Position numbers and translations under genes: made by a program. The notes under the pieces are model-generated. The model did not search any database and was not told the DNA's origin. It saw only the letters and a program-made list of their open reading frames with translations. From Ancylomarina sp. DW003 (lineage in GTDB: Bacteria > Bacteroidota > Bacteroidia > Bacteroidales > Marinifilaceae): a stretch of DNA of 64,000 nt. Location of the stretch: NCBI RefSeq assembly GCF_029029505.1, contig NZ_JAKJSD010000017.1, positions 1 through 64,000 of the forward strand, written 5' to 3'. This document shows, piece after piece, positions 1-64,000 of the stretch (position 1 is the stretch's first letter; each line of letters begins with the position of its first letter).

Positions 1-24
1 ATCAAGGAGTAAGACGCTTTTTTT
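1..24 (+). terminator. 3' half of a terminator cut by the window edge
   Basis: Positions 6-16 read GGAGTAAGACG, identical to the 3' arm of the terminator after the 5S gene (232-242), and are followed by C and seven T. The 5' arm lies outside the window. This implies that another transcript, probably a second 5S copy, ends just before this 5S gene. Confidence 0.6.
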
Positions 25-97
25 ACAAATTAAAATCAACTGGAGTTCGGTTCCTTTTGATATGACAATATAGATCAACCCTTGTGTTGATGACAAT

Positions 98-208
98 TTC
101 AGGTATCTATAGCAATAGGGTTCCACCTCTTCCCATCCCGAACAGAGAAGTTAAGCCTATTAGCGCCGATGGTACTGCCGAAAGGTGGGAGAGTAGGTCG
201 ATGCCAAT
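98..208 (+). rRNA. rrf: 5S ribosomal RNA
   Basis: A 5S rRNA of about 110 nt. The conserved blocks CCCATCCCGAACAGAGAAG and GCGCCGATGGTACTGC are present, and the ends (TCAGGT near 99, GTCGATGCC near 206) pair as the terminal helix. Ends are approximate by a base or two. No 23S sequence precedes it in the window; instead the first 24 bases look like the second half of a terminator nearly identical to the one after this gene. Confidence 0.95.
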
Positions 209-215
209 TTTTAAG

Positions 216-250
216 CGTCTTATTCCAATACGGAGTAAGACGTTTTTTTT
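216..250 (+). terminator. Intrinsic terminator after 5S rRNA
   Basis: An 11-bp stem (216-226 with 232-242, one G-T wobble) with loop AATAC is followed by a run of eight T. It ends the 5S transcript. Confidence 0.9.
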
Positions 251-293
251 ATGCTTTAATTTCTGATAAATATTTAGGATGCTGTAATTGATT

Positions 294-331
294 CAAAAAA
301 AGTCCTTATTCGCTGAATGCAAATAAGGACT
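294..331 (-). terminator. Intrinsic terminator of the M18 aminopeptidase gene
   Basis: A perfect 10-bp inverted repeat (301-310 with 322-331, 11-nt loop) is followed on the minus strand by seven T. It lies 38 bases past the aminopeptidase stop codon. Confidence 0.9.
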
Positions 332-368
332 ACTTTGTATTTGAATATCTAGAATTTAATTCTATAGA

Positions 369-1670
369 TTACAAACTGAAGAAATATGAGAATACTTGAC
401 GGATGTAAGCATTGTCTTTAACACCTCCTGTTTCGCGAACAGAGTGCATCGCAAACATTGGGTTTCCTATATCTACAGTACGAATATCAACTTGTCCAGT
501 AGAAACGTTTCCTAAGGTACTTCCTCCAACAAGATCAGAACGGTTCACAAACTTTTGGTATGGTACTTCTGCATTCTTGCATAGAGTCTCAAATACAGTT
601 CCTGAATCACCATCAGTTGTGTATTTATTGTTCGCGTGAATCTTAATAACTGGCCCTTTGTTAATCACTGGACGGTTAGTAGGATCATGCTTTTCTGAAA
701 TATTAGGGTGAACAGCGTGAGCCATATCTGCAGAGATCATAAACGAGTTATAAATAGCTCTCTGGAACTCTTCCATATTCTTTCCTAACTTATAAACGAT
801 ACGTTGCAATAGGTGACGTAATACTGGAGAGCCAGCACCTTGTTTTGTTACACTACCAACTTCTTCGTTATCGAAGATAGCTAGCATTTGTGTTTTCTTA
901 GTTCCTTTTGAGTCTAGCAATGCTTTTAGTCCAGCATGTGCCATTGCTAAATCATCTAGCTTTGGAGATGAAATGAACTCTTCGTTTAAGCCAAAGATAT
1001 TTCCTTTCTCAACTTCAAATAAAGTCACATCAAAATCAACAATAGATTGTGCATTTATTTTCAACTCTTCAGCAATAAGGTTGATAAGACAGTTCTCTTT
1101 TTCCATCTCATCAGTGATCATAGAAAGTAAAGGAAGCATATCCTTTTGCTTGTTTAAAGCAACACCTTCGTTAACCTCACGGTTAAGATGAATAGCAAGG
1201 TTAGGAATAACCATCAATGGACGATCGATCTTAACGTATAAATGTTCCGGATTAAGAGGATCGTTTGATTGTACACAAACACGTCCGGCAATTGATAATG
1301 GACGATCCATCCATGTACTTAGAATTGGGGCACCGTAAACTTCAGTATTCAGTTTAATGTAGTTTCCTTCAACTTCAATTTCAGGATTAGGCTTAATCTT
1401 GAAACCTGGAGCATCACTGTGTGCACAAACTAATTGAAATCCTTCTTCTTCAATCTCACCTTCTCCAATTGTGAAAGCGAAAATTGCAGAACCATTCTTT
1501 CCAGTAAAATATTTACCACCTTTATTAATCGTCCACTCATCACGAAGATCTAGTTCCTGGAATCCACCTTCGATAAGCTCTTCTCTGACATTGTTTACTG
1601 CATGGTATGTGCTAGGACTGCGATCTATAAAATCAATCAGTTCCTGTGCTTGTTGCTTTTCAAGACTCAT
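369..1670 (-). CDS. apeB: M18 family metallo-aminopeptidase
   Basis: Cytosolic dinuclear-zinc aminopeptidase of family M18, which removes N-terminal (often acidic) residues from peptides. At 433 aa it has the usual family length. Visible metal-site motifs in order are CAHSDAPG (first His/Asp), LDDLAMAHAG (bridging Asp), DNEEVGS (catalytic Glu and metal Glu), ISADMAHAVHPN (Asp) and MHSVRETGG (last His). The ATG start gives a family-typical N-terminus. It is a single-gene unit: its own terminator lies downstream, and a candidate promoter plus a strong dyad lie upstream at 1694-1753. Substrate preference cannot be read from sequence. Confidence 0.93.
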   Translation of the reverse strand: MSLEKQQAQELIDFIDRSPSTYHAVNNVREELIEGGFQELDLRDEWTINKGGKYFTGKNGSAIFAFTIGEGEIEEEGFQLVCAHSDAPGFKIKPNPEIEVEGNYIKLNTEVYGAPILSTWMDRPLSIAGRVCVQSNDPLNPEHLYVKIDRPLMVIPNLAIHLNREVNEGVALNKQKDMLPLLSMITDEMEKENCLINLIAEELKINAQSIVDFDVTLFEVEKGNIFGLNEEFISSPKLDDLAMAHAGLKALLDSKGTKKTQMLAIFDNEEVGSVTKQGAGSPVLRHLLQRIVYKLGKNMEEFQRAIYNSFMISADMAHAVHPNISEKHDPTNRPVINKGPVIKIHANNKYTTDGDSGTVFETLCKNAEVPYQKFVNRSDLVGGSTLGNVSTGQVDIRTVDIGNPMFAMHSVRETGGVKDNAYIRQVFSYFFSL

Positions 1671-1693
1671 AGTGTTTATTTCTTAGGTTTAAG

Positions 1694-1719
1694 TCTATAT
1701 CAAATATTTGTGATATAGA
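1694..1719 (-). promoter_or_regulatory. Near-perfect dyad in the aminopeptidase leader
   Basis: Arms TCTATATCA (1694-1702) and TGATATAGA (1711-1719) are perfect 9-bp complements around an 8-nt AT-rich centre. The site lies 23 bases upstream of the start codon and downstream of the candidate promoter, so it could be a repressor site or a leader hairpin. No protein is assigned. Confidence 0.45.
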
Positions 1720-1745
1720 TTACTTACTCGTTTTTAATAGAAACT

Positions 1746-1776
1746 CAAAACTATATTATTTCTTACAAATAATAAA
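1746..1776 (-). promoter_or_regulatory. Candidate promoter of the M18 aminopeptidase gene
   Basis: Read on the minus strand, TAGTTTTG (1746-1753) fits the Bacteroidota -7 element TAnnTTTG. A TTTA lies 19 bases upstream (1773-1776), close to the TTTG -33 element. The predicted start is near 1741. Confidence 0.45.
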
Positions 1777-1865
1777 CTGTTTTGCTTTTATTCTGCAACA
1801 TGATTTGTCTCTTTATTCTCAGTCTAATAAGACTTCATAAATCTAATTGCAGAACTATTATCTTG

Positions 1866-1905
1866 AAATAAAAAAGCACCTTGTCTGTAAAAGAAAAAGT
1901 GCTTT
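1866..1905 (-). terminator. Intrinsic terminator of the pst-phoU operon
   Basis: On the minus strand AAAGCAC (1899-1905) pairs with GTGCTTT (1873-1879), followed by TTTATTT. The 19-nt loop is long. It lies 25 bases past the phoU stop codon. Confidence 0.65.
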
Positions 1906-1930
1906 GATACATTATTATATTGTATAATCT

Positions 1931-2629
1931 TTACGAATCAATCGATTCAGATAGGTCAGTATGGCGAAGGTCTGTTCCATCTTGATAATAAATTGAAGCT
2001 TCAGCTATATTTGTAGCATTATCGGCAATACGTTCTATGCTATTTAGAATGCTACCGAAATTTAAAATGTTGGCTGCATCTTCTATTGCCATATTAGGTG
2101 GTGTGCTTTTCCTAAGCATTCTACTGATTAGTTTTCGTTGCATATCATCAACAACTTCATCGTTTTTAATTGTCCAAATTGCTGTTTCATGATCCTCATT
2201 TTCGAAGGAATCTAAAGCCTTACGAACCATGATTAGACTCATATCATACATATTGTGTATGGACTCTTTTTGGTTTTCGGGTAATTCCTTTGGGGTTAAC
2301 TTTTTAAAAAAGTAGAGAATGTTATTTAGTTGATCCCCTATTCGTTCCATATCGGAAAGCATTCGTAAAGATGAAATTAGATGACGTAGTTCTCCGGCCA
2401 TGGGTTGTTCCAGCCCGATGGTTAGGATAATATTGTGACTCATTTTTAGCTCCATTTGATCGAGCTTCTTTTCATTCTTAGAGAAATTGTCAAGGTCTTT
2501 TTTTGACACAGAATCCAATCCATTAAGAATAACATTCTCCAGAGTTTCGAATTGTCCATACAATAGCGATTTCATTTTCTGGAAATCTTTATTGATACTC
2601 TCGAATCTTTTATCTTTTTTTATTGACAT
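1931..2629 (-). CDS. phoU: PhoU phosphate signalling protein
   Basis: Helical regulator that links the Pst transporter to phosphate signalling and restrains uptake. The 232-aa protein has two PhoU-type repeats, seen as MKSLLYGQFETLENVI and the later MYDMSLIMVRKALDSFENED, each with acidic helices typical of metal-binding PhoU bundles. The reading frame extends 11 codons upstream to a TTG overlapping the pstB stop, but the ATG at 2629 (MSIKKDKRFES) is the better start. It is the last gene of the pstS-C-A-B-phoU operon and sits 29 bases after pstB. Confidence 0.92.
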   Translation of the reverse strand: MSIKKDKRFESINKDFQKMKSLLYGQFETLENVILNGLDSVSKKDLDNFSKNEKKLDQMELKMSHNIILTIGLEQPMAGELRHLISSLRMLSDMERIGDQLNNILYFFKKLTPKELPENQKESIHNMYDMSLIMVRKALDSFENEDHETAIWTIKNDEVVDDMQRKLISRMLRKSTPPNMAIEDAANILNFGSILNSIERIADNATNIAEASIYYQDGTDLRHTDLSESIDS

Positions 2630-2658
2630 TTTTTTGAATTTAAAAGTTACAGCATTTA

Positions 2659-3465
2659 TCAACCAAATTTACCAGTTAGGTAGGCCTCAGTTCGCTCATC
2701 TTTGGGCGTTGTAAACATTTTTTTAGTTTTTCCATACTCAACAAGCTCTCCTATATACATAAACATTGAATGATCTGAGATTCGAGCAGCTTGTCCCATA
2801 TTGTGAGTTACTAAAATAATGGTGTAATTCTTTTTAAGTTTTACGAGCAGATCTTCAATTTTTGCTGTAGCAATTGGATCCAGCGCTGATGTTGGTTCAT
2901 CTAGAAGAATGATTTCAGGTTTATATGCTAATGCCCGAGCAATGCATAAACGTTGTTGCTGTCCTCCCGAAAGGAAGGTGCCTCGTTTGTGTAAAGCATC
3001 TTTTGTTTCATCCCACAGACCAACTTCTTGCAGAGATCTTTCAACAATTTCGTCTTTTTCTGATCGCTTTAGTTTAATACCATTCAGTTTATAAGCAGCG
3101 ATTACGTTATCGTAAATGCTCATAGTAGGAAATGGATTAGGGCGTTGAAATACCATTCCAATTTTACGTCGAAGTTCGATTGGATTAATCTTATAGATAT
3201 CTTCACCACCGAGAGTTATACCACCTTTATGATGGGTTTCCGGATAAAGTTCATGCATTCTATTGATTGCTCTTAAGAGTGTGCTTTTACCACACCCTGA
3301 AGGTCCCATAATTGCAGTGATCTTATTTTTTTGAATGCCTGCTGAAACATTCATAATTGAGTATTTATCTCCTCCATACGAAACTGATAAGTTATCAATG
3401 TTTAGAATTGGAGATTCAATTTGAATGATTCTATCGTCGGTTTTATTTAATACTGTACTTTCCAT
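2659..3465 (-). CDS. pstB: Phosphate ABC transporter ATP-binding protein
   Basis: Cytoplasmic ATPase that powers phosphate import through PstC/PstA. The 268-aa protein has Walker A GPSGCGKSTLL, Q-loop region MVFQRPNPFP, signature LSGGQQQRL, Walker B IILLDEPTSALDP and the switch His in LVTHNM. PstB-specific features are the NRMHEL and VFQRPNPFPMS-type segments. It overlaps the end of pstA by 19 bases, consistent with translational coupling. Confidence 0.97.
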   Translation of the reverse strand: MESTVLNKTDDRIIQIESPILNIDNLSVSYGGDKYSIMNVSAGIQKNKITAIMGPSGCGKSTLLRAINRMHELYPETHHKGGITLGGEDIYKINPIELRRKIGMVFQRPNPFPTMSIYDNVIAAYKLNGIKLKRSEKDEIVERSLQEVGLWDETKDALHKRGTFLSGGQQQRLCIARALAYKPEIILLDEPTSALDPIATAKIEDLLVKLKKNYTIILVTHNMGQAARISDHSMFMYIGELVEYGKTKKMFTTPKDERTEAYLTGKFG

Positions 3466-4340
3466 TTTTTAGAAATTGCTTTTGCTAGTAAGTTCAAAAG
3501 AAAGATAATAAGAAGAAGAACTAATGATGCACCCCATATCAAATCGATTAGGTTTGGATCATTGTAAAATTCCCAAACGAGTAGTGGAATAGCGCTACTT
3601 GGTTGTGTTATATCCAAATTAATTGCGGAACTACCCAATGCTGTTAGCATAAGTGGTGCCGTTTCGCCAGCAATTCGAGATATACCTAATATAATACCGG
3701 TAGAAATACCGCTCATTCCTGTTGGGAGCAATACCTTCAAAACAGTTTTATAGTATGGTACTCCTAATGATAAGGCCGCCTCCTTTAAAGTTGAAGGGAT
3801 CATTTTTAGTGTTTCTTCCGTTGAGCGAACAATTGATGGCAACATCATGATTGAAAGAGCGACACTACCCGCAAGAGCTGAAAATCCTGAAGTGACAGGC
3901 TTAACAATCCAGATATAGGCAATAACTCCCAAAACAATTGAAGGAATACCTTGTAGCATATCAACAACAAAACGAACCATATTTGTCATTTTTCCTTTTG
4001 ATGCTTCTGATAAATATATACCTGTAATTAAACCTAAAGGAATAGCAATAAGTGAAGCCATCCCAACAATTATAATTGTACCAACAATACCATTGGCGAT
4101 ACCACCAGGAATAATTTCATGATTGGCCTTAGCCATTATTGCCTCCATTGTATCAGGGGCAACTTCAGTAAAAAAGCTTAAACGAATTTGTTTGTAACCT
4201 TTTTTGACGAGTTGATATAAGATTGATAATAATGGAATTGCCGATATAAAGGCGAATGTTATCATGACAATACTAAACAGCTTGTCATTGAAGATGCGCC
4301 ATTTTAGCTTTTGAGATGATATTGGATTTGTAATATTCAT
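3447..4340 (-). CDS. pstA: Phosphate ABC transporter permease PstA
   Basis: One of the two inner-membrane permease subunits of the phosphate importer. The 297-aa protein has about six hydrophobic segments. The ABC permease EAA loop is visible as LKEAALSLGVPYYKTVLKVLLP. The stretch GIPSIVLGVIAY is typical of PstA. It lies 13 bases after pstC and overlaps pstB. Confidence 0.95.
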   Translation of the reverse strand: MNITNPISSQKLKWRIFNDKLFSIVMITFAFISAIPLLSILYQLVKKGYKQIRLSFFTEVAPDTMEAIMAKANHEIIPGGIANGIVGTIIIVGMASLIAIPLGLITGIYLSEASKGKMTNMVRFVVDMLQGIPSIVLGVIAYIWIVKPVTSGFSALAGSVALSIMMLPSIVRSTEETLKMIPSTLKEAALSLGVPYYKTVLKVLLPTGMSGISTGIILGISRIAGETAPLMLTALGSSAINLDITQPSSAIPLLVWEFYNDPNLIDLIWGASLVLLLIIFLLNLLAKAISKKWKVQY

Positions 4341-4353
4341 TTGTTTTGAACGA

Positions 4354-5208
4354 TTAGGCTGTGAATTTTCTCATAACCATCTTACCAATCAGGTTTAAGA
4401 TACCTGTAATGACAAATAGTAGAAGTCCCATTGCTACAAGCGATGTGTACTTTAATCCTTCAGCTTCTCCAAATTGGTTTGCGATTAAACTGGCCATGGT
4501 GTTACCTAGGTCGAATAGGTTGGTTGGGATTTTATTTGAGTTACCAATTAGCATGGTTACAGCCATTGTTTCACCAATTGCTCGACCGAACGCCAGAATA
4601 AACCCAGCAAAAATCCCGGAACCTGCATTGGGTATAATAACATTCTTAACTACTTCGAATCGAGTAGCACCCAATGAATAAGCTGCCTCTTTCAAGTTTG
4701 AAGGAACCATGTTGATTACTTCTGCACTGATTGAAGATGCGTATGGAATAATCATGATGGCTAAAACAAAAGCCGATGTAAATATTCCAAAGCCTTGTGC
4801 ATTCAACCCCAATTCAACGATGATAGGTTTAATTGTATAAAATCCCCATAAGCCATAAACTACGGATGGTATTCCAGCTAATAAATCAATCATTGACTTA
4901 AGAATGGAAGACATTCGTCCTTTTTTATAGTATTCACCTAAAAATAAAGCTATAGAAAATGCAAATGGAAATGTAAATGCTAATGCCAATATGGATGTGG
5001 CTATCGTTCCTATAATAAATGGAAGAGCTCCATAACTTTCTCGCCCTTCAGTTGGATTCCAATCTGAGGAAAAAATAAAACCAAAGCCAAATTCTTTGAA
5101 AGTGGGAATTGATCCAACAATAAGAGTGGCTAAAATTCCTACAGCCATCATAAGAATTAGGATGCCACCTAATTTTAAAAAATACTGAAACAGTCTTTCA
5201 CTTTTCAT
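4354..5208 (-). CDS. pstC: Phosphate ABC transporter permease PstC
   Basis: Second inner-membrane permease of the phosphate importer. The 284-aa protein has about six membrane segments, the first at residues 10-32. The PstC signature LLAGIPSVVYGLWGF and the EAA loop LKEAAYSLGATRFEVVKNV are present. It is followed directly by pstA. A 179-base gap separates it from pstS, long enough for RNA processing between the binding-protein gene and the permease genes. Confidence 0.95.
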   Translation of the reverse strand: MKSERLFQYFLKLGGILILMMAVGILATLIVGSIPTFKEFGFGFIFSSDWNPTEGRESYGALPFIIGTIATSILALAFTFPFAFSIALFLGEYYKKGRMSSILKSMIDLLAGIPSVVYGLWGFYTIKPIIVELGLNAQGFGIFTSAFVLAIMIIPYASSISAEVINMVPSNLKEAAYSLGATRFEVVKNVIIPNAGSGIFAGFILAFGRAIGETMAVTMLIGNSNKIPTNLFDLGNTMASLIANQFGEAEGLKYTSLVAMGLLLFVITGILNLIGKMVMRKFTA

Positions 5209-5387
5209 TCTGTAATTCTGTCGGTCAGTTGCATTGAGCTTAAATTGAGTTCAAGTCAACTGTAGTTGAGTAGTGTTCAAACGAATTCTGTTTGAAAAAG
5301 GAAAGAGGACCAAAGCAAAAGGCTTTTATTTGCGAACTTATAATAGAAAAACATGTATTGCCTTGGCCCCCTTTTTATAGTGTTGAT

Positions 5388-6452
5388 TTATAAACCTCGA
5401 CCATCATAAGTCATTAGATCTAAGATTTTATGAGCTTTTACTACGGCCTTTTCAGGAAGTGGCGCATAGTGTACCTTGCTTGTTTTAGATTGAGCTTCCT
5501 GACCAAGCACCCATTTTAAAAGTAACTTTGTTTGTTCAGCTTGATCTTTAGATCGACCATTGTATGACTGTTCTTTGTATACGATTAACCAAGTGAAACT
5601 TGATATTGGATATCCATCTACAGCAGTTGTATTTGTTAATGTTACACGTGTATCGTTTGGAATATCACCAGCTGCAGCAGCACTTACCGATTGTACCGAT
5701 GGCTTAATAAAGTTACCTGCTTGATTTTGAATGCTAGCGATTGGAATACCCTGTGCAAATGCATACTCAGATCCAATATATCCAATAGCACCTTTGGTTG
5801 AACTTATTGTTCCTGCAACACCAGGATTTCCTTTAGCTGCAATACCAACAGGCCATTGTAAAGCTTTACCAGCTCCGATTTTTTCTTTCCATTCTGAGCT
5901 AACCTTACTCATATAGTCACTAAAGATAAAAGTTGTTCCACTTCCATCCGAACGGTAAACAACTGTGATAGCTAAATCAGGAAGTTTGGCATCGGGATTG
6001 ATTTTTGCAATCTTCGCATCGTTCCATTTCGTGATTTTTCCCATGAAAATACCTTCCATCAATTCAGGTGTGAATTTTAACTCTGGTTTTCCAGGAAGAT
6101 TATAAGCTGCTACTACAGCACCTAAACATGAAGGAATATGTAGAACATTACCTGGCATATCAGCCAATTTTTTATCTGATAGGAATGCATCTGTTGCACC
6201 AAAATCCACAATTTTATCTTTTAAACTGCGAATACCACCACCTGAACCAATTCCACCGTAGGTTACTAAAAGACCTTTCGACTTGGTGTAAGTTTTAAAA
6301 ATTGTATTGTAAAAAGGTTGTGGGAAAGTTGCACCCGCACCTGTTAAAGCTTTTGCTTTTTTCTCGCTATTCTGTTTTTTTCCAGAATTCCCACATGATG
6401 TGATCAGGGAAATTGAAATGATAGCTACTAGTAGTAATTGAAACTTTTTCAT
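5388..6452 (-). CDS. pstS: Phosphate-binding lipoprotein PstS
   Basis: High-affinity phosphate receptor of the Pst importer, anchored by lipid at the cytoplasmic membrane facing the periplasm. It is 354 aa with a lipoprotein signal ending in SLITSC (Cys20). The phosphate-site motif LTGAGATFPQPFY is near residue 37, GGIGSGGGIRSL and TDAFLS follow, and YRSDGSGTTFIFSDYM is the second phosphate loop. It is the first gene of the operon; upstream lies a gene-free block. Confidence 0.96.
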   Translation of the reverse strand: MKKFQLLLVAIISISLITSCGNSGKKQNSEKKAKALTGAGATFPQPFYNTIFKTYTKSKGLLVTYGGIGSGGGIRSLKDKIVDFGATDAFLSDKKLADMPGNVLHIPSCLGAVVAAYNLPGKPELKFTPELMEGIFMGKITKWNDAKIAKINPDAKLPDLAITVVYRSDGSGTTFIFSDYMSKVSSEWKEKIGAGKALQWPVGIAAKGNPGVAGTISSTKGAIGYIGSEYAFAQGIPIASIQNQAGNFIKPSVQSVSAAAAGDIPNDTRVTLTNTTAVDGYPISSFTWLIVYKEQSYNGRSKDQAEQTKLLLKWVLGQEAQSKTSKVHYAPLPEKAVVKAHKILDLMTYDGRGL

Positions 6453-6989
6453 TCTATTGTTTATTTATATTTTCTTCGTTTTATCTAGACTTTAGAGCTT
6501 TGTGATTCATATTTTGTGCCCTTGAAATCTTACTACAAGTATACGTTGGCAGCATTAAGTCAGTTTAAAACGAATATTAATAAAACATTAGAATTTAGGC
6601 CTTCAATGTTAAGATAAGGTTTCGAAGTGTGGATTGCTACGGTTATTAATTTCTCAACCTTAGTATAGAAGAAGTGCCCGAGTGAGCGAGGGGGAGGAGG
6701 TTTGTAAATTATTTATTTTCGCTCAAGCCGCTGGGCTTCTACTTTTCTCCTTAAATGAGAAAAGTAAACAAGCCCGAAGGGCTCATGAGTACCTTATAAT
6801 TTTACCCACGAGTAAAAGAATCAAGTCAGCCTGATCCTAGTTGCTATTTGTGGTAACATTAGAATTACGCCTAACGGCAGGCTGACAAAGCCCGCTCAAA
6901 ACATGTTTTAAATCTACAGTTGTTATTAGTCTCCCTTTTTAGGGGAGATGTCTGAAGGACAGAGGGGTGTTACATCTATTAGGAGTTTA
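6453..6989. repeat. Gene-free block of several inverted repeats
   Basis: No credible gene in 537 bases. Three separate inverted repeats are visible. (a) 6733-6775: GGGCTT...ACTTTTCTC pairs with GAGAAAAGT...AAGCCC, 15 bp with a small bulge. (b) GTCAGCCTG (6825-6833) pairs with CAGGCTGAC (6878-6886). (c) TCTCCC (6930-6935) pairs with GGGAGA (6943-6948), in a C/G-rich segment resembling intergenic repeats I recall from Bacteroidota genomes. The pstS promoter should also lie in the left part, but no clear TAnnTTTG match was found there. Confidence 0.55.
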
Positions 6990-7685
6990 TTACTTCGATA
7001 TTAGTAAGCGAAAGCCACTACCATGTATATTCTCAATCTTGATTGATGCATCTTTTTTAAGGTATTTTCTTAGCTTGGTGACATAAACATCCATACTTCG
7101 AGTTGTGTAGAAATTATCATCGCCCCAAATTATTTTTAAAGCTTTGGTTCGAGGTAAAACTTCTTCGCCACTTTCGCAAAGCAGTTTTAATAAGTCCGAT
7201 TCCTTAGGAGAAAGCTTGTACTCATTGGTTCCGCTTGTCAGGGTTCTTAAACGAGGAATGAATTTATAAGTCCCAATTTCAAATTCTTTTTTATCAGATT
7301 CATTCTCTTCTCCGGAATTTCTATTTAGGATGGCTTTCATCTTATATATAAGAAGCTCCGAATCGAAGGGTTTGGTAATATAATCATCAGCACCAATTTT
7401 GTACCCCTGAATAATATCGGCTTTAAGTGTCTTGGCAGTAAGGAATATAAGAGGAATGCTGGGATTCAGCTTTTTAATTTTCTTTGCCAAAGTAAAGCCA
7501 TCTATTTCGGGCATCATCACATCCAAAAGGCATAGATCGTATTCATTTTTAATAAAATGCTCATAACCTTCCTGCCCATCCTTACAGTGATCTACAGAAA
7601 AGTCAGAAAGCTCAAGATAGCTTTTCATCACAGCTGCGAAATTCGCTTCATCCTCTACAAGTAATATTTTTATTGCAGTTTCCAT
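6990..7685 (-). CDS. OmpR-family response regulator
   Basis: Phospho-acceptor transcription factor paired with the adjacent histidine kinase. The 231-aa protein has an N-terminal receiver domain (residues 7-122; acidic pocket VEDE, phospho-acceptor Asp in CLLDVMMPEIDGF, Thr in FLTAKT, Lys in TKPFDS) and a C-terminal winged helix (about 140-229; LSPKESDLLKLL and RSMDVYVTKLRKYL). The receiver resembles the RprY regulators of Bacteroidota. It starts 2 bases after the kinase stop. Closeness to the pst operon makes a phosphate-sensing role possible but unproven. Confidence 0.93.
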   Translation of the reverse strand: METAIKILLVEDEANFAAVMKSYLELSDFSVDHCKDGQEGYEHFIKNEYDLCLLDVMMPEIDGFTLAKKIKKLNPSIPLIFLTAKTLKADIIQGYKIGADDYITKPFDSELLIYKMKAILNRNSGEENESDKKEFEIGTYKFIPRLRTLTSGTNEYKLSPKESDLLKLLCESGEEVLPRTKALKIIWGDDNFYTTRSMDVYVTKLRKYLKKDASIKIENIHGSGFRLLISK

Positions 7686-7687
7686 AC

Positions 7688-9274
7688 TTATGCATTTAAA
7701 GGTAAACTGATTTCTATGCAGGTCCCGCTACCTACTTTGCTGTCAACTTTAATGGTTCCCATATGTCTGTCAACAATCAATTTCACATAGCTTAAACCAA
7801 GTCCAAAGCCTTTTACCTTATGGATATTTCCCGTTTGAGCTCTATAGAATTTTTTGAAAATACGTTTTTGAGTTTTGGGATTCATACCCATTCCCGAATC
7901 TTTAATCCAAACACATATTTGTCGACCTGTATTTTTAGTACCTATTTCAATTTCGGGTTGATCGTCGGAATATTTAATCGCATTATCGAGCAAGTTAAAA
8001 AGAACATTGAAAAAATGAACTTCATCAACTTTTACAATATCGTTTATGGCATCCAGCTTAAGATTTAAATTTCCCTTCTTCTCGTCAATTTGAAGTTTAA
8101 TATGTTCGGCTGCTTTCTGAATACTCTCATTTAAATGTAAAGCTTGTGGATTAATTTCCAATTCGTGCTTGCCATATAAGGAGAGCTGCATAATATTCTC
8201 AACCTGTGTATTCATGCGATAATTCTCATCTTTAATGATGGAAGCGAAATATCTAATTCGTTCGGGTAAACCGATGACTTTGGGGTTGACAATTGAGTCG
8301 CTCGCCAAAGCAATAGTTGCAATAGGCGTTTTAAACTCATGAGTCATATTATTAATGAAGTCCGTTTTGATATCGCTAATTTTCTTTTGCTTGAAGATGA
8401 AAACAATTGTAGCAACAAAACTGGCTAGAATAAACAAGGTGAAAATTCCCGAGAGAATTAATAAAGGGAGAATACTCTTATAGATAATACTGCCTTTGTT
8501 TTTAATAGAAATTAAAAGTTGATTGTTCTTTTTAAAAACATCGCCCGGAAAGAGGCTTTGTTTGTATTTCGTGTTTAGAATAATGGCATTTTGAATGGAA
8601 TCGGAACTAAAAATAAGCTTATCATTCTTTTTATTTGATACGCCAAACTGATAATTTACATCTATACCTTCGTTCTTGAATGCTGAATTTAATTGTTCTG
8701 CAATATCTTCTTGATCGATTCTTTCCTCAAGCTTGTTGTCCTTTAAGGTGTATTCGTAAATTACCTTGTTGAATAATTTTCCAATCTGTTGTTCTTTCTT
8801 CTTTATTCGAATTAAGGTATCGGTAGTAGTAAGATTGATGTCAATGTCGACAACAGAATCTTGATTCTCATCAGAATCAGTATTAACGACAACATTTTCG
8901 TCGTTGGCATGAATCAATATCTTGGCTCTTGTTTTGTGAATTTTATCTTTTAAAACAGAATCATGTTCACCATGAATGATAATTTTTTGATGCTTCTTAT
9001 TTGACTTATTATCTATGAATTCCGATATTTTAATGATCTCATTCTTATCGCCATGAGTTTCTTTAACCCAGTTTAAGCCCTCACCAATGATATGAACATC
9101 CTCGTCTTGTTCCAAGTTTAGAACAACTGTTTTCAAAATGTCTTTGATGTTTTCGTCAAATCGTTTCTCTTCAATACGAATACTGTTCTGAATCCAAAGA
9201 ATTTGAACCCCAATAATTCCGATTAATGAAATGGACATGAGAACGATTAAACCGACGATGAGTTTTTTATTCAT
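7688..9274 (-). CDS. Membrane sensor histidine kinase
   Basis: Sensor kinase of 528 aa with membrane spans at about 5-29 and 265-294 enclosing a polar periplasmic sensor of some 235 residues that matches no domain I recognise. After the second span come the H-box NNMTHEFKTPIATIAL (His312), N-box NLLDNAIKYS, G1 KDSGMGM, F-box IFKKFYRAQ and G2 GFGLGLSYVK. There is no HAMP domain by eye. It resembles RprX-type kinases of Bacteroidota. It forms a two-gene operon with the following response regulator; a -7 promoter element lies at 9300-9307. Confidence 0.93.
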   Translation of the reverse strand: MNKKLIVGLIVLMSISLIGIIGVQILWIQNSIRIEEKRFDENIKDILKTVVLNLEQDEDVHIIGEGLNWVKETHGDKNEIIKISEFIDNKSNKKHQKIIIHGEHDSVLKDKIHKTRAKILIHANDENVVVNTDSDENQDSVVDIDINLTTTDTLIRIKKKEQQIGKLFNKVIYEYTLKDNKLEERIDQEDIAEQLNSAFKNEGIDVNYQFGVSNKKNDKLIFSSDSIQNAIILNTKYKQSLFPGDVFKKNNQLLISIKNKGSIIYKSILPLLILSGIFTLFILASFVATIVFIFKQKKISDIKTDFINNMTHEFKTPIATIALASDSIVNPKVIGLPERIRYFASIIKDENYRMNTQVENIMQLSLYGKHELEINPQALHLNESIQKAAEHIKLQIDEKKGNLNLKLDAINDIVKVDEVHFFNVLFNLLDNAIKYSDDQPEIEIGTKNTGRQICVWIKDSGMGMNPKTQKRIFKKFYRAQTGNIHKVKGFGLGLSYVKLIVDRHMGTIKVDSKVGSGTCIEISLPLNA

Positions 9275-9299
9275 AGAGCTGATTAGTTTGGCTTACGTA

Positions 9300-9307
9300 C
9301 AAATTTA
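9300..9307 (-). promoter_or_regulatory. -7 promoter element of the kinase/regulator operon
   Basis: Minus-strand TAAATTTG is an exact TAnnTTTG match 25 bases upstream of the kinase ATG. No clear TTTG -33 element was found at the expected distance. Confidence 0.45.
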
Positions 9308-9447
9308 ACAATTGGGAGATATTTTGCCCCTTAATAAACAGCTAATTATACTTAAGGAAAAGTTAAAGTATTGATAATTTACCTTTACGGATATGAGAAA
9401 TGTTGAAGTGAGAGTAGAACATAAAGCTTAATTTAATAGCTTTACTT

Positions 9448-9478
9448 TTTCTATAAATTAATATTAAATTTATAGAAA
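9448..9478. promoter_or_regulatory. 31-bp AT-rich dyad
   Basis: TTTCTATAAATT (9448-9459) and AATTTATAGAAA (9467-9478) are perfect 12-bp complements around a 7-nt centre. It lies 41 bases upstream of the next gene on the plus strand, so it is either an operator or a leader hairpin. Confidence 0.4.
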
Positions 9479-9519
9479 GATGAATTCAAAAAAATACCAA
9501 TAGCACAAGATTTAATAAT

Positions 9520-9867
9520 ATGGGAAGACCTTATTTTAAAATTATTGGATTGTTAATAGTAGCATTTTCAATTCTGATTTTTGTTGAAAGAAGAAGAGAA
9601 AAAGATATTGAGGTTCATGGATTTGAAAATAGTGCCACAGTTAATTATTATAAATATGTAAGCTACTTTGATAATGCTAGATCTAAAAATCGAATTTCTT
9701 TTTATCGGATTGGTATTGATTATCAGTATAACGGAAATGATTATTCAGTAACGATTGAATTACAACCGAATGAGTTTAATGATAAGATTGGATACAAACT
9801 TAATATAGGGGATGAGATTTCTATTAAACACTCCTCGTTGAATCCTAAAAATGTTATTTTAAATTAG
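9520..9867 (+). CDS. Small membrane-anchored protein, DUF3592-like
   Basis: A 115-aa protein of unknown function. A single membrane span lies at about residues 8-22 (IIGLLIVAFSILIFV), followed by a polar beta-rich domain. The pattern of ATVN..., Y-x-Y-x-G-x-x-Y near the middle (IDYQYNGNDYSV) and a final I-K-x-x-x-x-NPKNV segment resembles DUF3592-type proteins. That resemblance is from memory and weak. No functional partner is evident; the next gene is also unknown. Confidence 0.6.
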   Translation: MGRPYFKIIGLLIVAFSILIFVERRREKDIEVHGFENSATVNYYKYVSYFDNARSKNRISFYRIGIDYQYNGNDYSVTIELQPNEFNDKIGYKLNIGDEISIKHSSLNPKNVILN

Positions 9868-9935
9868 AGTATTTGAAACTTATTAAGAGGAAGTAAATTG
9901 AATAAAGGAAAATACAAAACAAATATTACAGTGAA

Positions 9936-10406
9936 ATGATTTCTAGCCTGGAAAAGGAAATAAAGGTTGAGATTCAAGAGAATTTTGAAATTGATTCAAA
10001 GAAAATATTCTCAAAATTGAAATCAATGCTAGGAGACTTGGGTTTGAACTCTTCTGTTGAGTCGGATAAAATTAAATTTAAGAAGGTTTATAAATCAACT
10101 ACTGATGCTAAAGAAAATAAGAATGAAGCAATGAAGGTTTTAAGGCGTGGCGAGATTAATTTATCGCACTACCCTAATAATAAAATAATGATTGCTTACA
10201 AGGTGAATCTAGATGCTTTGAAAACCATGTCTGTTTTAATGGGAATTTTGATTGGCTTTTTTATGAGGTTAATGGTTGAGAGTAATTTTCTTATTTCAAT
10301 ATTTGCAGGATTAATTACATTAGCTGCAGTTTATTCTTTTGGCTTTTTGAATGCAGAGAGTAAAATGAACAATCTAATTAATAAGGCTACAAAAATTAAG
10401 TCTTGA
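9936..10406 (+). CDS. Unknown membrane protein
   Basis: A 156-aa protein that I do not recognise. The N-terminal 90 residues are polar and Lys-rich. Two hydrophobic segments (about 96-112 and 117-137) form a hairpin near the C-terminus, so it is probably an inner-membrane protein with both ends cytoplasmic. Codon use and spacing (68 bases after the previous gene) fit a real gene, perhaps expressed with its neighbour. Confidence 0.6.
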   Translation: MISSLEKEIKVEIQENFEIDSKKIFSKLKSMLGDLGLNSSVESDKIKFKKVYKSTTDAKENKNEAMKVLRRGEINLSHYPNNKIMIAYKVNLDALKTMSVLMGILIGFFMRLMVESNFLISIFAGLITLAAVYSFGFLNAESKMNNLINKATKIKS

Positions 10407-10431
10407 TGCATATAGACAACTTGGATTAAAT

Positions 10432-11298
10432 ATGACTACCCAAACCGAAACACATATCGTCCCTCAACTGGAATCACCCATTCGAATGCAAGAATATGGT
10501 GTTGGTATTTTTAATGCCACAGTAACGAAGTCTGCTTTGAAGAAAGCTTTGAAGAAGAAATATATCAAGGTTGACGGGCTAGTTGCAAGTACGGCTACTT
10601 TTATACGAGGTGGTGAAACCATTTGTATTACAATTCCCGAAGATGTCAGTCCAAAGAAAAAACTCATTTTTCCGCTTAAGGTTTTATTCGAAGACGAATA
10701 CTTGGCTGTGATTCACAAACCAGCAGGTATCTTGGTCAGTGGTAATAGTTTCAAAACCATTGCCAATGCTTTGCCTCAAAACCTTAAACGCAGCACCTTG
10801 CCCGATGTGGCAACACCACAACCCGTCCATCGATTAGATTATGCCACAACGGGAATTCTTTTGGTTGGTAAAACAAGCAGCAGCATTCGTGCGCTAAATA
10901 AGTTGTTCGAGAATAAAGAGGCTCAGAAAACCTATTATGCGGTTGCTATTGGCGAAATGGAATCTAGTGGAAGAGTTACCACCGAGGTTGATGGTAAGAA
11001 ATCGCAATCGAATTATACACGTATCGAATCGGTTCCATCGGTACGCTTTGGTCAACTCAATTTGTTACAGCTAGAACCAGAAACAGGCAGAAGACATCAA
11101 TTGCGTATACATCTGTCAAGTATTGGCAACCCCATATTGGGAGACAAGGATTATGGAATTGAAGGTTTAATTCTAAATGGGAAAGGCTTGTATCTGCATG
11201 CCTATTCGCTGGAATTTAAGCATCCATTTACAAATGAGCCACTATCCCTGAAAGACGAATTACCTGAAAGGTTCACAAAATTATTTGAGGAGAAATAA
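10432..11298 (+). CDS. RluA-family pseudouridine synthase
   Basis: Converts uridine to pseudouridine in structured RNA. The 288-aa protein has an S4-like RNA-binding segment (about residues 20-75, KKALKKKYIKVDG...) and the RluA catalytic motif PVHRLDYATTGILL with the nucleophilic Asp in HRLD. The later QLEPETGRRHQLRIHL is the conserved RluA motif that lies near the active site. Which uridine it modifies cannot be told from sequence. A short weak hairpin with four T (11301-11323) may end the transcript. Confidence 0.92.
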   Translation: MTTQTETHIVPQLESPIRMQEYGVGIFNATVTKSALKKALKKKYIKVDGLVASTATFIRGGETICITIPEDVSPKKKLIFPLKVLFEDEYLAVIHKPAGILVSGNSFKTIANALPQNLKRSTLPDVATPQPVHRLDYATTGILLVGKTSSSIRALNKLFENKEAQKTYYAVAIGEMESSGRVTTEVDGKKSQSNYTRIESVPSVRFGQLNLLQLEPETGRRHQLRIHLSSIGNPILGDKDYGIEGLILNGKGLYLHAYSLEFKHPFTNEPLSLKDELPERFTKLFEEK

Positions 11299-11422
11299 AC
11301 GGGTGGATTTTAAACACCCTTTTATCTATCTTAGCTAAAAACAGTTCCTTTTAGTTAGATCCTTATATAATTCTAAATTAAAATTTGTGGTTTAAACTTT
11401 TGAAATAACCTTTGGTTTGTTG

Positions 11423-12172
11423 TTACAACAAACCCATTTGTTTTACACGCTCCAAATCTTCTGGTGTATCAATACCAATTGATTCGTGTTTTGTCGTGTC
11501 GGTTTGAATGATGTAGCCATTTTCTAACCATCTCAATTGTTCAAGCGATTCCGCTAGCTCCAGAGAACTCTGTGGAAGCTTGGTTATTTCGTTTAGCGTA
11601 TCTCGGCGGTAAGCATACATCCCAATATGCTTGAAAAAGCTTTGTTTGTTTATCCAATTTTCCTTCTCTTCGCCACGTACAAATGGAATTGGTGATCGGC
11701 TGAAGTATAAAGCTCTCTGATCTTTATTGACAACAACCTTCACCTTGTTCATGTCGAAAATTTCGTCTGAATTCTCAATAGCTTTAACCAGAGTGGCAAT
11801 TTGAGTTTCCGAGTTTTTAAAACATTTTTTAAGATCCAGAATTTGCTCTGCTTGAATAAAAGGTTCGTCACCCTGTATGTTTATAATAACCTGATAGTTC
11901 TCGCTATGTTCTGCTTCAATTTTTTCGATAGCTTCAGCAATTCGATCCGTACCAGATTGGTGTTCGCTTGATGTCATCACAACTTCACCACCAAAAGCTT
12001 TAACGGCTTCTTCAATTCTAATATCGTCAGTTGCAACTACAACATCATCCAAAGCAACTTTTACTTGTTCATACACACGTTGAATCATTGGCTTGCCATT
12101 AATATCGGCTAAGGGTTTACCTGGAAAACGCGTCGATGCATATCTGGCTGGGATTATACCTATGACTTTCAT
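11423..12172 (-). CDS. kdsB: 3-deoxy-manno-octulosonate cytidylyltransferase
   Basis: Activates Kdo as CMP-Kdo for lipopolysaccharide inner-core synthesis. The nucleotidyltransferase motif IPARYASTRFPGKPL is at the N-terminus; VVVATDD, NIQGDEPFI and YFSRSPIPFVR are further KdsB hallmarks. The frame extends upstream to an ATG at 12205, but family members begin at MKVIGIIPARY, so the ATG at 12172 is preferred (249 aa). The stop codon sits inside a 21-bp palindrome (11414-11434). lptE, another LPS gene, is nearby on the other strand. Confidence 0.95.
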   Translation of the reverse strand: MKVIGIIPARYASTRFPGKPLADINGKPMIQRVYEQVKVALDDVVVATDDIRIEEAVKAFGGEVVMTSSEHQSGTDRIAEAIEKIEAEHSENYQVIINIQGDEPFIQAEQILDLKKCFKNSETQIATLVKAIENSDEIFDMNKVKVVVNKDQRALYFSRSPIPFVRGEEKENWINKQSFFKHIGMYAYRRDTLNEITKLPQSSLELAESLEQLRWLENGYIIQTDTTKHESIGIDTPEDLERVKQMGLL

Positions 12173-12365
12173 GTGTTTATGATTTTGTGTAATTGAAGGA
12201 TTCATTTTTTTGATTGAGTAAAGATAATAAGATCCTTGCTTTTTTAAATTTCCATTAGATATTTTACAAATGATGAGCTGTATTTCCTGAATTTATTCGA
12301 GGGCTGATTAACATTATTTAAAAAAGAATGCGAGCTTCATTTTTAGAAATTTATCTAAAAAGTAG

Positions 12366-12373
12366 TAATTTTG
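12366..12373 (+). promoter_or_regulatory. -7 promoter element before the sigma-54 activator gene
   Basis: TAATTTTG fits TAnnTTTG exactly; the implied leader is about 95 nt. No good TTTG lies upstream at the expected spacing. Confidence 0.4.
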
Positions 12374-12472
12374 TCAGGCAATCGGAAAAAATTGCAGGTT
12401 TTTACCATCTTATTAAAGAGTAAATGATCATTTATTTCTTTAGAGGGTTAAATTTCTATCAATATTGAAAGA

Positions 12473-13714
12473 ATGGATGTACAACAAATAAAATTACGAT
12501 TTGGAATAATTGGGAATACTTATGCCCTAACCCGAGCAATAGATATTGCTGTGCAGGTGTCACCAACAGATTTATCTGTGCTGATTACCGGAGAAAGTGG
12601 TACGGGGAAAGAGGTTTTTCCACAAATTATACATCAATTTAGTGCCCGTAAGCATGCCCCATACATACCGGTGAATTGTGGAGCCATTCCGGAAGGAACG
12701 ATTGATTCTGAGCTTTTTGGTCATGAAAAAGGCGCGTTTACAGGAGCTTTGTCCGATCGTAAAGGGTATTTCGAAGTGGCTAATAATGGAACTATTTTTC
12801 TTGATGAGATAGGGGAGTTACCTCTGTCGACTCAAGTAAGATTGCTACGTGTTTTGGAAACAGGTGAATTTATGAAAGTAGGATCATCTAAAGTTCTCAA
12901 AACAAATGTTAGAGTTGTTGCAGCTACAAATATCAATATTCCTCAAGCTGTAAAAGAAGGGAAGTTTAGAGAGGACTTATTTTACAGATTAAATACGGTA
13001 CCTATCGTCATGCCTGCACTACGTAAGCGTCGTGAAGATATCTATTTGTTATTCCGAAAATTTGCTCAGGATTTTGCAGAGAAATATCGTATGCCTGCTT
13101 TAAGATTGAACGAGGGTGCACAGCAAATTTTAAGTGCTTATCGTTGGCCAGGAAACATTCGTCAGTTGAAAAATATTACAGAGCAAATCTCTATTATAGA
13201 GAAAGAGCGTTTGATTACAGCTGATATCTTACAAAACTATTTGCCCGCTAACGATGAACAGATGTTGCCGGCTATTTATAAAAAAGATTCAAGCGATGAG
13301 AAAAGTTTTTCATCGGAAAGAGAAATTTTATATCAAGTGCTTTTCGACATGAAGAAAGACATGACGGATCTTAAAAAATTGGTTTTCGATTTGATGCAAA
13401 AGGATGGTGATTCGAATGATTTGCAACAGAAAAATGCCATGTTAATTCGTAAGCTTTACGAAGATCAGGAAATGGATGTGGTGCAACCTCAAGGATACAC
13501 ACCAAGCCAAGTTAATGTCTCTCATGTTGATGTGCCACATATTCAAGATACCGAAGAATTTGTAGAAGAATCGCTTTCTCTTGTTGATAAAGAGATGGAG
13601 CTTATTCGTAAGGCTTTGGAAAAGCATAATGGTAAGCGTAAGTATGCCGCACAGGATTTGGGAATTTCAGAACGAACATTGTACAGAAAAATTAAGGAAT
13701 ACGATATTAATTAA
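12473..13714 (+). CDS. Sigma-54-dependent transcription activator without receiver domain
   Basis: AAA+ enhancer-binding activator that opens RNA polymerase-sigma54 complexes. In 413 aa the AAA+ domain starts almost at residue 1: Walker A GESGTGKE, sigma-54 contact loop GAFTGA (intact, residues 91-96), Walker B IFLDEIGEL, and R-fingers FREDLFYRLN. A variable linker is followed by a Fis-type HTH at the C-terminus (AAQDLGISERTLYRKIKEY). No N-terminal regulatory domain is present, so activity may be controlled by expression or a partner. It lies 66 bases upstream of the preferred lptE start and probably shares its transcript. Confidence 0.94.
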   Translation: MDVQQIKLRFGIIGNTYALTRAIDIAVQVSPTDLSVLITGESGTGKEVFPQIIHQFSARKHAPYIPVNCGAIPEGTIDSELFGHEKGAFTGALSDRKGYFEVANNGTIFLDEIGELPLSTQVRLLRVLETGEFMKVGSSKVLKTNVRVVAATNINIPQAVKEGKFREDLFYRLNTVPIVMPALRKRREDIYLLFRKFAQDFAEKYRMPALRLNEGAQQILSAYRWPGNIRQLKNITEQISIIEKERLITADILQNYLPANDEQMLPAIYKKDSSDEKSFSSEREILYQVLFDMKKDMTDLKKLVFDLMQKDGDSNDLQQKNAMLIRKLYEDQEMDVVQPQGYTPSQVNVSHVDVPHIQDTEEFVEESLSLVDKEMELIRKALEKHNGKRKYAAQDLGISERTLYRKIKEYDIN

Positions 13715-13780
13715 TCGAAAAGGAAAGCTGCTTTGAGTATATTTGCCAGAGTAGATTTTGAAATATATAACAAAAGAATT

Positions 13781-14293
13781 ATGAATTGGATAAAATTAAC
13801 TTTACTTATTATAATTATTGGGTTAGCCTTTACAGCATGTAAGGTTAGTTATTCTTTTACGGGTGGTACATTGTCAACAGATGTACATACTTTTTCAGTG
13901 CAATTTTTTCAGAATAGAGCACCCTTGGTAAATCCGAATTTGAGTAATCAGTTTACCGAAGAGTTGAAGGAGAAATTTCGTAACCGCACGTCTCTTGATG
14001 AGATTGTTGATGGTGAAGGACATTTGAATTTTACAGGTGAAATTACAGGTTACCAAACAAGAGCTTTGGATGTTACAAGTAATGACATTTCGGCAACCAA
14101 CCGTTTGACAATTACAATTCGTGTTAAGTTTACCAACGAAATTGAGCCTGATAATGATTTCGACAAGAGCTTCTCAGCTTTCGAAGATTTTGATAGTACA
14201 GCTCAATTAACAACGGTTGAGGAAGGACTTGTAAACTTAATTCTGGAAAAAATTGTAGACGATATTTACAATCAATCTGTAGTTAACTGGTAA
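13781..14293 (+). CDS. lptE: LptE-type LPS-assembly lipoprotein
   Basis: Outer-membrane lipoprotein that plugs and assembles the LptD translocon for LPS export. The frame opens at a TTG at 13733, but the ATG at 13781 gives a proper lipoprotein signal (MNWIKLTLLIIIIGLAFTAC) and a 170-aa protein of usual length. After the Cys come SYSFTGG and the LptE-like FQNRAPLVNPNLSNQFTEELKEKF segment. The order sigma-54 activator, lptE, TPR-like protein, secG is, as far as I recall, common in Bacteroidota. Confidence 0.88.
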   Translation: MNWIKLTLLIIIIGLAFTACKVSYSFTGGTLSTDVHTFSVQFFQNRAPLVNPNLSNQFTEELKEKFRNRTSLDEIVDGEGHLNFTGEITGYQTRALDVTSNDISATNRLTITIRVKFTNEIEPDNDFDKSFSAFEDFDSTAQLTTVEEGLVNLILEKIVDDIYNQSVVNW

Positions 14294-14402
14294 GTATTGG
14301 CTTAATTTAAGTTGTTTTTCTTAAGTTTAACATTAAACTAAAAAAACATAAGACGGATAAGTTTTATTCTCTTGCTTATATAAGTAAAATATTGATAAAA
14401 GT

Positions 14403-15407
14403 ATGGACAAGGAGTTGTTGCAATCCTGGTTAAAAGATCCTCGAAAGATGGATGGAAACAGTCATAAAGAGTTGAAAGCTCTCATTGATGCGTATCCATT
14501 TTACCAAGCACCATACCTTTTGTTATTGAAAACTTTGAATCAACAAAAGAGCATTCGATATAATCAAGAACTTAAGAATTCGGCACTTTTTGTACCCGAT
14601 CGTCGTCAACTGTATTTGTATTTGAATGATAAATTGGACTTGTCAACTTCATCAGTAAGTCAAATAGATTCGTCATTGGTCAAGCAGCCTGTTGTTGAAA
14701 AACCAGAACAAAATGATGTGTTTGTTCTTGATGATAAAGCAACTGATGCTTTAATATTGACAACGCTTGAAAGTGATCTTGATGAGAATATTCAGAAAGG
14801 TGAAGATTCAATAGAACTGGTTGGAGATGCTATCAATTTTAGAGATTTAGAAAATAAATCTATTGATGAAAAAGAGGGGGAAACTGATTCGGAGGTTCAA
14901 ATTCAGGTTTCTGATAAAACAGAATATTTAAAACTGGAATCGGATGTTTATGATATGGATTTTGGGGGTAATTTATATGTTTTAGATTCAGTTGATAAGG
15001 AAGAAAAAGAGCAAGTTGAAACCAAGCAAAATCATTCTTTTTCAGATTGGATGACAAAATTAGCTTCTCATGAGATAGAATCAACCCAAATAGAAGCTGA
15101 AAAACCAAAAAATAAACCGCTCAAAAAGAAGAAAAAAACGAAAGGTTTTGATCTAATATCCAATTTTATTGAGAACGAACCACGAATTTCTAAACCAGAT
15201 CAAAAATCTGAAACACAGCTCGATATATCAAAGGGGAGTTTGACAGAAGATGTGGGGTGTATGAGCGAAACTTTAGCAGAGATTTATATTAAACAAAAGC
15301 TTTTTGATAAAGCGATATCTGTTTATGAGAAATTAATGTTGAAAAATCCCGAAAAAAATATTTACTTTGCGAGTCAATTGGAAAGAATAGAAAAATTAAA
15401 AAAATAG
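14403..15407 (+). CDS. Unknown TPR-like protein upstream of secG
   Basis: A 334-aa soluble protein with no signal peptide. The N-terminus (about 1-75) is a helical segment rich in Leu and Tyr (YPFYQAPYLLLLKTLN); the middle is acidic and of low complexity; a Lys cluster follows (KKKKKTKGF near 240). The last 50 residues form one TPR-like pair (ETLAEIYIKQKLFDKAISVYEKLM). It ends 6 bases before secG. The function is not known; a scaffold or envelope-related role is only suggested by its neighbours. Confidence 0.75.
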   Translation: MDKELLQSWLKDPRKMDGNSHKELKALIDAYPFYQAPYLLLLKTLNQQKSIRYNQELKNSALFVPDRRQLYLYLNDKLDLSTSSVSQIDSSLVKQPVVEKPEQNDVFVLDDKATDALILTTLESDLDENIQKGEDSIELVGDAINFRDLENKSIDEKEGETDSEVQIQVSDKTEYLKLESDVYDMDFGGNLYVLDSVDKEEKEQVETKQNHSFSDWMTKLASHEIESTQIEAEKPKNKPLKKKKKTKGFDLISNFIENEPRISKPDQKSETQLDISKGSLTEDVGCMSETLAEIYIKQKLFDKAISVYEKLMLKNPEKNIYFASQLERIEKLKK

Positions 15408-15413
15408 ATAAGT

Positions 15414-15761
15414 ATGTTTACCTTTATTTCAGTATTGATCCTTATTGTTTGTGTACTAATGGTTTTAATCGTTTTGGTACAAAACTCAAAAGGAGGCGGA
15501 TTAGCTTCTAACTTCTCATCATCTAACCAGATTATGGGTGTTAAGAAAACTACAGATTTTCTTGAGAAAGCAACTTGGACACTAGCAATAGCTCTTTTTG
15601 TACTATGTATGGGTGCTGCTGCAACTATTGATCGTAGCAATAACGGTGCTCCTAAGTCGGCTATTGAGCAGCAATTACAGGAAACTGAAACTGCTCCTGA
15701 AACTCCAGCTTTCCCAACTGAAGCTCCGGCTAAAGAGGAAGAAACTGAAAAGGCAGAGTAA
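15414..15761 (+). CDS. secG: Preprotein translocase subunit SecG
   Basis: Small inner-membrane subunit that assists the SecYEG channel. It is 115 aa with two membrane spans (about 3-23 and 56-75) separated by the conserved cytoplasmic loop VQNSKGGGLASNFSSSNQIMG. An acidic Pro/Glu/Ala-rich tail follows, typical of Bacteroidota SecG. It is the last gene of the operon before a strong terminator. Confidence 0.95.
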   Translation: MFTFISVLILIVCVLMVLIVLVQNSKGGGLASNFSSSNQIMGVKKTTDFLEKATWTLAIALFVLCMGAAATIDRSNNGAPKSAIEQQLQETETAPETPAFPTEAPAKEEETEKAE

Positions 15762-15784
15762 TAAATTTACTTTTCAAAATATTC

Positions 15785-15820
15785 AAGTGTCAGTATGTCA
15801 TTCATACTGACACTTTTTTT
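15785..15820 (+). terminator. Intrinsic terminator after secG
   Basis: A perfect 13-bp stem (15785-15797 with 15803-15815, loop TCATT) is followed by a T run. Confidence 0.92.
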
Positions 15821-16106
15821 ATGCTTTGTTTTTTGATTCAAGAAAAGGGGATACTTTAAATATTCTTAATAGAATTGAACTATCAGTCTGATTATCTTGA
15901 AGATGATTTTAAGTATTCAAATTTTGATCTTGTTTAATTGCTTGTTAAGGTGTAAATTCAGGCTTGAATAAAATTGAAGACTGAAAAAATGGCAAGGCTT
16001 TTTATTTGGCACAGATTGTGAAAGAAAAGCAATGTTGTTTTTTTAAAACAACCCGATCTTAATTGATCTAATTAAGTAGAAAAAATAAACCTAAATATTT
16101 AAAGAA
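15821..16106 (+). promoter_or_regulatory. groES upstream region with leader hairpin
   Basis: No gene. A perfect 8-bp hairpin GTTGTTTT/AAAACAAC (16034-16052, 3-nt loop) lies 54 bases before groES and may be in the mRNA leader. TTTGGCACAGATTGTGA at 16005-16021 resembles a sigma-54 promoter at the -24 element only. No CIRCE-type repeat and no exact TAnnTTTG was found. Confidence 0.35.
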
Positions 16107-16385
16107 ATGGCAGAATTAAAAGGAAAGATTCTTGCGGGCAAAATTTTAGTTGTCCCAATGGCAATAGAAGAAAAAACAGCTAGTGGCATTATTATTCCTG
16201 ATTCAGCAAAAGAAAAACCATTACAAGGTAAAGTTGTATTGGTAGGTGCTGATAAGAAAGACGAGCCTATGGAACTACAGGCTGGTGATACCGTTTTCTA
16301 CGGTAAATATGCAGGTACAGAATTGAATATTGATAATGAAGATTATCTATTGATGTCGCAAGCAGATATTCTTTACATTGCTTAA
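16107..16385 (+). CDS. groES: Co-chaperonin GroES
   Basis: Heptameric lid of the GroEL folding chamber. At 92 aa it has normal length. The mobile loop EEKTASGIIIPDSAKEKP and the GKV..VG turn are clear, as is the C-terminal LMSQADILYI strand. It lies 44 bases before groEL and is co-transcribed with it. Confidence 0.97.
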   Translation: MAELKGKILAGKILVVPMAIEEKTASGIIIPDSAKEKPLQGKVVLVGADKKDEPMELQAGDTVFYGKYAGTELNIDNEDYLLMSQADILYIA

Positions 16386-16420
16386 TTGCAGTTTTAAATC
16401 CAATTAGTTTTAATCATTAA

Positions 16421-18067
<1,647 letters not shown>

Positions 18068-18088
18068 TTCTAAATTCATATACATTTA

Positions 18089-18126
18089 AAAAGGGCTGTC
18101 GATTTCAATATCGACAGCCCTTTTTT
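18089..18126 (+). terminator. Intrinsic terminator after groEL
   Basis: GGGCTGTCGAT (18093-18103) pairs perfectly with ATCGACAGCCC (18110-18120), extended by A-T pairs and followed by six T. Confidence 0.95.
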
Positions 18127-18151
18127 AGTGATTCACTCCCGGAAAATATAT

Positions 18152-18793
18152 TTATCGGTGTACACTATGTGTATTCATTGGAGGACGTATATAACCTGAT
18201 TTTATAAGCTTCTTCTTTAACTTTCGCCCCATGCTATTGTACATGCTGCTATGTGTGTCCCACGAACTTCCACTTGAATATATTCGACTCACCCAAACAG
18301 GTTCCAATTCTTTTCGGTCGATTAAATAAGTGTTGAAAACTGCCTTAGGTGATTCAGTAACTTTAATTTCACCATCATCCCGAATACGTTCACTCTTTTC
18401 GTAGAAATATTCTTTTTGATTAATAACCAGAATTGCATCGATCTTCTTCCTATCAATTCTTTCCAGAAATTCTTCGTAAGAGACGTCTTGATTCACCTTG
18501 AATAATTTGTATGAAGGAATCACCTTAGTACGATTGCTTGATATCATATCTCTTAGACTTTTCTGAATAATAGGATGATTATCTATTCTGTCCAGATTAT
18601 AGAAATAATCTTTTATTGAATTGTAATAAGTTTCTTCATCAAACTTTTTCAAATCTATATCGTTAAAAAGGCTAACAACTAAAATGTGATGGTAGGCTTT
18701 GTCCGGGTTAGAAATATTTTGATCTGAAACATACGAGCTTGCACAGCTACTCGCTAATAAAGCTAAAATAAATAAGAGGCCTGGATTTTTCAT
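18152..18793 (-). CDS. Unknown lipoprotein
   Basis: A 213-aa predicted lipoprotein: signal MKNPGLLFILALLASSC with Cys17. The mature part reads like an envelope stress or small-molecule lipoprotein with alternating helices and strands (HHILVVSLFNDIDLKKFDEE; ILVINQKEYFYEKSE), but I cannot place it in a family. It is divergent from the BlaI-type repressor gene with a 138-base gap, so the repressor site at 18883-18918 could affect it too. Confidence 0.7.
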   Translation of the reverse strand: MKNPGLLFILALLASSCASSYVSDQNISNPDKAYHHILVVSLFNDIDLKKFDEETYYNSIKDYFYNLDRIDNHPIIQKSLRDMISSNRTKVIPSYKLFKVNQDVSYEEFLERIDRKKIDAILVINQKEYFYEKSERIRDDGEIKVTESPKAVFNTYLIDRKELEPVWVSRIYSSGSSWDTHSSMYNSMGRKLKKKLIKSGYIRPPMNTHSVHR

Positions 18794-18882
18794 TGTATAC
18801 GTGTTTTGTTGATTTTTGAGTTATCAATATCGTATTTATTATGTAGAGCTAAAAGTATTTTAACAAACTTTAATAATGATAT

Positions 18883-18918
18883 AACTATCAAAATAGTTGT
18901 ACGACTAATTTAATAGTT
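18883..18918 (+). promoter_or_regulatory. Phased four-half-site operator of the BlaI-type repressor
   Basis: Four half-sites ACTA, TAGT, ACTA, TAGT begin at 18884, 18894, 18904 and 18914, exactly 10 bp apart. They make two dyads AACTATCAAAATAGTT and GACTATT-like (18903-18918) whose centres are 20 bp apart. The array overlaps the predicted promoter of the repressor gene, as expected for autoregulation by a dimeric BlaI/MecI-family protein. Confidence 0.7.
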
Positions 18919-18927
18919 GTATGTTTG
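18897..18927 (+). promoter_or_regulatory. Promoter of the blaI-blaR1-like operon
   Basis: TATGTTTG at 18920-18927 fits TAnnTTTG exactly, with TTG at 18897-18899 about 20 bases upstream. The -7 element ends only 4 bases before the ATG at 18932, so transcription would start at or next to the start codon (leaderless mRNA). Confidence 0.6.
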
Positions 18928-18931
18928 GTGC

Positions 18932-19318
18932 ATGAAAGAATTGACAAAAGCAGAAGAACAAATTATGCAATACTTATGGAAGCTTGAAAAAGCTTTTTTA
19001 AAGGATATTGTGATGCAGTTTCCAGAACCAAGGCCTGCGAATACAACTATTGCGACAGTAATTCGCGTACTTGTAAGAAAAGGATTCATTGGTTTTGAAA
19101 CTTTTGGGAAAACCAATCAGTATTATCCTTTAGTGCCTAAAAGAGTGTATGCCCGAGAGTTTTTATCAGGTGTGATAAAGAGTTTCTTTAATAACTCGAC
19201 AAAGAGTTTTGCTTCATTTTTTACTCGAGAACAAGATTTATCGCTTAGCGAACTTGAAGAGATGAAAGCTTTAATAGAAGAACAAATTCAAAATAAAAAA
19301 GAGGGATTTGATGTTTGA
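18932..19318 (+). CDS. BlaI/MecI-family transcriptional repressor
   Basis: A 128-aa winged-helix repressor. The N-terminus MKELTKAEEQIMQYLWKLEKAFLKDIV and PANTTIATVIRVLVRKGFIGFE form the BlaI DNA-binding domain; the C-terminal helices dimerise. The frame opens at a TTG at 18917, but the ATG at 18932 fits the family. It overlaps the following M56 gene by 8 bases, the standard repressor-sensor pairing in which the sensor protease inactivates the repressor. A phased operator lies directly upstream. Confidence 0.93.
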   Translation: MKELTKAEEQIMQYLWKLEKAFLKDIVMQFPEPRPANTTIATVIRVLVRKGFIGFETFGKTNQYYPLVPKRVYAREFLSGVIKSFFNNSTKSFASFFTREQDLSLSELEEMKALIEEQIQNKKEGFDV

Positions 19319-20648
19319 TTTTTTACTATACTCGATAAAATCAGGTTTATGCCTGACTATCTTTTATGGGTTTTATAAACTCGTATTGGCAAAGGAAACC
19401 CACGTGAAAAGAAATCGTTTTTTTCTTCTTTTTGCTGTTTTGTTTTCAATTTTATTGCCGCTTATTAGCTTTTCTTTCGAGCATGAACAAATGGCAAAAG
19501 CAAGCCAATTTGTTTGGGAGTTTGAGAATTCTATTGAAGAACAATTTATTGTTGAAAATACAAATTCAACCAAACCATTAATACTTGATCTTAATTTTTG
19601 GTTGATCTTATTTTATACTTTGGGTATTTGTCTTGTTTTAGGCCGATTAATAAATAATTTAATTTCAATTTTTAAAATTATTAAAGCCAATGAAGTAATT
19701 AGACATGGTGATTTAAACTTGGTTTGTCTTAAAGAAGTACAATCGCCATATTCATTTTTTAATTATGTCTTTCTGAATCCGTCAATTCTTTCAAAGACAC
19801 AAAATAAGCAGATTCTTTTGCACGAGTCAATTCATTCAAAACAGCTGCATAGTATCGATTTGCTTATAATTGAATTAGTAAAATCAATCTTCTGGTTTAA
19901 CCCAATTATTTACCTTTTTAAAAGAGATTTACTAGAGGTACACGAATATTGTGCTGATAGAGCTTGCGTTAAAAAAGAACAAAATAAAATCGACTATCAA
20001 CAGTGTTTATTGCAGCACATGGAAAGCAAAATGAATTTAAACTTGACCAGTGCATTTAATTCATCATTAACACTAAAACGAATAAAAATGATTAAAAAAT
20101 CAAATACATCAGTATTGGCACATTTAAAGCTGATACTTATAATTCCAGTTTTAATTATCTCAATGTTAAGTTTTGATTATACCGAGTTAAAGCCTAATAA
20201 TTCAGAGGCTGAGGTTTTGGTAACTGAGAGTAATTATATGTCCCCAATAAAACCTTCTGCTGAGGTTAGAGTTACCTCAACTTACGGAAAAAGAATGCAT
20301 CCAATTAAGAAAAAGATGTTGTTCCATAAGGGAATTGACATTGCTGCGCCTAAAGGAACACCAATATATGCTATTGCTGATGGTCTGGTGAAGAAACGTC
20401 AAGATAATCATGTTGAAGGGAAAGCTTATGGCCGTTTCCTTATAATTGAACATGAGAAAGGTGTAGCTAGTTTGTATTCTCAAATGAACAGTTATGCAGT
20501 GAAACTTGGAGAAAAGGTGAATAGGGGAGATATTATTGGTTATGTTGGAACTTCTGGTATTTCAACAGGTCCACATTTACACTTTGAGATTAAGAAGAAT
20601 GGAAAGAATATTGATCCTGCAGAACTAATTGATTTTAGCCGCCTGTAA
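19311..20648 (+). CDS. BlaR1-like M56 membrane protease fused to an M23 peptidase domain
   Basis: A 445-aa inner-membrane protein in two parts. Residues 1-290 are an M56 (BlaR1/MecR1) protease: membrane spans near 5-27, 36-55, 95-120 and 271-288, zinc motif HESIH at 171-175 and EYCAD at 212-216. Residues 320-440 are a complete M23 (LytM-type) endopeptidase domain with HKGID (His339, Asp343) and PHLHFE (His422, His424). M23 replaces the penicillin-binding sensor of true BlaR1, so it likely monitors or cuts peptidoglycan (inference). The ATG at 19311 is used in place of a TTG one codon earlier. It is coupled to the repressor gene. Confidence 0.92.
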   Translation: MFDFLLYSIKSGLCLTIFYGFYKLVLAKETHVKRNRFFLLFAVLFSILLPLISFSFEHEQMAKASQFVWEFENSIEEQFIVENTNSTKPLILDLNFWLILFYTLGICLVLGRLINNLISIFKIIKANEVIRHGDLNLVCLKEVQSPYSFFNYVFLNPSILSKTQNKQILLHESIHSKQLHSIDLLIIELVKSIFWFNPIIYLFKRDLLEVHEYCADRACVKKEQNKIDYQQCLLQHMESKMNLNLTSAFNSSLTLKRIKMIKKSNTSVLAHLKLILIIPVLIISMLSFDYTELKPNNSEAEVLVTESNYMSPIKPSAEVRVTSTYGKRMHPIKKKMLFHKGIDIAAPKGTPIYAIADGLVKKRQDNHVEGKAYGRFLIIEHEKGVASLYSQMNSYAVKLGEKVNRGDIIGYVGTSGISTGPHLHFEIKKNGKNIDPAELIDFSRL

Positions 20649-20694
20649 GAGAATTATTGCTTTGCCCTACGTATTATAGAATATATACATGAAT

Positions 20695-20736
20695 GCAGTT
20701 ACTAAATTTAGTTTTTAGTAACTGCTTTCGTATTTT
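20695..20736 (+). terminator. Probable terminator after the M56-M23 gene
   Basis: A 12-bp stem (20695-20706 with 20714-20725) is followed by TTTCGTATTTT, a weak T tract. Confidence 0.6.
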
Positions 20737-20804
20737 AGTGTTTGAAACAGAGCTGAATGGCTTTGCGTACAATCACAGTATTTAGATAATCCATTTAATT
20801 TACT

Positions 20805-20812
20805 TATTTTTG
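20805..20812 (+). promoter_or_regulatory. -7 promoter element before the acyltransferase gene
   Basis: TATTTTTG matches TAnnTTTG exactly, 30 bases upstream of the ATG. Confidence 0.45.
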
Positions 20813-20842
20813 CAGTTCCTTACAACCAATTCGACTTGATAC

Positions 20843-22009
20843 ATGATTTCTGAATCAGAATATGATGATATACGTCCTTATTGCGACTCCGAAGTTCCGG
20901 AAGTAATAGAACGATTAATTAAGAATGACGATTTTTTAAAATTTGCACTGCAATTATTTCCCGATTTATCTCGAGAAAAAATTGAAGGCAGCTTGTCGCA
21001 AGTAAAAACTGTTGATGATTTTCAATCGATGTTCATTGTACCTTTGGCCAATAATATCATTAAAAATACGACTAAAGGAATCAGTATCGAAGGATTAGAT
21101 AAGTTAGATAATAATAAGAGTTATCTATTTATATCCGATCACAGAGATATTATTCTGGACTCTGCTCTTTTGAATATTCTCTTATACCGAAATAATTTTT
21201 CAACAACCGAAATTGCGATTGGATCTAATCTGTTGATTAAACCATGGATTAGCGACTTGGTAAAGCTTAATAAAAGTTTTGTTGTCAAGCGGAATTCATC
21301 GGTGCGCGATATGTTAGTTAATTCAAATCACTTATCATCATATATTGAGCACGCCATAAGAACAAAGAATTCTTCGGTTTGGATAGCACAACGAGAGGGA
21401 AGAACAAAAGATGGTGATGATAGGACACAACAGAGCTTGTTAAAGATGTTACAAATGAGTGGGAATAAAACCTTCTCAGAGCATTTTAAAGCCTTAAGAA
21501 TAGTTCCTGTTGCTATTTCGTATGAATACGAACCTTGTGATGCTTTAAAATCTCGTGAGCTTTTCTTGAAAGAAACTGATGACGGTTATAAAAAGACACC
21601 TAAGGATGATTTGTTGAGCATGCTTAAGGGCCTGATTAACGAAAAGGGACGTGTTCACTTTAGAGTGGGTAAGCCAATTTCGAAGATGCTTGATGTAATT
21701 GAAGAAATGGATGATAGTCGTGATAAATTTAAGGCTTTGGCCGATTTGATCGATTATAAAATTCATAAGAACTTCAAGCTTTGGCCTGATAACTATATAG
21801 CCTTTGATATTTTGAATAACTCAACTGAATATCGAGCTAAATATACCGATGAAGAGAAGGAATTATTCCTGAAACATATGGATAAAAAATTGGGTACAGT
21901 TGAAGGCGATCTTGAAAGACTTAAAGAAATATTTTTTGAGATTTATGCCAATCCGGTTAAAAACCAGATTGAATTGACAAAGCCAGATTTTGTTTTAGAT
22001 AATGTATAA
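20843..22009 (+). CDS. Glycerolipid acyltransferase (PlsC/PlsB-like)
   Basis: Probable membrane-associated acyltransferase of phospholipid or lipid synthesis. In 388 aa the catalytic block is LFISDHRDIILDSALLN (about residue 96); here His to Asp spacing is HX5D rather than the usual HX4D, a variant I associate with a Bacteroidota subgroup. The block VWIAQREGRTKDGDD corresponds to the substrate-binding EG-R motif. There is no signal peptide or clear membrane span. It is followed 9 bases later by a small membrane protein. Confidence 0.82.
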   Translation: MISESEYDDIRPYCDSEVPEVIERLIKNDDFLKFALQLFPDLSREKIEGSLSQVKTVDDFQSMFIVPLANNIIKNTTKGISIEGLDKLDNNKSYLFISDHRDIILDSALLNILLYRNNFSTTEIAIGSNLLIKPWISDLVKLNKSFVVKRNSSVRDMLVNSNHLSSYIEHAIRTKNSSVWIAQREGRTKDGDDRTQQSLLKMLQMSGNKTFSEHFKALRIVPVAISYEYEPCDALKSRELFLKETDDGYKKTPKDDLLSMLKGLINEKGRVHFRVGKPISKMLDVIEEMDDSRDKFKALADLIDYKIHKNFKLWPDNYIAFDILNNSTEYRAKYTDEEKELFLKHMDKKLGTVEGDLERLKEIFFEIYANPVKNQIELTKPDFVLDNV

Positions 22010-22018
22010 TTGATAAGG

Positions 22019-22222
22019 ATGAAACTAATTAAATTTCTTTTGATCATGTCTACCTTCCTAATTATGGTAGCAAGTGTATTTAATCTTTTGCATTCTACCG
22101 GTGAATCAGGAGATAAAACAGGAATTTACATTGAAGTTGTTGTTATGTTTGTTTTAACATTGACAATGGTTCTTGTGAATAATGTGGAAAAGAAAATAAA
22201 AGATTTAGAGCAAGATCAATAG
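22019..22222 (+). CDS. Small two-span membrane protein
   Basis: A 67-aa protein of unknown function with hydrophobic segments at about 4-22 and 36-53 and a charged tail (NNVEKKIKDLEQDQ). The frame begins at a TTG at 22010; the ATG at 22019 is preferred. It lies close behind the acyltransferase gene, so probably in the same transcript. Confidence 0.65.
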   Translation: MKLIKFLLIMSTFLIMVASVFNLLHSTGESGDKTGIYIEVVVMFVLTLTMVLVNNVEKKIKDLEQDQ

Positions 22223-22258
22223 AGCTCCGGGTTTATTATATCAAGAAATAGAATAGAA

Positions 22259-22546
22259 ATGATAAAGTTTAAACGACATATAAAGGTTGACGGTGAGGTT
22301 TTTGAAACCTGGATGGGACTGGATATTAAGAAAAAAGGTGGAAGACCTAATGTTAGTATTTATTATTATACCGATGATCCCGAGCTGGAAATGAGCGAGC
22401 ACCATTTGATTAAAGCTAATTTCCAAAGTAAGGATGAAGCGGTAAAACACGGTTGTTTGTTTATGCGTGGCATGTATAAAGATATGATCAAGCGCGAGCA
22501 AGGCCTTCTTAATAAAAAAGAGGAAGAAGACGATTTTGACTGGTAG
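22259..22546 (+). CDS. Unknown small soluble protein
   Basis: A 95-aa charged protein I do not recognise. No signal or membrane segment. Strand-rich N-terminus (FKRHIKVDGEVFETWMG), a central YYYTDDPELEMSEHH segment and a helical, Lys/Glu-rich C-terminus. It lies 36 bases after the small membrane protein and ends before a strong terminator. Confidence 0.65.
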   Translation: MIKFKRHIKVDGEVFETWMGLDIKKKGGRPNVSIYYYTDDPELEMSEHHLIKANFQSKDEAVKHGCLFMRGMYKDMIKREQGLLNKKEEEDDFDW

Positions 22547-22566
22547 TCTAGTCGCTAAAATATTTC

Positions 22567-22600
22567 AAAAACCAACGAATATGCTTCGTTGGTTTTTTTT
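22567..22600 (+). terminator. Intrinsic terminator
   Basis: ACCAACGAA (22571-22579) pairs with TTCGTTGGT (22585-22593), followed by eight T counting the stem end. It closes the acyltransferase gene group. Confidence 0.9.
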
Positions 22601-22629
22601 TGCTTCACGAGCAAATAGAATTGATTGGT

Positions 22630-22663
22630 AAAAAGAAAGGCCATCTCCTTAGAGACAGCCTTT
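22630..22663 (-). terminator. Intrinsic terminator of aspS
   Basis: On the minus strand a 12-bp stem with two G-T wobbles (22652-22663 with 22636-22647, loop of four) is followed by CTTTTT. It lies 26 bases past the aspS stop. Confidence 0.82.
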
Positions 22664-22688
22664 ATAATATATTTTAATAGTTTGAGAT

Positions 22689-24449
22689 TTATTTTTTCTC
22701 AATGGCTTTTAAAGCTAAGTTTAATTCATCTAATTGCGCATCAGCTACAGTAGAAGGTGAATCAATCATCACATCGCGTCCCGAATTATTTTTAGGGAAA
22801 GCAATCACGTCGCGAATAGACTCGATACCAGCAAAAAGAGAAGCTAAACGGTCAAATCCAAAGGCGATTCCACCATGTGGAGGTGCACCATATTGGAAAG
22901 CATCCATTAGGAAACCAAACTGCTCCTGAGCTTCTTCGTCAGTAAAACCTAAGTGTTTGAACATTTGAGCTTGTTGTTCTGTATCGTGAATACGAATAGA
23001 ACCACCACCAATTTCAACACCATTAATAACCAAGTCATATGCATTTGCACGAACCGCTCCAGGATCTGTATCCAATAAATGGAAATCTTCTTTTTTAGGA
23101 GATGTAAATGGATGGTGCATCGCGTGAAAACGCTTGTTGTCTTCATCCCACTCCAATAGAGGAAAATCTACAACCCAAAGTGGAGAGAACTTCTCATTGT
23201 CTCTCAACCCAAGTTGAGACCCCATCTCAAGACGCAATTCAGAAAGTTGAGGAAGTGTTGTGTTGCGATCACCAACAAGAACTAAGATTAAGTCTCCTGG
23301 TTTTGCATTACAAGCTTCAGCCCACTTTTGTAGGTGTTCAGCAGAGTAAAATTTATCTACAGATGATTTGAAAGAACCATCTTCGTTATATTTCACATAA
23401 ACTAGGCCTTTAGCTCCAATTTGTGGTTTCTTCACAAAATCAGTTAATTTATCTAATTGCTTACGTGTGTAAGTAGCACAACCTGTAGCACAAATTGCTC
23501 CAATATATTCAGCTTCATCAAATACTTTGAAATCATTTCCTTTAGCTACAACGCTTAAGTCAACAAATTTCATCTCGAAGCGAGTGTCAGGCTTATCGTT
23601 ACCATAGTATTTCATGGCATCAGCATAGTCTAACTTTGGGAAATCGAAATTTAGCTCAACATTTTTCAATTTCTTGAAAAGGTGTTTCGTTAAGCTTTCG
23701 AAAGTATTTAAGATGTCATCTTGCTCTACGAATGCCATTTCGCAATCAATCTGAGTAAATTCAGGCTGACGGTCAGCACGAAGATCTTCGTCGCGGAAAC
23801 ATTTTACAATTTGATAATAACGGTCGAAACCAGAGATCATCAACAATTGTTTGAATACCTGAGGAGATTGTGGCAAAGCGTAAAACTCACCTGGATTCAT
23901 TCGCGAAGGAACGATAAAGTCACGAGCTCCTTCTGGAGTCGACTTAATCAATACTGGTGTTTCTGTTTCAATAAAATTAAGTTGATCAAGGAAATTACGA
24001 ATCTCGATACCCATTTTATGACGCATTACCAGATTCTCACGAACACTGTTACGACGTAAATCAAGGTAACGGTATTTCATTCTCAGTTCGTCTCCACCAT
24101 CGGTGTTTTCTTCGATTGTAAATGGAGGTGTTATAGACTTGCTCAATACTTCAACCTTCTCAGCAATTATCTCAATGTCACCTGTAGGTATTTTTGAGTT
24201 TTTACTTTGACGTTCATTAACGGTTCCGGTAATTGCAACAACAAATTCACGACCTAATTTTCTAGCCTGAGCACATAGCTCTGGATTGGTTTCCATGTCG
24301 AAAACAAACTGAGTAATACCATAACGATCTCGAAGATCGACAAAGGTCATTCCTCCTAAGTCACGTGCTTTTTGCACCCAACCACTAAGGGTTACAGTTT
24401 CCTTTACATTCTGAATTCTTAATTCACCACAAGTATGAGTTCTATACAT
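22689..24449 (-). CDS. aspS: Aspartyl-tRNA synthetase
   Basis: Class II synthetase that charges tRNA-Asp. The 586-aa bacterial-type enzyme has an N-terminal OB-fold anticodon domain (about 1-110), motif 2 ([18 protein letters not shown]), the bacterial GAD insertion, and motif 3 [12 protein letters not shown] at the C-terminus. The length is normal. It is a monocistronic minus-strand gene divergent from tadA. Confidence 0.97.
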
Positions 24450-24634
24450 CTTATTCCTATTTTATTAACTTTGCGAAAATACTAAGTTTTTGTGAATTAG
24501 AATCAATTTTTTTTGAAATAGGCTAAGCTTTTGCATTTTATCTTGTTTACTATCAAAAGTGCTGATGAAATGCCACTATTTTGTTTATAATATTGAGAAT
24601 AACTCACCAGATATAATTTTTTACCTACAATTCC

Positions 24635-25087
24635 ATGGAAGACGCAATTAATCCATTTTCGGACGAGTATTTTATGAAACAGGCTTTGGAAGAGGCTCAT
24701 AAAGCCTTTGATGAGGAAGAGATTCCTGTTGGAGCCATTGTGGTTTGTAATAATAGGATTATTGCCAGAGCACACAACTTAACTGAACGTTTGAATGATG
24801 TGACGGCTCATGCAGAGATGCAGGCTATTACAGCTGCAGCTAATTATTTGGGAGGAAAATATTTAAAGGATTGTACCTTATATGTGACACTTGAGCCATG
24901 TAACATGTGTGCAGGAGCTTTAGCTTGGTCTCAAATAAGTCGAATTGTTTACGGAGCTAGTGATAAAAAAAGAGGTTTTACAGCCTTTTCGCCTTCACCA
25001 CTTCATCCACGAACCGCAGTTGTAACAGGTGTTCTGGAAGTAGAAAGTGCAAGCTTGGTAAAAAACTTTTTTGTGAGGAAAAGATAA
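24635..25087 (+). CDS. tadA: tRNA adenosine(34) deaminase
   Basis: Deaminates A34 to inosine in the anticodon of tRNA-Arg(ACG). The 150-aa protein has the deaminase zinc motifs HAEMQAI (His and catalytic Glu) and PCNMCAGAL (two Cys). The N-terminal FMKQALEEAHKAFDEEEIPVGAIVV is typical. TAACTTTG at 24466-24473 fits the -7 promoter element but would leave a long leader. Confidence 0.95.
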   Translation: MEDAINPFSDEYFMKQALEEAHKAFDEEEIPVGAIVVCNNRIIARAHNLTERLNDVTAHAEMQAITAAANYLGGKYLKDCTLYVTLEPCNMCAGALAWSQISRIVYGASDKKRGFTAFSPSPLHPRTAVVTGVLEVESASLVKNFFVRKR

Positions 25088-25357
25088 GACTATGGAAATT
25101 GTGATTTCTAATTTTGAAAGCCCAATCAAAAGTCTTATTTTAGCCGTCTGAAAATCCAAAAAGGAGTAAACAGGGGTTTTATTAGGGGTAATTTAACCTT
25201 TTTACCGATTTAGGATTACTACATCCAACCATTTATATCATCCATCTCTCTTTGTTGAAAGTGTTTAAAATCTTTTATAGATTTGTGTATCCTTGTGCAA
25301 TAATTTGTTTTTAGGAGAACACCTTTTTATTATTAAAACATTAATAAAATAAATACT

Positions 25358-26074
25358 ATGAGTGCACACAACGAAGCCAAAATGGGCGATATTGCTGAAA
25401 CTATCCTTTTACCAGGTGATCCATTAAGAGCGAAGTATATTGCAGATAACTTCTTGGAGGATGTTGTTTGTTATAATAAAGTTAGAAATATGCTGGGTTT
25501 CACAGGAACCTATAAAGGAAAACGTATTTCTGTACAAGGAACAGGTATGGGTGTGCCTTCAATTGGTATCTATGCACACGAGTTAATCACTCAGTACGGC
25601 GTTAAGAATGTGATTCGTATTGGAACTTGTGGTTCTTTTAATCACGATGTAAAAGTGTTTGATGTGATTCTTGCGATGACATCATGTACTGACTCAGCAA
25701 TGAACAGAAACCTTTTCAGAGGAATGGATTATTCACCATGTGCTGACTTTGGCTTGTTGAGCGATGCACATCAGGCTGCAACAGAAAAAGGTGTAAATAT
25801 CAAGGTTGGATCAACTTTAACTTCTGACATTTTCTATCACGATTTAGAAAATAATCCAGAACCATTTAAAATCTGGGCTGACTACGGTGTATTAGCTGTA
25901 GAAATGGAAGCCACTGCGTTATATACAATCGCAGCACGTCATAATGCTAAAGCTTTAGCAATTTTGACTGTTAGCGATCATATTTTAACAGGAGAAGAAA
26001 CTACCGCTGAAGAGCGTCAAACATCATTGAATACAATGATTACAATCGGTTTGGAAACTGCAATCAAGCAATAA
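25358..26074 (+). CDS. deoD: Purine-nucleoside phosphorylase
   Basis: Cleaves purine nucleosides with phosphate to base and ribose-1-phosphate for salvage. The 238-aa DeoD-type hexameric enzyme shows [13 protein letters not shown] (phosphate site), [16 protein letters not shown] and the late SDHIL with the catalytic Asp. It is a single gene with a 270-base upstream region and its own terminator. Confidence 0.96.
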
Positions 26075-26098
26075 TTTAGATCTAAAAAGATTGCATTT

Positions 26099-26135
26099 TA
26101 AAAGGAGAAGCTTTGGGGAGTTTCTCCTTTTTTTG
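26099..26135 (+). terminator. Intrinsic terminator after deoD
   Basis: AAAGGAGAA (26101-26109) pairs with TTCTCCTTT (26122-26130), followed by more T. Confidence 0.88.
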
Positions 26136-26178
26136 TACCCATAATTCTCAGGACTTTTTTAAAAGTAAATTAAAGTTT

Positions 26179-26186
26179 TATATTTG
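26179..26186 (+). promoter_or_regulatory. -7 promoter element of the TPR/HTH regulator gene
   Basis: TATATTTG fits TAnnTTTG exactly, 24 bases before the ATG at 26211. Confidence 0.5.
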
Positions 26187-26210
26187 GGATGTTCCTAATA
26201 TTAAGCCCCT

Positions 26211-28073
26211 ATGAGAACTCTACTATCCTTTTTACTTGTTTTAATTTCTGTTTTATCCTTTGCGGAGAGCATGACTTTTGTCGATGAAGAAAAAGTTGAT
26301 AGTCTTGAAAATAAGTTAATGATAGTTGATGGTGATGATAAACTTGAACTCTTATTAAAACTTTGTAAAGAACTTGTAGAGAAGAATTCTGATAAATGTA
26401 TCGCTTATGCTGAAGAAGCTTTAGAGTTATCACAAAAGTTAAACCGTCCCAAAGCTCAGGTTAAGGCATTAATTTTTCTGGGTAGAGAGGATTCTAACTT
26501 TGGGAACTATTTTGAAGGCTTGCAGCATTTTAAAGAGGCTGCAGATATTGCTGATTGCGAGAAGGATGACAAAGGTTTGGTTGATTCCTGGAATGAAATT
26601 GGCATAACCTATTTCAATATGAGCAGCTACGAAGAGGCCCAGTCCTTCTATTTTAAAGCTCTCAAAAAAGCAGAAGAAATAGACTATAAGGAACGGATGA
26701 TCGGAATGAAGAACAATATCGCCATTATCTACTCCATTTATAAAGATCATGAAAAGGCTCTGGAGTTATTTTACTCGCTGTTGGAAATCTACGAAAATGA
26801 AAAGGATTTGTTTCATTTTGCACTAACCTCTGTAAATATTGCTAATATTTATGATGAGATTGGTGAGTACGAGAAAGGTTTTCAGTATTTAAATAGCGCT
26901 GTTCCCATTTTTACAGAATCCGGGAACAACCTAATGCTTACTTCTACCTTGAATAATCGTGGCGTTATTTTCCTTAAGTTGAATAAAAAGAAGGAAGCTC
27001 TTGCTGATTATCATCAGGCACTTGAAATCTCAGAAAAAAACAATTACGATAATGGAATTGTATCCTCTTCGGTTAATTTGGGAGAGTTTTATCTTAATGA
27101 AAAGGAATTTGAAAAAGCGTTGAACTTTTTTAAAAAAGCACTAAAGATTTCTTTGGAGAATTTAGATAAAGCAAGTATTAAAGATTCATATGCTGGAATG
27201 GCAAAAGTGTATACTCTGCAGAGGAATTATCATGAAGCTTTGAAGATGACCAAGCTGTTTATGACCCATAAGGATGAAATCTTCAATGAACAGACTCAAA
27301 AGCAAATTAGTGAACTTCAGATAAAATATGAAACGGAAAAGAAAGAAGAAGAAATAGAGTTACTTCAAATAAGAATGAGGACTCAAAGAAGAAATCAAAT
27401 TATACTTGTAGTTGGTTTGATTGTTATCTCACTTCTAATTCTGAGGGTTTTATATTTAAAGCAACTTAATTTTAAGAGAAAGAATTTATTGCTTGAACAA
27501 GTTAGTTTAATGGATAAGCTTGCTCTTGAAAAAATGAATTCTGAAAAAAGGGAGAAAGATTTAGAGAATTTGAGGCTGCATGAAGAAATGCTGGCAAATG
27601 AGGAGATTAATCGTCTTGAGCAATTGAAATTCCAAGAAGATTTGAAGCACAAGGAGCGTGAGCTAGCTGCTAATGCCTTACATGTAGTAAGTAAAAATGA
27701 AACTCTTGAAAGTTTAAAGAGATCTGTGGAAACCGTTCTAGTTTCTGATAAAGAAGATATACAGAGTTCTCTAAAAAGACTCATTCAGGAGATTGAGGGG
27801 AATATTAATCTCGATCAGGACTGGGAGATATTTAAGATGCACTTTGAGGAAGTACATCAGGATTTCTTTAAGAGATTGGTTGAGAGATATACTGACTTAA
27901 ACACAAATGATTTGAGATTCTGTGCCTACTTAAGGTTGAATTTAGATGCTAAGGAAATAGCAAGAATCTTAAATATTTCTGTAAATGCGATTGAAAAACG
28001 TCGTTATAGATTAAGGAAAAAATTAGATTTAGATTCCTCTGACAACCTCTTCGAATTCCTGAGTAATTTCTAA
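26211..28073 (+). CDS. Membrane-bound TPR regulator with C-terminal HTH
   Basis: A 620-aa sensor-regulator. Signal peptide at 1-18, about six TPR repeats (about 30-370, such as YEEAQSFYFKALKKAEEI and FEKALNFFKKALKISLEN), one membrane span at about 395-415, a long coiled coil (about 415-500), then a LuxR/GerE-like HTH at the end (LNLDAKEIARILNISVNAIEKRRYRLRKKL). TPRs would face the periplasm and the HTH the cytoplasm. It lies just upstream of the ECF sigma gene and may control the uptake locus (inference from position). Confidence 0.85.
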   Translation: MRTLLSFLLVLISVLSFAESMTFVDEEKVDSLENKLMIVDGDDKLELLLKLCKELVEKNSDKCIAYAEEALELSQKLNRPKAQVKALIFLGREDSNFGNYFEGLQHFKEAADIADCEKDDKGLVDSWNEIGITYFNMSSYEEAQSFYFKALKKAEEIDYKERMIGMKNNIAIIYSIYKDHEKALELFYSLLEIYENEKDLFHFALTSVNIANIYDEIGEYEKGFQYLNSAVPIFTESGNNLMLTSTLNNRGVIFLKLNKKKEALADYHQALEISEKNNYDNGIVSSSVNLGEFYLNEKEFEKALNFFKKALKISLENLDKASIKDSYAGMAKVYTLQRNYHEALKMTKLFMTHKDEIFNEQTQKQISELQIKYETEKKEEEIELLQIRMRTQRRNQIILVVGLIVISLLILRVLYLKQLNFKRKNLLLEQVSLMDKLALEKMNSEKREKDLENLRLHEEMLANEEINRLEQLKFQEDLKHKERELAANALHVVSKNETLESLKRSVETVLVSDKEDIQSSLKRLIQEIEGNINLDQDWEIFKMHFEEVHQDFFKRLVERYTDLNTNDLRFCAYLRLNLDAKEIARILNISVNAIEKRRYRLRKKLDLDSSDNLFEFLSNF

Positions 28074-28181
28074 AATTAAATCTATATTTTAAGATATCCG
28101 ACTAAAAAGATATCTGAGATCTACCACGATTTTTTATTTTTTAATAAGGCTGAAAAGCCTATGATTCCAGATGTTTTTCAT

Positions 28182-28232
28182 CTGCGACCCCTTTTGTCTA
28201 TGTCGCGAAAAGGGCTGTGACCCCTTTTGTCT
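28182..28232 (+). repeat. Two 18-bp direct repeats upstream of the ECF sigma gene
   Basis: CTGCGACCCCTTTTGTCT (28182-28199) and CTGTGACCCCTTTTGTCT (28215-28232) match at 17 of 18 positions and lie 33 bp apart. AAAAGGG (28208-28214) between them can pair with either copy, giving two exclusive hairpins. This is a likely regulatory site for the ECF sigma gene whose GTG start is at 28348. Confidence 0.6.
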
Positions 28233-28347
28233 TGCCAGTAAATTCGGCTGTTCTCTTTGGCTATGATAGTTTTAGCACTGTATTTGGAAAGTCCCTAATT
28301 CTTTCCGAAAAAGCTTAAAATTTTCTAACCCAAAATGATTAGCCACA

Positions 28348-28869
28348 GTGAAGAGGAAAGAATTTAAACCATTTTTTGAAAGCTTCTATTCCAGTTTGTG
28401 CCTGTTTGCTAAAAAGTATGTTCAGGATAGTGATGTTGCAGCAGACATGGCTCAGGAGGCTTTTATTAAATTATGGAACGGTAAGGAGGCATTTGATAGC
28501 GAAAATGCCATGAAAGGATACTTGTATATGGTGACCCGAAACTCATGTTTAAACTATATTAAGCACCATAAAGTCGTATCTGATTACGCTGCCCAAAATT
28601 TGGAGAAAGAGTTATTCTTTAGAGATAATATCTTAGAGGAAGAAACCTATTATGAAGTTCATAAAGCCATTGAAGTCTTGCCGTCGCAAGGGAAACGTGT
28701 GGTTCAGATGAGTATGAAAGGTATTAAAAATCCTGAGATTGCCCTTCGTTTAAATATTTCCATCAATACGGTAAAATCTGTAAAATCTAATGCTTATCGT
28801 TTGCTTCGTTTGCATTTGCAGGATGTTGTATCAATAATGATAGTTTTCATATTTAAGATCTTGTTGTAA
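28348..28869 (+). CDS. ECF-type RNA polymerase sigma factor
   Basis: A 173-aa FecI-like sigma factor. Region 2 is FFESFYSSLCLFAKKYVQD...ADMAQEAFIKLWNG; region 4 is MKGIKNPEIALRLNISINTVKSVKSNAYRLLRLHL with the -35-binding HTH. The start is GTG: an in-frame stop lies 12 bases upstream and no ATG is available nearby. It is followed by its own terminator and then by its likely anti-sigma factor FecR, and it probably directs transcription of the SusC-SusD locus. Confidence 0.92.
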   Translation: MKRKEFKPFFESFYSSLCLFAKKYVQDSDVAADMAQEAFIKLWNGKEAFDSENAMKGYLYMVTRNSCLNYIKHHKVVSDYAAQNLEKELFFRDNILEEETYYEVHKAIEVLPSQGKRVVQMSMKGIKNPEIALRLNISINTVKSVKSNAYRLLRLHLQDVVSIMIVFIFKILL

Positions 28870-28877
28870 TTATAAAG

Positions 28878-28913
28878 TGATGTCAGAACTTATTTAGGTT
28901 CTGACATTTTTTT
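28878..28913 (+). terminator. Intrinsic terminator between ECF sigma and fecR genes
   Basis: ATGTCAGAAC (28880-28889) pairs perfectly with GTTCTGACAT (28898-28907), followed by seven T. It separates the sigma gene from the fecR-susC transcript. Confidence 0.9.
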
Positions 28914-28933
28914 CAAAAAAAATGAACCCCTCC

Positions 28934-28966
28934 CACCCCCTTTTATTTTTGAGTTGTTTTAGTAGT
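28934..28966 (+). promoter_or_regulatory. Candidate ECF sigma promoter of fecR (copy A)
   Basis: CACCC (28934-28938), 9 bases, TTTGAGTTGTT (28948-28958), then TTAGTAGT. The same composite at the same spacing recurs at 38599-38631 (25 of 33 bases identical). With CACCC as -35 and GTTGTT as -10 the spacing fits ECF promoters. It lies just after the sigma gene terminator and 106 bases before fecR. Confidence 0.55.
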
Positions 28967-29072
28967 ATAATCCCTTGAAGGATATAGTCCGGATCAGAAT
29001 ATTATTGTATAAAAAAACCATGCTCAAGCAAGTTTGTTTTATAGGGCAAAGGAGGATAAATAAAAATTTCTA

Positions 29073-30257
29073 GTGAATAGAATTGACCAACATATAAAAA
29101 TATCTCAACTAATTGCCAAAGAAGTAAATTTTGGTTTGGATGAGAAGGAGAAACAGGAGCTGTACTCTTGGATTGACGGAAGAGAAGAGAACAAGCAGGT
29201 TTATGATCGAATTCGTAATAAAGAGGGCTTTCTTGATTGGGATGAAAATTTTCATCAGGTGGATGTAGAGGAAGGGTGGAAGCGATTTGATGAAGCTGTA
29301 AATCCTAATAAAATTGTTATCGCATTTCAGACCATTCTCCGTTACGCAGCAGTCATATTAGTCCCTCTGTTTTTATCGGGTGTGGGTTATTATTTATACA
29401 ACGATTTAATGAATCAGTCTCATCAACAAGAGCAGCTTGCAAAATTGGAATTACCAAAACCTAAAGCTCAGTTGATTCTGGCAAATGGACAGAGGGTAAG
29501 CTTGGATAATAAGAAGACTTCTGCATTAAAAGAAAAGGATGGAACCCGAATTGAGAAAGGCGATGGTAATTTAAAGTATCAGGCAGGGAATGAAAAGGGG
29601 AAGCTATTGTATAATACTGTAGAAATTCCCAGAGGAAGCGAGTATGAGTTGGTTCTTGCTGATGGGACAAAGGTTCATCTGAATGCCATGAGTTCATTGA
29701 AATTCCCTGTTCAGTTTACTGGAAAAACGAGGGAAGTTGAGTTGAGTGGAGAAGCCTATTTTGATGTGGCTAAAGATGCAAAACATCCTTTTGTTGTAAA
29801 TGTTCTAGGTACAAAAGTAGAAGTGCTGGGAACCTCTTTTAATGTGAAAGCTTACGAAGAGAATGAGGAAGTTGTGACGACTTTGGTTGAAGGGCGCGTG
29901 AAGGTTCAATCCTCAGGTTTTAAAGCTGAGTCGATGTTCTTGGAACCTGGTCAGCAGGCTATAGTCGATGAAAAAACAGGAGATATGGATATGTGTGAAG
30001 TGGATGTGGCTTTATTTACCTCATGGAGAGAAGGTGTTTTCTTATTCAAGGATCAGCGAATGGAGGATATTATGATTGAATTGGCAAGGTGGTACAATTT
30101 AAAAGTGTTTTACAAGAATCCATTGGCAAAGGAATATCGTTTTGGAGGACATTTTAATCGCAGCAGCGAGATTGATTCTATAATGGAGATGTTTGAGTTG
30201 ACCCGTAAAGTGAAAGTGAAAGTGAATGGTGAAACCATTGTAATAGATGAAAAATAA
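29073..30257 (+). CDS. FecR-family anti-sigma factor
   Basis: A 394-aa inner-membrane protein that holds the ECF sigma factor until a signal passes from the SusC-type transducer. N-terminal cytoplasmic sigma-binding part (1-82), membrane span at about 87-108 (FQTILRYAAVILVPLFLSG region), periplasmic FecR domain (about 180-280, RGSEYELVLADGTKVHLNAM) and DUF4974-like C-terminus. The start is GTG. It is transcribed from its own candidate ECF promoter and followed by susC after 89 bases. Confidence 0.93.
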   Translation: MNRIDQHIKISQLIAKEVNFGLDEKEKQELYSWIDGREENKQVYDRIRNKEGFLDWDENFHQVDVEEGWKRFDEAVNPNKIVIAFQTILRYAAVILVPLFLSGVGYYLYNDLMNQSHQQEQLAKLELPKPKAQLILANGQRVSLDNKKTSALKEKDGTRIEKGDGNLKYQAGNEKGKLLYNTVEIPRGSEYELVLADGTKVHLNAMSSLKFPVQFTGKTREVELSGEAYFDVAKDAKHPFVVNVLGTKVEVLGTSFNVKAYEENEEVVTTLVEGRVKVQSSGFKAESMFLEPGQQAIVDEKTGDMDMCEVDVALFTSWREGVFLFKDQRMEDIMIELARWYNLKVFYKNPLAKEYRFGGHFNRSSEIDSIMEMFELTRKVKVKVNGETIVIDEK

Positions 30258-30258
30258 A

Positions 30259-30312
30259 ACAGGAAATGCTGTAACATTTCCTGTCTCTGAAAATTTCTGC
30301 TGTAACAGAAAT
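30259..30312 (+). promoter_or_regulatory. Twin hairpins with identical loops between fecR and susC
   Basis: Hairpin 1: ACAGGAAATG (30259-30268) with CATTTCCTGT (30275-30284). Hairpin 2: ATTTCTG (30293-30299) with CAGAAAT (30306-30312). Both have the hexaloop CTGTAA inside the shared decamer TGCTGTAACA, 31 nt apart. Neither has a T tract, so they look like RNA processing or protein-binding elements instead of terminators. Confidence 0.6.
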
Positions 30313-30346
30313 AAAATTTAAGTGTAACCTAAATCTTAACAAAGTT

Positions 30347-33300
30347 ATGAAAAAATGTTTGAATAATGGCTTTCGACATCGGAAGCTGTTTAAACGATTA
30401 CTAGTTATGAAAATGCTTGCCATTTTCCTGCTTGCGAGTGTATTAAGCGTTTCGGCGAATACATTGGCTCAGGACGCAAAAGTGACATTGAACATGGAGG
30501 GAGCGGAGTTGGAACAGGTGTTGTGGGAAATCCATGAACAAACTGGTCTGGTTTTTCTCTACAGTTCTTCTGATGTAAAGGATGTAAATGCACTTAGTGT
30601 AGATGCTAAGGAAGAAACCGTAAAATCGGTTTTGAATCGTTGTTTAGAAGATAGTGGCTTGGAATATGAGTTTAAGAGTAAGGCTGTAACCTTACGAAAG
30701 ACCTCAACTCCGGCTAAATCTCCTGTTAAGACACAACAGCAACAAACCAAGAAGGTTTCTGGTGTTGTTTTGGATGATCTGGGAATTTCATTGCCTGGTG
30801 TTTCCGTTTTGGAAAAGGGAACCACTAATGGGGTTTCTACCGATTTTGATGGAAAGTTTACAATAGAGATTCCTGCTAACGGGAAAGTCGTTTTGGTTTT
30901 TTCTTTTATAGGAATGGAATCTCAAGAAGTTCTTGTAAAGGGGCAAAAGGAGTTGAAAATTACACTATTGTCTGATGCTGAACAATTAGCTGAAGTTGTT
31001 GTCGTATCTGACGGATTCCGTAAAACCGATCGCCGTTTGTTTACCGGTTCGGCTACCACAGTGAAGGCTGCAGATGCAAAAGTGGCAGGTATAACTGATG
31101 TGGGGCAAATGTTGGAAGGAAAAGCTGCCGGAGTTTCTGTTCAAACTGTATCCGGAACTTTTGGTGCAGCACCTAAGATTCGTGTACGTGGTGCTTCGTC
31201 TATTTATGGTGATCAAAAACCTTTGTGGGTAGTTGATGGTGTTGTATTGGAGGATGTTGTGGATGTTTCTCCTGATGATTTGTCATCTGGTGATGCTTCT
31301 ACTTTAATCAGTTCTGCAGTTGCTGGTTTGAACTCCGATGATATTGAAAACTTTCAGATTTTGAAAGATGCTTCGGCAACCGCTCTTTATGGTGCACGAG
31401 CTATGAATGGTGTGATTGTAATTACGACCAAACGTGGAAAAAAAGGTTCAACTTCTGTTTCATATTCGGGTGAATATACCATGAGAATGAAACCTTCCTA
31501 TTCTAATTATAACATTATGAATTCACGTGAACAGATGTCTGTTTATCGTGAATTGGAAGCTAAGGGATGGTTGAATCATGCTGAAATCTCCCGTCAGAAA
31601 AATGGCGGTATTTATAAAAAGATGTATGATTTGATAAATACTTATGATCCTACAACGGGTTTTGGTTTGCAAAATACCCCTGAAGCAAAGGCTAAATTTT
31701 TGCAGAAATACGAAATGACGAATACCGATTGGTTTGATGAATTGTTTACAAATAATATTACTCAAAACCATTCGGTTAGTTTAACAGGCGGAAATGAGAA
31801 GAGTAACTTCTATTTCTCGACAAGTTATTATGGAGATAAAGGATGGTCTATTGCTGATAAGGTAGATCGTTACACTGTGAATGCAAATGCATCTGTAAAA
31901 TTGAATGATAAACTGAAAGTTGGTTTTATAACAGCAGGTTCGTTTCGACAGCAAAAGGCTCCGGGGACGGTGAGTCGTACAGAAGATCCTATTAATGGTC
32001 AGTATAGCCGTGATTTTGATATCAATCCATTCTCTTATGCTTTGAATACCAGTAGAGTGTTGCGTCCTTATGATGATAATGGGAATTTGGAATTCTACCG
32101 AATGAATTATGCCGATTTCAACATTATAAACGAGATGAAGAATAACTATTTGGATATTGATATGTTGGATTTGAAACTTCAGGCAAATATCGATTATGAA
32201 CTTTCAAAGGGATTGGATCTGAATTTTGTGGGTTCGATAAGGTATGTGAAATCTACTCAGGAGCATAAAATTTTGGAGAATTCCAATATGGCATCTGCAT
32301 ATAGATCTGCTGATACTTACGAAATTGCAAAGAATAATAAGTTCCTATTTAAAGATAATGAGGTTCCAAACTCATTGCCTCAGGTTGTTTTGCCTAAGGG
32401 AGGTTTTTATAACAGAAGTGATAACAGCTTATTGAATTATTATTTTAGAGGAACTGCAAACTGGAATAAAATATTCGATGAAACTCATATCGTGAATGTT
32501 ATGGGCGGTATGGAGGTTAAATCTTCCAATCGACAAAATAGTACTTTTGATGGTGTTGGCTATCAGTGGGAAAGAGGGGGAGTGCCTTATATCGATCCAA
32601 ATTTTGTGAGACATCAATTACAGAATGGGATTTCTTATTATGGTATGCAAGAATATCGTGACCGCTTCGCCGCCTTTTTTGCAACAGGAAGTTATTCTTA
32701 TGCCGGAAAATACACGATTAATGGAACTTTCCGTTACGATGGTTCAAATCAATTGGGACAATCATCTTCTGCTCGCTGGTTACCTACTTGGAACGTGAGT
32801 GGATCCTGGAATGCACATGATGAAGACTTCTTAAGAGATTCTGAAGTTATTTCTCATTTGTCATTTAGAGCGACTTATGGTTTGACTGCAAGTATGGGTG
32901 CTGCTACCAATTCAACCTTGGTACTGAAGAACGATGTGACTGACCGTCCTTATCTTTCTGAGCAGGAGTCAAGAATGTATATTGATGGCTTGGAGAATTC
33001 GGAGTTAACATGGGAAAAGCAGTATGAAACCAATGTGGGAATGGATTTAGGTTTATTCCGCAACAGAATCAACTTGAGTGTAGATGCTTATCAGCGTAAA
33101 GGATTCGATTTGATTGCTTATATCAAAACTTCCGGTATTGGAGGTGAATTCTGGAAATTTGCCAACTATGCCGATATGGAATCGAAGGGTATTGAATTTA
33201 CCTTAACCACACACAATGTGAAGGCTGATGATTTTAAATGGAATACCAACTTAACTTTTGCTTACAATAAGAATGAGATTACGAAGTTGAAATCTTTCCA

Positions 33301-34009
33301 GAATATTTACAATCTGGTTAAAGATGTTGGAGGTCCATTGGAAGGCTATAATGTGAGAAGTTTATTCTCGATAAAATACAAAGGATTGAATGATGAAGGT
33401 CTGCCTACATTCATTAACGAGAATGGGGAAACGACCGTTTCTGATCTGGATTTTCAGTCAAATGACATTGAGCACCTGAAGTATGAAGGTTCTATTGATC
33501 CAAAGGTTACGGGTGGTTTCGGTAATAACTTCACTTATAAAAACTGGAAGCTAAATGTGTTCATGACTTACCAGTTTGGAAATAAGGTGAGATTACGTCC
33601 TCAGTTTAAAGCACAATATTCTGACCTGGATGCCATGCCTAAGGAGTTTTACGATCGTTGGATGCTTGAGGGAGATGAGGACATTACTGATATACCTGTA
33701 ATTTTATCTCAACGACAGTACAATGTGAACTATACCAAGGCTTATAATGCATATAACTTATCTACAGCACGTGTAGCTGATGGTTCATTTGTAAGAATGA
33801 AAGAAATCTCGTTGGCATACAAGTTACCAAAGAAATTCTTAACAGGAATTGGCTTTAACAGCGCTACTTTGAAACTTCAGGGATCAAACCTGTTCCTGAT
33901 ACATTCAGATAAAAAATTGAATGGACAAGATCCTGAGTTTATGGGTTCTGGTGGTGTGGCCATGCCTGTTCCTAAGCAATATACCTTCTCGGTAAAGCTT
34001 GGTTTTTAA
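30347..34009 (+). CDS. SusC/RagA outer-membrane transporter with STN signalling domain
   Basis: TonB-dependent outer-membrane importer and signal transducer, 1220 aa. Signal peptide with a long basic N-region, cleaved near SANTLAQ (residues 36-42). STN domain about 45-105 (the FecR-contacting domain), carboxypeptidase-regulatory-like beta domain about 125-205 (VSGVVLDDLGISLPGVSV), TonB plug about 220-340 (LKDASATALYGARAMNGVIVITT), 22-strand barrel to the terminal Phe (FSVKLGF). The STN domain links it to the FecR/ECF switch. It is paired with susD downstream. Confidence 0.96.
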   Translation: MKKCLNNGFRHRKLFKRLLVMKMLAIFLLASVLSVSANTLAQDAKVTLNMEGAELEQVLWEIHEQTGLVFLYSSSDVKDVNALSVDAKEETVKSVLNRCLEDSGLEYEFKSKAVTLRKTSTPAKSPVKTQQQQTKKVSGVVLDDLGISLPGVSVLEKGTTNGVSTDFDGKFTIEIPANGKVVLVFSFIGMESQEVLVKGQKELKITLLSDAEQLAEVVVVSDGFRKTDRRLFTGSATTVKAADAKVAGITDVGQMLEGKAAGVSVQTVSGTFGAAPKIRVRGASSIYGDQKPLWVVDGVVLEDVVDVSPDDLSSGDASTLISSAVAGLNSDDIENFQILKDASATALYGARAMNGVIVITTKRGKKGSTSVSYSGEYTMRMKPSYSNYNIMNSREQMSVYRELEAKGWLNHAEISRQKNGGIYKKMYDLINTYDPTTGFGLQNTPEAKAKFLQKYEMTNTDWFDELFTNNITQNHSVSLTGGNEKSNFYFSTSYYGDKGWSIADKVDRYTVNANASVKLNDKLKVGFITAGSFRQQKAPGTVSRTEDPINGQYSRDFDINPFSYALNTSRVLRPYDDNGNLEFYRMNYADFNIINEMKNNYLDIDMLDLKLQANIDYELSKGLDLNFVGSIRYVKSTQEHKILENSNMASAYRSADTYEIAKNNKFLFKDNEVPNSLPQVVLPKGGFYNRSDNSLLNYYFRGTANWNKIFDETHIVNVMGGMEVKSSNRQNSTFDGVGYQWERGGVPYIDPNFVRHQLQNGISYYGMQEYRDRFAAFFATGSYSYAGKYTINGTFRYDGSNQLGQSSSARWLPTWNVSGSWNAHDEDFLRDSEVISHLSFRATYGLTASMGAATNSTLVLKNDVTDRPYLSEQESRMYIDGLENSELTWEKQYETNVGMDLGLFRNRINLSVDAYQRKGFDLIAYIKTSGIGGEFWKFANYADMESKGIEFTLTTHNVKADDFKWNTNLTFAYNKNEITKLKSFQNIYNLVKDVGGPLEGYNVRSLFSIKYKGLNDEGLPTFINENGETTVSDLDFQSNDIEHLKYEGSIDPKVTGGFGNNFTYKNWKLNVFMTYQFGNKVRLRPQFKAQYSDLDAMPKEFYDRWMLEGDEDITDIPVILSQRQYNVNYTKAYNAYNLSTARVADGSFVRMKEISLAYKLPKKFLTGIGFNSATLKLQGSNLFLIHSDKKLNGQDPEFMGSGGVAMPVPKQYTFSVKLGF

Positions 34010-34073
34010 ATAGTGTAGAAGATTAATTTGTTGTGTGATTGAAATCAATCGTATATCAATAAAAATTAAGACA

Positions 34074-35585
34074 ATGAAGAAAATTAAAAATATAGCCTTA
34101 GTCTTTTTGGGGATGACCATGTTATCTTCATGTAATGACTATTTAGATGAAACACCTGATAACAGGACTGTTTTGGATTCACCTGAAGCGGTGAGTGAAT
34201 TATTGGTGTCTGCTTATCCTGAAGCTTTTTATCATGGGTTTACAGAAGTGATGTCTGATAATGCAGGAGATAAGGGTGTTGGTCAATATGTTGCAGAATA
34301 TATCCCCAATGGAGATGCCTATTATTGGGAGGATGCTGCTTCCGATTCGTATGATACCCCTACATTTTATTGGAATGCTTGTTATGCAGCTATTGCTGCA
34401 GCCAATCATGCTTTGGATGCGATTGAAAAGGTTTCGGATAAAGAAAATTATACAGCTCAAAAGGGAGAGGCTTTGGCAGCACGTGCCTATGGGCATTTCA
34501 TGTTGGTGAATTTGTTCAGTAAGCACTACAATCCAGCTACTGCTGAGAGTGATTTGGGAGTGCCTTTTGTTGAAGCACCAGAGAAAGTTGTATTCAAAGA
34601 TTACAAAAGAGCTTCTGTAAAAACAATCTATGATAGAATTGAGACTGATATTGAGGAAGCTGCTAAGTTGATTCGAGATGATAGTTACATGGTAGGTAAA
34701 TATCACTTTACACAGTCTGCTCTTCATGCTTTTGCATCGCGATTTTATTTGTTTAAAGGCGATTGGGATAAAGTAATTGAACATTCTGATGTTGTTCTGG
34801 GTAGTGATCCGTCAAGTAAATTGAGAGACTGGAATGGGAAATATCTTACGTATGAAGCTATGGAGCTTTGGGCGCAGTATACAAGAGCCGAAGAAGCTTC
34901 CAATATTATGTTGGCAAGAGGTTATACCAATTGGGGGAATGGTGCTGTTGTATTCCGATATTCTTTATCTGCTCCTAAGATTGGTGAGTTGTTTGGTAAA
35001 GATCCTATAACCGACGAAATGCGTTTCGAAATGACGATTGGCGACAAAGTTTTGTATGCTGCGGGTTCTCAACTGTTAGGATTTATCCCCAAATTAAAGG
35101 GTAGAATAGAAAGTCACGACAACAATCCTGACCAGGGTTATTCCAATATGGTTGCTCCACTTTTTACAACTGAAGAAGTTCTGTTTAACAGAGCTGAAGC
35201 CTATGCGATGAAAAAAGATTATGCATCTGTATTGGAGGATTTGGATAGTTATTTGCAGAAAAGAGAGAGAGCATACAATCCGGAAAATAAAGTTACTCTT
35301 GAGGAAATACAGAAGGAATACGAAATGACTGATGGTCCTTTATTGGCGCCATACTACATGGTTGAAGAAGGACAGAAATACTACTTGTGGTATCTATTGG
35401 ATTTGCGTCGTCGTGAATTTGTACATGAAGGAATGAGATGGTTTGATGTGAAGCGATTCAATTTTGAAATTACTCATAATGTGTTTGAGGGAAGTCCTAT
35501 TAGTTTGCCAAAAGACGATAATCGCAGAGTGATTCAAATTCCTGAACAAGCAGTTGCAATTGGATTACAGGCTAACCCACGATAA
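34074..35585 (+). CDS. SusD/RagB-family surface lipoprotein
   Basis: Substrate-capturing lid of the SusC transporter on the cell surface. It is 503 aa from the ATG at 34074; the frame extends upstream but this start gives the lipoprotein signal MKKIKNIALVFLGMTMLSSC. SusD features include NDYLDETPDNR, the helical TPR-like scaffold (AARAYGHFMLVNLFSKHYNP) and the C-terminal DLRRREFVHEGMRWFDVKRF. It lies 64 bases after susC. Confidence 0.95.
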   Translation: MKKIKNIALVFLGMTMLSSCNDYLDETPDNRTVLDSPEAVSELLVSAYPEAFYHGFTEVMSDNAGDKGVGQYVAEYIPNGDAYYWEDAASDSYDTPTFYWNACYAAIAAANHALDAIEKVSDKENYTAQKGEALAARAYGHFMLVNLFSKHYNPATAESDLGVPFVEAPEKVVFKDYKRASVKTIYDRIETDIEEAAKLIRDDSYMVGKYHFTQSALHAFASRFYLFKGDWDKVIEHSDVVLGSDPSSKLRDWNGKYLTYEAMELWAQYTRAEEASNIMLARGYTNWGNGAVVFRYSLSAPKIGELFGKDPITDEMRFEMTIGDKVLYAAGSQLLGFIPKLKGRIESHDNNPDQGYSNMVAPLFTTEEVLFNRAEAYAMKKDYASVLEDLDSYLQKRERAYNPENKVTLEEIQKEYEMTDGPLLAPYYMVEEGQKYYLWYLLDLRRREFVHEGMRWFDVKRFNFEITHNVFEGSPISLPKDDNRRVIQIPEQAVAIGLQANPR

Positions 35586-35690
35586 TTATAAAAATAAAGA
35601 TATGAAACGAGCATGAGAACAAGGCTTCGCACACAGTGAAATGATGATTCATGCGACTTCCATATGGTCAAAATTTAAAATAATAATCAT

Positions 35691-36599
35691 ATGAAAAAGA
35701 TAATATTTTTATTCTTTTCAATGTCTATCCTTTTTGCCTCGTGTGATAAGGAAGAAGACTTAGGAAAGTCATTAATCGATACTTCTACACCAGAGTTAAA
35801 TGATGTTGATGAGTGGATCAGAGAGAATTATACCTACCCCTACAATGTCGAAGTGAAATACAAATGGGATAATTCGGAGTTGGATAATACAAAAATTCTA
35901 ACACCTACGACCTTGGAAAGGGTGATTCCTTTCCTTGATAAAATGAAGGGAATTTGGGTTGATCCTTATGCGAGTAATGGAGGTTCAGATTTTATGAAGG
36001 CCTTTATTCCCAAACAAATTGTACTGGTTGGGAGTCACAATTACAATGATAATGGTTCAATTGTGTTGGGGCAGGCCGAAGGAGGAAGAAAGATCACCAT
36101 TTTCGACCTGAATTACATCAATTTCGATTTGTCAGGAATGAACGATTGGGAGAGACGTAAGGCAATGGAGCCTATTCTTCGCGTATTTAAAACCATGCAC
36201 CACGAGTTTGGTCATATATTGCACCAGACCATTGCTTATCCTGTAGAATACAAGAAGTTGACGATAGGTTACACATCCAATTGGATGAACTTTTCAGACA
36301 GTGACGCCAGAAAAATGGGATTCATTACAGCTTATTCTTTGTTGAATCCGGATGAAGATTTTGTGGAGATGTTATCCGAATTTCTTACCCGTAGTAATGA
36401 AGAATGGAATGAGATAATCGATAAGATCGAAATATATGATGACAGCTGGAATACAGATGAAGCAGCATCAGAAAAAGCCAGAGGCCAAATTCGTCAGAAA
36501 GAGAAGATGATTGCTGATTACATGCTTCAGATTTGGAAGATCGATATCTATAAACTGCAGGCGGATATTGCTGAGGTATTGGATGAACTAGGTAATTAA
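35691..36599 (+). CDS. Zinc metallopeptidase lipoprotein of SusCD loci (Mx1-type)
   Basis: A 302-aa lipoprotein (MSILFASC, Cys19) with the zinc motif HHEFGHILHQ (HExxH near residue 171) and a later EDFVEMLSEFL segment likely giving the third ligand. This fits the family of substrate import-associated zinc metallohydrolase lipoproteins found beside SusC/SusD genes. It suggests that the locus handles a peptide or protein substrate. It is cotranscribed with susCD and the next gene. Confidence 0.85.
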   Translation: MKKIIFLFFSMSILFASCDKEEDLGKSLIDTSTPELNDVDEWIRENYTYPYNVEVKYKWDNSELDNTKILTPTTLERVIPFLDKMKGIWVDPYASNGGSDFMKAFIPKQIVLVGSHNYNDNGSIVLGQAEGGRKITIFDLNYINFDLSGMNDWERRKAMEPILRVFKTMHHEFGHILHQTIAYPVEYKKLTIGYTSNWMNFSDSDARKMGFITAYSLLNPDEDFVEMLSEFLTRSNEEWNEIIDKIEIYDDSWNTDEAASEKARGQIRQKEKMIADYMLQIWKIDIYKLQADIAEVLDELGN

Positions 36600-36620
36600 T
36601 TCATAGAAAACAAGAGTGTT

Positions 36621-37946
36621 ATGAAAAAAAAATATTTAAATATAATATGTTCCATGCTTGTTTTGTTTACGGCATGTGACAACGATTTTGAAAGTGAGTT
36701 TGATCTTGCACCAGACGAAAGAGCTGGTATAGCTGTTAAGGAATTCAAGGATGCTTTAAACTCATCGGAGCATGGGTGGTTGACGCATTATTACCCTAAT
36801 CCAACTGAGTTAGGATCATTTAGCTACCTTCTAAAATTTGATGCAACAGGCGTTGTAAGTATGAATTGGGATTATTATGATTTTCCTGATGAGTCGGAAT
36901 ATTCTGTAAAGATGTTTGAAAAGCCAGTATTGATTTTCGATACCTACAGTAAATTCTCAAAGATGACTGATCCTGAAATTGGTATACCAGGTCAGGGATT
37001 TGGTGGTGAACTAGAGTTTAGCATGACAAAAAAATCAGCAGATGGGGATACCTTGTATCTTGCAGAGAGAGTGAGTGGCGATCCTATGGTGCTGGTTAAA
37101 GCGACAGCTGAAACTCCTGTTCAGCTTAGAGAATACGTTAAACACACGAAGCATATCGAGAGATCGAATGAACAAGTCGTTGTCCCTTTTTATTTCAACT
37201 TATCTGTTGAAGGTTGGGATGCGAAAGTAAATATGGTATATAGTGGTGATAAGCTTATTGCATTTCTTAACTATGAAGATGGTGGAGTATCAAAACATGA
37301 GTTGATGCCAATTAACTTTACCCACGAAGGTTTTGAATTTCATCATGCCTTAGTATTGAATGGTATTGGAGTTAGATCTTTTAAATATGATGAAGCTAAG
37401 AATCAGTTCGATGTAATGGATGCTGGTGTTACAGGTGCTTTTAAATATGAAATGGATTATACTGCTGAAATTGATGGGCTGACTGATAAGCTTTTTGGTC
37501 CTAGAACATTTGGTGGAAGTGCAGAGATAATCAGTCCGAAATTATTTAATTTAATTGATGGTATCTATCCTGATTCTGGACTTAATTTTTTATCTACAGA
37601 TACTTATGTGGCTTCCTGGTTTCCTCGTACTTTCAATTTATATTTTGAAAATTGGAGTTCTCTCGATATTAAGGTTAACTATAATAAGAAAACTGAGGAT
37701 GTTGTTGTGATGGAATTTCTTGGTTATGATACAGGTTGGTCAGCACCATTTGATGATTTGGCTTATATAGAGGGATTAATGGCTACTGAAAAAGGTCAGG
37801 CTATAAAAGCTATTGTAACAAGTGATAAGGGATGGACTATTGTTCCTATAGAGCTTAAGGAGTATGGTTCTTCTTATTACTTAGTAAGCAATGAGGATCC
37901 TGAGATGTATATGTGCTTTGGATTAACATATGAAGATGATGTATAA
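36621..37946 (+). CDS. DUF4302 lipoprotein
   Basis: A 441-aa lipoprotein (MLVLFTAC, Cys19) of the DUF4302 type, recognised by SSEHGWLTHYYPN near residue 50 and by beta-rich repeats. These proteins accompany SusCD/Mx1 loci and probably sit on the surface binding substrate; their function is unknown. It lies 21 bases after the metallopeptidase gene and is the last gene before a terminator-like hairpin. Confidence 0.82.
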   Translation: MKKKYLNIICSMLVLFTACDNDFESEFDLAPDERAGIAVKEFKDALNSSEHGWLTHYYPNPTELGSFSYLLKFDATGVVSMNWDYYDFPDESEYSVKMFEKPVLIFDTYSKFSKMTDPEIGIPGQGFGGELEFSMTKKSADGDTLYLAERVSGDPMVLVKATAETPVQLREYVKHTKHIERSNEQVVVPFYFNLSVEGWDAKVNMVYSGDKLIAFLNYEDGGVSKHELMPINFTHEGFEFHHALVLNGIGVRSFKYDEAKNQFDVMDAGVTGAFKYEMDYTAEIDGLTDKLFGPRTFGGSAEIISPKLFNLIDGIYPDSGLNFLSTDTYVASWFPRTFNLYFENWSSLDIKVNYNKKTEDVVVMEFLGYDTGWSAPFDDLAYIEGLMATEKGQAIKAIVTSDKGWTIVPIELKEYGSSYYLVSNEDPEMYMCFGLTYEDDV

Positions 37947-37994
37947 AACACTGGTTAATTAAAATTGTTAAATCTGAATGATTAGTTAGTGTCT

Positions 37995-38046
37995 GAAAGC
38001 CCTCCTACCTGCGTATTCTCAAGTACAAATGGCAAGGGGGCTTTTC
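37995..38046 (+). terminator. Probable terminator of the uptake operon
   Basis: AAAGCCCTCC (37996-38005) pairs with GGGGGCTTT-type sequence (38036-38044, one G-T wobble) followed by T. The loop is long (about 30 nt), so confidence is moderate. Confidence 0.55.
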
Positions 38047-38081
38047 CCTTGAAACATTAAGAATTTTAAAAAAAAGAAAAA

Positions 38082-38315
38082 ATGTTCGATACGAGTTTTG
38101 GATTAAAAACATGGATCTACCCAGGTTTAATTTGGGGAGTGATCATGTTCCTTATCATCAGTTTTCTCTTGCCTTTAATGGAAGGTGAGTTAATAGTCTG
38201 GGAAAAATTGTATGGCCTCCCTATCTGGTTAATTGGCGGCTTGGTGATGAAATATTCTCAATTTAAACATATTTATAAAAACGGGAGAAGAGGAATTGGA
38301 GAAAAAACGGATTAA
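38082..38315 (+). CDS. Small two-span membrane protein
   Basis: A 77-aa protein with hydrophobic spans at about 10-32 and 45-58, and a basic C-terminus. Not recognised. It lies 2 bases before the next small membrane protein, so the two form a pair of unknown purpose behind the uptake locus. Confidence 0.65.
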   Translation: MFDTSFGLKTWIYPGLIWGVIMFLIISFLLPLMEGELIVWEKLYGLPIWLIGGLVMKYSQFKHIYKNGRRGIGEKTD

Positions 38316-38317
38316 TC

Positions 38318-38521
38318 ATGAAAATATATTGCAGAGTAAACTTTAAGGATAAGGCCGAGCGAAAAGCATTTATCTATACCTTATTAATTTCAATAATAGT
38401 AAGCCAGATTTTAGCTTTTATAATTTGGTACTTCTTTGGTTACAATAAATTCTTTTTATTACTCATTTCTTCATTTGCAGGCATTTTATTTGGATACAAA
38501 GGAGTAAAGAAAAAAGCCTAA
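38318..38521 (+). CDS. Small two-span membrane protein
   Basis: A 67-aa protein with spans at about 19-41 and 45-61 and a short basic N-terminus (KDKAERKAF). Not recognised. Paired with the gene before it, likely translationally coupled (2-base gap). Confidence 0.62.
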   Translation: MKIYCRVNFKDKAERKAFIYTLLISIIVSQILAFIIWYFFGYNKFFLLLISSFAGILFGYKGVKKKA

Positions 38522-38598
38522 GTGGAAGATCATAGAAATCTTATGTAATATTAGATCTATAGTTTTTAGAGTAGATTGAAAAAAATCGGGCTAACACT

Positions 38599-38631
38599 CA
38601 CCCATTTTTGAATTTGAGTTGTTATACTATT
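38599..38631 (+). promoter_or_regulatory. Candidate ECF sigma promoter of the orphan RNA (copy B)
   Basis: CACCC (38599-38603), 9 bases, TTTGAGTTGTT (38613-38623), then ATACTATT. It matches copy A before fecR at 25 of 33 positions with identical spacing. It lies just upstream of the hairpin RNA at 38655, as a promoter should. Confidence 0.55.
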
Positions 38632-38639
38632 AAAGTTTT

Positions 38640-38776
38640 AGTTAGTCGGTGAATAGAGCAGAACCCCCTACAGACTTTGTTTGGTACTTCGTTGTACAAA
38701 ATTGCATTAAATCACCTTTGGTCGGATCTGATTGATGAATATTTAAAACAAAGTTTTGGGTTTTGCTCTTTTTTTA
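38640..38776 (+). ncRNA. Candidate structured small RNA with terminator
   Basis: No gene in this 523-base gap. An outer helix (AGAGCAGAACCC, 38655-38666, with 38758-38769, one G-T wobble) is followed by six or more T. Inside it ACTTTGTTT (38674-38682) pairs with AAACAAAGT (38746-38754). Within that, two small hairpins (GTAC/GTAC, AATCA/TGATT) make a branched fold. It resembles a terminated RNA of about 135 nt. It matches no RNA family I know. The rest of the gap to 39044 holds only a weak dyad (TGTTTA 38834-38839 with TAAACA 38851-38856). Confidence 0.6.
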
Positions 38777-39044
38777 TGCCCGATATTTTAAAACTCTTAT
38801 TTTGAATGATGATATTTTAAATCATGATATGCTTGTTTATGGCCTCCATGTAAACATTATATAGCTTGAATTTCAACTTATTTGGATTGATTCTAGCTTA
38901 ATCTAAATAAGCAATATCAATAAAAAAAAGCTTTATCTCTTTAAGTGCCATCAGAATAATTTTCTATTTTTAGTAGGAGTCATGCAACATTTAAGAGTGA
39001 TTATACCTATTTCTTACCCTGTTTAAAATGATGGAGGATTATTT

Positions 39045-39830
39045 ATGAAGTTGAAATTAAGTCTATGCTTTTTAATTAACCTTCTTGCGACTTCCCTTTT
39101 CAGTCAAACTGATAAGAAATATGAATCCGATTTTGATGTTGGAGTCGTTGAGCATCTCGGTGAAAAAATTTCGAAAGATATATATCTGATAAATGAAGAA
39201 GGAGAAACCGTTAATCTACTTAAACAGATAGATAAACCCACAGCTCTTGTTTTTGTTTATTTTCGATGCCCTGGGATTTGCAGTCCTTTACTCGACGGAT
39301 TAAGTGGATTGATAAACACAAGTGAGCTTAAAATGGCTGATGATTATCAGGTGATTACAATTAGTTTTGATTCTACCGAAACGACTGAATTAGCTAAGAA
39401 GAAAAAAGAGAATTATCAAAATCTTATCGAAGGTCAGAATACAGATGAGGGGTGGAAATTTTATACGGCTGATAGTTTAAATATCGCTATAGCGACCGAG
39501 TCAACTGGTTTTTTGTATAGCAAAGCTGGCAAGGAATTTACGCATGCTGCCACAGTAATTATTATTAGTCCCGATGGTACGATTACGCGCTACCTAAATG
39601 GAACCTATTTTTTACCTTATGAGTTTCAGTTGGCAATTAATGAATCCAATAAAGGACAAACAGGCCCTACTATTAAGAAGGTGTTAGAGTATTGTTATTC
39701 TTATGATCCTGTAGGAAGAACTTATGTGTTTAATATTACGGCCGTAACAGGAAGTGTCACAATTTTTATGGGATTGTTAATTCTACTCTTGTTGGTATTC
39801 TATAAACGAAAACAAAAATCACTACCTTAA
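39045..39830 (+). CDS. Sco1/SenC-type copper chaperone
   Basis: Delivers copper to cytochrome oxidase or acts as a thiol reductase. The 261-aa protein has an N-terminal signal segment and a thioredoxin fold with the copper motif FRCPGICSPL (CxxxC) and the distant His in FTHAATV. Unusually it also ends with a membrane span (about 233-254). No oxidase subunit gene lies nearby; the next gene makes heme O, needed by the same enzymes. Confidence 0.9.
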   Translation: MKLKLSLCFLINLLATSLFSQTDKKYESDFDVGVVEHLGEKISKDIYLINEEGETVNLLKQIDKPTALVFVYFRCPGICSPLLDGLSGLINTSELKMADDYQVITISFDSTETTELAKKKKENYQNLIEGQNTDEGWKFYTADSLNIAIATESTGFLYSKAGKEFTHAATVIIISPDGTITRYLNGTYFLPYEFQLAINESNKGQTGPTIKKVLEYCYSYDPVGRTYVFNITAVTGSVTIFMGLLILLLLVFYKRKQKSLP

Positions 39831-39872
39831 AGGAGGAATATGTACGCCAAACTCTATCTAAATTGAACCTAT

Positions 39873-40739
39873 ATGCCGATAAAATCAAAAATAAACAGCT
39901 TGCTTGAATTGGGGAAAATAAAAATTGCCATTCCTATTGCGATTTCGTGCTTCACGGGATATTTACTTTATTCTCCAAATTTCTCGGTGGAAATGGCTGC
40001 TGTTATCTTTGGAATTTTATTGATTGTTGCGGGAGCTTCGGCCATTAATCACGTTCAAGAGTATAAAAAGGATGCTTTAATGAATAGGACGAAGTTTAGA
40101 CCGATACCATCGGGTAAACTTAGTCCCGTAGAGGCAGTTCTGTGGAGTGTTTTATTTCTAATTATTGGATGTGGCTTGTTGGTTTGGGGTGGAAATATGA
40201 TGAGCTTTTATATTGCCTTATTTTCTATTTTATGGTATAATTTATTGTACACACCTCTCAAACAAATTTCTGCTTTTGCAGTTGTACCAGGTGCTTTGAG
40301 TGGTGCATTCCCACCTTTGATTGGTTATGTGGCAGCAGGTGGTGACATTTGGGCTTCTTCAATTCTAGCTTTGGCTTTTTTCTTTTTTATTGGCCAAATT
40401 CCACATTTTTGGCTTTTACTTCTACTTTATGGTGAGGATTATAAAAAGGGTGGATTTAAGGTTTTAACAGATGTGTTTAGTATAAAGCAGATTCATTATA
40501 TAACCTTAGTATGGATGCTCTCGACCATTATGGTTGCCTTGCTATTACCAGTTTACGATGTGATAAGTTCTCAGGTATCAATCTGGATTTTATTGGTTTT
40601 GTCCCTTTGGATTATCTATTACAGTTTCCCAATCTTGAAAAATTACGATAGGTTATCTGTTAGGAAATTGTTTCTCCAATTGAATCTCTATTTTTTACTA
40701 ATCATGATCATGATTAGTATTGATCGCCTGTATTTATAA
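39873..40739 (+). CDS. ctaB: Protoheme IX farnesyltransferase (heme O synthase)
   Basis: Integral-membrane UbiA-family prenyltransferase that farnesylates heme B to heme O. It is 288 aa with about eight spans. The Asp-rich motif reads NHVQEYKKDALMNRTKFRPIPSG: the first conserved Asp of N-x3-D-x3-D is Glu, the second Asp is kept. The Sco1 gene lies 42 bases upstream, so the two probably form a small respiratory-assembly operon separated from the oxidase genes. Confidence 0.93.
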   Translation: MPIKSKINSLLELGKIKIAIPIAISCFTGYLLYSPNFSVEMAAVIFGILLIVAGASAINHVQEYKKDALMNRTKFRPIPSGKLSPVEAVLWSVLFLIIGCGLLVWGGNMMSFYIALFSILWYNLLYTPLKQISAFAVVPGALSGAFPPLIGYVAAGGDIWASSILALAFFFFIGQIPHFWLLLLLYGEDYKKGGFKVLTDVFSIKQIHYITLVWMLSTIMVALLLPVYDVISSQVSIWILLVLSLWIIYYSFPILKNYDRLSVRKLFLQLNLYFLLIMIMISIDRLYL

Positions 40740-40756
40740 CAGGAAACCGTATAAAT

Positions 40757-40788
40757 AGAAAAGCTCGATTGGTGAATCGAGCTTTTTT
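40757..40788 (+). terminator. Terminator between ctaB and aroA (bidirectional)
   Basis: AAAGCTCGATT (40760-40770) pairs with AATCGAGCTTT (40775-40785), loop GGTG, then T run. On the minus strand four T follow, so it may also stop aroA transcription. Confidence 0.9.
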
Positions 40789-40807
40789 ATATTTTGTAAT
40801 AAGAGGG

Positions 40808-42034
40808 TTAACTTTCTTCAATATGGAATCCAACTTCTTTAAGTTGTTCCCAGAAGTTAGGATATGATTTATTTACAACCATAGGATCATCGATTTTAAT
40901 CTCGGGGCGAAGCATCGCAATTGGAGCAAATGACATAGCCATTCTATGATCGTGATAGGTTTTGATAATAATCTCTTCAGTTACTTCTTTCATTTCACCA
41001 TCCCAAGCCAGTTCGCCTTCCTTAGGTTCATGTAATACATAACCTAATTTTGCTAGTTCATCAATAAGTGCAGCTATACGATTAGTCTCTTTAATTTTTA
41101 AAGTTTCTAATCCTTTAAAGTGAAATGGGATATTTTTTAAAGCTGAAACAACTGCAAATGTTTGAGCTAAATCTGGCATCTCAATAAAATCGAAAATCAA
41201 TTTTTTACAAACCTCATTGCTCTGCTCAATATACATGCCTCGTTTCGAAAAATTAGTTTTAACACCTAGCTTTTCAAAAACTTCGATTAAACCAGAATCA
41301 CCTTGGAAACTATTTTTTTTCAGTCCATCCAGGAATAGTTTTCCCTTTGGCGCTAAGGCCATAAATGCGTACCAGTATGATGCGCCTGACCAATCTCCTT
41401 CAACCGTGTAAGGCATTACTTTATACGCTTGTTTGTCAACAAAAATCTCATTCCCTTTAAATTCATATTCAATACCAAATTCCTTCATGATATTTAGAGT
41501 CATTTCGATATAAGATCGAGACACAATTTTACCATTTAGTTTGATGCGAAGACCACTTTCAAGAGTAGGTGCAATAAGAAGAAGTGCCGAGATGTATTGA
41601 GAGCTAGTATCACCTGCCAGTTCAACTTCTTTACCTGTAATGTTCGAACCTAATATTTTGAGAGGAGGGTAACCTTCTTTTTCAAGATATGAAACTTGAG
41701 CACCTAAAGAATTTAAAGCATCAACTAAAACCGAGATAGGACGTTCTTTCATTCTATCGGAACCGGTAAGTGTCCATTCTCCCAGAATTTTAGATAAATA
41801 TGCCGTTAAGAATCGCATGCTTGTGCCAGCGTGACCTACATCAAAAACGTTGGTGTTCGAAAATAAAACCTCTTGCATTACTTTGGAATCGTCGCAAGTT
41901 GATAGGTTTTTGATTGGCTCAAAACTATAACTTAAAGCATTGATGATTTGTACACGGTTCGAAATACTTTTCGATGAGGGAATTATTACTTTCCCTTCAA
42001 TGTTTTTTTCTGGCTTAGATATAGTGTAATGCAT
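40808..42034 (-). CDS. aroA: 3-phosphoshikimate 1-carboxyvinyltransferase
   Basis: EPSP synthase of the shikimate pathway for aromatic amino acids. It is 408 aa. Visible motifs include IIPSSKSISNRVQI (Lys and Arg substrate binding), NVFDVGHAGTSMRFL, and late KIKETNRIAALI and YHDHRMAMSFA. It lies in a minus-strand group with apt and aroB, but a terminator stands between it and apt. Confidence 0.96.
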   Translation of the reverse strand: MHYTISKPEKNIEGKVIIPSSKSISNRVQIINALSYSFEPIKNLSTCDDSKVMQEVLFSNTNVFDVGHAGTSMRFLTAYLSKILGEWTLTGSDRMKERPISVLVDALNSLGAQVSYLEKEGYPPLKILGSNITGKEVELAGDTSSQYISALLLIAPTLESGLRIKLNGKIVSRSYIEMTLNIMKEFGIEYEFKGNEIFVDKQAYKVMPYTVEGDWSGASYWYAFMALAPKGKLFLDGLKKNSFQGDSGLIEVFEKLGVKTNFSKRGMYIEQSNEVCKKLIFDFIEMPDLAQTFAVVSALKNIPFHFKGLETLKIKETNRIAALIDELAKLGYVLHEPKEGELAWDGEMKEVTEEIIIKTYHDHRMAMSFAPIAMLRPEIKIDDPMVVNKSYPNFWEQLKEVGFHIEES

Positions 42035-42058
42035 GCTTTGTATCTTAAAAAAGATTGT

Positions 42059-42100
42059 ATAAAAAATCAGCCGTTAGAAAAATGAATTTCCCAACGGCTG
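42059..42100 (-). terminator. Intrinsic terminator of the aroB-apt operon
   Basis: On the minus strand CAGCCGTT (42093-42100) pairs with AACGGCTG (42068-42075), followed by ATTTTTT. The loop is 17 nt. Confidence 0.8.
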
Positions 42101-42128
42101 TATGGTGTAATTCCTTAATTCCTAATGT

Positions 42129-42659
42129 TTAGAAATTAAAAAGTGAATCTACTTGATAGTTTGTATCTAATTTTTCGCGACCGTTCAAGAAATCTAGTTC
42201 AACCAAAAAGTTGATAAATACATTCTTAACATTGAATTTGTTAATAAGGTTAATCGAAGCTTTCGCTGTTCCACCTGTTGCTAACAAATCGTCGTGTACT
42301 AAAATAATATCTTCAGTATCTAATGCATCCTGATGAATGAACATTTCATCTTCGCCATACTCTAGTGAGTATTTTTCTGAAAATGTAGGAGCAGGTAATT
42401 TTCCAGGTTTACGTACGGGAACAAAACCAGCACCTAATTTATAGGCTAGTACAGTACCCAAAATAAAACCGCGACTTTCTAGTCCCACTACTTTAGTAAT
42501 ACCTTTGTCTTTGTATTGCTCGTAAAGAGATTCGACCAAAGTGTTTAGGTGTTTTTCATCCTTCAACATTGTGGTGATATCTTTAAATACAATACCCTCT
42601 TTAGGAAAATCAACAATATCTCTAATTGAATCTTTTGCTTCTTGAAGTTTTACGTTCAT
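42129..42659 (-). CDS. apt: Adenine phosphoribosyltransferase
   Basis: Salvages adenine to AMP with PRPP. It is 176 aa from the ATG at 42659 (MNVKLQEAKDSIRDIVDFP), the normal length. A longer frame reaching 42776 overlaps the aroB end by over 110 bases and is rejected. The PRPP loop ILVHDDLLATGGTA and GLESRGFILG are clear. It starts 1 base after aroB stops, so they are coupled. Confidence 0.95.
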   Translation of the reverse strand: MNVKLQEAKDSIRDIVDFPKEGIVFKDITTMLKDEKHLNTLVESLYEQYKDKGITKVVGLESRGFILGTVLAYKLGAGFVPVRKPGKLPAPTFSEKYSLEYGEDEMFIHQDALDTEDIILVHDDLLATGGTAKASINLINKFNVKNVFINFLVELDFLNGREKLDTNYQVDSLFNF

Positions 42660-42660
42660 C

Positions 42661-43722
42661 TTACTTACGTTTTTCATACTGAGAAAGAGCTTCAAATATT
42701 TCTTCCTCGTTACAGATGTTATTGATAGAATAAGAGCCAATATCTTGAAGAAGTGTGAAATTAACACCTTCGTCACTATTTTTCTTATCGTGCAACATCA
42801 ATTGATAAAATTCGGGGTAATCCTCGGCAAAAATAGAAAAGTCTGAGTAAATATCTGTTATATATTTCACTATCTCTTCATATTTATCTTGAGGAAATGC
42901 TTTTTTCTTGACCGATAGATAAAGTTCTCCTATCATGCCTAGTGCTACAGCCTCACCGTGGTAAAGTTCAAGCTTATGACGATGTGCATAACTTTCGAAA
43001 GCATGACCAATAGTATGACCGAAATTAAGAACCTTACGGACATCTCTCTCCATCGGGTCTTTCATTACGAATTCCTGTTTTACCGCCACTGATTTTCTAA
43101 TCAGATTAAGTAATTTGGAATAGTTAATGTCATCGAAGTTGAATGTGACAAGTTCATCTAAGTAGTTTTGGCTATAAATAATGGCATGTTTCAACATTTC
43201 AGCAAAACCAGACTTAAATTCCTTTATCGGAAGCGTTTTTAAAAACTCAGAACTTAAAACAACCATATCTGGTTGATTAATAACGCCAATCTCGTTTTTG
43301 AGGCCATTAAAGTTAAAGCCAGTTTTACCACCTACTGAGGCATCGATTTGCGAAAGTAAAGTTGTTGGGATATTGATAAAATTACAGCCACGTTTAAAAG
43401 TTGAAGCTATAAAACCACCAAGATCAGACATCATACCGCCACCAATATTAATGACAAGACTATGTCTGTTAGCTCCATTGTCACCTAAAAATTGCCACGC
43501 TTTTACAACGGAATCCAAAGATTTGTTTTGCTCACCAGATTCTATAATAAGCTTAGGTAGAGATTGTAATGTTTTAATTCCTGATAGAAGGTGCCAGCAA
43601 TGCTCTTGTGCACCAGAATCTATAAGGACAAAGATTTTGGATTTTGAATAAGATTCCAAAATTCTACCAAGCTCTTTTTCAATACTCTCTGTAAAAATTA
43701 AATCGTAAGATTGAGGACTCAT
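42661..43722 (-). CDS. aroB: 3-dehydroquinate synthase
   Basis: Second enzyme of the shikimate pathway, using NAD and a metal ion. The 353-aa protein has GGGMMSDLGGFIASTFKRG, the metal site Glu in FAEMLKHAI and His in NFGHTIGHAFE with GEAVALGM. A canonical promoter lies upstream at 43755-43785. aroB and apt form one operon; aroA follows after a terminator. Confidence 0.96.
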   Translation of the reverse strand: MSPQSYDLIFTESIEKELGRILESYSKSKIFVLIDSGAQEHCWHLLSGIKTLQSLPKLIIESGEQNKSLDSVVKAWQFLGDNGANRHSLVINIGGGMMSDLGGFIASTFKRGCNFINIPTTLLSQIDASVGGKTGFNFNGLKNEIGVINQPDMVVLSSEFLKTLPIKEFKSGFAEMLKHAIIYSQNYLDELVTFNFDDINYSKLLNLIRKSVAVKQEFVMKDPMERDVRKVLNFGHTIGHAFESYAHRHKLELYHGEAVALGMIGELYLSVKKKAFPQDKYEEIVKYITDIYSDFSIFAEDYPEFYQLMLHDKKNSDEGVNFTLLQDIGSYSINNICNEEEIFEALSQYEKRK

Positions 43723-43754
43723 TTGCGAACTTATTTATAGTTTCTAACTTTGGT

Positions 43755-43785
43755 CAAATATAGTATTTTAGAGAATGAAGTCAAA
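43755..43785 (-). promoter_or_regulatory. Promoter of the aroB-apt operon
   Basis: Minus-strand TTTG (43782-43785), 19-base spacer and TATATTTG (43755-43762) match the Bacteroidota promoter consensus exactly. The predicted start is about 28 nt before the ATG. Confidence 0.75.
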
Positions 43786-43865
43786 CTTGTCTATTTTAAA
43801 TTTATAGGCCATTCTATTAATAATTTATTGTAGTATTATACCATAATCTCATACTGATATTTAAT

Positions 43866-44324
43866 ATGACAATTAGTAACCAAAATCGTGCAGCTCACAT
43901 AAAGCTCTTTTATTATATCGTTACATTCATTTATTTAAGTTTAACGGTATTGACAGTTTACATTAATCCAATATATATGACCGCGATTTTGGTGAGCTTG
44001 TTTATTGGGTTTGTGATGTTAGTAGGACTTAATCTGACAAGGGAGTATAATTTTATAATATATAAGGACACCGACGATAAAATTATTATGCGTTATTATC
44101 CCTTACATCCATTTCATGATAAGTTTAAATCTATTGAGATAAGCAAGGCGAGTTTTTCGCATTTCAAACTAGAAAAGAAGAGTCTGGGGTTGCGAGAAGA
44201 TCTTTATCTTTTTCAATCAAGTACAAAAGGCTTAGCTAAATACCCTGGAATAAGTTTGTCTGCTTTGTCTAAAGAACAGAGAAGCAAAATTCTGGCTTCT
44301 TTATCGAAATATTCAAAAAAATAA
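43866..44324 (+). CDS. Unknown two-span membrane protein
   Basis: A 152-aa protein with spans at about 14-33 and 37-57 followed by a basic cytoplasmic-looking domain with short strands (YNFIIYKDTDDKIIMRYYPL), which may be a small PH-like fold. Not recognised. It precedes an outer-membrane-like protein by 39 bases. Confidence 0.65.
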   Translation: MTISNQNRAAHIKLFYYIVTFIYLSLTVLTVYINPIYMTAILVSLFIGFVMLVGLNLTREYNFIIYKDTDDKIIMRYYPLHPFHDKFKSIEISKASFSHFKLEKKSLGLREDLYLFQSSTKGLAKYPGISLSALSKEQRSKILASLSKYSKK

Positions 44325-44363
44325 GACACTAAATATTATATCCAAACTTAATATTCTTAGAAA

Positions 44364-44930
44364 ATGAAAAAATATTTCCTGCTTCTTGTTTTATCGTTTA
44401 TATCCTTGTCTTTGTTTTCTCAAAAAGCCGAAGAGGGGTTAAGAATTCAATTTGGCTTGCCATTTGCAAAATATGGGAAATTCAAGCATGATTATAAGAA
44501 TGGAAACGATACACAGTATCCTTCTTTTCATATTCAAGCTGATAAACCTTGGCGAGATGGATTTAGATTAGGTGCTTATTTAGGCTTTGCTGGTCAGAAA
44601 AATGAATCCTTATTTAATGAGTTTACAGAAATTACACATACTTACTATAGATTTGGAGGTGTTGTTTCATATGATTTGAACGATTTGCTTGATGCTATTA
44701 ATGTTTCACCTGAAATTGGAGTTGAGTTATATGCTTCTTTAAAAACAGGATTTTCTTTGGAACATATTAAGGCAGAGAATGGCATTAATAACAAGGAGAA
44801 TAATTTTTTGTTTGATTTAGGTGTGTTAATAGGAGGAAGATATAATATTAGTGAGAATATTGATATCTTCTCAGAATTAGGATATGGTAATGCAGGTTTT
44901 GTTACCATAGGTTTTGCCTTTGATATGTAA
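44364..44930 (+). CDS. Predicted outer-membrane beta-barrel protein
   Basis: A 188-aa protein with signal peptide (MKKYFLLLVLSFISLSLFSQ) and alternating aromatic-rich strands (YYRFGGVVSYDLNDL, NISENIDIFSELGYGNAGFVTIGFAFDM) ending in a hydrophobic residue. This fits a small eight-strand barrel, possibly of the OmpW/OprB-like porin-fold class common in Bacteroidota. Function unknown. Confidence 0.65.
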   Translation: MKKYFLLLVLSFISLSLFSQKAEEGLRIQFGLPFAKYGKFKHDYKNGNDTQYPSFHIQADKPWRDGFRLGAYLGFAGQKNESLFNEFTEITHTYYRFGGVVSYDLNDLLDAINVSPEIGVELYASLKTGFSLEHIKAENGINNKENNFLFDLGVLIGGRYNISENIDIFSELGYGNAGFVTIGFAFDM

Positions 44931-44992
44931 GTGTTTATCTTTCTTTGATTTCCCGATACAAATTTCTAATTTGGATGATCTAAATCCAAACT

Positions 44993-46099
44993 ATGGAAAC
45001 ACTTTATAAAGTAGCTTTTAGCTTTTTGAATGGCCTTGGGAATATTAATGCAAGAAAGGTGATTGCTTATTCTGGTGGGATAGAAGCTTTCTTCAAAGAG
45101 AAAAAACAGAACCTTTTAAAAGTTCCCGGAATTGGCAATCATATTATTCAAAAATTAGATCGTGATTCTGCATTGCGTGAAGCTGAGAATGAATTGATAT
45201 TTATTGAAGAGAATAATATAAAGGTTACATTCTATTTGGAAGATAACTTTCCACAGCGTTTATTAAATTGCCCTGATTCTCCGATCATACTTTATTATAA
45301 AGGTAATGTTGATTTTAATGCATCACGTGTATTAAGTGTTGTTGGTACTCGAAAAGCAACTGAGTATGGCAAAGAAAATTGCACCAAACTTATTAAGGCT
45401 CTTGCCTCTCATGTTGAGAAAACAATTATTGTAAGTGGATTGGCTTATGGTATTGATATATGTGCACACAAAGCAGCAATGAAATACAATTTACCTACCC
45501 TTGCTGTAGTTGGACATGGTTTTCATATGATGTATCCCGCTCAGCATCGTAAGTATGCTGAAGAAATTATTCAAAGTGGTGGAGGCATTATTACAGAGTT
45601 TACTTCAAAGAGTATAATTGATCCTCGTCATTTTGTCCGTCGAAACAGAATAATTGCTGGCATGGCTGATGCAACTTTGGTTATGGAATCAGCTAGGAAA
45701 GGTGGTTCTTTAACAACAGCTGAAATTGCAAACTCCTATAATAGAGATGTTTTTGCCTTTCCTGGTCGGGTAGGCGATGTTTACTCTCAAGGATGCAATC
45801 ATTTGATTAAAACGAATCAGGCTCACCTTATAGAATCAGTTACCGATTTGGAATACATTCTCGGTTGGGAAAATGATGATTCTAAAAAAGATGCATTCCA
45901 GGCAAAAATGTTCGTTGAACTTTCTCCTGAAGAAGAGTTGCTCATTTCTTTATTAAATAAAGAAAAAAAGTTGGGAATAGATATGCTTTCAGTAAAATCA
46001 AATTTGCCAATGAGTCGTGTTTCGAGTTTGTTGCTGAAAATGGAATTTGAAGGACTAATTAGAGCACTTCCGGGTAAAATCTACTCTTTAACCACATGA
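44993..46099 (+). CDS. dprA: DNA-processing protein DprA
   Basis: Loads RecA on incoming single-stranded DNA during transformation. The 368-aa protein has a short N-terminal helix-hairpin-helix segment (LLKVPGIGNHIIQKL), a Rossmann core (VVGTRKATEYG, SGLAYGIDICAHKAAM, FVRRNRIIAGMADATLVMESARKGGSL) and a C-terminal winged helix (about 310-365). A complete gene, but no other competence genes are near. Confidence 0.95.
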   Translation: METLYKVAFSFLNGLGNINARKVIAYSGGIEAFFKEKKQNLLKVPGIGNHIIQKLDRDSALREAENELIFIEENNIKVTFYLEDNFPQRLLNCPDSPIILYYKGNVDFNASRVLSVVGTRKATEYGKENCTKLIKALASHVEKTIIVSGLAYGIDICAHKAAMKYNLPTLAVVGHGFHMMYPAQHRKYAEEIIQSGGGIITEFTSKSIIDPRHFVRRNRIIAGMADATLVMESARKGGSLTTAEIANSYNRDVFAFPGRVGDVYSQGCNHLIKTNQAHLIESVTDLEYILGWENDDSKKDAFQAKMFVELSPEEELLISLLNKEKKLGIDMLSVKSNLPMSRVSSLLLKMEFEGLIRALPGKIYSLTT

Positions 46100-46213
46100 A
46101 AAAACTAGATTTTTTTACCTGATGTTGTAGAGCAGGATTTTGAAACTTATAATTGCCTGAAAATCAATACTATTTTCTTTTTTAAAACGTTTGAATTTTT
46201 TTACTAAAAAAAA

Positions 46214-46242
46214 TTGAGGTTCTTAAAATTTATATACATTTG
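46214..46242 (+). promoter_or_regulatory. Promoter of gdhA
   Basis: TTG at 46214-46216, 18-base spacer, then TACATTTG at 46235-46242, an exact TAnnTTTG match. The predicted leader is about 55 nt. Confidence 0.6.
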
Positions 46243-46304
46243 AACCAAAATATTAACAATTGTATCACAACAATCTTATTTTAATTTCATAACATATTTT
46301 GGAC

Positions 46305-47639
46305 ATGGAAGCGAAGATTAATGAATTCATGGAAGCCCTTAAGGCTAGAACTGCTGGTGAAGCTGAATTTCACCAAGCTGCTCAAGAAGTAGTTGAATCA
46401 GTATGGGAAACTTACGATTCAAACCCTAAGTATAAAAATGCTAAGATTCTTGAGAAAATGTGTGAGCCGGAGCGTACAATAATGTTCCGTGTACCATGGA
46501 TCAACGATAATGGTGAAGTGGAAATCAACCGCGGATACCGTGTTGAATTTAACTCAGCAATTGGACCATACAAAGGTGGATTACGTTTTCACCCATCTGT
46601 AACTCTAAGTGCTCTTAAATTCTTAGGTTTCGAACAAACTTTCAAGAACTCTTTGACTACTCTACCTATGGGTGGTGGTAAAGGTGGTTCTGACTTCAAC
46701 GCTAAGGGAAGATCAGATAACGAAATCATGCGTTTTTGCCAAAGCTTCATGACTGAGTTGTGTAAGCATATTGGTCCTAACACTGACGTTCCTGCAGGTG
46801 ATATAGGAGTAGGTGGTCGTGAGATCGGATACCTTTTTGGACAATACAAGAGAATTCGTAACGAGTTTACTGGTGTATTAACTGGTAAGCCACTTGAGTT
46901 TGGTGGTTCTTTGATCCGTCCTGAAGCTACTGGTTTTGGTGCTGTTTATTTTGCTCAGCATATGGTTGCTGAAAACAAAGAAACATTAGAAGGTAAAACT
47001 GTTGCTCTTTCTGGTTTCGGTAATGTAACTTGGGGTGCTGCTCTTAAATTAGTTGAGCTTGGTGCTAAGGTTGTTACTGTTTCTGGTCCTGATGGATATG
47101 TTTACGATAAAGAAGGTTTAGATGCTGAGAAGATTGATTACTTGTTGGATCTTCGTGCTTCAAATAACGACGTTGTAGCTCCTTATGCTGAGAAATTCGG
47201 TGCTGAATTTTTCGCAGGTAAGAAACCTTGGGAAGCAAAAGTAGATATGGCTTTCCCTTGTGCAATTCAAAACGAGTTGAACGAAGAAGATGCAAAACTT
47301 CTTGTTACTAACGGATGTAAGTATGTTGTTGAGACATCTAACATGGGTTGTACTGCAGAAGCAATGCTTTATTTAGTTGATAACTGCGCATTTGCTCCAG
47401 GTAAGGCCGCTAATGCTGGTGGAGTTGCTGTTTCAGGTCTTGAAATGTCACAAAACTCACTACGTTTCAACTGGACTGCTGAAGAAGTTGACGCTAAACT
47501 TTCTCGTATCATGAAAGATATTCACGATACTTGTGTGAAATTTGGTACTAAGGATGGTAAGATTAACTACGTAAATGGTGCAAACATTGGTGGCTTTGTA
47601 AAAGTAGCTGAAGCAATGGTAGCTCAGGGATGCGTATAA
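46305..47639 (+). CDS. gdhA: Glutamate dehydrogenase (NADP type)
   Basis: Assimilates ammonia into glutamate. It is 444 aa from the ATG at 46305; a TTG two codons earlier is not needed. It has the catalytic Lys motif PMGGGKGGSDF, the dimerisation and Rossmann part (ALSGFGNVTWGAA), and ends KVAEAMVAQGCV. Strong codon bias suggests high expression. A terminator follows. Confidence 0.97.
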   Translation: MEAKINEFMEALKARTAGEAEFHQAAQEVVESVWETYDSNPKYKNAKILEKMCEPERTIMFRVPWINDNGEVEINRGYRVEFNSAIGPYKGGLRFHPSVTLSALKFLGFEQTFKNSLTTLPMGGGKGGSDFNAKGRSDNEIMRFCQSFMTELCKHIGPNTDVPAGDIGVGGREIGYLFGQYKRIRNEFTGVLTGKPLEFGGSLIRPEATGFGAVYFAQHMVAENKETLEGKTVALSGFGNVTWGAALKLVELGAKVVTVSGPDGYVYDKEGLDAEKIDYLLDLRASNNDVVAPYAEKFGAEFFAGKKPWEAKVDMAFPCAIQNELNEEDAKLLVTNGCKYVVETSNMGCTAEAMLYLVDNCAFAPGKAANAGGVAVSGLEMSQNSLRFNWTAEEVDAKLSRIMKDIHDTCVKFGTKDGKINYVNGANIGGFVKVAEAMVAQGCV

Positions 47640-47657
47640 TCTCCTAACGCTTTATAT

Positions 47658-47687
47658 AAAAAAAGCCGGCCTAAGCCGGCTTTTTTA
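47658..47687 (+). terminator. Intrinsic terminator after gdhA
   Basis: GCCGGC (47665-47670) pairs with GCCGGC (47675-47680), extended by A-T pairs, then T run. Confidence 0.93.
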
Positions 47688-47721
47688 TTACAAAAAAGAT
47701 TTTTTGAAAGATTATTCTCCT

Positions 47722-48489
47722 ATGAAGTTAATCGATACACATTCACATATATATTCCGAAGCTTTTGATGAAGATATTGTCGAAGCGATTCAACGAGCAA
47801 AAGATGCGAATGTTGGACAAATACTTCTGCCTAATATTGATTCAGAATCAATAGAGCCAATGTTTAAGTTGGTGAATGATTATCCGGATTTCTGCTTGCC
47901 AATGATGGGCTTGCACCCAACTTCGGTAAAAGAGAATTACGAAGAAGAATTAGCTATTTGTGAAAAATGGTTGAATAAAGAAGATTTTATTGCTGTAGGT
48001 GAAATAGGTATCGATTTATATTGGGATAAAACTTTTTTGAAGGAGCAGCAATTTGTTTTCGATCAGCAGTTGAAATGGGCTGTCGGTAGAAGTTTGCCTG
48101 TTGTGATTCATGCTCGTGAATCTTTTTCCGAAATTTTCGAAGTTTTGGAATCTTTCAAATCTCAAAACTTAAAAGGAGTCTTTCATTCTTTTACTGGAAA
48201 CCTTGAACAAGCTAATAGAGCTATTGATATGGGGTTTCTATTGGGATTAAATGGAATTCTTACTTTTAAAAACTCGGGCTTGGATAAAGTGATCAAAGAA
48301 ATTGACACAAAATATCTGATTTTGGAAACCGATTCGCCTTATTTGGCACCTACACCCAAAAGAGGAAAAAGGAATGAATCATCTTACGTTGCTTTTATTG
48401 CAAAGAAGTTAGCCGAGATTCATGACCTGAGTATCGATGAGGTGACAGAAATAACAAGTAGAAATGCTCAAAGTTTATTCAAAATTTAG
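47722..48489 (+). CDS. tatD: TatD-family metal-dependent hydrolase
   Basis: A 255-aa metal-dependent DNase/hydrolase of the TIM-barrel TatD family. Metal ligands are visible in DTHSHIY, GEIGID, PVVIHARE, FHSFTG and LETDSPY. The frame opens at a TTG at 47704; the ATG at 47722 is preferred. It follows gdhA past a terminator, so it is likely a separate unit. Confidence 0.92.
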   Translation: MKLIDTHSHIYSEAFDEDIVEAIQRAKDANVGQILLPNIDSESIEPMFKLVNDYPDFCLPMMGLHPTSVKENYEEELAICEKWLNKEDFIAVGEIGIDLYWDKTFLKEQQFVFDQQLKWAVGRSLPVVIHARESFSEIFEVLESFKSQNLKGVFHSFTGNLEQANRAIDMGFLLGLNGILTFKNSGLDKVIKEIDTKYLILETDSPYLAPTPKRGKRNESSYVAFIAKKLAEIHDLSIDEVTEITSRNAQSLFKI

Positions 48490-48577
48490 TTTGCCTACTG
48501 TTTATATCGAGAAAATATTGCTTGCTCAACCTGATAGGGTAAATGAATAAGTGAGCATCATATAAAATACATATTTG

Positions 48578-48591
48578 CCGATTTTAATCGG
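48578..48591. promoter_or_regulatory. 14-bp palindrome upstream of ansA
   Basis: CCGATT and AATCGG around TT form a perfect dyad 29 bases before the asparaginase ATG, a position suited to a repressor. Confidence 0.35.
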
Positions 48592-48620
48592 AATGTCAAA
48601 AACATGAAATTTATAAGTAC

Positions 48621-49643
48621 ATGAAGACTTCAATTTTGATTATTTATACCGGAGGAACTATTGGAATGGTTAAAGATCCGGATAATGGTTCTTTAAAACC
48701 TTTTGATTTTGATCACATCTTAAAGCAGGTTCCCGAACTTAATGATTTTGGATTTGAATTGTCGTCTATTGCTTTTGATCCACTTATCGATTCTTCAAAT
48801 TTGAATCCAGAAGTTTGGATCAAGATTGCAAGTTTGATTAAAGAGAACTATGAGAAATATGATGGTTTTGTAGTTCTTCATGGTACTGATACGATGTCTT
48901 ACTCAGCCTCTGCTTTGAGTTTCATGCTGGAGAATTTAGATAAGCCGGTTGTCTTAACAGGATCGCAATTGCCAATTGGTATGTTACGTACCGATGGTAA
49001 AGAGAATTTAATTACAGCTATTGAGATTGCAGCAGACAATAAAAATGGTAAAGCACTTGTTCCTGAAGTTTGTGTGCTTTTCGAAAACAAATTGTTTAGA
49101 GGAAATCGCACAACCAAGCACAATGCTGAATATTTTAATGCCTTTTATTCTTATAATTATCCTGACCTTGCAAAGGTGGGGATTAATATTCACTACAATC
49201 ATGCTGTCATTCGAAATCACTCGGAAGGAATGTTTAGTATTAACACCAATTTAGACACGAATATTGCGATATTAAAAATATTCCCAGGTATAAATAAGCA
49301 GACAGTGGATGCCATTTTGAATATTGAAGGATTGCGTGCTGTAGTTATGGAAACATATGGAGCTGGTAATGCCCCGACAGATGCTTGGTTTGTTGATTCA
49401 ATTAAAGAAGCAATTGGTAGAGGAGTTATTGTGTACAATGTGACTCAATGTCCTTCTGGAAGTGTAGATATGGGCTTGTACGAAACTAGTGTAGAGCTTA
49501 GAAATATTGGGGTTGTGAGTGGTCATGATATTACAACTGAAGCGGCTATTGCCAAACTTATGTTTTTACTAGGGCAGGAGCTTGATTCAGATAAGATAAA
49601 ATTCTTTTTAAATAAGTCCATCAAAGGTGAATTATGCCAATAG
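48621..49643 (+). CDS. ansA: L-asparaginase, type I
   Basis: Cytosolic enzyme that hydrolyses asparagine to aspartate. The 340-aa protein has the catalytic Thr in IYTGGTIGM and the second Thr in VLHGTDTMSYSASAL, plus a Lys in TGSQLPIG-following region. There is no signal peptide, which fits type I. It lies alone between tatD and the exbB cluster. Confidence 0.95.
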   Translation: MKTSILIIYTGGTIGMVKDPDNGSLKPFDFDHILKQVPELNDFGFELSSIAFDPLIDSSNLNPEVWIKIASLIKENYEKYDGFVVLHGTDTMSYSASALSFMLENLDKPVVLTGSQLPIGMLRTDGKENLITAIEIAADNKNGKALVPEVCVLFENKLFRGNRTTKHNAEYFNAFYSYNYPDLAKVGINIHYNHAVIRNHSEGMFSINTNLDTNIAILKIFPGINKQTVDAILNIEGLRAVVMETYGAGNAPTDAWFVDSIKEAIGRGVIVYNVTQCPSGSVDMGLYETSVELRNIGVVSGHDITTEAAIAKLMFLLGQELDSDKIKFFLNKSIKGELCQ

Positions 49644-49769
49644 AAAATTTGTTTTTCACTTTTTTTTTGTAATTTGGTGCACTGTTAAAATCAACTTGTA
49701 TTACATAAGAAAAGGAGTGAGATATAGATAATATAAGAGGTTTTAGCTTGTTCTTTAAAAAGAAAAATG

Positions 49770-49791
49770 AACTGATTATTGTTAATCAGTT
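49770..49791 (+). promoter_or_regulatory. Leader hairpin upstream of exbB
   Basis: AACTGATT (49770-49777) pairs with AATCAGTT (49784-49791), followed only by TTTAG. It is too weak in T to be a sure terminator; it may be an attenuator or stabiliser. Confidence 0.35.
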
Positions 49792-49856
49792 TTTAGATTG
49801 TAACCGTTTAATTTTGTAAAAAATAATTTCGTTAATTAAAATTTGAAAAACAGACT

Positions 49857-50669
49857 ATGAAAAAGTTATTTGCATTTATAGCAGTTATCGGGATGCTGAA
49901 TTTTGGAGCATCATTCAATGCAGTTGCTCAAGATGAGACAGCTGAAACTACCGAAGCTACCGTAGATACTCAGGATGAAGCTGCAGAAGAAGTTGCAGTT
50001 GAAGAAACTGTAGTAGAAGAAGAAGTAGAAAGTACTTCATTTCACGCTATTGTTAAGAAGCAATTCATCCAGGGTGGTGCGATGTTTATGAGTTTTGTAT
50101 TGTTGTCATTAATTTTAGGTTTGGCTCTTTGTATTGAAAGAATCATTTACTTAAACATGTCAACTACAAATACTAAGAAGTTGATCGCTAGCCTAGAGGA
50201 AGCGTTGAACAACGGTGGTGTTGATGCTGCTAAAGAAGTTTGTAGAAACACTCGCGGTCCTATCGCTAGTATCTTCTATCAAGGTCTTGATCGTATCGAT
50301 GAAGGTGTAGAGGTTGTTGAGAAATCAGTAATCGCTTACGGTTCAGTTCAGATGGGTCTTTTAGAGAAAGGTCTTTCTTGGATTTCATTGATGATTGGTC
50401 TTGCTCCTATGTTGGGTTTCATGGGTACAGTAATCGGTATGATTGGTGCATTTGACTCTATTCAGTCAATGGGTACTATTTCTCCTGCTGCTGTAGCTGG
50501 TGGTATTAAGGTTGCCTTGATTACAACAGTATCTGGTTTGATCGTTGCGATGATCCTACAGGTATTCTATAACTACTGTACTGCTAAAATTGACAGTATC
50601 GTTAACAACATGGAAGATGCATCTATTTCTCTTCTTGATATCTTAGTAAAATACAACTTGAAAAAATAA
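49857..50669 (+). CDS. exbB: ExbB/TolQ-type proton channel protein
   Basis: Inner-membrane motor subunit that uses the proton gradient to energise TonB. It is 270 aa with a signal-like first segment ending FNAVAQ, an acidic Glu/Ala/Thr stretch (26-60) and three membrane spans, with the ExbB segment GLAPMLGFMGTVIGMIGAF and AAVAGGIKVALITT. Such an acidic N-terminal extension is typical of Bacteroidota. It heads a cluster with two ExbD proteins. Confidence 0.94.
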   Translation: MKKLFAFIAVIGMLNFGASFNAVAQDETAETTEATVDTQDEAAEEVAVEETVVEEEVESTSFHAIVKKQFIQGGAMFMSFVLLSLILGLALCIERIIYLNMSTTNTKKLIASLEEALNNGGVDAAKEVCRNTRGPIASIFYQGLDRIDEGVEVVEKSVIAYGSVQMGLLEKGLSWISLMIGLAPMLGFMGTVIGMIGAFDSIQSMGTISPAAVAGGIKVALITTVSGLIVAMILQVFYNYCTAKIDSIVNNMEDASISLLDILVKYNLKK

Positions 50670-50678
50670 TTTCCGACT

Positions 50679-51128
50679 ATGTCAAATACATTGAGTAAAT
50701 ATTTAAATATTCTTACCTATGTAATGCTTGGTCTTACAGTTGTTTTTGTAGCCATGTTTTACTTTGGTGGAGAAGTGCCAAACGCAGCTTATACAACTCC
50801 GGTTCACACCGATTCGTTGATCTATTGGGCTAAGGCATTATTCTATATCACTGTTGGCTTGTCAATTTTGTTCCCTATTATTCAATTAGTAACGAATCCT
50901 AAAGGGGCAATTAAGGGATTAGCTGGACTTGCTGGTCTTGGACTAGTTATCTTGATCGCATATTCTTTATCAGATGGTACATTATTGAATCTTCCTGGTT
51001 ATACTGGAGAAGACAATAATCCTAGCTCGTTAAAGTTTGCTGATACCATTCTTTACACCATGTATATTTTAGGTGTAGGTGCTATCGCTTCTATCGTAGT
51101 GACTGAAGCATTAAGAAAATTACGCTAA
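50679..51128 (+). CDS. Four-span membrane protein of the ExbB/D cluster
   Basis: A 149-aa protein with spans at about 10-28, 52-72, 80-98 and 125-145. It has no sequence similarity to ExbD that I can see, yet lies between exbB (9 bases) and exbD (48 bases). It is a conserved Bacteroidota companion of this cluster as far as I recall. Its role is unknown. Confidence 0.75.
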   Translation: MSNTLSKYLNILTYVMLGLTVVFVAMFYFGGEVPNAAYTTPVHTDSLIYWAKALFYITVGLSILFPIIQLVTNPKGAIKGLAGLAGLGLVILIAYSLSDGTLLNLPGYTGEDNNPSSLKFADTILYTMYILGVGAIASIVVTEALRKLR

Positions 51129-51176
51129 GACAATGATTCGATTAAATTCGAATCGTAAACCTTAAGAAATAATATT

Positions 51177-51752
51177 ATGGCAAGAAAAACACCAGAGATA
51201 AATTCGAGTTCGATGGCCGATATCGCTTTCTTGTTGCTTATTTTCTTCTTGGTGACAACTACAATGGACGTAGATACTGGTATCTACAAAAAGTTGCCAC
51301 CTATTCCAGAAGATGAACAACTGAATGATGATGTTAAGGTTAAGAAACGTAATGTTTTTTCCATATTGGTGAACCGTAACAATGAATTGTTGGTAAATGG
51401 TGAAGTTCTTAGTATTTCTGCTTTACGTGAGAAGACTAAAGAATTTTTCTTAAACCCGCAAAACCTTGAAAATCTTCCAGAGAAAGCTCTGAAAAACGTA
51501 CCATATTTTGGTGACGTGATGGTTTCAAAAGGTTTGATTTCGTTACAGAATGACCGTGGAACAAGATATGAAACTTATATTCGCGTTCAGGATGAACTTG
51601 CAGCGGCTTCTCGAGAGTTAAAGGATGAGAAGTCGGTACAAAAATGGGGTAAAAAATATGCCGAGCTTGATGATGATCAGAAAGCAGCGGTTAGAAAATA
51701 TATCCCAGTTCAGATTTCTGAAGCAGAACCAAGAAACACAGGAGGTAAATAA
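51177..51752 (+). CDS. exbD: ExbD/TolR-type biopolymer transport protein
   Basis: A 191-aa inner-membrane partner of ExbB. One span at about 14-31 (SMADIAFLLLIFFLVTTTMD) with the key proton-site Asp, then a periplasmic domain. Bacteroidota ExbD proteins often carry an inserted helical segment as here (about 100-165). It overlaps the next exbD by 1 base. Confidence 0.93.
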   Translation: MARKTPEINSSSMADIAFLLLIFFLVTTTMDVDTGIYKKLPPIPEDEQLNDDVKVKKRNVFSILVNRNNELLVNGEVLSISALREKTKEFFLNPQNLENLPEKALKNVPYFGDVMVSKGLISLQNDRGTRYETYIRVQDELAAASRELKDEKSVQKWGKKYAELDDDQKAAVRKYIPVQISEAEPRNTGGK

Positions 51753-52219
51753 TGTCAAAGTTTAGAAAAGACGGTAAAAAAGATCTACCGGCCATATCAA
51801 CAGCTTCTCTTCCTGATATTGTATTTATGTTACTTTTCTTCTTTATGGTTGCTACAACCATGAGAGAGGTAGATTTAAATGTAGATATAATGGTTCCGGA
51901 AGCGAAGGAGATTACTAAATTGGAGAAGAAGGACCTTGTAAGTAACATTTATGTAGGTGTACCTATGAGAAAGTTTACGAAAACTTACGGAACTGAGCCT
52001 CGTATCCAGTTGAACGATCAATTTGCTACAGTTGCAGATATTCAAGCTTTTATTGCTTCAGAACGTGAATCAAGAAAAGAAGAATTGCGTAATAAGTTGA
52101 CTACTTCATTGAAAGTTGATCAATACACTAAAATGGGTATTATCACTGATATTAAGCAGGAACTTAGAAAAGCAAGTTCACTTAAGTTGAACTACTCAAC
52201 TAGACAAACTGCAGAATAA
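51752..52219 (+). CDS. exbD: Second ExbD/TolR-type protein
   Basis: A 155-aa protein with the same design: span at about 22-41 (SLPDIVFMLLFFFMVATTM) with the proton-site Asp. The 1-base overlap with the preceding exbD (ATG shares the final A of TAA) implies coupling. Two unequal ExbD partners might form a mixed dimer in the motor (inference). Confidence 0.93.
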   Translation: MSKFRKDGKKDLPAISTASLPDIVFMLLFFFMVATTMREVDLNVDIMVPEAKEITKLEKKDLVSNIYVGVPMRKFTKTYGTEPRIQLNDQFATVADIQAFIASERESRKEELRNKLTTSLKVDQYTKMGIITDIKQELRKASSLKLNYSTRQTAE

Positions 52220-52238
52220 TTTATTATTCGATATATAA

Positions 52239-52272
52239 TTAAAAAGGAGTCCAATAGGACTCCTTTTTTTTT
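52239..52272 (+). terminator. Intrinsic terminator after the exb cluster
   Basis: AAAAAGGAGTCC (52241-52252) pairs with GGACTCCTTTTT (52257-52268), then more T. Confidence 0.95.
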
Positions 52273-52306
52273 GCACCATATTTTAATGTCTAACGACTAA
52301 TAACAG

Positions 52307-52338
52307 AAAAGCTCGAAGTATATCCTTCGAGCTTTTTT
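52307..52338. terminator. Second hairpin beside tRNA-Arg, possibly bidirectional
   Basis: AAAAGCTCGAAG (52307-52318) pairs perfectly with CTTCGAGCTTTT (52325-52336). T follows on both strands, stronger on the plus strand. On the minus strand it lies directly after the tRNA gene and would end its transcript. Confidence 0.82.
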
Positions 52339-52340
52339 TG

Positions 52341-52414
52341 TGACTCCGATGGGATTCAAACCCATGGCCTTCAGAACCGGAATCTGACGTTCTATTCAGC
52401 TGAACTACGGAGCC
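52341..52414 (-). tRNA. tRNA-Arg (anticodon CCG)
   Basis: A 74-nt cloverleaf on the minus strand. Acceptor GGCTCCG pairs with CGGAGTC (one G-T), anticodon stem TCAGA/TCTGA with loop TTCCGGT giving anticodon CCG (codon CGG), T-arm ATGGG/CCCAT with loop TTTGAAT. The discriminator is A; CCA is not encoded. Between this gene and leuS are two TAATTTTG elements and no gene. Confidence 0.95.
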
Positions 52415-52424
52415 AATCTGCAAA

Positions 52425-52432
52425 CAAAATTA
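52425..52432 (-). promoter_or_regulatory. -7 promoter element of tRNA-Arg
   Basis: Minus-strand TAATTTTG fits TAnnTTTG exactly, 10 bases upstream of the tRNA 5' end. Confidence 0.55.
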
Positions 52433-52581
52433 GAAAATTAATCCAAATATTTATTGAAAATGACTTATTGCTTCTGGATGTAAGTCTTAAAATTACCATG
52501 TGATTAGCTAAAGCTCTAATAGACAAAATATAATAATTTTGCTTTCCTAAAATAAAGTCCTCATTTATTTCAAACTTTTAC

Positions 52582-52589
52582 TAATTTTG
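52582..52589 (+). promoter_or_regulatory. -7 promoter element upstream of leuS
   Basis: TAATTTTG fits TAnnTTTG exactly; a second copy lies at 52534-52541. Either would give a leader of more than 130 nt. No TTTG stands at the ideal distance upstream of this one. Confidence 0.45.
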
Positions 52590-52737
52590 CGGCTTAATGA
52601 AGAGTTGGATTTTTGATTTTATTCACAATATCTGTGAATTCATAATCCATATTATTTATTTATCAATCAGATTGAATAGAATGAAGCTAGCGAGTGGTCT
52701 TGTTTCATTGGGATTTCATATCTAATAGCTATTGAAC

Positions 52738-55500
52738 ATGGAATACAATTTTAAAGAAATAGAAAAGAAGTGGCAGAAGTTTTGGGTAGATAACAAGACT
52801 TATAAAGTTGATGTTGATACAAGTAAACCAAAATTTTATGTGCTCGATATGTTTCCATACCCATCGGGTGCTGGTTTGCATGTTGGTCATCCACTTGGTT
52901 ATATTGCTTCTGATATATATTCTCGCTACAAGCGTTTAAAAGGGTTTAATGTTTTGCATCCTATGGGGTATGATGCCTATGGTCTGCCTGCAGAGCAATA
53001 TGCAATTCAAACGGGGCAACATCCAGCTATTACAACTGATGTAAATATTAAGAGATACCGTCAGCAATTAGATAAAATTGGTTTTTCTTACGATTGGGAT
53101 AGAGAAATTCGTACTTGTGATCCTGAATATTACAAGTGGACACAGTGGGCATTTGTAGAAATGTTCAATCACTATTTTAATAATAAAACACAAAAAGCTG
53201 AATCTGTTTCAAGTTTGATTCAGGAGTTTAGTGCTAATGGTAACGCCAATGTTGATGCAAGTACGTCTCAAGAGGATGTATTTACTGCTGAGGAATGGAA
53301 TGTTTTATCTGAAAAAGAGCAAGATTCTATTCTTTTGAATTACCGTTTAGCTTATTTAGCCAATACGATGGTGAACTGGTGTCCTGCTTTGGGTACAGTT
53401 TTGGCTAATGACGAAATTAAGGACGGTTTATCTGTTCGAGGTGGTCATCCTGTAGAGCAGAAGAAAATGCGTCAATGGTCTTTAAGAGTATCTGCTTATG
53501 CAAAGCGTTTACTTGAGGATATGGAAAAGTTGGAATGGACTGACTCATTGAAAGAAATTCAGCGTAACTGGATTGGACGTTCCGAAGGTGCAGAAATGGA
53601 CTTTAAGGTAAAGGACTCAGACGTAGAAATGACAGTTTTTACAACGAGACCTGATACTATTTTTGGTGTTAGCTTTATGGTTTTGGCTCCAGAAAGTGAG
53701 TTGGTTGATCAATTGACTACTCCAGAATATAAAGAAAAAATTGCAGCTTATATTGCAGCTACTAAAAAGCGTACTGAACGAGAACGTATGGCCGATGTTA
53801 AAACGGTTAGTGGTGAATTTACAGGCTCATATGCTATACATCCATTTTCAGGAGAAGCAATTCCGGTTTGGGTGAGTGATTATGTTTTGGCTGGTTACGG
53901 AACAGGTGCTATTATGGCTGTTCCTGCACACGATAGCCGTGACTATGCTTTTGCTAAGAAATTTGATCTTCCAATTGTTCCTGTAGTATCAGATGGTGAT
54001 TTAAGTGAAGGCTCATACGATGCAAAAGCTGGAGAAATGATCAATTCAGACTTCATGAATGGATTGGACGTAAAAGATGCTATTGTAAAAGCTAACGAAG
54101 AAATTGAAGAAAGAAAATTAGGTAAGCGAAAAGTGAATTTCCGCTTGCGCGATGCTATTTTCTCACGTCAGCGTTATTGGGGGGAGCCATTCCCAGTTTA
54201 TTTTAAGGATGGTATGCCTAAAATGATGGATATGGATAAGTTGCCTCTTGAGTTACCTGAGGTTGATAAATATTTACCTACCGAAACGGGAGAGCCGCCA
54301 TTGGGACGTGCAACAAACTGGACAACTGACGATGGTCATCCTATTGAATTGAATACAATGCCTGGTTTTGCAGGTTCATCTGCCTATTACTTGCGTTATA
54401 TGGATCCTCGTAACAACGAAGCCTTGGTGTCCGAGGAAGTAAATGAGTACTGGCAAGATGTGGATTTATATATTGGTGGAACAGAGCATGCTACAGGTCA
54501 CCTAATTTATTCACGTTTTTGGAATAAATTTCTTTACGATATAGGTAAGGTTTGTAAAGATGAGCCTTTCAAAAAGCTTATTAATCAAGGTATGATTCAA
54601 GGTCGCTCGAACTTTGTATACCGTATTAAGAATACCAATAAGTATGTGTCGTATGGTTTGAGAAAAGATTATGAGACGACTCAAATTCACGTTGATGTTA
54701 ACATCGTGAAGAATGATGTATTAGATACTGAAGCTTTCAAAAATTGGATGCCTGAGTATGCTGATGCTGAATTTGTATTGGAAGATGAAAAATATATTTG
54801 TGGCTGGGCAGTTGAGAAAATGTCTAAGTCGATGTTTAATGTGGTTAATCCAGATGTGATTGTTGAAGAATATGGCGCTGACACACTTCGTTTATACGAA
54901 ATGTTCTTAGGACCATTGGAAGCTTCAAAACCTTGGGATACTAATGGTATCGATGGAGTTCATAAATTCTTAAAAAAATTGTGGCGTTTATTCCATAATG
55001 ACAAGAATGAGTTTGCAATCTCAACTGATGAACCAACTAAAGCAGAGTATAAAATTCTTCACAAGTCTATCAAAAAGATTCAAGATGATATTGAGCGATT
55101 CTCATTCAATACTTCTGTTTCTGCCTTTATGATTTGTGTTAACGAATTGAATAGTGCGAAATGTAATAAGAAAGCAATTTTAGAAGAATTACTTGCTCTT
55201 TTAGCACCATTTGCACCTCATATTACCGAAGAACTTTGGAAACTTTGTGGTAATGCCAATAGCATTACTGATGCTAAGTTTCCAGTTTTAAATGAGGCTT
55301 ATCTGGTAGAAGATGTTCATTCGTATCCAGTTTCGTTTAATGGAAAAATGAGATTTTTGCTGGAACTGCCATTAAGTCTGAATAAAGATGAAATTGAACA
55401 GGCTGTGATGACCTGTGAACAGGCCCAGAAATGGATAGATGGAAAAACCCCTAGAAAGGTAATTATTGTTCCTAAGAAAATTGTAAACATAGTAGTCTAA
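52738..55500 (+). CDS. leuS: Leucyl-tRNA synthetase
   Basis: Class I synthetase that charges tRNA-Leu, with an editing domain. It is 920 aa from the ATG at 52738 ([16 protein letters not shown]); a TTG two codons earlier is rejected. The HIGH motif is HVGH in [14 protein letters not shown], the editing segment [10 protein letters not shown] is present and KMSKS occurs as [13 protein letters not shown]. Some Bacteroidota-type insertions give it extra length. A long hairpin terminator follows. Confidence 0.97.
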
Positions 55501-55520
55501 ACAGAAAGCTAATAATTCAT

Positions 55521-55576
55521 AAGTGAAAAGCTTTAGTTCCATTGACTACTCAATGAAACTAAAGCTTTTCTTTTTT
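55521..55576 (+). terminator. Intrinsic terminator after leuS
   Basis: GAAAAGCTTTAGTT (55525-55538) pairs perfectly with 55557-55570; a second stem CATTGA/TCAATG sits inside with loop CTAC; six T follow. This means the upstream extension of the next reading frame (to 55523) is not coding. Confidence 0.95.
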
Positions 55577-55621
55577 ATACCAATTGGTCGTTTAACCACC
55601 AAAAATAACACATCAAAAAAA

Positions 55622-56482
55622 ATGAAATTGAACACTGCTGAATTGAAATCCTATTTAATTATAGCACTAGGATTGGCAATTTATAGTTTTGGCTGGACAG
55701 CCTTTATGATCCCCTCTGAAATCATAGGAGGAGGTGTAAGTGGTATTGGTACATTAATTTACTATGCCTCCGGAGAAGCGATTCCTGTAGGACTGTCTTA
55801 TTTTGTTATCAACTGTTTTTTGATAATAATTGCCTTAAAAATATTGGGACCTAAATTTGGTGCCAAAACAGTTTATGCCATTATTTTAGGAGCCGTATTT
55901 TTAAGTGTACAGCAAAAATTTATTACAGCTCCTTTGGTCGACGATAAATTTATGGCTACAATTTTGGGTGGTATCCTAGGTGGTGCAGGTGTTGGAATTA
56001 CAATTTCTCAGGGAGGAAGTAGTGGTGGTACTGATATTATAGCCATGATTGTTAATAAATACCGAAATATCAGTCCGGGGCGTATTATCCTATATATAGA
56101 TGTTTTTATTATAGCATCATCTTATTTTATTTTTAACGACGTCCCAACTATTGTTTATGGTTACGTGTCTATGGGAGTAGCTTCTTATGCTATTGATATG
56201 GCTATAAGTGGAAATAAGCAATCTGCACAAATGTTTATCATTACTAAGGATCATGAAACTTTGGCTGATGAAATAGGAGTGAAAATTAATAGAGGAATTT
56301 CTGTTATTGATGCCATGGGATGGTACTCAAAAGAGAATAAAAAGATGTTGATGGTTGTTGTTCGTAAACATGAAACCCCACAGGTATTCAGAATAGTGAA
56401 GCAGCACGATCCTGATGCATTTATTTCTATGGGCTCTGTTATGGGGGTTTATGGTTTTGGTTTCGAAGAGATACGAGCCTAA
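55622..56482 (+). CDS. YitT-family membrane protein, copy 1
   Basis: A 286-aa inner-membrane protein with about five hydrophobic spans (YitT_membrane) and a C-terminal cytoplasmic DUF2179 domain (about 205-286, KNKKMLMVVVRKHETPQVFRI). A GTG-started extension to 55523 lies in the leuS terminator and is rejected; the ATG at 55622 also gives the same length as its neighbour. Function unknown. The start MKLNTAELKSYLIIALG aligns with MTSIIDFTKQFKSYFIIAIG of copy 2. Confidence 0.85.
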   Translation: MKLNTAELKSYLIIALGLAIYSFGWTAFMIPSEIIGGGVSGIGTLIYYASGEAIPVGLSYFVINCFLIIIALKILGPKFGAKTVYAIILGAVFLSVQQKFITAPLVDDKFMATILGGILGGAGVGITISQGGSSGGTDIIAMIVNKYRNISPGRIILYIDVFIIASSYFIFNDVPTIVYGYVSMGVASYAIDMAISGNKQSAQMFIITKDHETLADEIGVKINRGISVIDAMGWYSKENKKMLMVVVRKHETPQVFRIVKQHDPDAFISMGSVMGVYGFGFEEIRA

Positions 56483-56548
56483 GATAATTCTTACTACTTT
56501 TGTGCCCGAAAAAATACTCCGCTATGGAGTGGAAATAAAAATTATATA

Positions 56549-57409
56549 ATGACAAGTATTATAGATTTTACCAAGCAATTTAAGTCCTACTTTATAATTG
56601 CAATAGGTTTGTTTATTGGATCTGTTGGTTGGACAGGTTTCTTAATTCCATCAGAAATTGTAGGTGGTGGGGTTACTGGTATGGCTACGATTATCTATTT
56701 TGTGACCGGTTTTAAGGTTGGATATTCTGTTTTTATTATAAATGGTTTATTATTGATTCTAGGCATGAGAGTGTTAGGGTTTGGCTTTGGAATTAAAACC
56801 ATATTTGCCACAATAGTGTTATCCTTCTTTTTGTGGATATTGCAATCGATTATTACCGAACCATTAGTAAGTGATAGGTTTATGTGTGCTATAATTGGTG
56901 GTATTATGGCTGGAGCAAGTGCTGGTATTATACTATCGCAAGGTGGAAGTACCGGAGGTACCGATATCATTGCCATGATGATTAATAAATATCGAAATTA
57001 CAGCCCAGGTCAACTTCTTTTAACTCTGGATCTGATTATTATCTCTTCATCATATTTTATCTCAAATTCCATTGAGCAAGTAGTCTATGGTTTTGTAGCT
57101 ATGGGAGTGAGTGCTTATTGTGTTGATATGGCGATTGAAGGAGCTAAACAATCTGTTCAAATTTTTATTTTCACCAAAAAGCATGAAGAAATTCGTAATG
57201 AAGTTGTTTTAAATCTTGATCAAGGATTAACGGTTCTAGAGGCCAAAGGTGGCTACTCTCAACAAGATGTAAAAGTTTTGATGCTTTTAGCAAAGAAGAA
57301 AGATTCGCAAGCTATACTTAAAATGGTAAAAATTGTAGACCCAGACGCTTTCATATCTATGGGATCGGTAATGGGTGTATACGGACAAGGATTCGATAAG
57401 ATAAAATAA
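56549..57409 (+). CDS. YitT-family membrane protein, copy 2
   Basis: A 286-aa paralog of the preceding gene, similar along its whole length (shared SQGGS.GGTDIIAM, NKYRN.SPG, PDAFISMGSVMGVYG). A tandem duplication with diverged sequence, 66 bases apart. Both keep the membrane and DUF2179 parts, so both are probably functional, perhaps as a hetero-oligomer. Function unknown. Confidence 0.87.
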   Translation: MTSIIDFTKQFKSYFIIAIGLFIGSVGWTGFLIPSEIVGGGVTGMATIIYFVTGFKVGYSVFIINGLLLILGMRVLGFGFGIKTIFATIVLSFFLWILQSIITEPLVSDRFMCAIIGGIMAGASAGIILSQGGSTGGTDIIAMMINKYRNYSPGQLLLTLDLIIISSSYFISNSIEQVVYGFVAMGVSAYCVDMAIEGAKQSVQIFIFTKKHEEIRNEVVLNLDQGLTVLEAKGGYSQQDVKVLMLLAKKKDSQAILKMVKIVDPDAFISMGSVMGVYGQGFDKIK

Positions 57410-57452
57410 ATCTGTTTTTTAGGCAATAAAATCAATAGGTTTAATAATGTTA

Positions 57453-57491
57453 AAATTGCCGGGGATAGTTCATTCTGTTACCCGGCAATTT
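57453..57491 (+). terminator. Weak terminator-like hairpin after the YitT pair
   Basis: AAATTGCCGGG (57453-57463) pairs perfectly with CCCGGCAATTT (57481-57491), loop 17 nt. Only a short T tract follows. Confidence 0.5.
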
Positions 57492-57614
57492 GTATCAGCA
57501 TGTAATATATCTTAACTTCGGCGATGAAGTTGGCTGGCATATATGAAATGTGAGGATGGAGTAGCCAATTTTTAATTATCCGACCAAAGTTCTACTTGAA
57601 GATTTAATTATTTT

Positions 57615-58922
57615 ATGAAGCGTTTCCTTAAGGTTCAATACCTAATAATTCCTGTTTTAGTATTAGTTGGCTTGTATTTGTTGAGAAATAAAACTGGCGT
57701 AGAGTTAACGAAAGCCGATAAAGCCAAACCTGAATTAATTGATTCTGTTCAGAATCAAGAAGTCAATTATAAATATGGTTTCCCAGTTGATAACTTTCAG
57801 CTTGAAGAGTTCAAAGTAAAACGTAATCAGACGCTGTCTGTGATATTAGACAAGCAAGGGGTGTCATCAAAACTTATTTATGAAATTGCTCAAAAGGCAA
57901 AGAAAGTTTTTAATGTTCGAAAAATTAAGTCAGGAAGAAAGTATACCATGCTTTTTACTAAGGATAGCCTAAAGACTGCAGAATACTTTATTTACGAAAA
58001 TTCACCTAAGGAATATATTGTTTTTGATCTTACCGATACAATTCAAGTTTATAAGGGACAAAAAGAGATTACTAAAGTTCGAAAGCAAATAAAAGGTACA
58101 ATTGAATCATCGCTGTGGAATGCTATGGTCGATGCAGGAGCAGATCCGGTTCTCTCAATGGAATTGTCAGATATTTATGCTTGGACGATTGATTTCTTTG
58201 GAATTGGAAAGGGAGATGAATTTAATGTGATTTACGATGAAGAAATGATTGATGGTGAATCTATTCATCAAATTGATGTGATTGCAGCGAACTTTGTTCA
58301 CCACAAATCGAATAATTATGCCTTTGCTTTTACTGATGGAGAAAAAGGAGGTTATTTTGATGAAGAAGGAAAGAGTTTGCAGAAAGCATTCTTGAAGGCC
58401 CCACTTCGTTTTTCCCGCATAAGTTCTAAGTTTTCAAATAGACGTTTTCATCCGGTTCTTAAACGTTATCGTGCTCATCATGGAATCGACTATGCTGCAC
58501 CAACAGGTACGCCTGTAATGACCATTGGCGATGGTGTGATTGTGAAGAGAGGATTCCAGAAAAGAGGAGGAGGACGTTATCTTAAGGTTAAACACAACTC
58601 AGTCTATACAACGACTTACATGCATTTTTCGCGTTTCGGTAAAAATGTAAGTGTTGGATCCAGAGTAAAACAAGGACAAGTTATAGGTTATGTTGGTGCG
58701 ACAGGTTTAGCTACGGGACCACATTTAGATTTTAGAGTTCATAAAAATGGAAAAGCAATCAATCCATTAAGGATGAAATCGCCTCCAGTGGCACCCGTTT
58801 CGAAGCAAAATGTAGAAGCCTACAATCAAATTAAAGACAAATTACTATTGGAGCTTAGTGGAGAAGAAATTAAGCCTGTTGATGAATTCGCCTTTAACCC
58901 TACAATTCCAGAACTAAATTAA
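57615..58922 (+). CDS. M23-family cell-wall endopeptidase-like protein
   Basis: A 435-aa protein anchored by a span at about 7-24, with a periplasmic N-terminal LysM-like/OapA-like part (about 60-130) and an M23 domain (about 280-400). First zinc motif HHGIDYAAP is intact (His..Asp). The second reads PHLDFRV where HLHFE is usual, so the last zinc ligand is Asp instead of His. It may still bind zinc or may be a regulatory homolog. Not fused to anything else. Confidence 0.88.
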   Translation: MKRFLKVQYLIIPVLVLVGLYLLRNKTGVELTKADKAKPELIDSVQNQEVNYKYGFPVDNFQLEEFKVKRNQTLSVILDKQGVSSKLIYEIAQKAKKVFNVRKIKSGRKYTMLFTKDSLKTAEYFIYENSPKEYIVFDLTDTIQVYKGQKEITKVRKQIKGTIESSLWNAMVDAGADPVLSMELSDIYAWTIDFFGIGKGDEFNVIYDEEMIDGESIHQIDVIAANFVHHKSNNYAFAFTDGEKGGYFDEEGKSLQKAFLKAPLRFSRISSKFSNRRFHPVLKRYRAHHGIDYAAPTGTPVMTIGDGVIVKRGFQKRGGGRYLKVKHNSVYTTTYMHFSRFGKNVSVGSRVKQGQVIGYVGATGLATGPHLDFRVHKNGKAINPLRMKSPPVAPVSKQNVEAYNQIKDKLLLELSGEEIKPVDEFAFNPTIPELN

Positions 58923-58943
58923 AAAGTTGGAGATATTATATTG

Positions 58944-58980
58944 AGAAAGGGAAAGTGTATTATTACGCTTTCCCTTTTTT
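58944..58980 (+). terminator. Intrinsic terminator after the M23 gene
   Basis: A 13-bp stem with one G-T wobble (58946-58958 with 58965-58977) is followed by T. Confidence 0.9.
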
Positions 58981-58999
58981 CTGTTTGAGATTTTAAATT

Positions 59000-59569
59000 T
59001 TATATCTTATTCAAGTAGTTTTCTACAGCACGAGGAAAATGTTCGTATTCCAATTCATGTATCTTATTGGCAAGATCTTCTGCTGTATCCTCTGCATTAA
59101 TCAGACATTTGGCTTGTTGAATTATCTCTCCTTCATCGTATTTCTCATTAACAAGATGAATCGTAATACCACTTTCTTTCTCCTTATTTGCTATCACAGC
59201 TTCATGAACATGCATTCCATACATACCTTTCCCACCATAATTTGGCAAAAGTGCAGGGTGAATGTTTATAATCGTATTGGGATAGGCTTCTATAAGAGAA
59301 TCTGGAACTAACCAAAGAAAGCCAGCTAGTACGATAAGATCAATTTTACTATTTTGAAGAAAATCTACTATTGAGTTTGTCTCGTAGAAATCGGCACGTG
59401 TAAACGTTCGAGTAGGAATATTAAGTTTTTTAGCTCTTTCAAGAACAAAAGCATTTTTTTTATTACTCAGAATTAAAGAAACCTCAACTTCAGAGTTCGA
59501 ATTGAAATAATGGGCAATATTTTCAGCGTTACTTCCTGATCCAGAAGCAAAAATGGCTATTTTTTTCAT
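59000..59569 (-). CDS. purN: Phosphoribosylglycinamide formyltransferase
   Basis: Third step of purine synthesis; adds a formyl group from formyl-THF to GAR. It is 189 aa with FASGSGSNAENI at the N-terminus, the formyltransferase motif NIHPALLPNYGG (catalytic Asn-x-His) and the Asp in YDEGEII. Its promoter element is TAACTTTG on the minus strand at 59596-59603. Confidence 0.94.
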   Translation of the reverse strand: MKKIAIFASGSGSNAENIAHYFNSNSEVEVSLILSNKKNAFVLERAKKLNIPTRTFTRADFYETNSIVDFLQNSKIDLIVLAGFLWLVPDSLIEAYPNTIINIHPALLPNYGGKGMYGMHVHEAVIANKEKESGITIHLVNEKYDEGEIIQQAKCLINAEDTAEDLANKIHELEYEHFPRAVENYLNKI

Positions 59570-59595
59570 GATGGTTGTTTCGTATTTAATATCCG

Positions 59596-59603
59596 CAAAG
59601 TTA
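59596..59603 (-). promoter_or_regulatory. -7 promoter element of purN
   Basis: Minus-strand TAACTTTG fits TAnnTTTG exactly, 26 bases before the purN ATG. Confidence 0.5.
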
Positions 59604-59845
59604 GCTAATAAATAAATTTATTACTCTTCTGATTATCATCTATTTTAATCTAACCACTTATTGTTTGTTTTCTAAGTCACTTTACTTATTTATTCAGGAA
59701 TTGAGGAGCTTTACCTTAATAAATATTGATCTTAAACCATCTTAATAACAGTTTGATTTGTTCTTATCTTGCAGATTATCAGTGGTGAATGGGTCGGTGG
59801 GGTGAATTTAATAGAAAAACTTTTCTCATGAGAAAGAAAAAGGAT

Positions 59846-59853
59846 TATCTTTG
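59846..59853 (+). promoter_or_regulatory. -7 promoter element of the acpP operon
   Basis: TATCTTTG fits TAnnTTTG exactly; the predicted leader is about 100 nt. The remaining part of the 389-base gap between purN and acpP holds no gene that I can support. Confidence 0.5.
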
Positions 59854-59958
59854 CGACCAACTATGTGGAAATAAGTTTGATTTTATATCCTAAATTTATT
59901 TCTTTGCAGAGTTAGAAATTAATTAGTTTTTTAAATATTAATCTAAAATTTTAAAGTT

Positions 59959-60195
59959 ATGTCTGATATTGCATCTAGAGTAAAAGCAATCATTGTTGAC
60001 AAATTGGGTGTTGATGAAACAGAAGTTGCTGTTGAAGCTAGCTTCACTAATGACCTAGGAGCTGATTCATTGGATACAGTTGAGTTAATCATGGAATTCG
60101 AAAAGGAATTTAACATTGCTATTCCAGACGATCAAGCTGAGAACATCGGGACTGTAGGTGCCGCAATTTCTTATATCGAAGAAAACGCTAAGTAA
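59959..60195 (+). CDS. acpP: Acyl carrier protein
   Basis: Carrier of growing acyl chains in fatty-acid synthesis. It is 78 aa with the phosphopantetheine Ser in [14 protein letters not shown]. Strongly acidic and Glu-rich as usual. First gene of an acpP-fabF-rnc cluster, a common bacterial arrangement. Confidence 0.97.
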
Positions 60196-60218
60196 TTAAT
60201 TAACCCAGAACCTTTTTT

Positions 60219-61472
60219 ATGGAACTTAGAAGAGTAGTAGTAACTGGTCTTGGAACCATTAACCCAATCGGTAATAATATTGCTGAATATTGGGAAAGTT
60301 TGAAGAATGGAAAGAGCGGATCTGATAAGATTCAGCAATTCGATGCTTCAAAATTCAAGACTCAGTTCGCTTGCGAGGTTAAAAACTTCGATCCAAAAGC
60401 GCATTTCGATCGCAAAGAAGTTCGTAAACTCGATCTTTATACGCAGTATGCTTTAATTGCTGTTAAAGAAGCAATTGGGGATGCGGGTTTCGATTTGGAG
60501 GCCGAAGATTTAACAAGAGCCGGAGTAATTTGGGGTTCTGGAATTGGCGGTATTAAGACTTTCTTAGATGAAGTTACAGGATATGCAAACGGGGACGGAA
60601 CTCCTCGTTTCTCTCCTTTCTTTATTCCTAAGATGATTTCTGATATTGCTGCCGGTCATATTTCTATGAGATATGGTTTCCAGGGACCGAACTACGGTAC
60701 AGTTTCTGCATGTGCTTCTTCCACTCACGCTATGATTGACGCAATGAACTATATCCGTTTGGGTAAAGCTGATATTTTTATATCAGGTGGTTCAGAAGCT
60801 TCTATCAATGAAGCGGGATTAGGAGGATTTAACTCAATGCAGGCCCTTTCAACTAACAACGAAGAATACACTCAAGCATCTCGTCCATTTTGTAAAACCC
60901 GTGATGGTTTTGTAATGGGAGAAGGAGCTGGTGCTCTTATTCTTGAAGAATATGAACACGCTAAAACTCGTGGTGCGAAGATTTATGCAGAAGTTGTTGG
61001 TGGCGGGATGTCTGGTGATGCTTATCACTTGACAGCGACACATCCAGAAGGACGCGGTGCTATTAACGCTATGAAAATGGCTATTAGCGACGCTAATATG
61101 CAACCTGATGAACTAGACTACATCAACGTTCACGGAACATCTACTCCTGTAGGAGATATTCCTGAATTGAGAGCAGTTAAGACTGTTTTAGGTGAGCATG
61201 CATACAAAGTGAACATTAGTTCCACAAAATCAATGACAGGTCACCTCTTGGGAGCTGCCGGTTCAGTTGAAGCTATCGCTAGTATTCTAGCAATTAAAAA
61301 CTCTACTGTACCGCCAACTATCAATCACAGAGAACAGGATCCTGAGATTGATGAGAAATTAAACCTTACTCTACACACTGCTCAAGAGCGCCCTATCAGA
61401 GCTGCTTTAAGCAACACGTTTGGTTTTGGTGGACACAATGCTTCAGTAATTTTCAAATCATTTACTGAGTAA
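60219..61472 (+). CDS. fabF: 3-oxoacyl-[acyl-carrier-protein] synthase II
   Basis: Condensing enzyme of fatty-acid elongation. It is 417 aa with the catalytic Cys in SACASSTHAM, and the two His in NVHGTSTPVGD and MTGHLLGAAG. The Lys in STKSMTGH is present. It lies 23 bases after acpP and 3 bases before rnc. Confidence 0.97.
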   Translation: MELRRVVVTGLGTINPIGNNIAEYWESLKNGKSGSDKIQQFDASKFKTQFACEVKNFDPKAHFDRKEVRKLDLYTQYALIAVKEAIGDAGFDLEAEDLTRAGVIWGSGIGGIKTFLDEVTGYANGDGTPRFSPFFIPKMISDIAAGHISMRYGFQGPNYGTVSACASSTHAMIDAMNYIRLGKADIFISGGSEASINEAGLGGFNSMQALSTNNEEYTQASRPFCKTRDGFVMGEGAGALILEEYEHAKTRGAKIYAEVVGGGMSGDAYHLTATHPEGRGAINAMKMAISDANMQPDELDYINVHGTSTPVGDIPELRAVKTVLGEHAYKVNISSTKSMTGHLLGAAGSVEAIASILAIKNSTVPPTINHREQDPEIDEKLNLTLHTAQERPIRAALSNTFGFGGHNASVIFKSFTE

Positions 61473-61475
61473 TTT

Positions 61476-62222
61476 GTGATTAAGTCTATTATTCAATCCA
61501 TAAAACTTCGTTTCTTACCTAAGAGGGAGTTTTATGGATTGTCTTTTGATCTTTTGGGTTTTACACCCATCAAACACGATTTGTACCAACTTGCGTTAGT
61601 ACATAAATCAGCATCTATCCCTTGTAAGGATGGAGTTCCTATGAATAATGAGCGTCTTGAATACCTTGGAGATGCAATCTTAGGATCTATTATTGCTGAC
61701 ATTCTATACAAATACTTTCCCAACAAGAGTGAGGGTTTTCTTACTCAGATTCGATCAAAAATTGTTAGCCGTGAATCTTTAAATAAATTGGCTCTTACAA
61801 TTGGCTTGGATAAACAGGTGATGTCAAATGTAAACCTGAATAACAATAAGCATATTTATGGTGATGCATTCGAAGCTTTAATTGGAGCTATTTATCTGGA
61901 TCAGGGATATACTATAACAAAAACCTTTATCGAGGATAAAATCTTTCGCAACTACATAAACATTGAAGAGGTGGTTACTGTAGAAACAAATTTTAAGAGT
62001 AAACTTATTGAATGGGCTCAAAAGAATAAGAAAGATATTGTTTTTGATACTCGTGAAGATGGATTGGATAAGGTAATGAAGTTACCTGTGTTTGTATCCG
62101 AAGTTGAAGTTGAGAAAAACCTATTGGGAAAAGGTGTTGGTGCGTCTAAGAAGGAGGCTCAACAAATGGCGGCAAAAGAAGCTCTTGTGCGCCTTGAGGA
62201 ACCTTTGGTAGCTACAGCATAG
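61476..62222 (+). CDS. rnc: Ribonuclease III
   Basis: Cuts double-stranded RNA in rRNA processing. It is 248 aa with the signature NERLEYLGDAIL (catalytic Glu/Asp) and a C-terminal dsRNA-binding domain (about 170-240). The start is GTG, 3 bases after the fabF stop, implying coupling. The N-terminal extension of about 20 residues is basic and typical for Bacteroidota. Confidence 0.95.
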   Translation: MIKSIIQSIKLRFLPKREFYGLSFDLLGFTPIKHDLYQLALVHKSASIPCKDGVPMNNERLEYLGDAILGSIIADILYKYFPNKSEGFLTQIRSKIVSRESLNKLALTIGLDKQVMSNVNLNNNKHIYGDAFEALIGAIYLDQGYTITKTFIEDKIFRNYINIEEVVTVETNFKSKLIEWAQKNKKDIVFDTREDGLDKVMKLPVFVSEVEVEKNLLGKGVGASKKEAQQMAAKEALVRLEEPLVATA

Positions 62223-62251
62223 TTGTAGTTAAATTTTATTTATGCTCGCAG

Positions 62252-62296
62252 AGCAAAAGAGGATGCTGGTTCGCTAGCATCCTCTTTTGTGTTTTT
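62252..62296 (+). terminator. Intrinsic terminator after rnc
   Basis: CAAAAGAGGATGCT (62254-62267) pairs perfectly with 62276-62289, loop of 8, followed by TGTTTTT-like tail. Confidence 0.88.
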
Positions 62297-62352
62297 AAGT
62301 CTCTGTGTCCCTCTAATACTGGGTGTTTCGTGCTTTTGTCTGCTTTATTGTT

Positions 62353-62384
62353 TTTGTTTTAAAATGCAAAATAACGTAGCTTTA
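62353..62384 (+). promoter_or_regulatory. Candidate promoter of the integrase gene
   Basis: TTTG (62353-62356), 20-base spacer, then TAGCTTTA (62377-62384), one mismatch to TAnnTTTG. The predicted start near 62389 is just before the paired GTTTAAAC sites. Confidence 0.45.
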
Positions 62385-62394
62385 AGGGTAAAAT

Positions 62395-62413
62395 GTTTAA
62401 ACTATGTTTAAAC
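62395..62413. promoter_or_regulatory. Paired GTTTAAAC palindromes upstream of the integrase
   Basis: The perfect 8-bp palindrome GTTTAAAC occurs at 62395-62402 and 62406-62413, 11 bp apart, about one helical turn. It lies just after the predicted transcription start, as an operator for autoregulation or an integrase arm-type site would. Confidence 0.5.
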
Positions 62414-62438
62414 TTTCGGGTATTTAAAGCGAAATGAC

Positions 62439-63641
62439 ATGGCAAGAATCAAAGTGTTACTTTTCACATCTAGGCAATATAAGGACGAAACTTATCCTGT
62501 GATGATTCGAGTTACACACAGGAGAAAAGTGAAGTATTTTTCAATGAAAATATCGGTTCCTAAAGATCATTGGGATGAAAAAGAAAATCTCTTAAATGTA
62601 AAAATCAAGGATTCTTCTAAAATCTATAAACGTAAAAATTTCGAAATTCGAAAATCCCAACTTAAGCTAATGGGAATTGTGAACGATTTAGATTCTTCGA
62701 ATCATTTGTATACAGTTGAGGATATAGAAAAGCGATATAGTGGCATAACTGGACTCGACTTCAATACTTATGCTGAAAATCTAATACAAGAGCTCGAGAG
62801 TATTGATAAGATGGGAAATGCTAGTGCATATCGAAGTGCATCTTTAGCACTTATTCGGTTTATGGGTAAGGAATCGATTACCTTTAAGGAAATAGATTAC
62901 ACGCTTATTAAGAAGTTCGAAACCCATATGATTTCCAATGGAATGAAAACGAATGGGGTTTCATGTTACATGCGTACCATCCGGGCAATTTATAATAGAG
63001 CCATAAAAGAGGGATTTGCAAAAAGGGAAAACTACCCATTTCTACATTATAAAGTCAAATCTGAGAAAACTCAAAAACGAGCTCTTACAAAAGATCAGAT
63101 CAAGCAAATTCGAGATATAGATCTAAGTTCAGATCCTGGTCATGAACAAGCTCGTGACTTATTCATGTTTAGTTTCTATTGTATGGGTATATCATTTGTT
63201 GATATAGCTCATTTAAAAGTGAAGAATATTCTTAATGAGCGTATAAACTATTCGAGACAAAAAACCTCTCAAAAATATACGATTGCATTAGTGGAACCCG
63301 CTTTAGAGATTATACTAAAATACTCTAATTTGAAAAATCTTAACGAGTATGTGTTTCCTTTATTAGAACACAATCATTCTGAAATGCATAAACTCTATGC
63401 GAAAAGAGCTACTAGGAATCGTACAAAGCTAATACAGGTTGGGAAGCTTTTAGATCTACCTATAACACTCACGCCATATGTCGCTCGACATTCATGGGCA
63501 ACTATTGCTAAACGATCAGGAGTACCAACAGCTGTTATCTCTGAAGGATTAGGACACACTACTGAAAGAACCACTCAAATCTATCTGGATAGTTTCGAAA
63601 ATGAAGTTCTCGATGCGGCCAATAGAATGATAACCCTTTGA
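62439..63641 (+). CDS. Tyrosine recombinase (integrase) of a mobile element
   Basis: A 400-aa Bacteroidota-type site-specific recombinase. N-terminal arm-binding domain (about 1-85), SAM-like core-binding domain (about 100-200), catalytic domain from about 215. Visible are the Lys in RQKTSQKYTI, the Arg in TPYVARHSWAT, GLGHTTERT and the nucleophile Tyr in TQIYLDSF. The usual first Arg (as in FYTRG of homologs) is Met in FSFYCMGISFVD, a substitution seen in some elements related to CTnDOT. Complete reading frame. Confidence 0.92.
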   Translation: MARIKVLLFTSRQYKDETYPVMIRVTHRRKVKYFSMKISVPKDHWDEKENLLNVKIKDSSKIYKRKNFEIRKSQLKLMGIVNDLDSSNHLYTVEDIEKRYSGITGLDFNTYAENLIQELESIDKMGNASAYRSASLALIRFMGKESITFKEIDYTLIKKFETHMISNGMKTNGVSCYMRTIRAIYNRAIKEGFAKRENYPFLHYKVKSEKTQKRALTKDQIKQIRDIDLSSDPGHEQARDLFMFSFYCMGISFVDIAHLKVKNILNERINYSRQKTSQKYTIALVEPALEIILKYSNLKNLNEYVFPLLEHNHSEMHKLYAKRATRNRTKLIQVGKLLDLPITLTPYVARHSWATIAKRSGVPTAVISEGLGHTTERTTQIYLDSFENEVLDAANRMITL

Positions 63642-63694
63642 TACTGATAGTGTGATAATTGTATTGTTATGTGATGAACTTTGTATATTTTTAG

Positions 63695-64000
63695 ATGAAA
63701 ATGACTTTGAATATGATTAAAGAAGTTGATTTTCTCGCACTAAAAAATGAGTTGATTGATGCTACCGTAAAATTTGAAAGGGTAGCAGACACTTATAAGT
63801 TTTATTTTAATGAACACGATAACCTCCAGTATTACAAAACCCACCTTATAGAGTTACATTATAAATTTTGTAAAGAATTACGAGAGAATATCGTTCTTTT
63901 TAAGACCAACAACGAAATAACTACCCATTTGGAGATGCTTATTGGCATGTTTGAATTATTCAAAGATCAAATTGATGAGAGGTCGGATTACGAGAAGTTT
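63695..64000 (+). CDS. Unknown protein, cut by the right window edge
   Basis: An open reading frame of 102 codons from ATG at 63695 with no stop before the window ends. It begins MKMTLNMIKEVDFLALKNEL and is strongly helical and rich in Lys, Glu and Tyr (THLIELHYKFCKELRENIVLF). It is not recognised; position 53 bases after an integrase suggests cargo or an accessory gene of the mobile element. Confidence 0.6.
   Translation, partial: MKMTLNMIKEVDFLALKNELIDATVKFERVADTYKFYFNEHDNLQYYKTHLIELHYKFCKELRENIVLFKTNNEITTHLEMLIGMFELFKDQIDERSDYEKF

Follow-up and report, generated by a model that had tools for sequence, protein, structure and literature searches.

Genes and Features of the SusCD Locus

The stretch of DNA analysed here (the window) comprises 64,000 nucleotides of Ancylomarina sp. 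DW003, positions 1 to 64,000 of the forward strand of contig NZ_JAKJSD010000017.1. Positions 28348-37946 of the window hold one co-directional SusCD-type locus, which encodes, as judged by Pfam matches, an ECF sigma factor, FecR, SusC, SusD, an Mx1 metallopeptidase, and a DUF4302 protein (Table 1). The succession of sigma gene, fecR, susC, and susD is that of an ECF sigma/FecR-regulated SusCD locus, and the gene order is equal in the genomes of Ancylomarina salipaludis (G001) and G002. A SusCD locus equipped with an ECF sigma factor and FecR of its own is usually regarded as a self-contained switch. The available text of PMC12596196 describes PULs in the same terms.

Two further features lie upstream of the sigma gene. 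An 18-nt direct repeat, CTGYGACCCCTTTTGTCT, is present at 28182-28232 with its copies 33 nt apart and is a possible operator. The TPR protein encoded at 26211-28073 has a C-terminal match resembling sigma region 4 and adjoins the sigma gene also in G001, G002, and G004 (Ancylomarina euxinus); it is a possible second regulator.

The motif CACCC-N9-TTTGAGTTGTT occurred with zero mismatches at 28934-28958 (copy A) and at 38599-38623 (copy B), and 25 of 33 bases were equal between the two 33-base stretches. The exact search and the base count bore out the sequence-only reading, which had reported the two sites with the same spacing. When up to three mismatches were allowed, the window contained five matches against 0.59 expected (100 shuffles, maximum 3), the three further ones carrying 2, 3, and 3 mismatches. 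Copy A sits between the sigma gene with its terminator-like hairpin (5') and fecR (3'), in agreement with the placement first read from the sequence and with the gene coordinates. Ten nucleotides separate the end of copy B from the conserved head of a predicted small RNA, whose earlier boundaries of 38632-38776 were, judging from the sequence, correct to within a few bases.

Table 1. Coordinates of the genes, predicted promoters, and RNA elements in the window.
Feature	Position	Strand	Basis or remark
ECF sigma factor gene	28348..28869	+	GTG start as listed; Pfam Sigma70_r2, Sigma70_r4_2
Terminator-like hairpin and T run, 3' of sigma gene	about 28881..28913	+	Read from sequence
Copy A, ECF-type promoter of fecR (predicted)	28934..28961	+	CACCC-N15-TTGTTTTA; same site 3' of four sigma orthologs
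fecR (anti-sigma)	29073..30257	+	Pfam FecR, FecR_C
susC	30347..34009	+	Pfam STN, CarbopepD_reg_2, Plug
susD	34062..35585	+	Pfam SusD-like_3, SusD_RagB
Mx1 zinc metallopeptidase	35691..36599	+	Pfam Peptidase_Mx1 2.1e-78
DUF4302 protein	36621..37946	+	Pfam DUF4302
Copy B, ECF-type promoter of small RNA (predicted)	38599..38626	+	CACCC-N15-TTGTTATA; rank 12/1,045,266, matrix from fecR promoters alone
Small RNA, one of 20-copy family	38637..38775 (start near 38632-38637)	+	Homology searches, structure
Unpaired conserved 5' head TTTAGTTAGTCGGT	38637..38650	+	16-row alignment
Closing stem, 5' arm	38656..38667	+	Structure
Core TTTGGTCGGATC	38717..38728	+	Identical in 15/16 alignment rows
Closing stem, 3' arm, and T run (terminator)	38758..38775	+	Sequence, structure
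ATCCGACCAAAG in M23 peptidase leader	57578..57589	+	Antisense to RNA core; candidate target

A Multicopy Family of Structured RNAs

Twenty genomes were searched at the DNA level with positions 38590-38800 of the window. Matches were found at six places in the window's own genome (G000), in four genomes of the same genus, and in Marinifilum sp. D714 (G008). A covariance model was then built from 16 copies and applied at E up to 0.01 to 56 genomes of the family, which yielded 20 copies in 7 genomes: six in the own genome, four in G001, three in G002, one in a Marinifilaceae MAG (G003), four in G004, one in G008, and one in G042 (G000, G001, G002, G003, and G004 being of one genus). In an order-wide draw of 393 genomes, the model matched the own genome alone, with eight candidates scored per genome, so that weak relatives may be missed. 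The RNA had been described as an orphan tied to the SusCD locus; it is multicopy instead. Moreover, the orthologous loci of G001 and G002 have no adjoining copy, nor is there one on the contigs that carry these loci, indicating that the RNA need not be linked to the locus.

All copies have in common an unpaired head, an inner helix, and a closing stem with a T run at its end, together with a pair of hairpins, one of which carries the core TTTGGTCGGATC. In the alignment, 93.0% of the cells in paired positions could pair, against 85.5% after shuffling. Two-sided changes affected 49 cells (16.1 in shuffled alignments) and 15 of the 32 pairs (7.7 in shuffled alignments); none of 500 shuffles gave covariation counts as high, and 3 of 500 did so for pair types. 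These values are favoured by a structure derived from the same alignment and inflated by related rows; the effect size is still large. Sliding the structure by 1-3 columns left 36-51% of the cells paired. Comparison among the copies establishes the family and its fold. No RNA in Rfam matched at the gathering score, and three matches at E up to 5 were far below the cut-offs. The longest stop-free stretch per copy ranged from 18 to 44 codons.

Genomic Settings of the RNA Copies

Each of the genomes G000-G004 contributes one copy to a set of five that is flanked by DsbD on one side and by an M16 peptidase gene on the other; as read from the sequence, these copies appear to stand behind a sigma-A-like box. 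The consensus TAnnTTTG is quoted in the available text of PMC7366714. A second type comprises six copies (four in the own genome, one each in G008 and G042), at least four of which lie directly 3' of a DUF4369-like lipoprotein gene (family F10); the two such genes that were scanned scored 25.7 and 23.1 bits against a DUF4369 cut-off of 25. A predicted ECF-type promoter was present at 9 of the 20 copies (seven clear sites and two degenerate ones, ranking 446 and 189 in the matrix scan described below) and absent from 11. The next gene downstream encodes an ECF sigma factor at 7/20 copies and an M16 peptidase at 5/20. At L016 5471-6137, an apparently broken thioredoxin-like frame separates the RNA copy from the ECF sigma gene.

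Match between the fecR Sites and the Predicted RNA Promoters

We searched the five same-genus genomes for CACCC-N15-TTGTTTTA. Seven exact matches were obtained, four before RNA copies, two before fecR (window and G004), and one intragenic. Another 48 sites had one mismatch; the minority of these that were placed included the sites of three further RNA copies (one of them that of the window) and four fecR upstream regions (G001, G002, and the own contigs C56 and C45). With one mismatch allowed, the total of 55 matches compared with 39 for reversed controls, so the bare pattern is hardly enriched and says little by itself. Similarly, CACCC-N16-TGTT gave 24 matches in the own genome against 20 for reversed controls. 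One-mismatch matches at G001:C52 and G002:2511656 were read as gene-end hairpins, and one at G004:C15 as coding. At G001:C11:41950 (L135 5951-5978), a motif site precedes short unclear frames and belongs to neither fecR nor an RNA copy.

Matrices provided the stronger test. A matrix made from the four orthologous fecR promoters was scored against 1,045,266 positions in the window and 28 fetched stretches. The predicted promoters of seven RNA copies ranked 5, 6, 7, 8, 11, 12, and 13, where ranks 1-4 were the training sites and ranks 9 and 10 were sites in stretches fetched for their pattern match. All seven sites lie 8-11 nt before the RNA head. Conversely, a matrix made from the seven RNA promoters, the window's own RNA site included in the training set, placed the window's fecR first among 23 own fecR upstream regions, with a score of 37.4, followed by 30.2 (C56) and 11.3. 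When the two elements alone were scored, the window's fecR reached 23.1, C45 18.9, and C56 18.7. Mean pairwise identity was 0.94 for CACCC and 0.93 for TTGTTTTA, against 0.67 for the spacer and 0.50 for the flank, and the element spacing in the common site can be written CACCC-N17-GTTTTA.

A CACCC box was found near 10 of the 23 own fecR openings (L072-L094) compared with 22 of 325 genes (p 5e-6), and the -10 elements differed among the own fecR genes with a nearby box. A common -35 element combined with locus-specific -10 elements may operate across the own fecR genes. At L023 and L026, the fecR promoters next to the RNA copies also contain CACCC, with GTCTGT as the -10 element, unlike the predicted RNA promoters there. 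The available text of PMC9723704 gives a CGT -10 box in a Flavobacterium ECF motif.

Co-occurrence with the Sigma Gene and Tree of the RNA Bodies

The best matches to the window's sigma factor were at 84% in G001, 83% in G002, 81% in G004, and 70% in G008, whereas those in G003 and G042 reached 40%. The fecR site is kept 3' of the window's sigma gene and of all four orthologs found (G001, G002, G004, and G008). Clear RNA sites were present before 7 of the 20 copies: 1/6 in the own genome, 3/4 in G001, 1/3 in G002, 2/4 in G004, and none of the single copies in G003, G008, and G042. Among the seven RNA-bearing genomes, such copies were confined to those with the sigma factor or an 81-84% ortholog. 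Within the sample of five same-genus genomes to which this comparison is limited, the four with the sigma gene have promoter-bearing copies and G003, which lacks it, has none. The contrary case is Marinifilum G008, which has the 70% ortholog and the fecR site, but whose single RNA copy carries no such promoter.

In a tree of the 20 RNA bodies, the window's copy and that of G004:C75 formed a pair (support 97/96) nested within the second-type clade (98/95), and the remaining seven promoter-bearing copies, two of them degenerate, grouped apart (87/97). Well-supported branches force at least two changes of the promoter label, implying that inheritance alone does not explain the promoter match. The RNA promoter would either have been gained twice, or have been lost and regained, or have been moved by recombination.

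The promoter match and the co-occurrence both emerge from comparison among genomes, and such comparison lends good support to the view that the sites before fecR and before the RNA are targets of one ECF sigma factor. The original proposal, that one sigma factor drives both the fecR-susC transcript and the small RNA, is sustained to the extent that the promoter match and the ortholog co-occurrence speak for it.

Candidate Targets of the RNA

The RNA had also been suggested to act back on the mRNAs of its own locus; this part was not upheld, as predicted pairing did not exceed shuffles. None of the mRNAs for sigma, fecR, susC, susD, Mx1, and DUF4302, nor those for SCO1 and UbiA, stood out from shuffles, which preserved composition only. 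For the best pairings in the locus, 17.5% of shuffles were as good with the 5' head (Mx1), 19% with the core (fecR), and 16.7% with the whole RNA (fecR).

Start regions of other genes were also compared. The SusC type was represented by 30 loci out of 83 CarbopepD_reg_2 matches, and these showed no clear group difference from 114 other start regions (mean z -0.42 versus -0.19 for the 5' head and 0.05 versus -0.10 for the core). Eight-letter words of the 5' head matched 9 of 332 rows, two of which are one gene in overlapping stretches (23/300 permuted seeds as high). Among the 9 SusC regions picked out by a crude flag they matched 3 (0/300 as high); the flag missed two of the three susC genes of contig C1. 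In that C1 susC array, 12-13 pairs can form with the 5' head just before the start codon. The three susC genes there (G000:C1:182-194 kb; L226, L186, L193, and L194) have the leader ACTAACTAAAAATT(C/T)-ATG. The arrangement ACTAACTAAA-N1-12-ATGAAA was found in 28 of the 56 family genomes, that is, in all 7 with the RNA (2 to 5 each) and in 21 without it (for example, G010 with 6 and G050 with 7). Some susC leaders may be trans targets, which is a weak lead, and the leader word ACTAACTAAA is present also in genomes lacking the RNA.

Seven-letter words of the core matched 8 of 332 start regions, no excess over controls (198/300 as high). The strongest single site was in the leader of an M23 peptidase gene, where the core can form 12 pairs (E -20.0; 0.5% of shuffles as good); as the best among 144 start regions tried with two seeds, it is not significant by itself. 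The sequence ATCCGACC is kept in the window's M23 gene and the three same-genus orthologs found, four species in all, and is absent from five other family leaders examined, these being unrelated in sequence. G003 has no full-length ortholog of the peptidase. The M23 leader is likewise a weak lead as a putative trans target.

Alternative Explanations

The likeness of the two kinds of site could reflect overlapping specificities, if a different ECF sigma factor, or one of broader range (of a PM2-like, stationary-phase or stress type), read the RNA promoter. Because the fecR upstream regions of C45 and C56, both within one mismatch of the RNA promoter, come close to the window's fecR by the two elements alone, another ECF sigma factor might read the RNA promoter. 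Bacteroides thetaiotaomicron also has a non-canonical promoter, with TGTT at about -10, which according to the available text of PMC12596196 may be read by ECF sigma factors and according to that of PMC7366714 drives GibS. However, when the best 20 of 24 (G001), 16 of 19 (G002), and 19 of 23 (G004) sigma matches were compared by eye, no other one-mismatch site lay within 2 kb of a sigma gene in the position of fecR, and the GTCTGT elements of the fecR promoters beside the L023 and L026 copies differ from the RNA promoters. We regard a different sigma factor as possible, though somewhat improbable. That the resemblance is mere chance or a repeat artefact, with AT-rich sites alike and the hairpin an ordinary terminator, would fit the scant enrichment of the bare patterns over reversed controls; it is contradicted by the ranks under an independent matrix, the covariation, the window shuffles, and the tree, and we consider it highly improbable.

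A further alternative concerns the function of the RNA rather than its promoter; it is compatible with the promoter assignment, and its likelihood overlaps with that of a different sigma factor. The RNA could be a cis-acting leader or attenuator, in which the closing stem is a regulated terminator and the sigma factor acts on the next gene by read-through. Consistent with this, of the 19 copies followed in the fetched stretch by a frame of at least 70 aa, 18 have the orientation of that gene; many precede an ECF sigma or M16 peptidase gene as given above, and the conserved single-stranded segments offer possible binding sites for a ligand or protein. On the other hand, the genes downstream are of several kinds, the distance to them varies from 78 to 793 nt, and the G008 copy faces a convergent gene. 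Furthermore, a box of their own follows the RNA at four of the seven downstream sigma genes (TAnnTTTG at 3, TAnnTTTA at 1, none at 3). We hold a cis-acting role to be unlikely.

Comparison with Known Systems

A close parallel is FopS of B. thetaiotaomicron, described in the available text of PMC11697453 as paralogous multicopy sRNAs that target SusC. On that description, both FopS and the Ancylomarina RNA would be multicopy paralogous sRNAs of Bacteroidota that are tied to SusC loci, have a conserved 5' end free of pairing, and finish in a terminator. FopS appears to consist of a single-stranded 5' stretch and a terminator hairpin, whereas the Ancylomarina RNA is predicted to have four helices under a long closing stem. 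The FopS promoter is given as canonical sigma-A type and that of the Ancylomarina RNA is of putative ECF type on part of the copies; FopS is reported from Bacteroidaceae, while the Ancylomarina RNA was found in Marinifilaceae only, in the genomes searched. No FopS or GibS family was among the Rfam matches at E<=5; Rfam coverage of FopS is uncertain, and FopS was compared by description. As to a FopS-like repression of susC by pairing at the start region, the 5' head is predicted to pair with some susC leaders; taken together, SusC start regions are not distinct, and the leader word is present also in genomes lacking the RNA.

GibS (PMC7366714) is similar as an sRNA behind a non-canonical promoter, for which TGTT at about -10 is reported in the available text of PMC12596196. 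GibS is described as a single gene with two seeds, whereas the Ancylomarina RNA is multicopy and without an Rfam match; GibS promoter motif 2 was compared by description. Rfp18 of Flavobacterium psychrophilum (PMC9723704), also compared by description, is another structured conserved sRNA of Bacteroidota. It is reported to affect metalloprotease mRNAs, and a link to SusCD or ECF sigma factors was not found in the available text of that paper.

The enterobacterial Sigma-E, which responds to general envelope stress, uses the sRNAs MicA and RybB as its trans arm, and the Ancylomarina system may resemble it as an ECF sigma factor with an sRNA trans arm. It would differ in belonging to another phylum and to a FecR/SusCD switch.

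Proposed Model and Its Implications

We propose that the sigma factor of this locus reads copy A, copy B, and equal sites, and that part of the RNA family is under its control; we consider this joint model probable, with moderate confidence. Sensing of the substrate, probably a peptide or protein, would make FecR release the sigma factor. The released factor would initiate the fecR-susCD transcript from copy A, and the small RNA from copy B and from equal sites in other parts of the related genomes. The structured RNA of about 140 nt would end at its own terminator. The paralogous RNA family would have been brought in part under the locus sigma factor, either in two or more steps or through an exchange of promoters. 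The RNA would act in trans, most likely through pairing of its 5' head or core loop with mRNAs of other loci and not of its own. Transcription, sigma dependence, the substrate, and the trans action are steps that we infer.

In the literature covered, which left subscription journals mostly outside its scope, no sRNA under a FecR/SusCD sigma factor was found, and neither were papers on an Ancylomarina small RNA or on a predicted CACCC promoter for Bacteroidetes ECF/FecR/SusC systems. A bolder version, which we put forward tentatively and judge rather unlikely, is that one peptide-sensing ECF switch commands dispersed structured sRNAs, several of which sit immediately 5' of sigma genes belonging to other SusCD loci. 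The use of one nutrient would thereby arbitrate that of others in trans, the sRNAs having been recruited to that sigma factor more than once. If true, an sRNA family under one FecR/SusCD sigma factor would add to such a switch a trans arm and a means of ranking nutrients.
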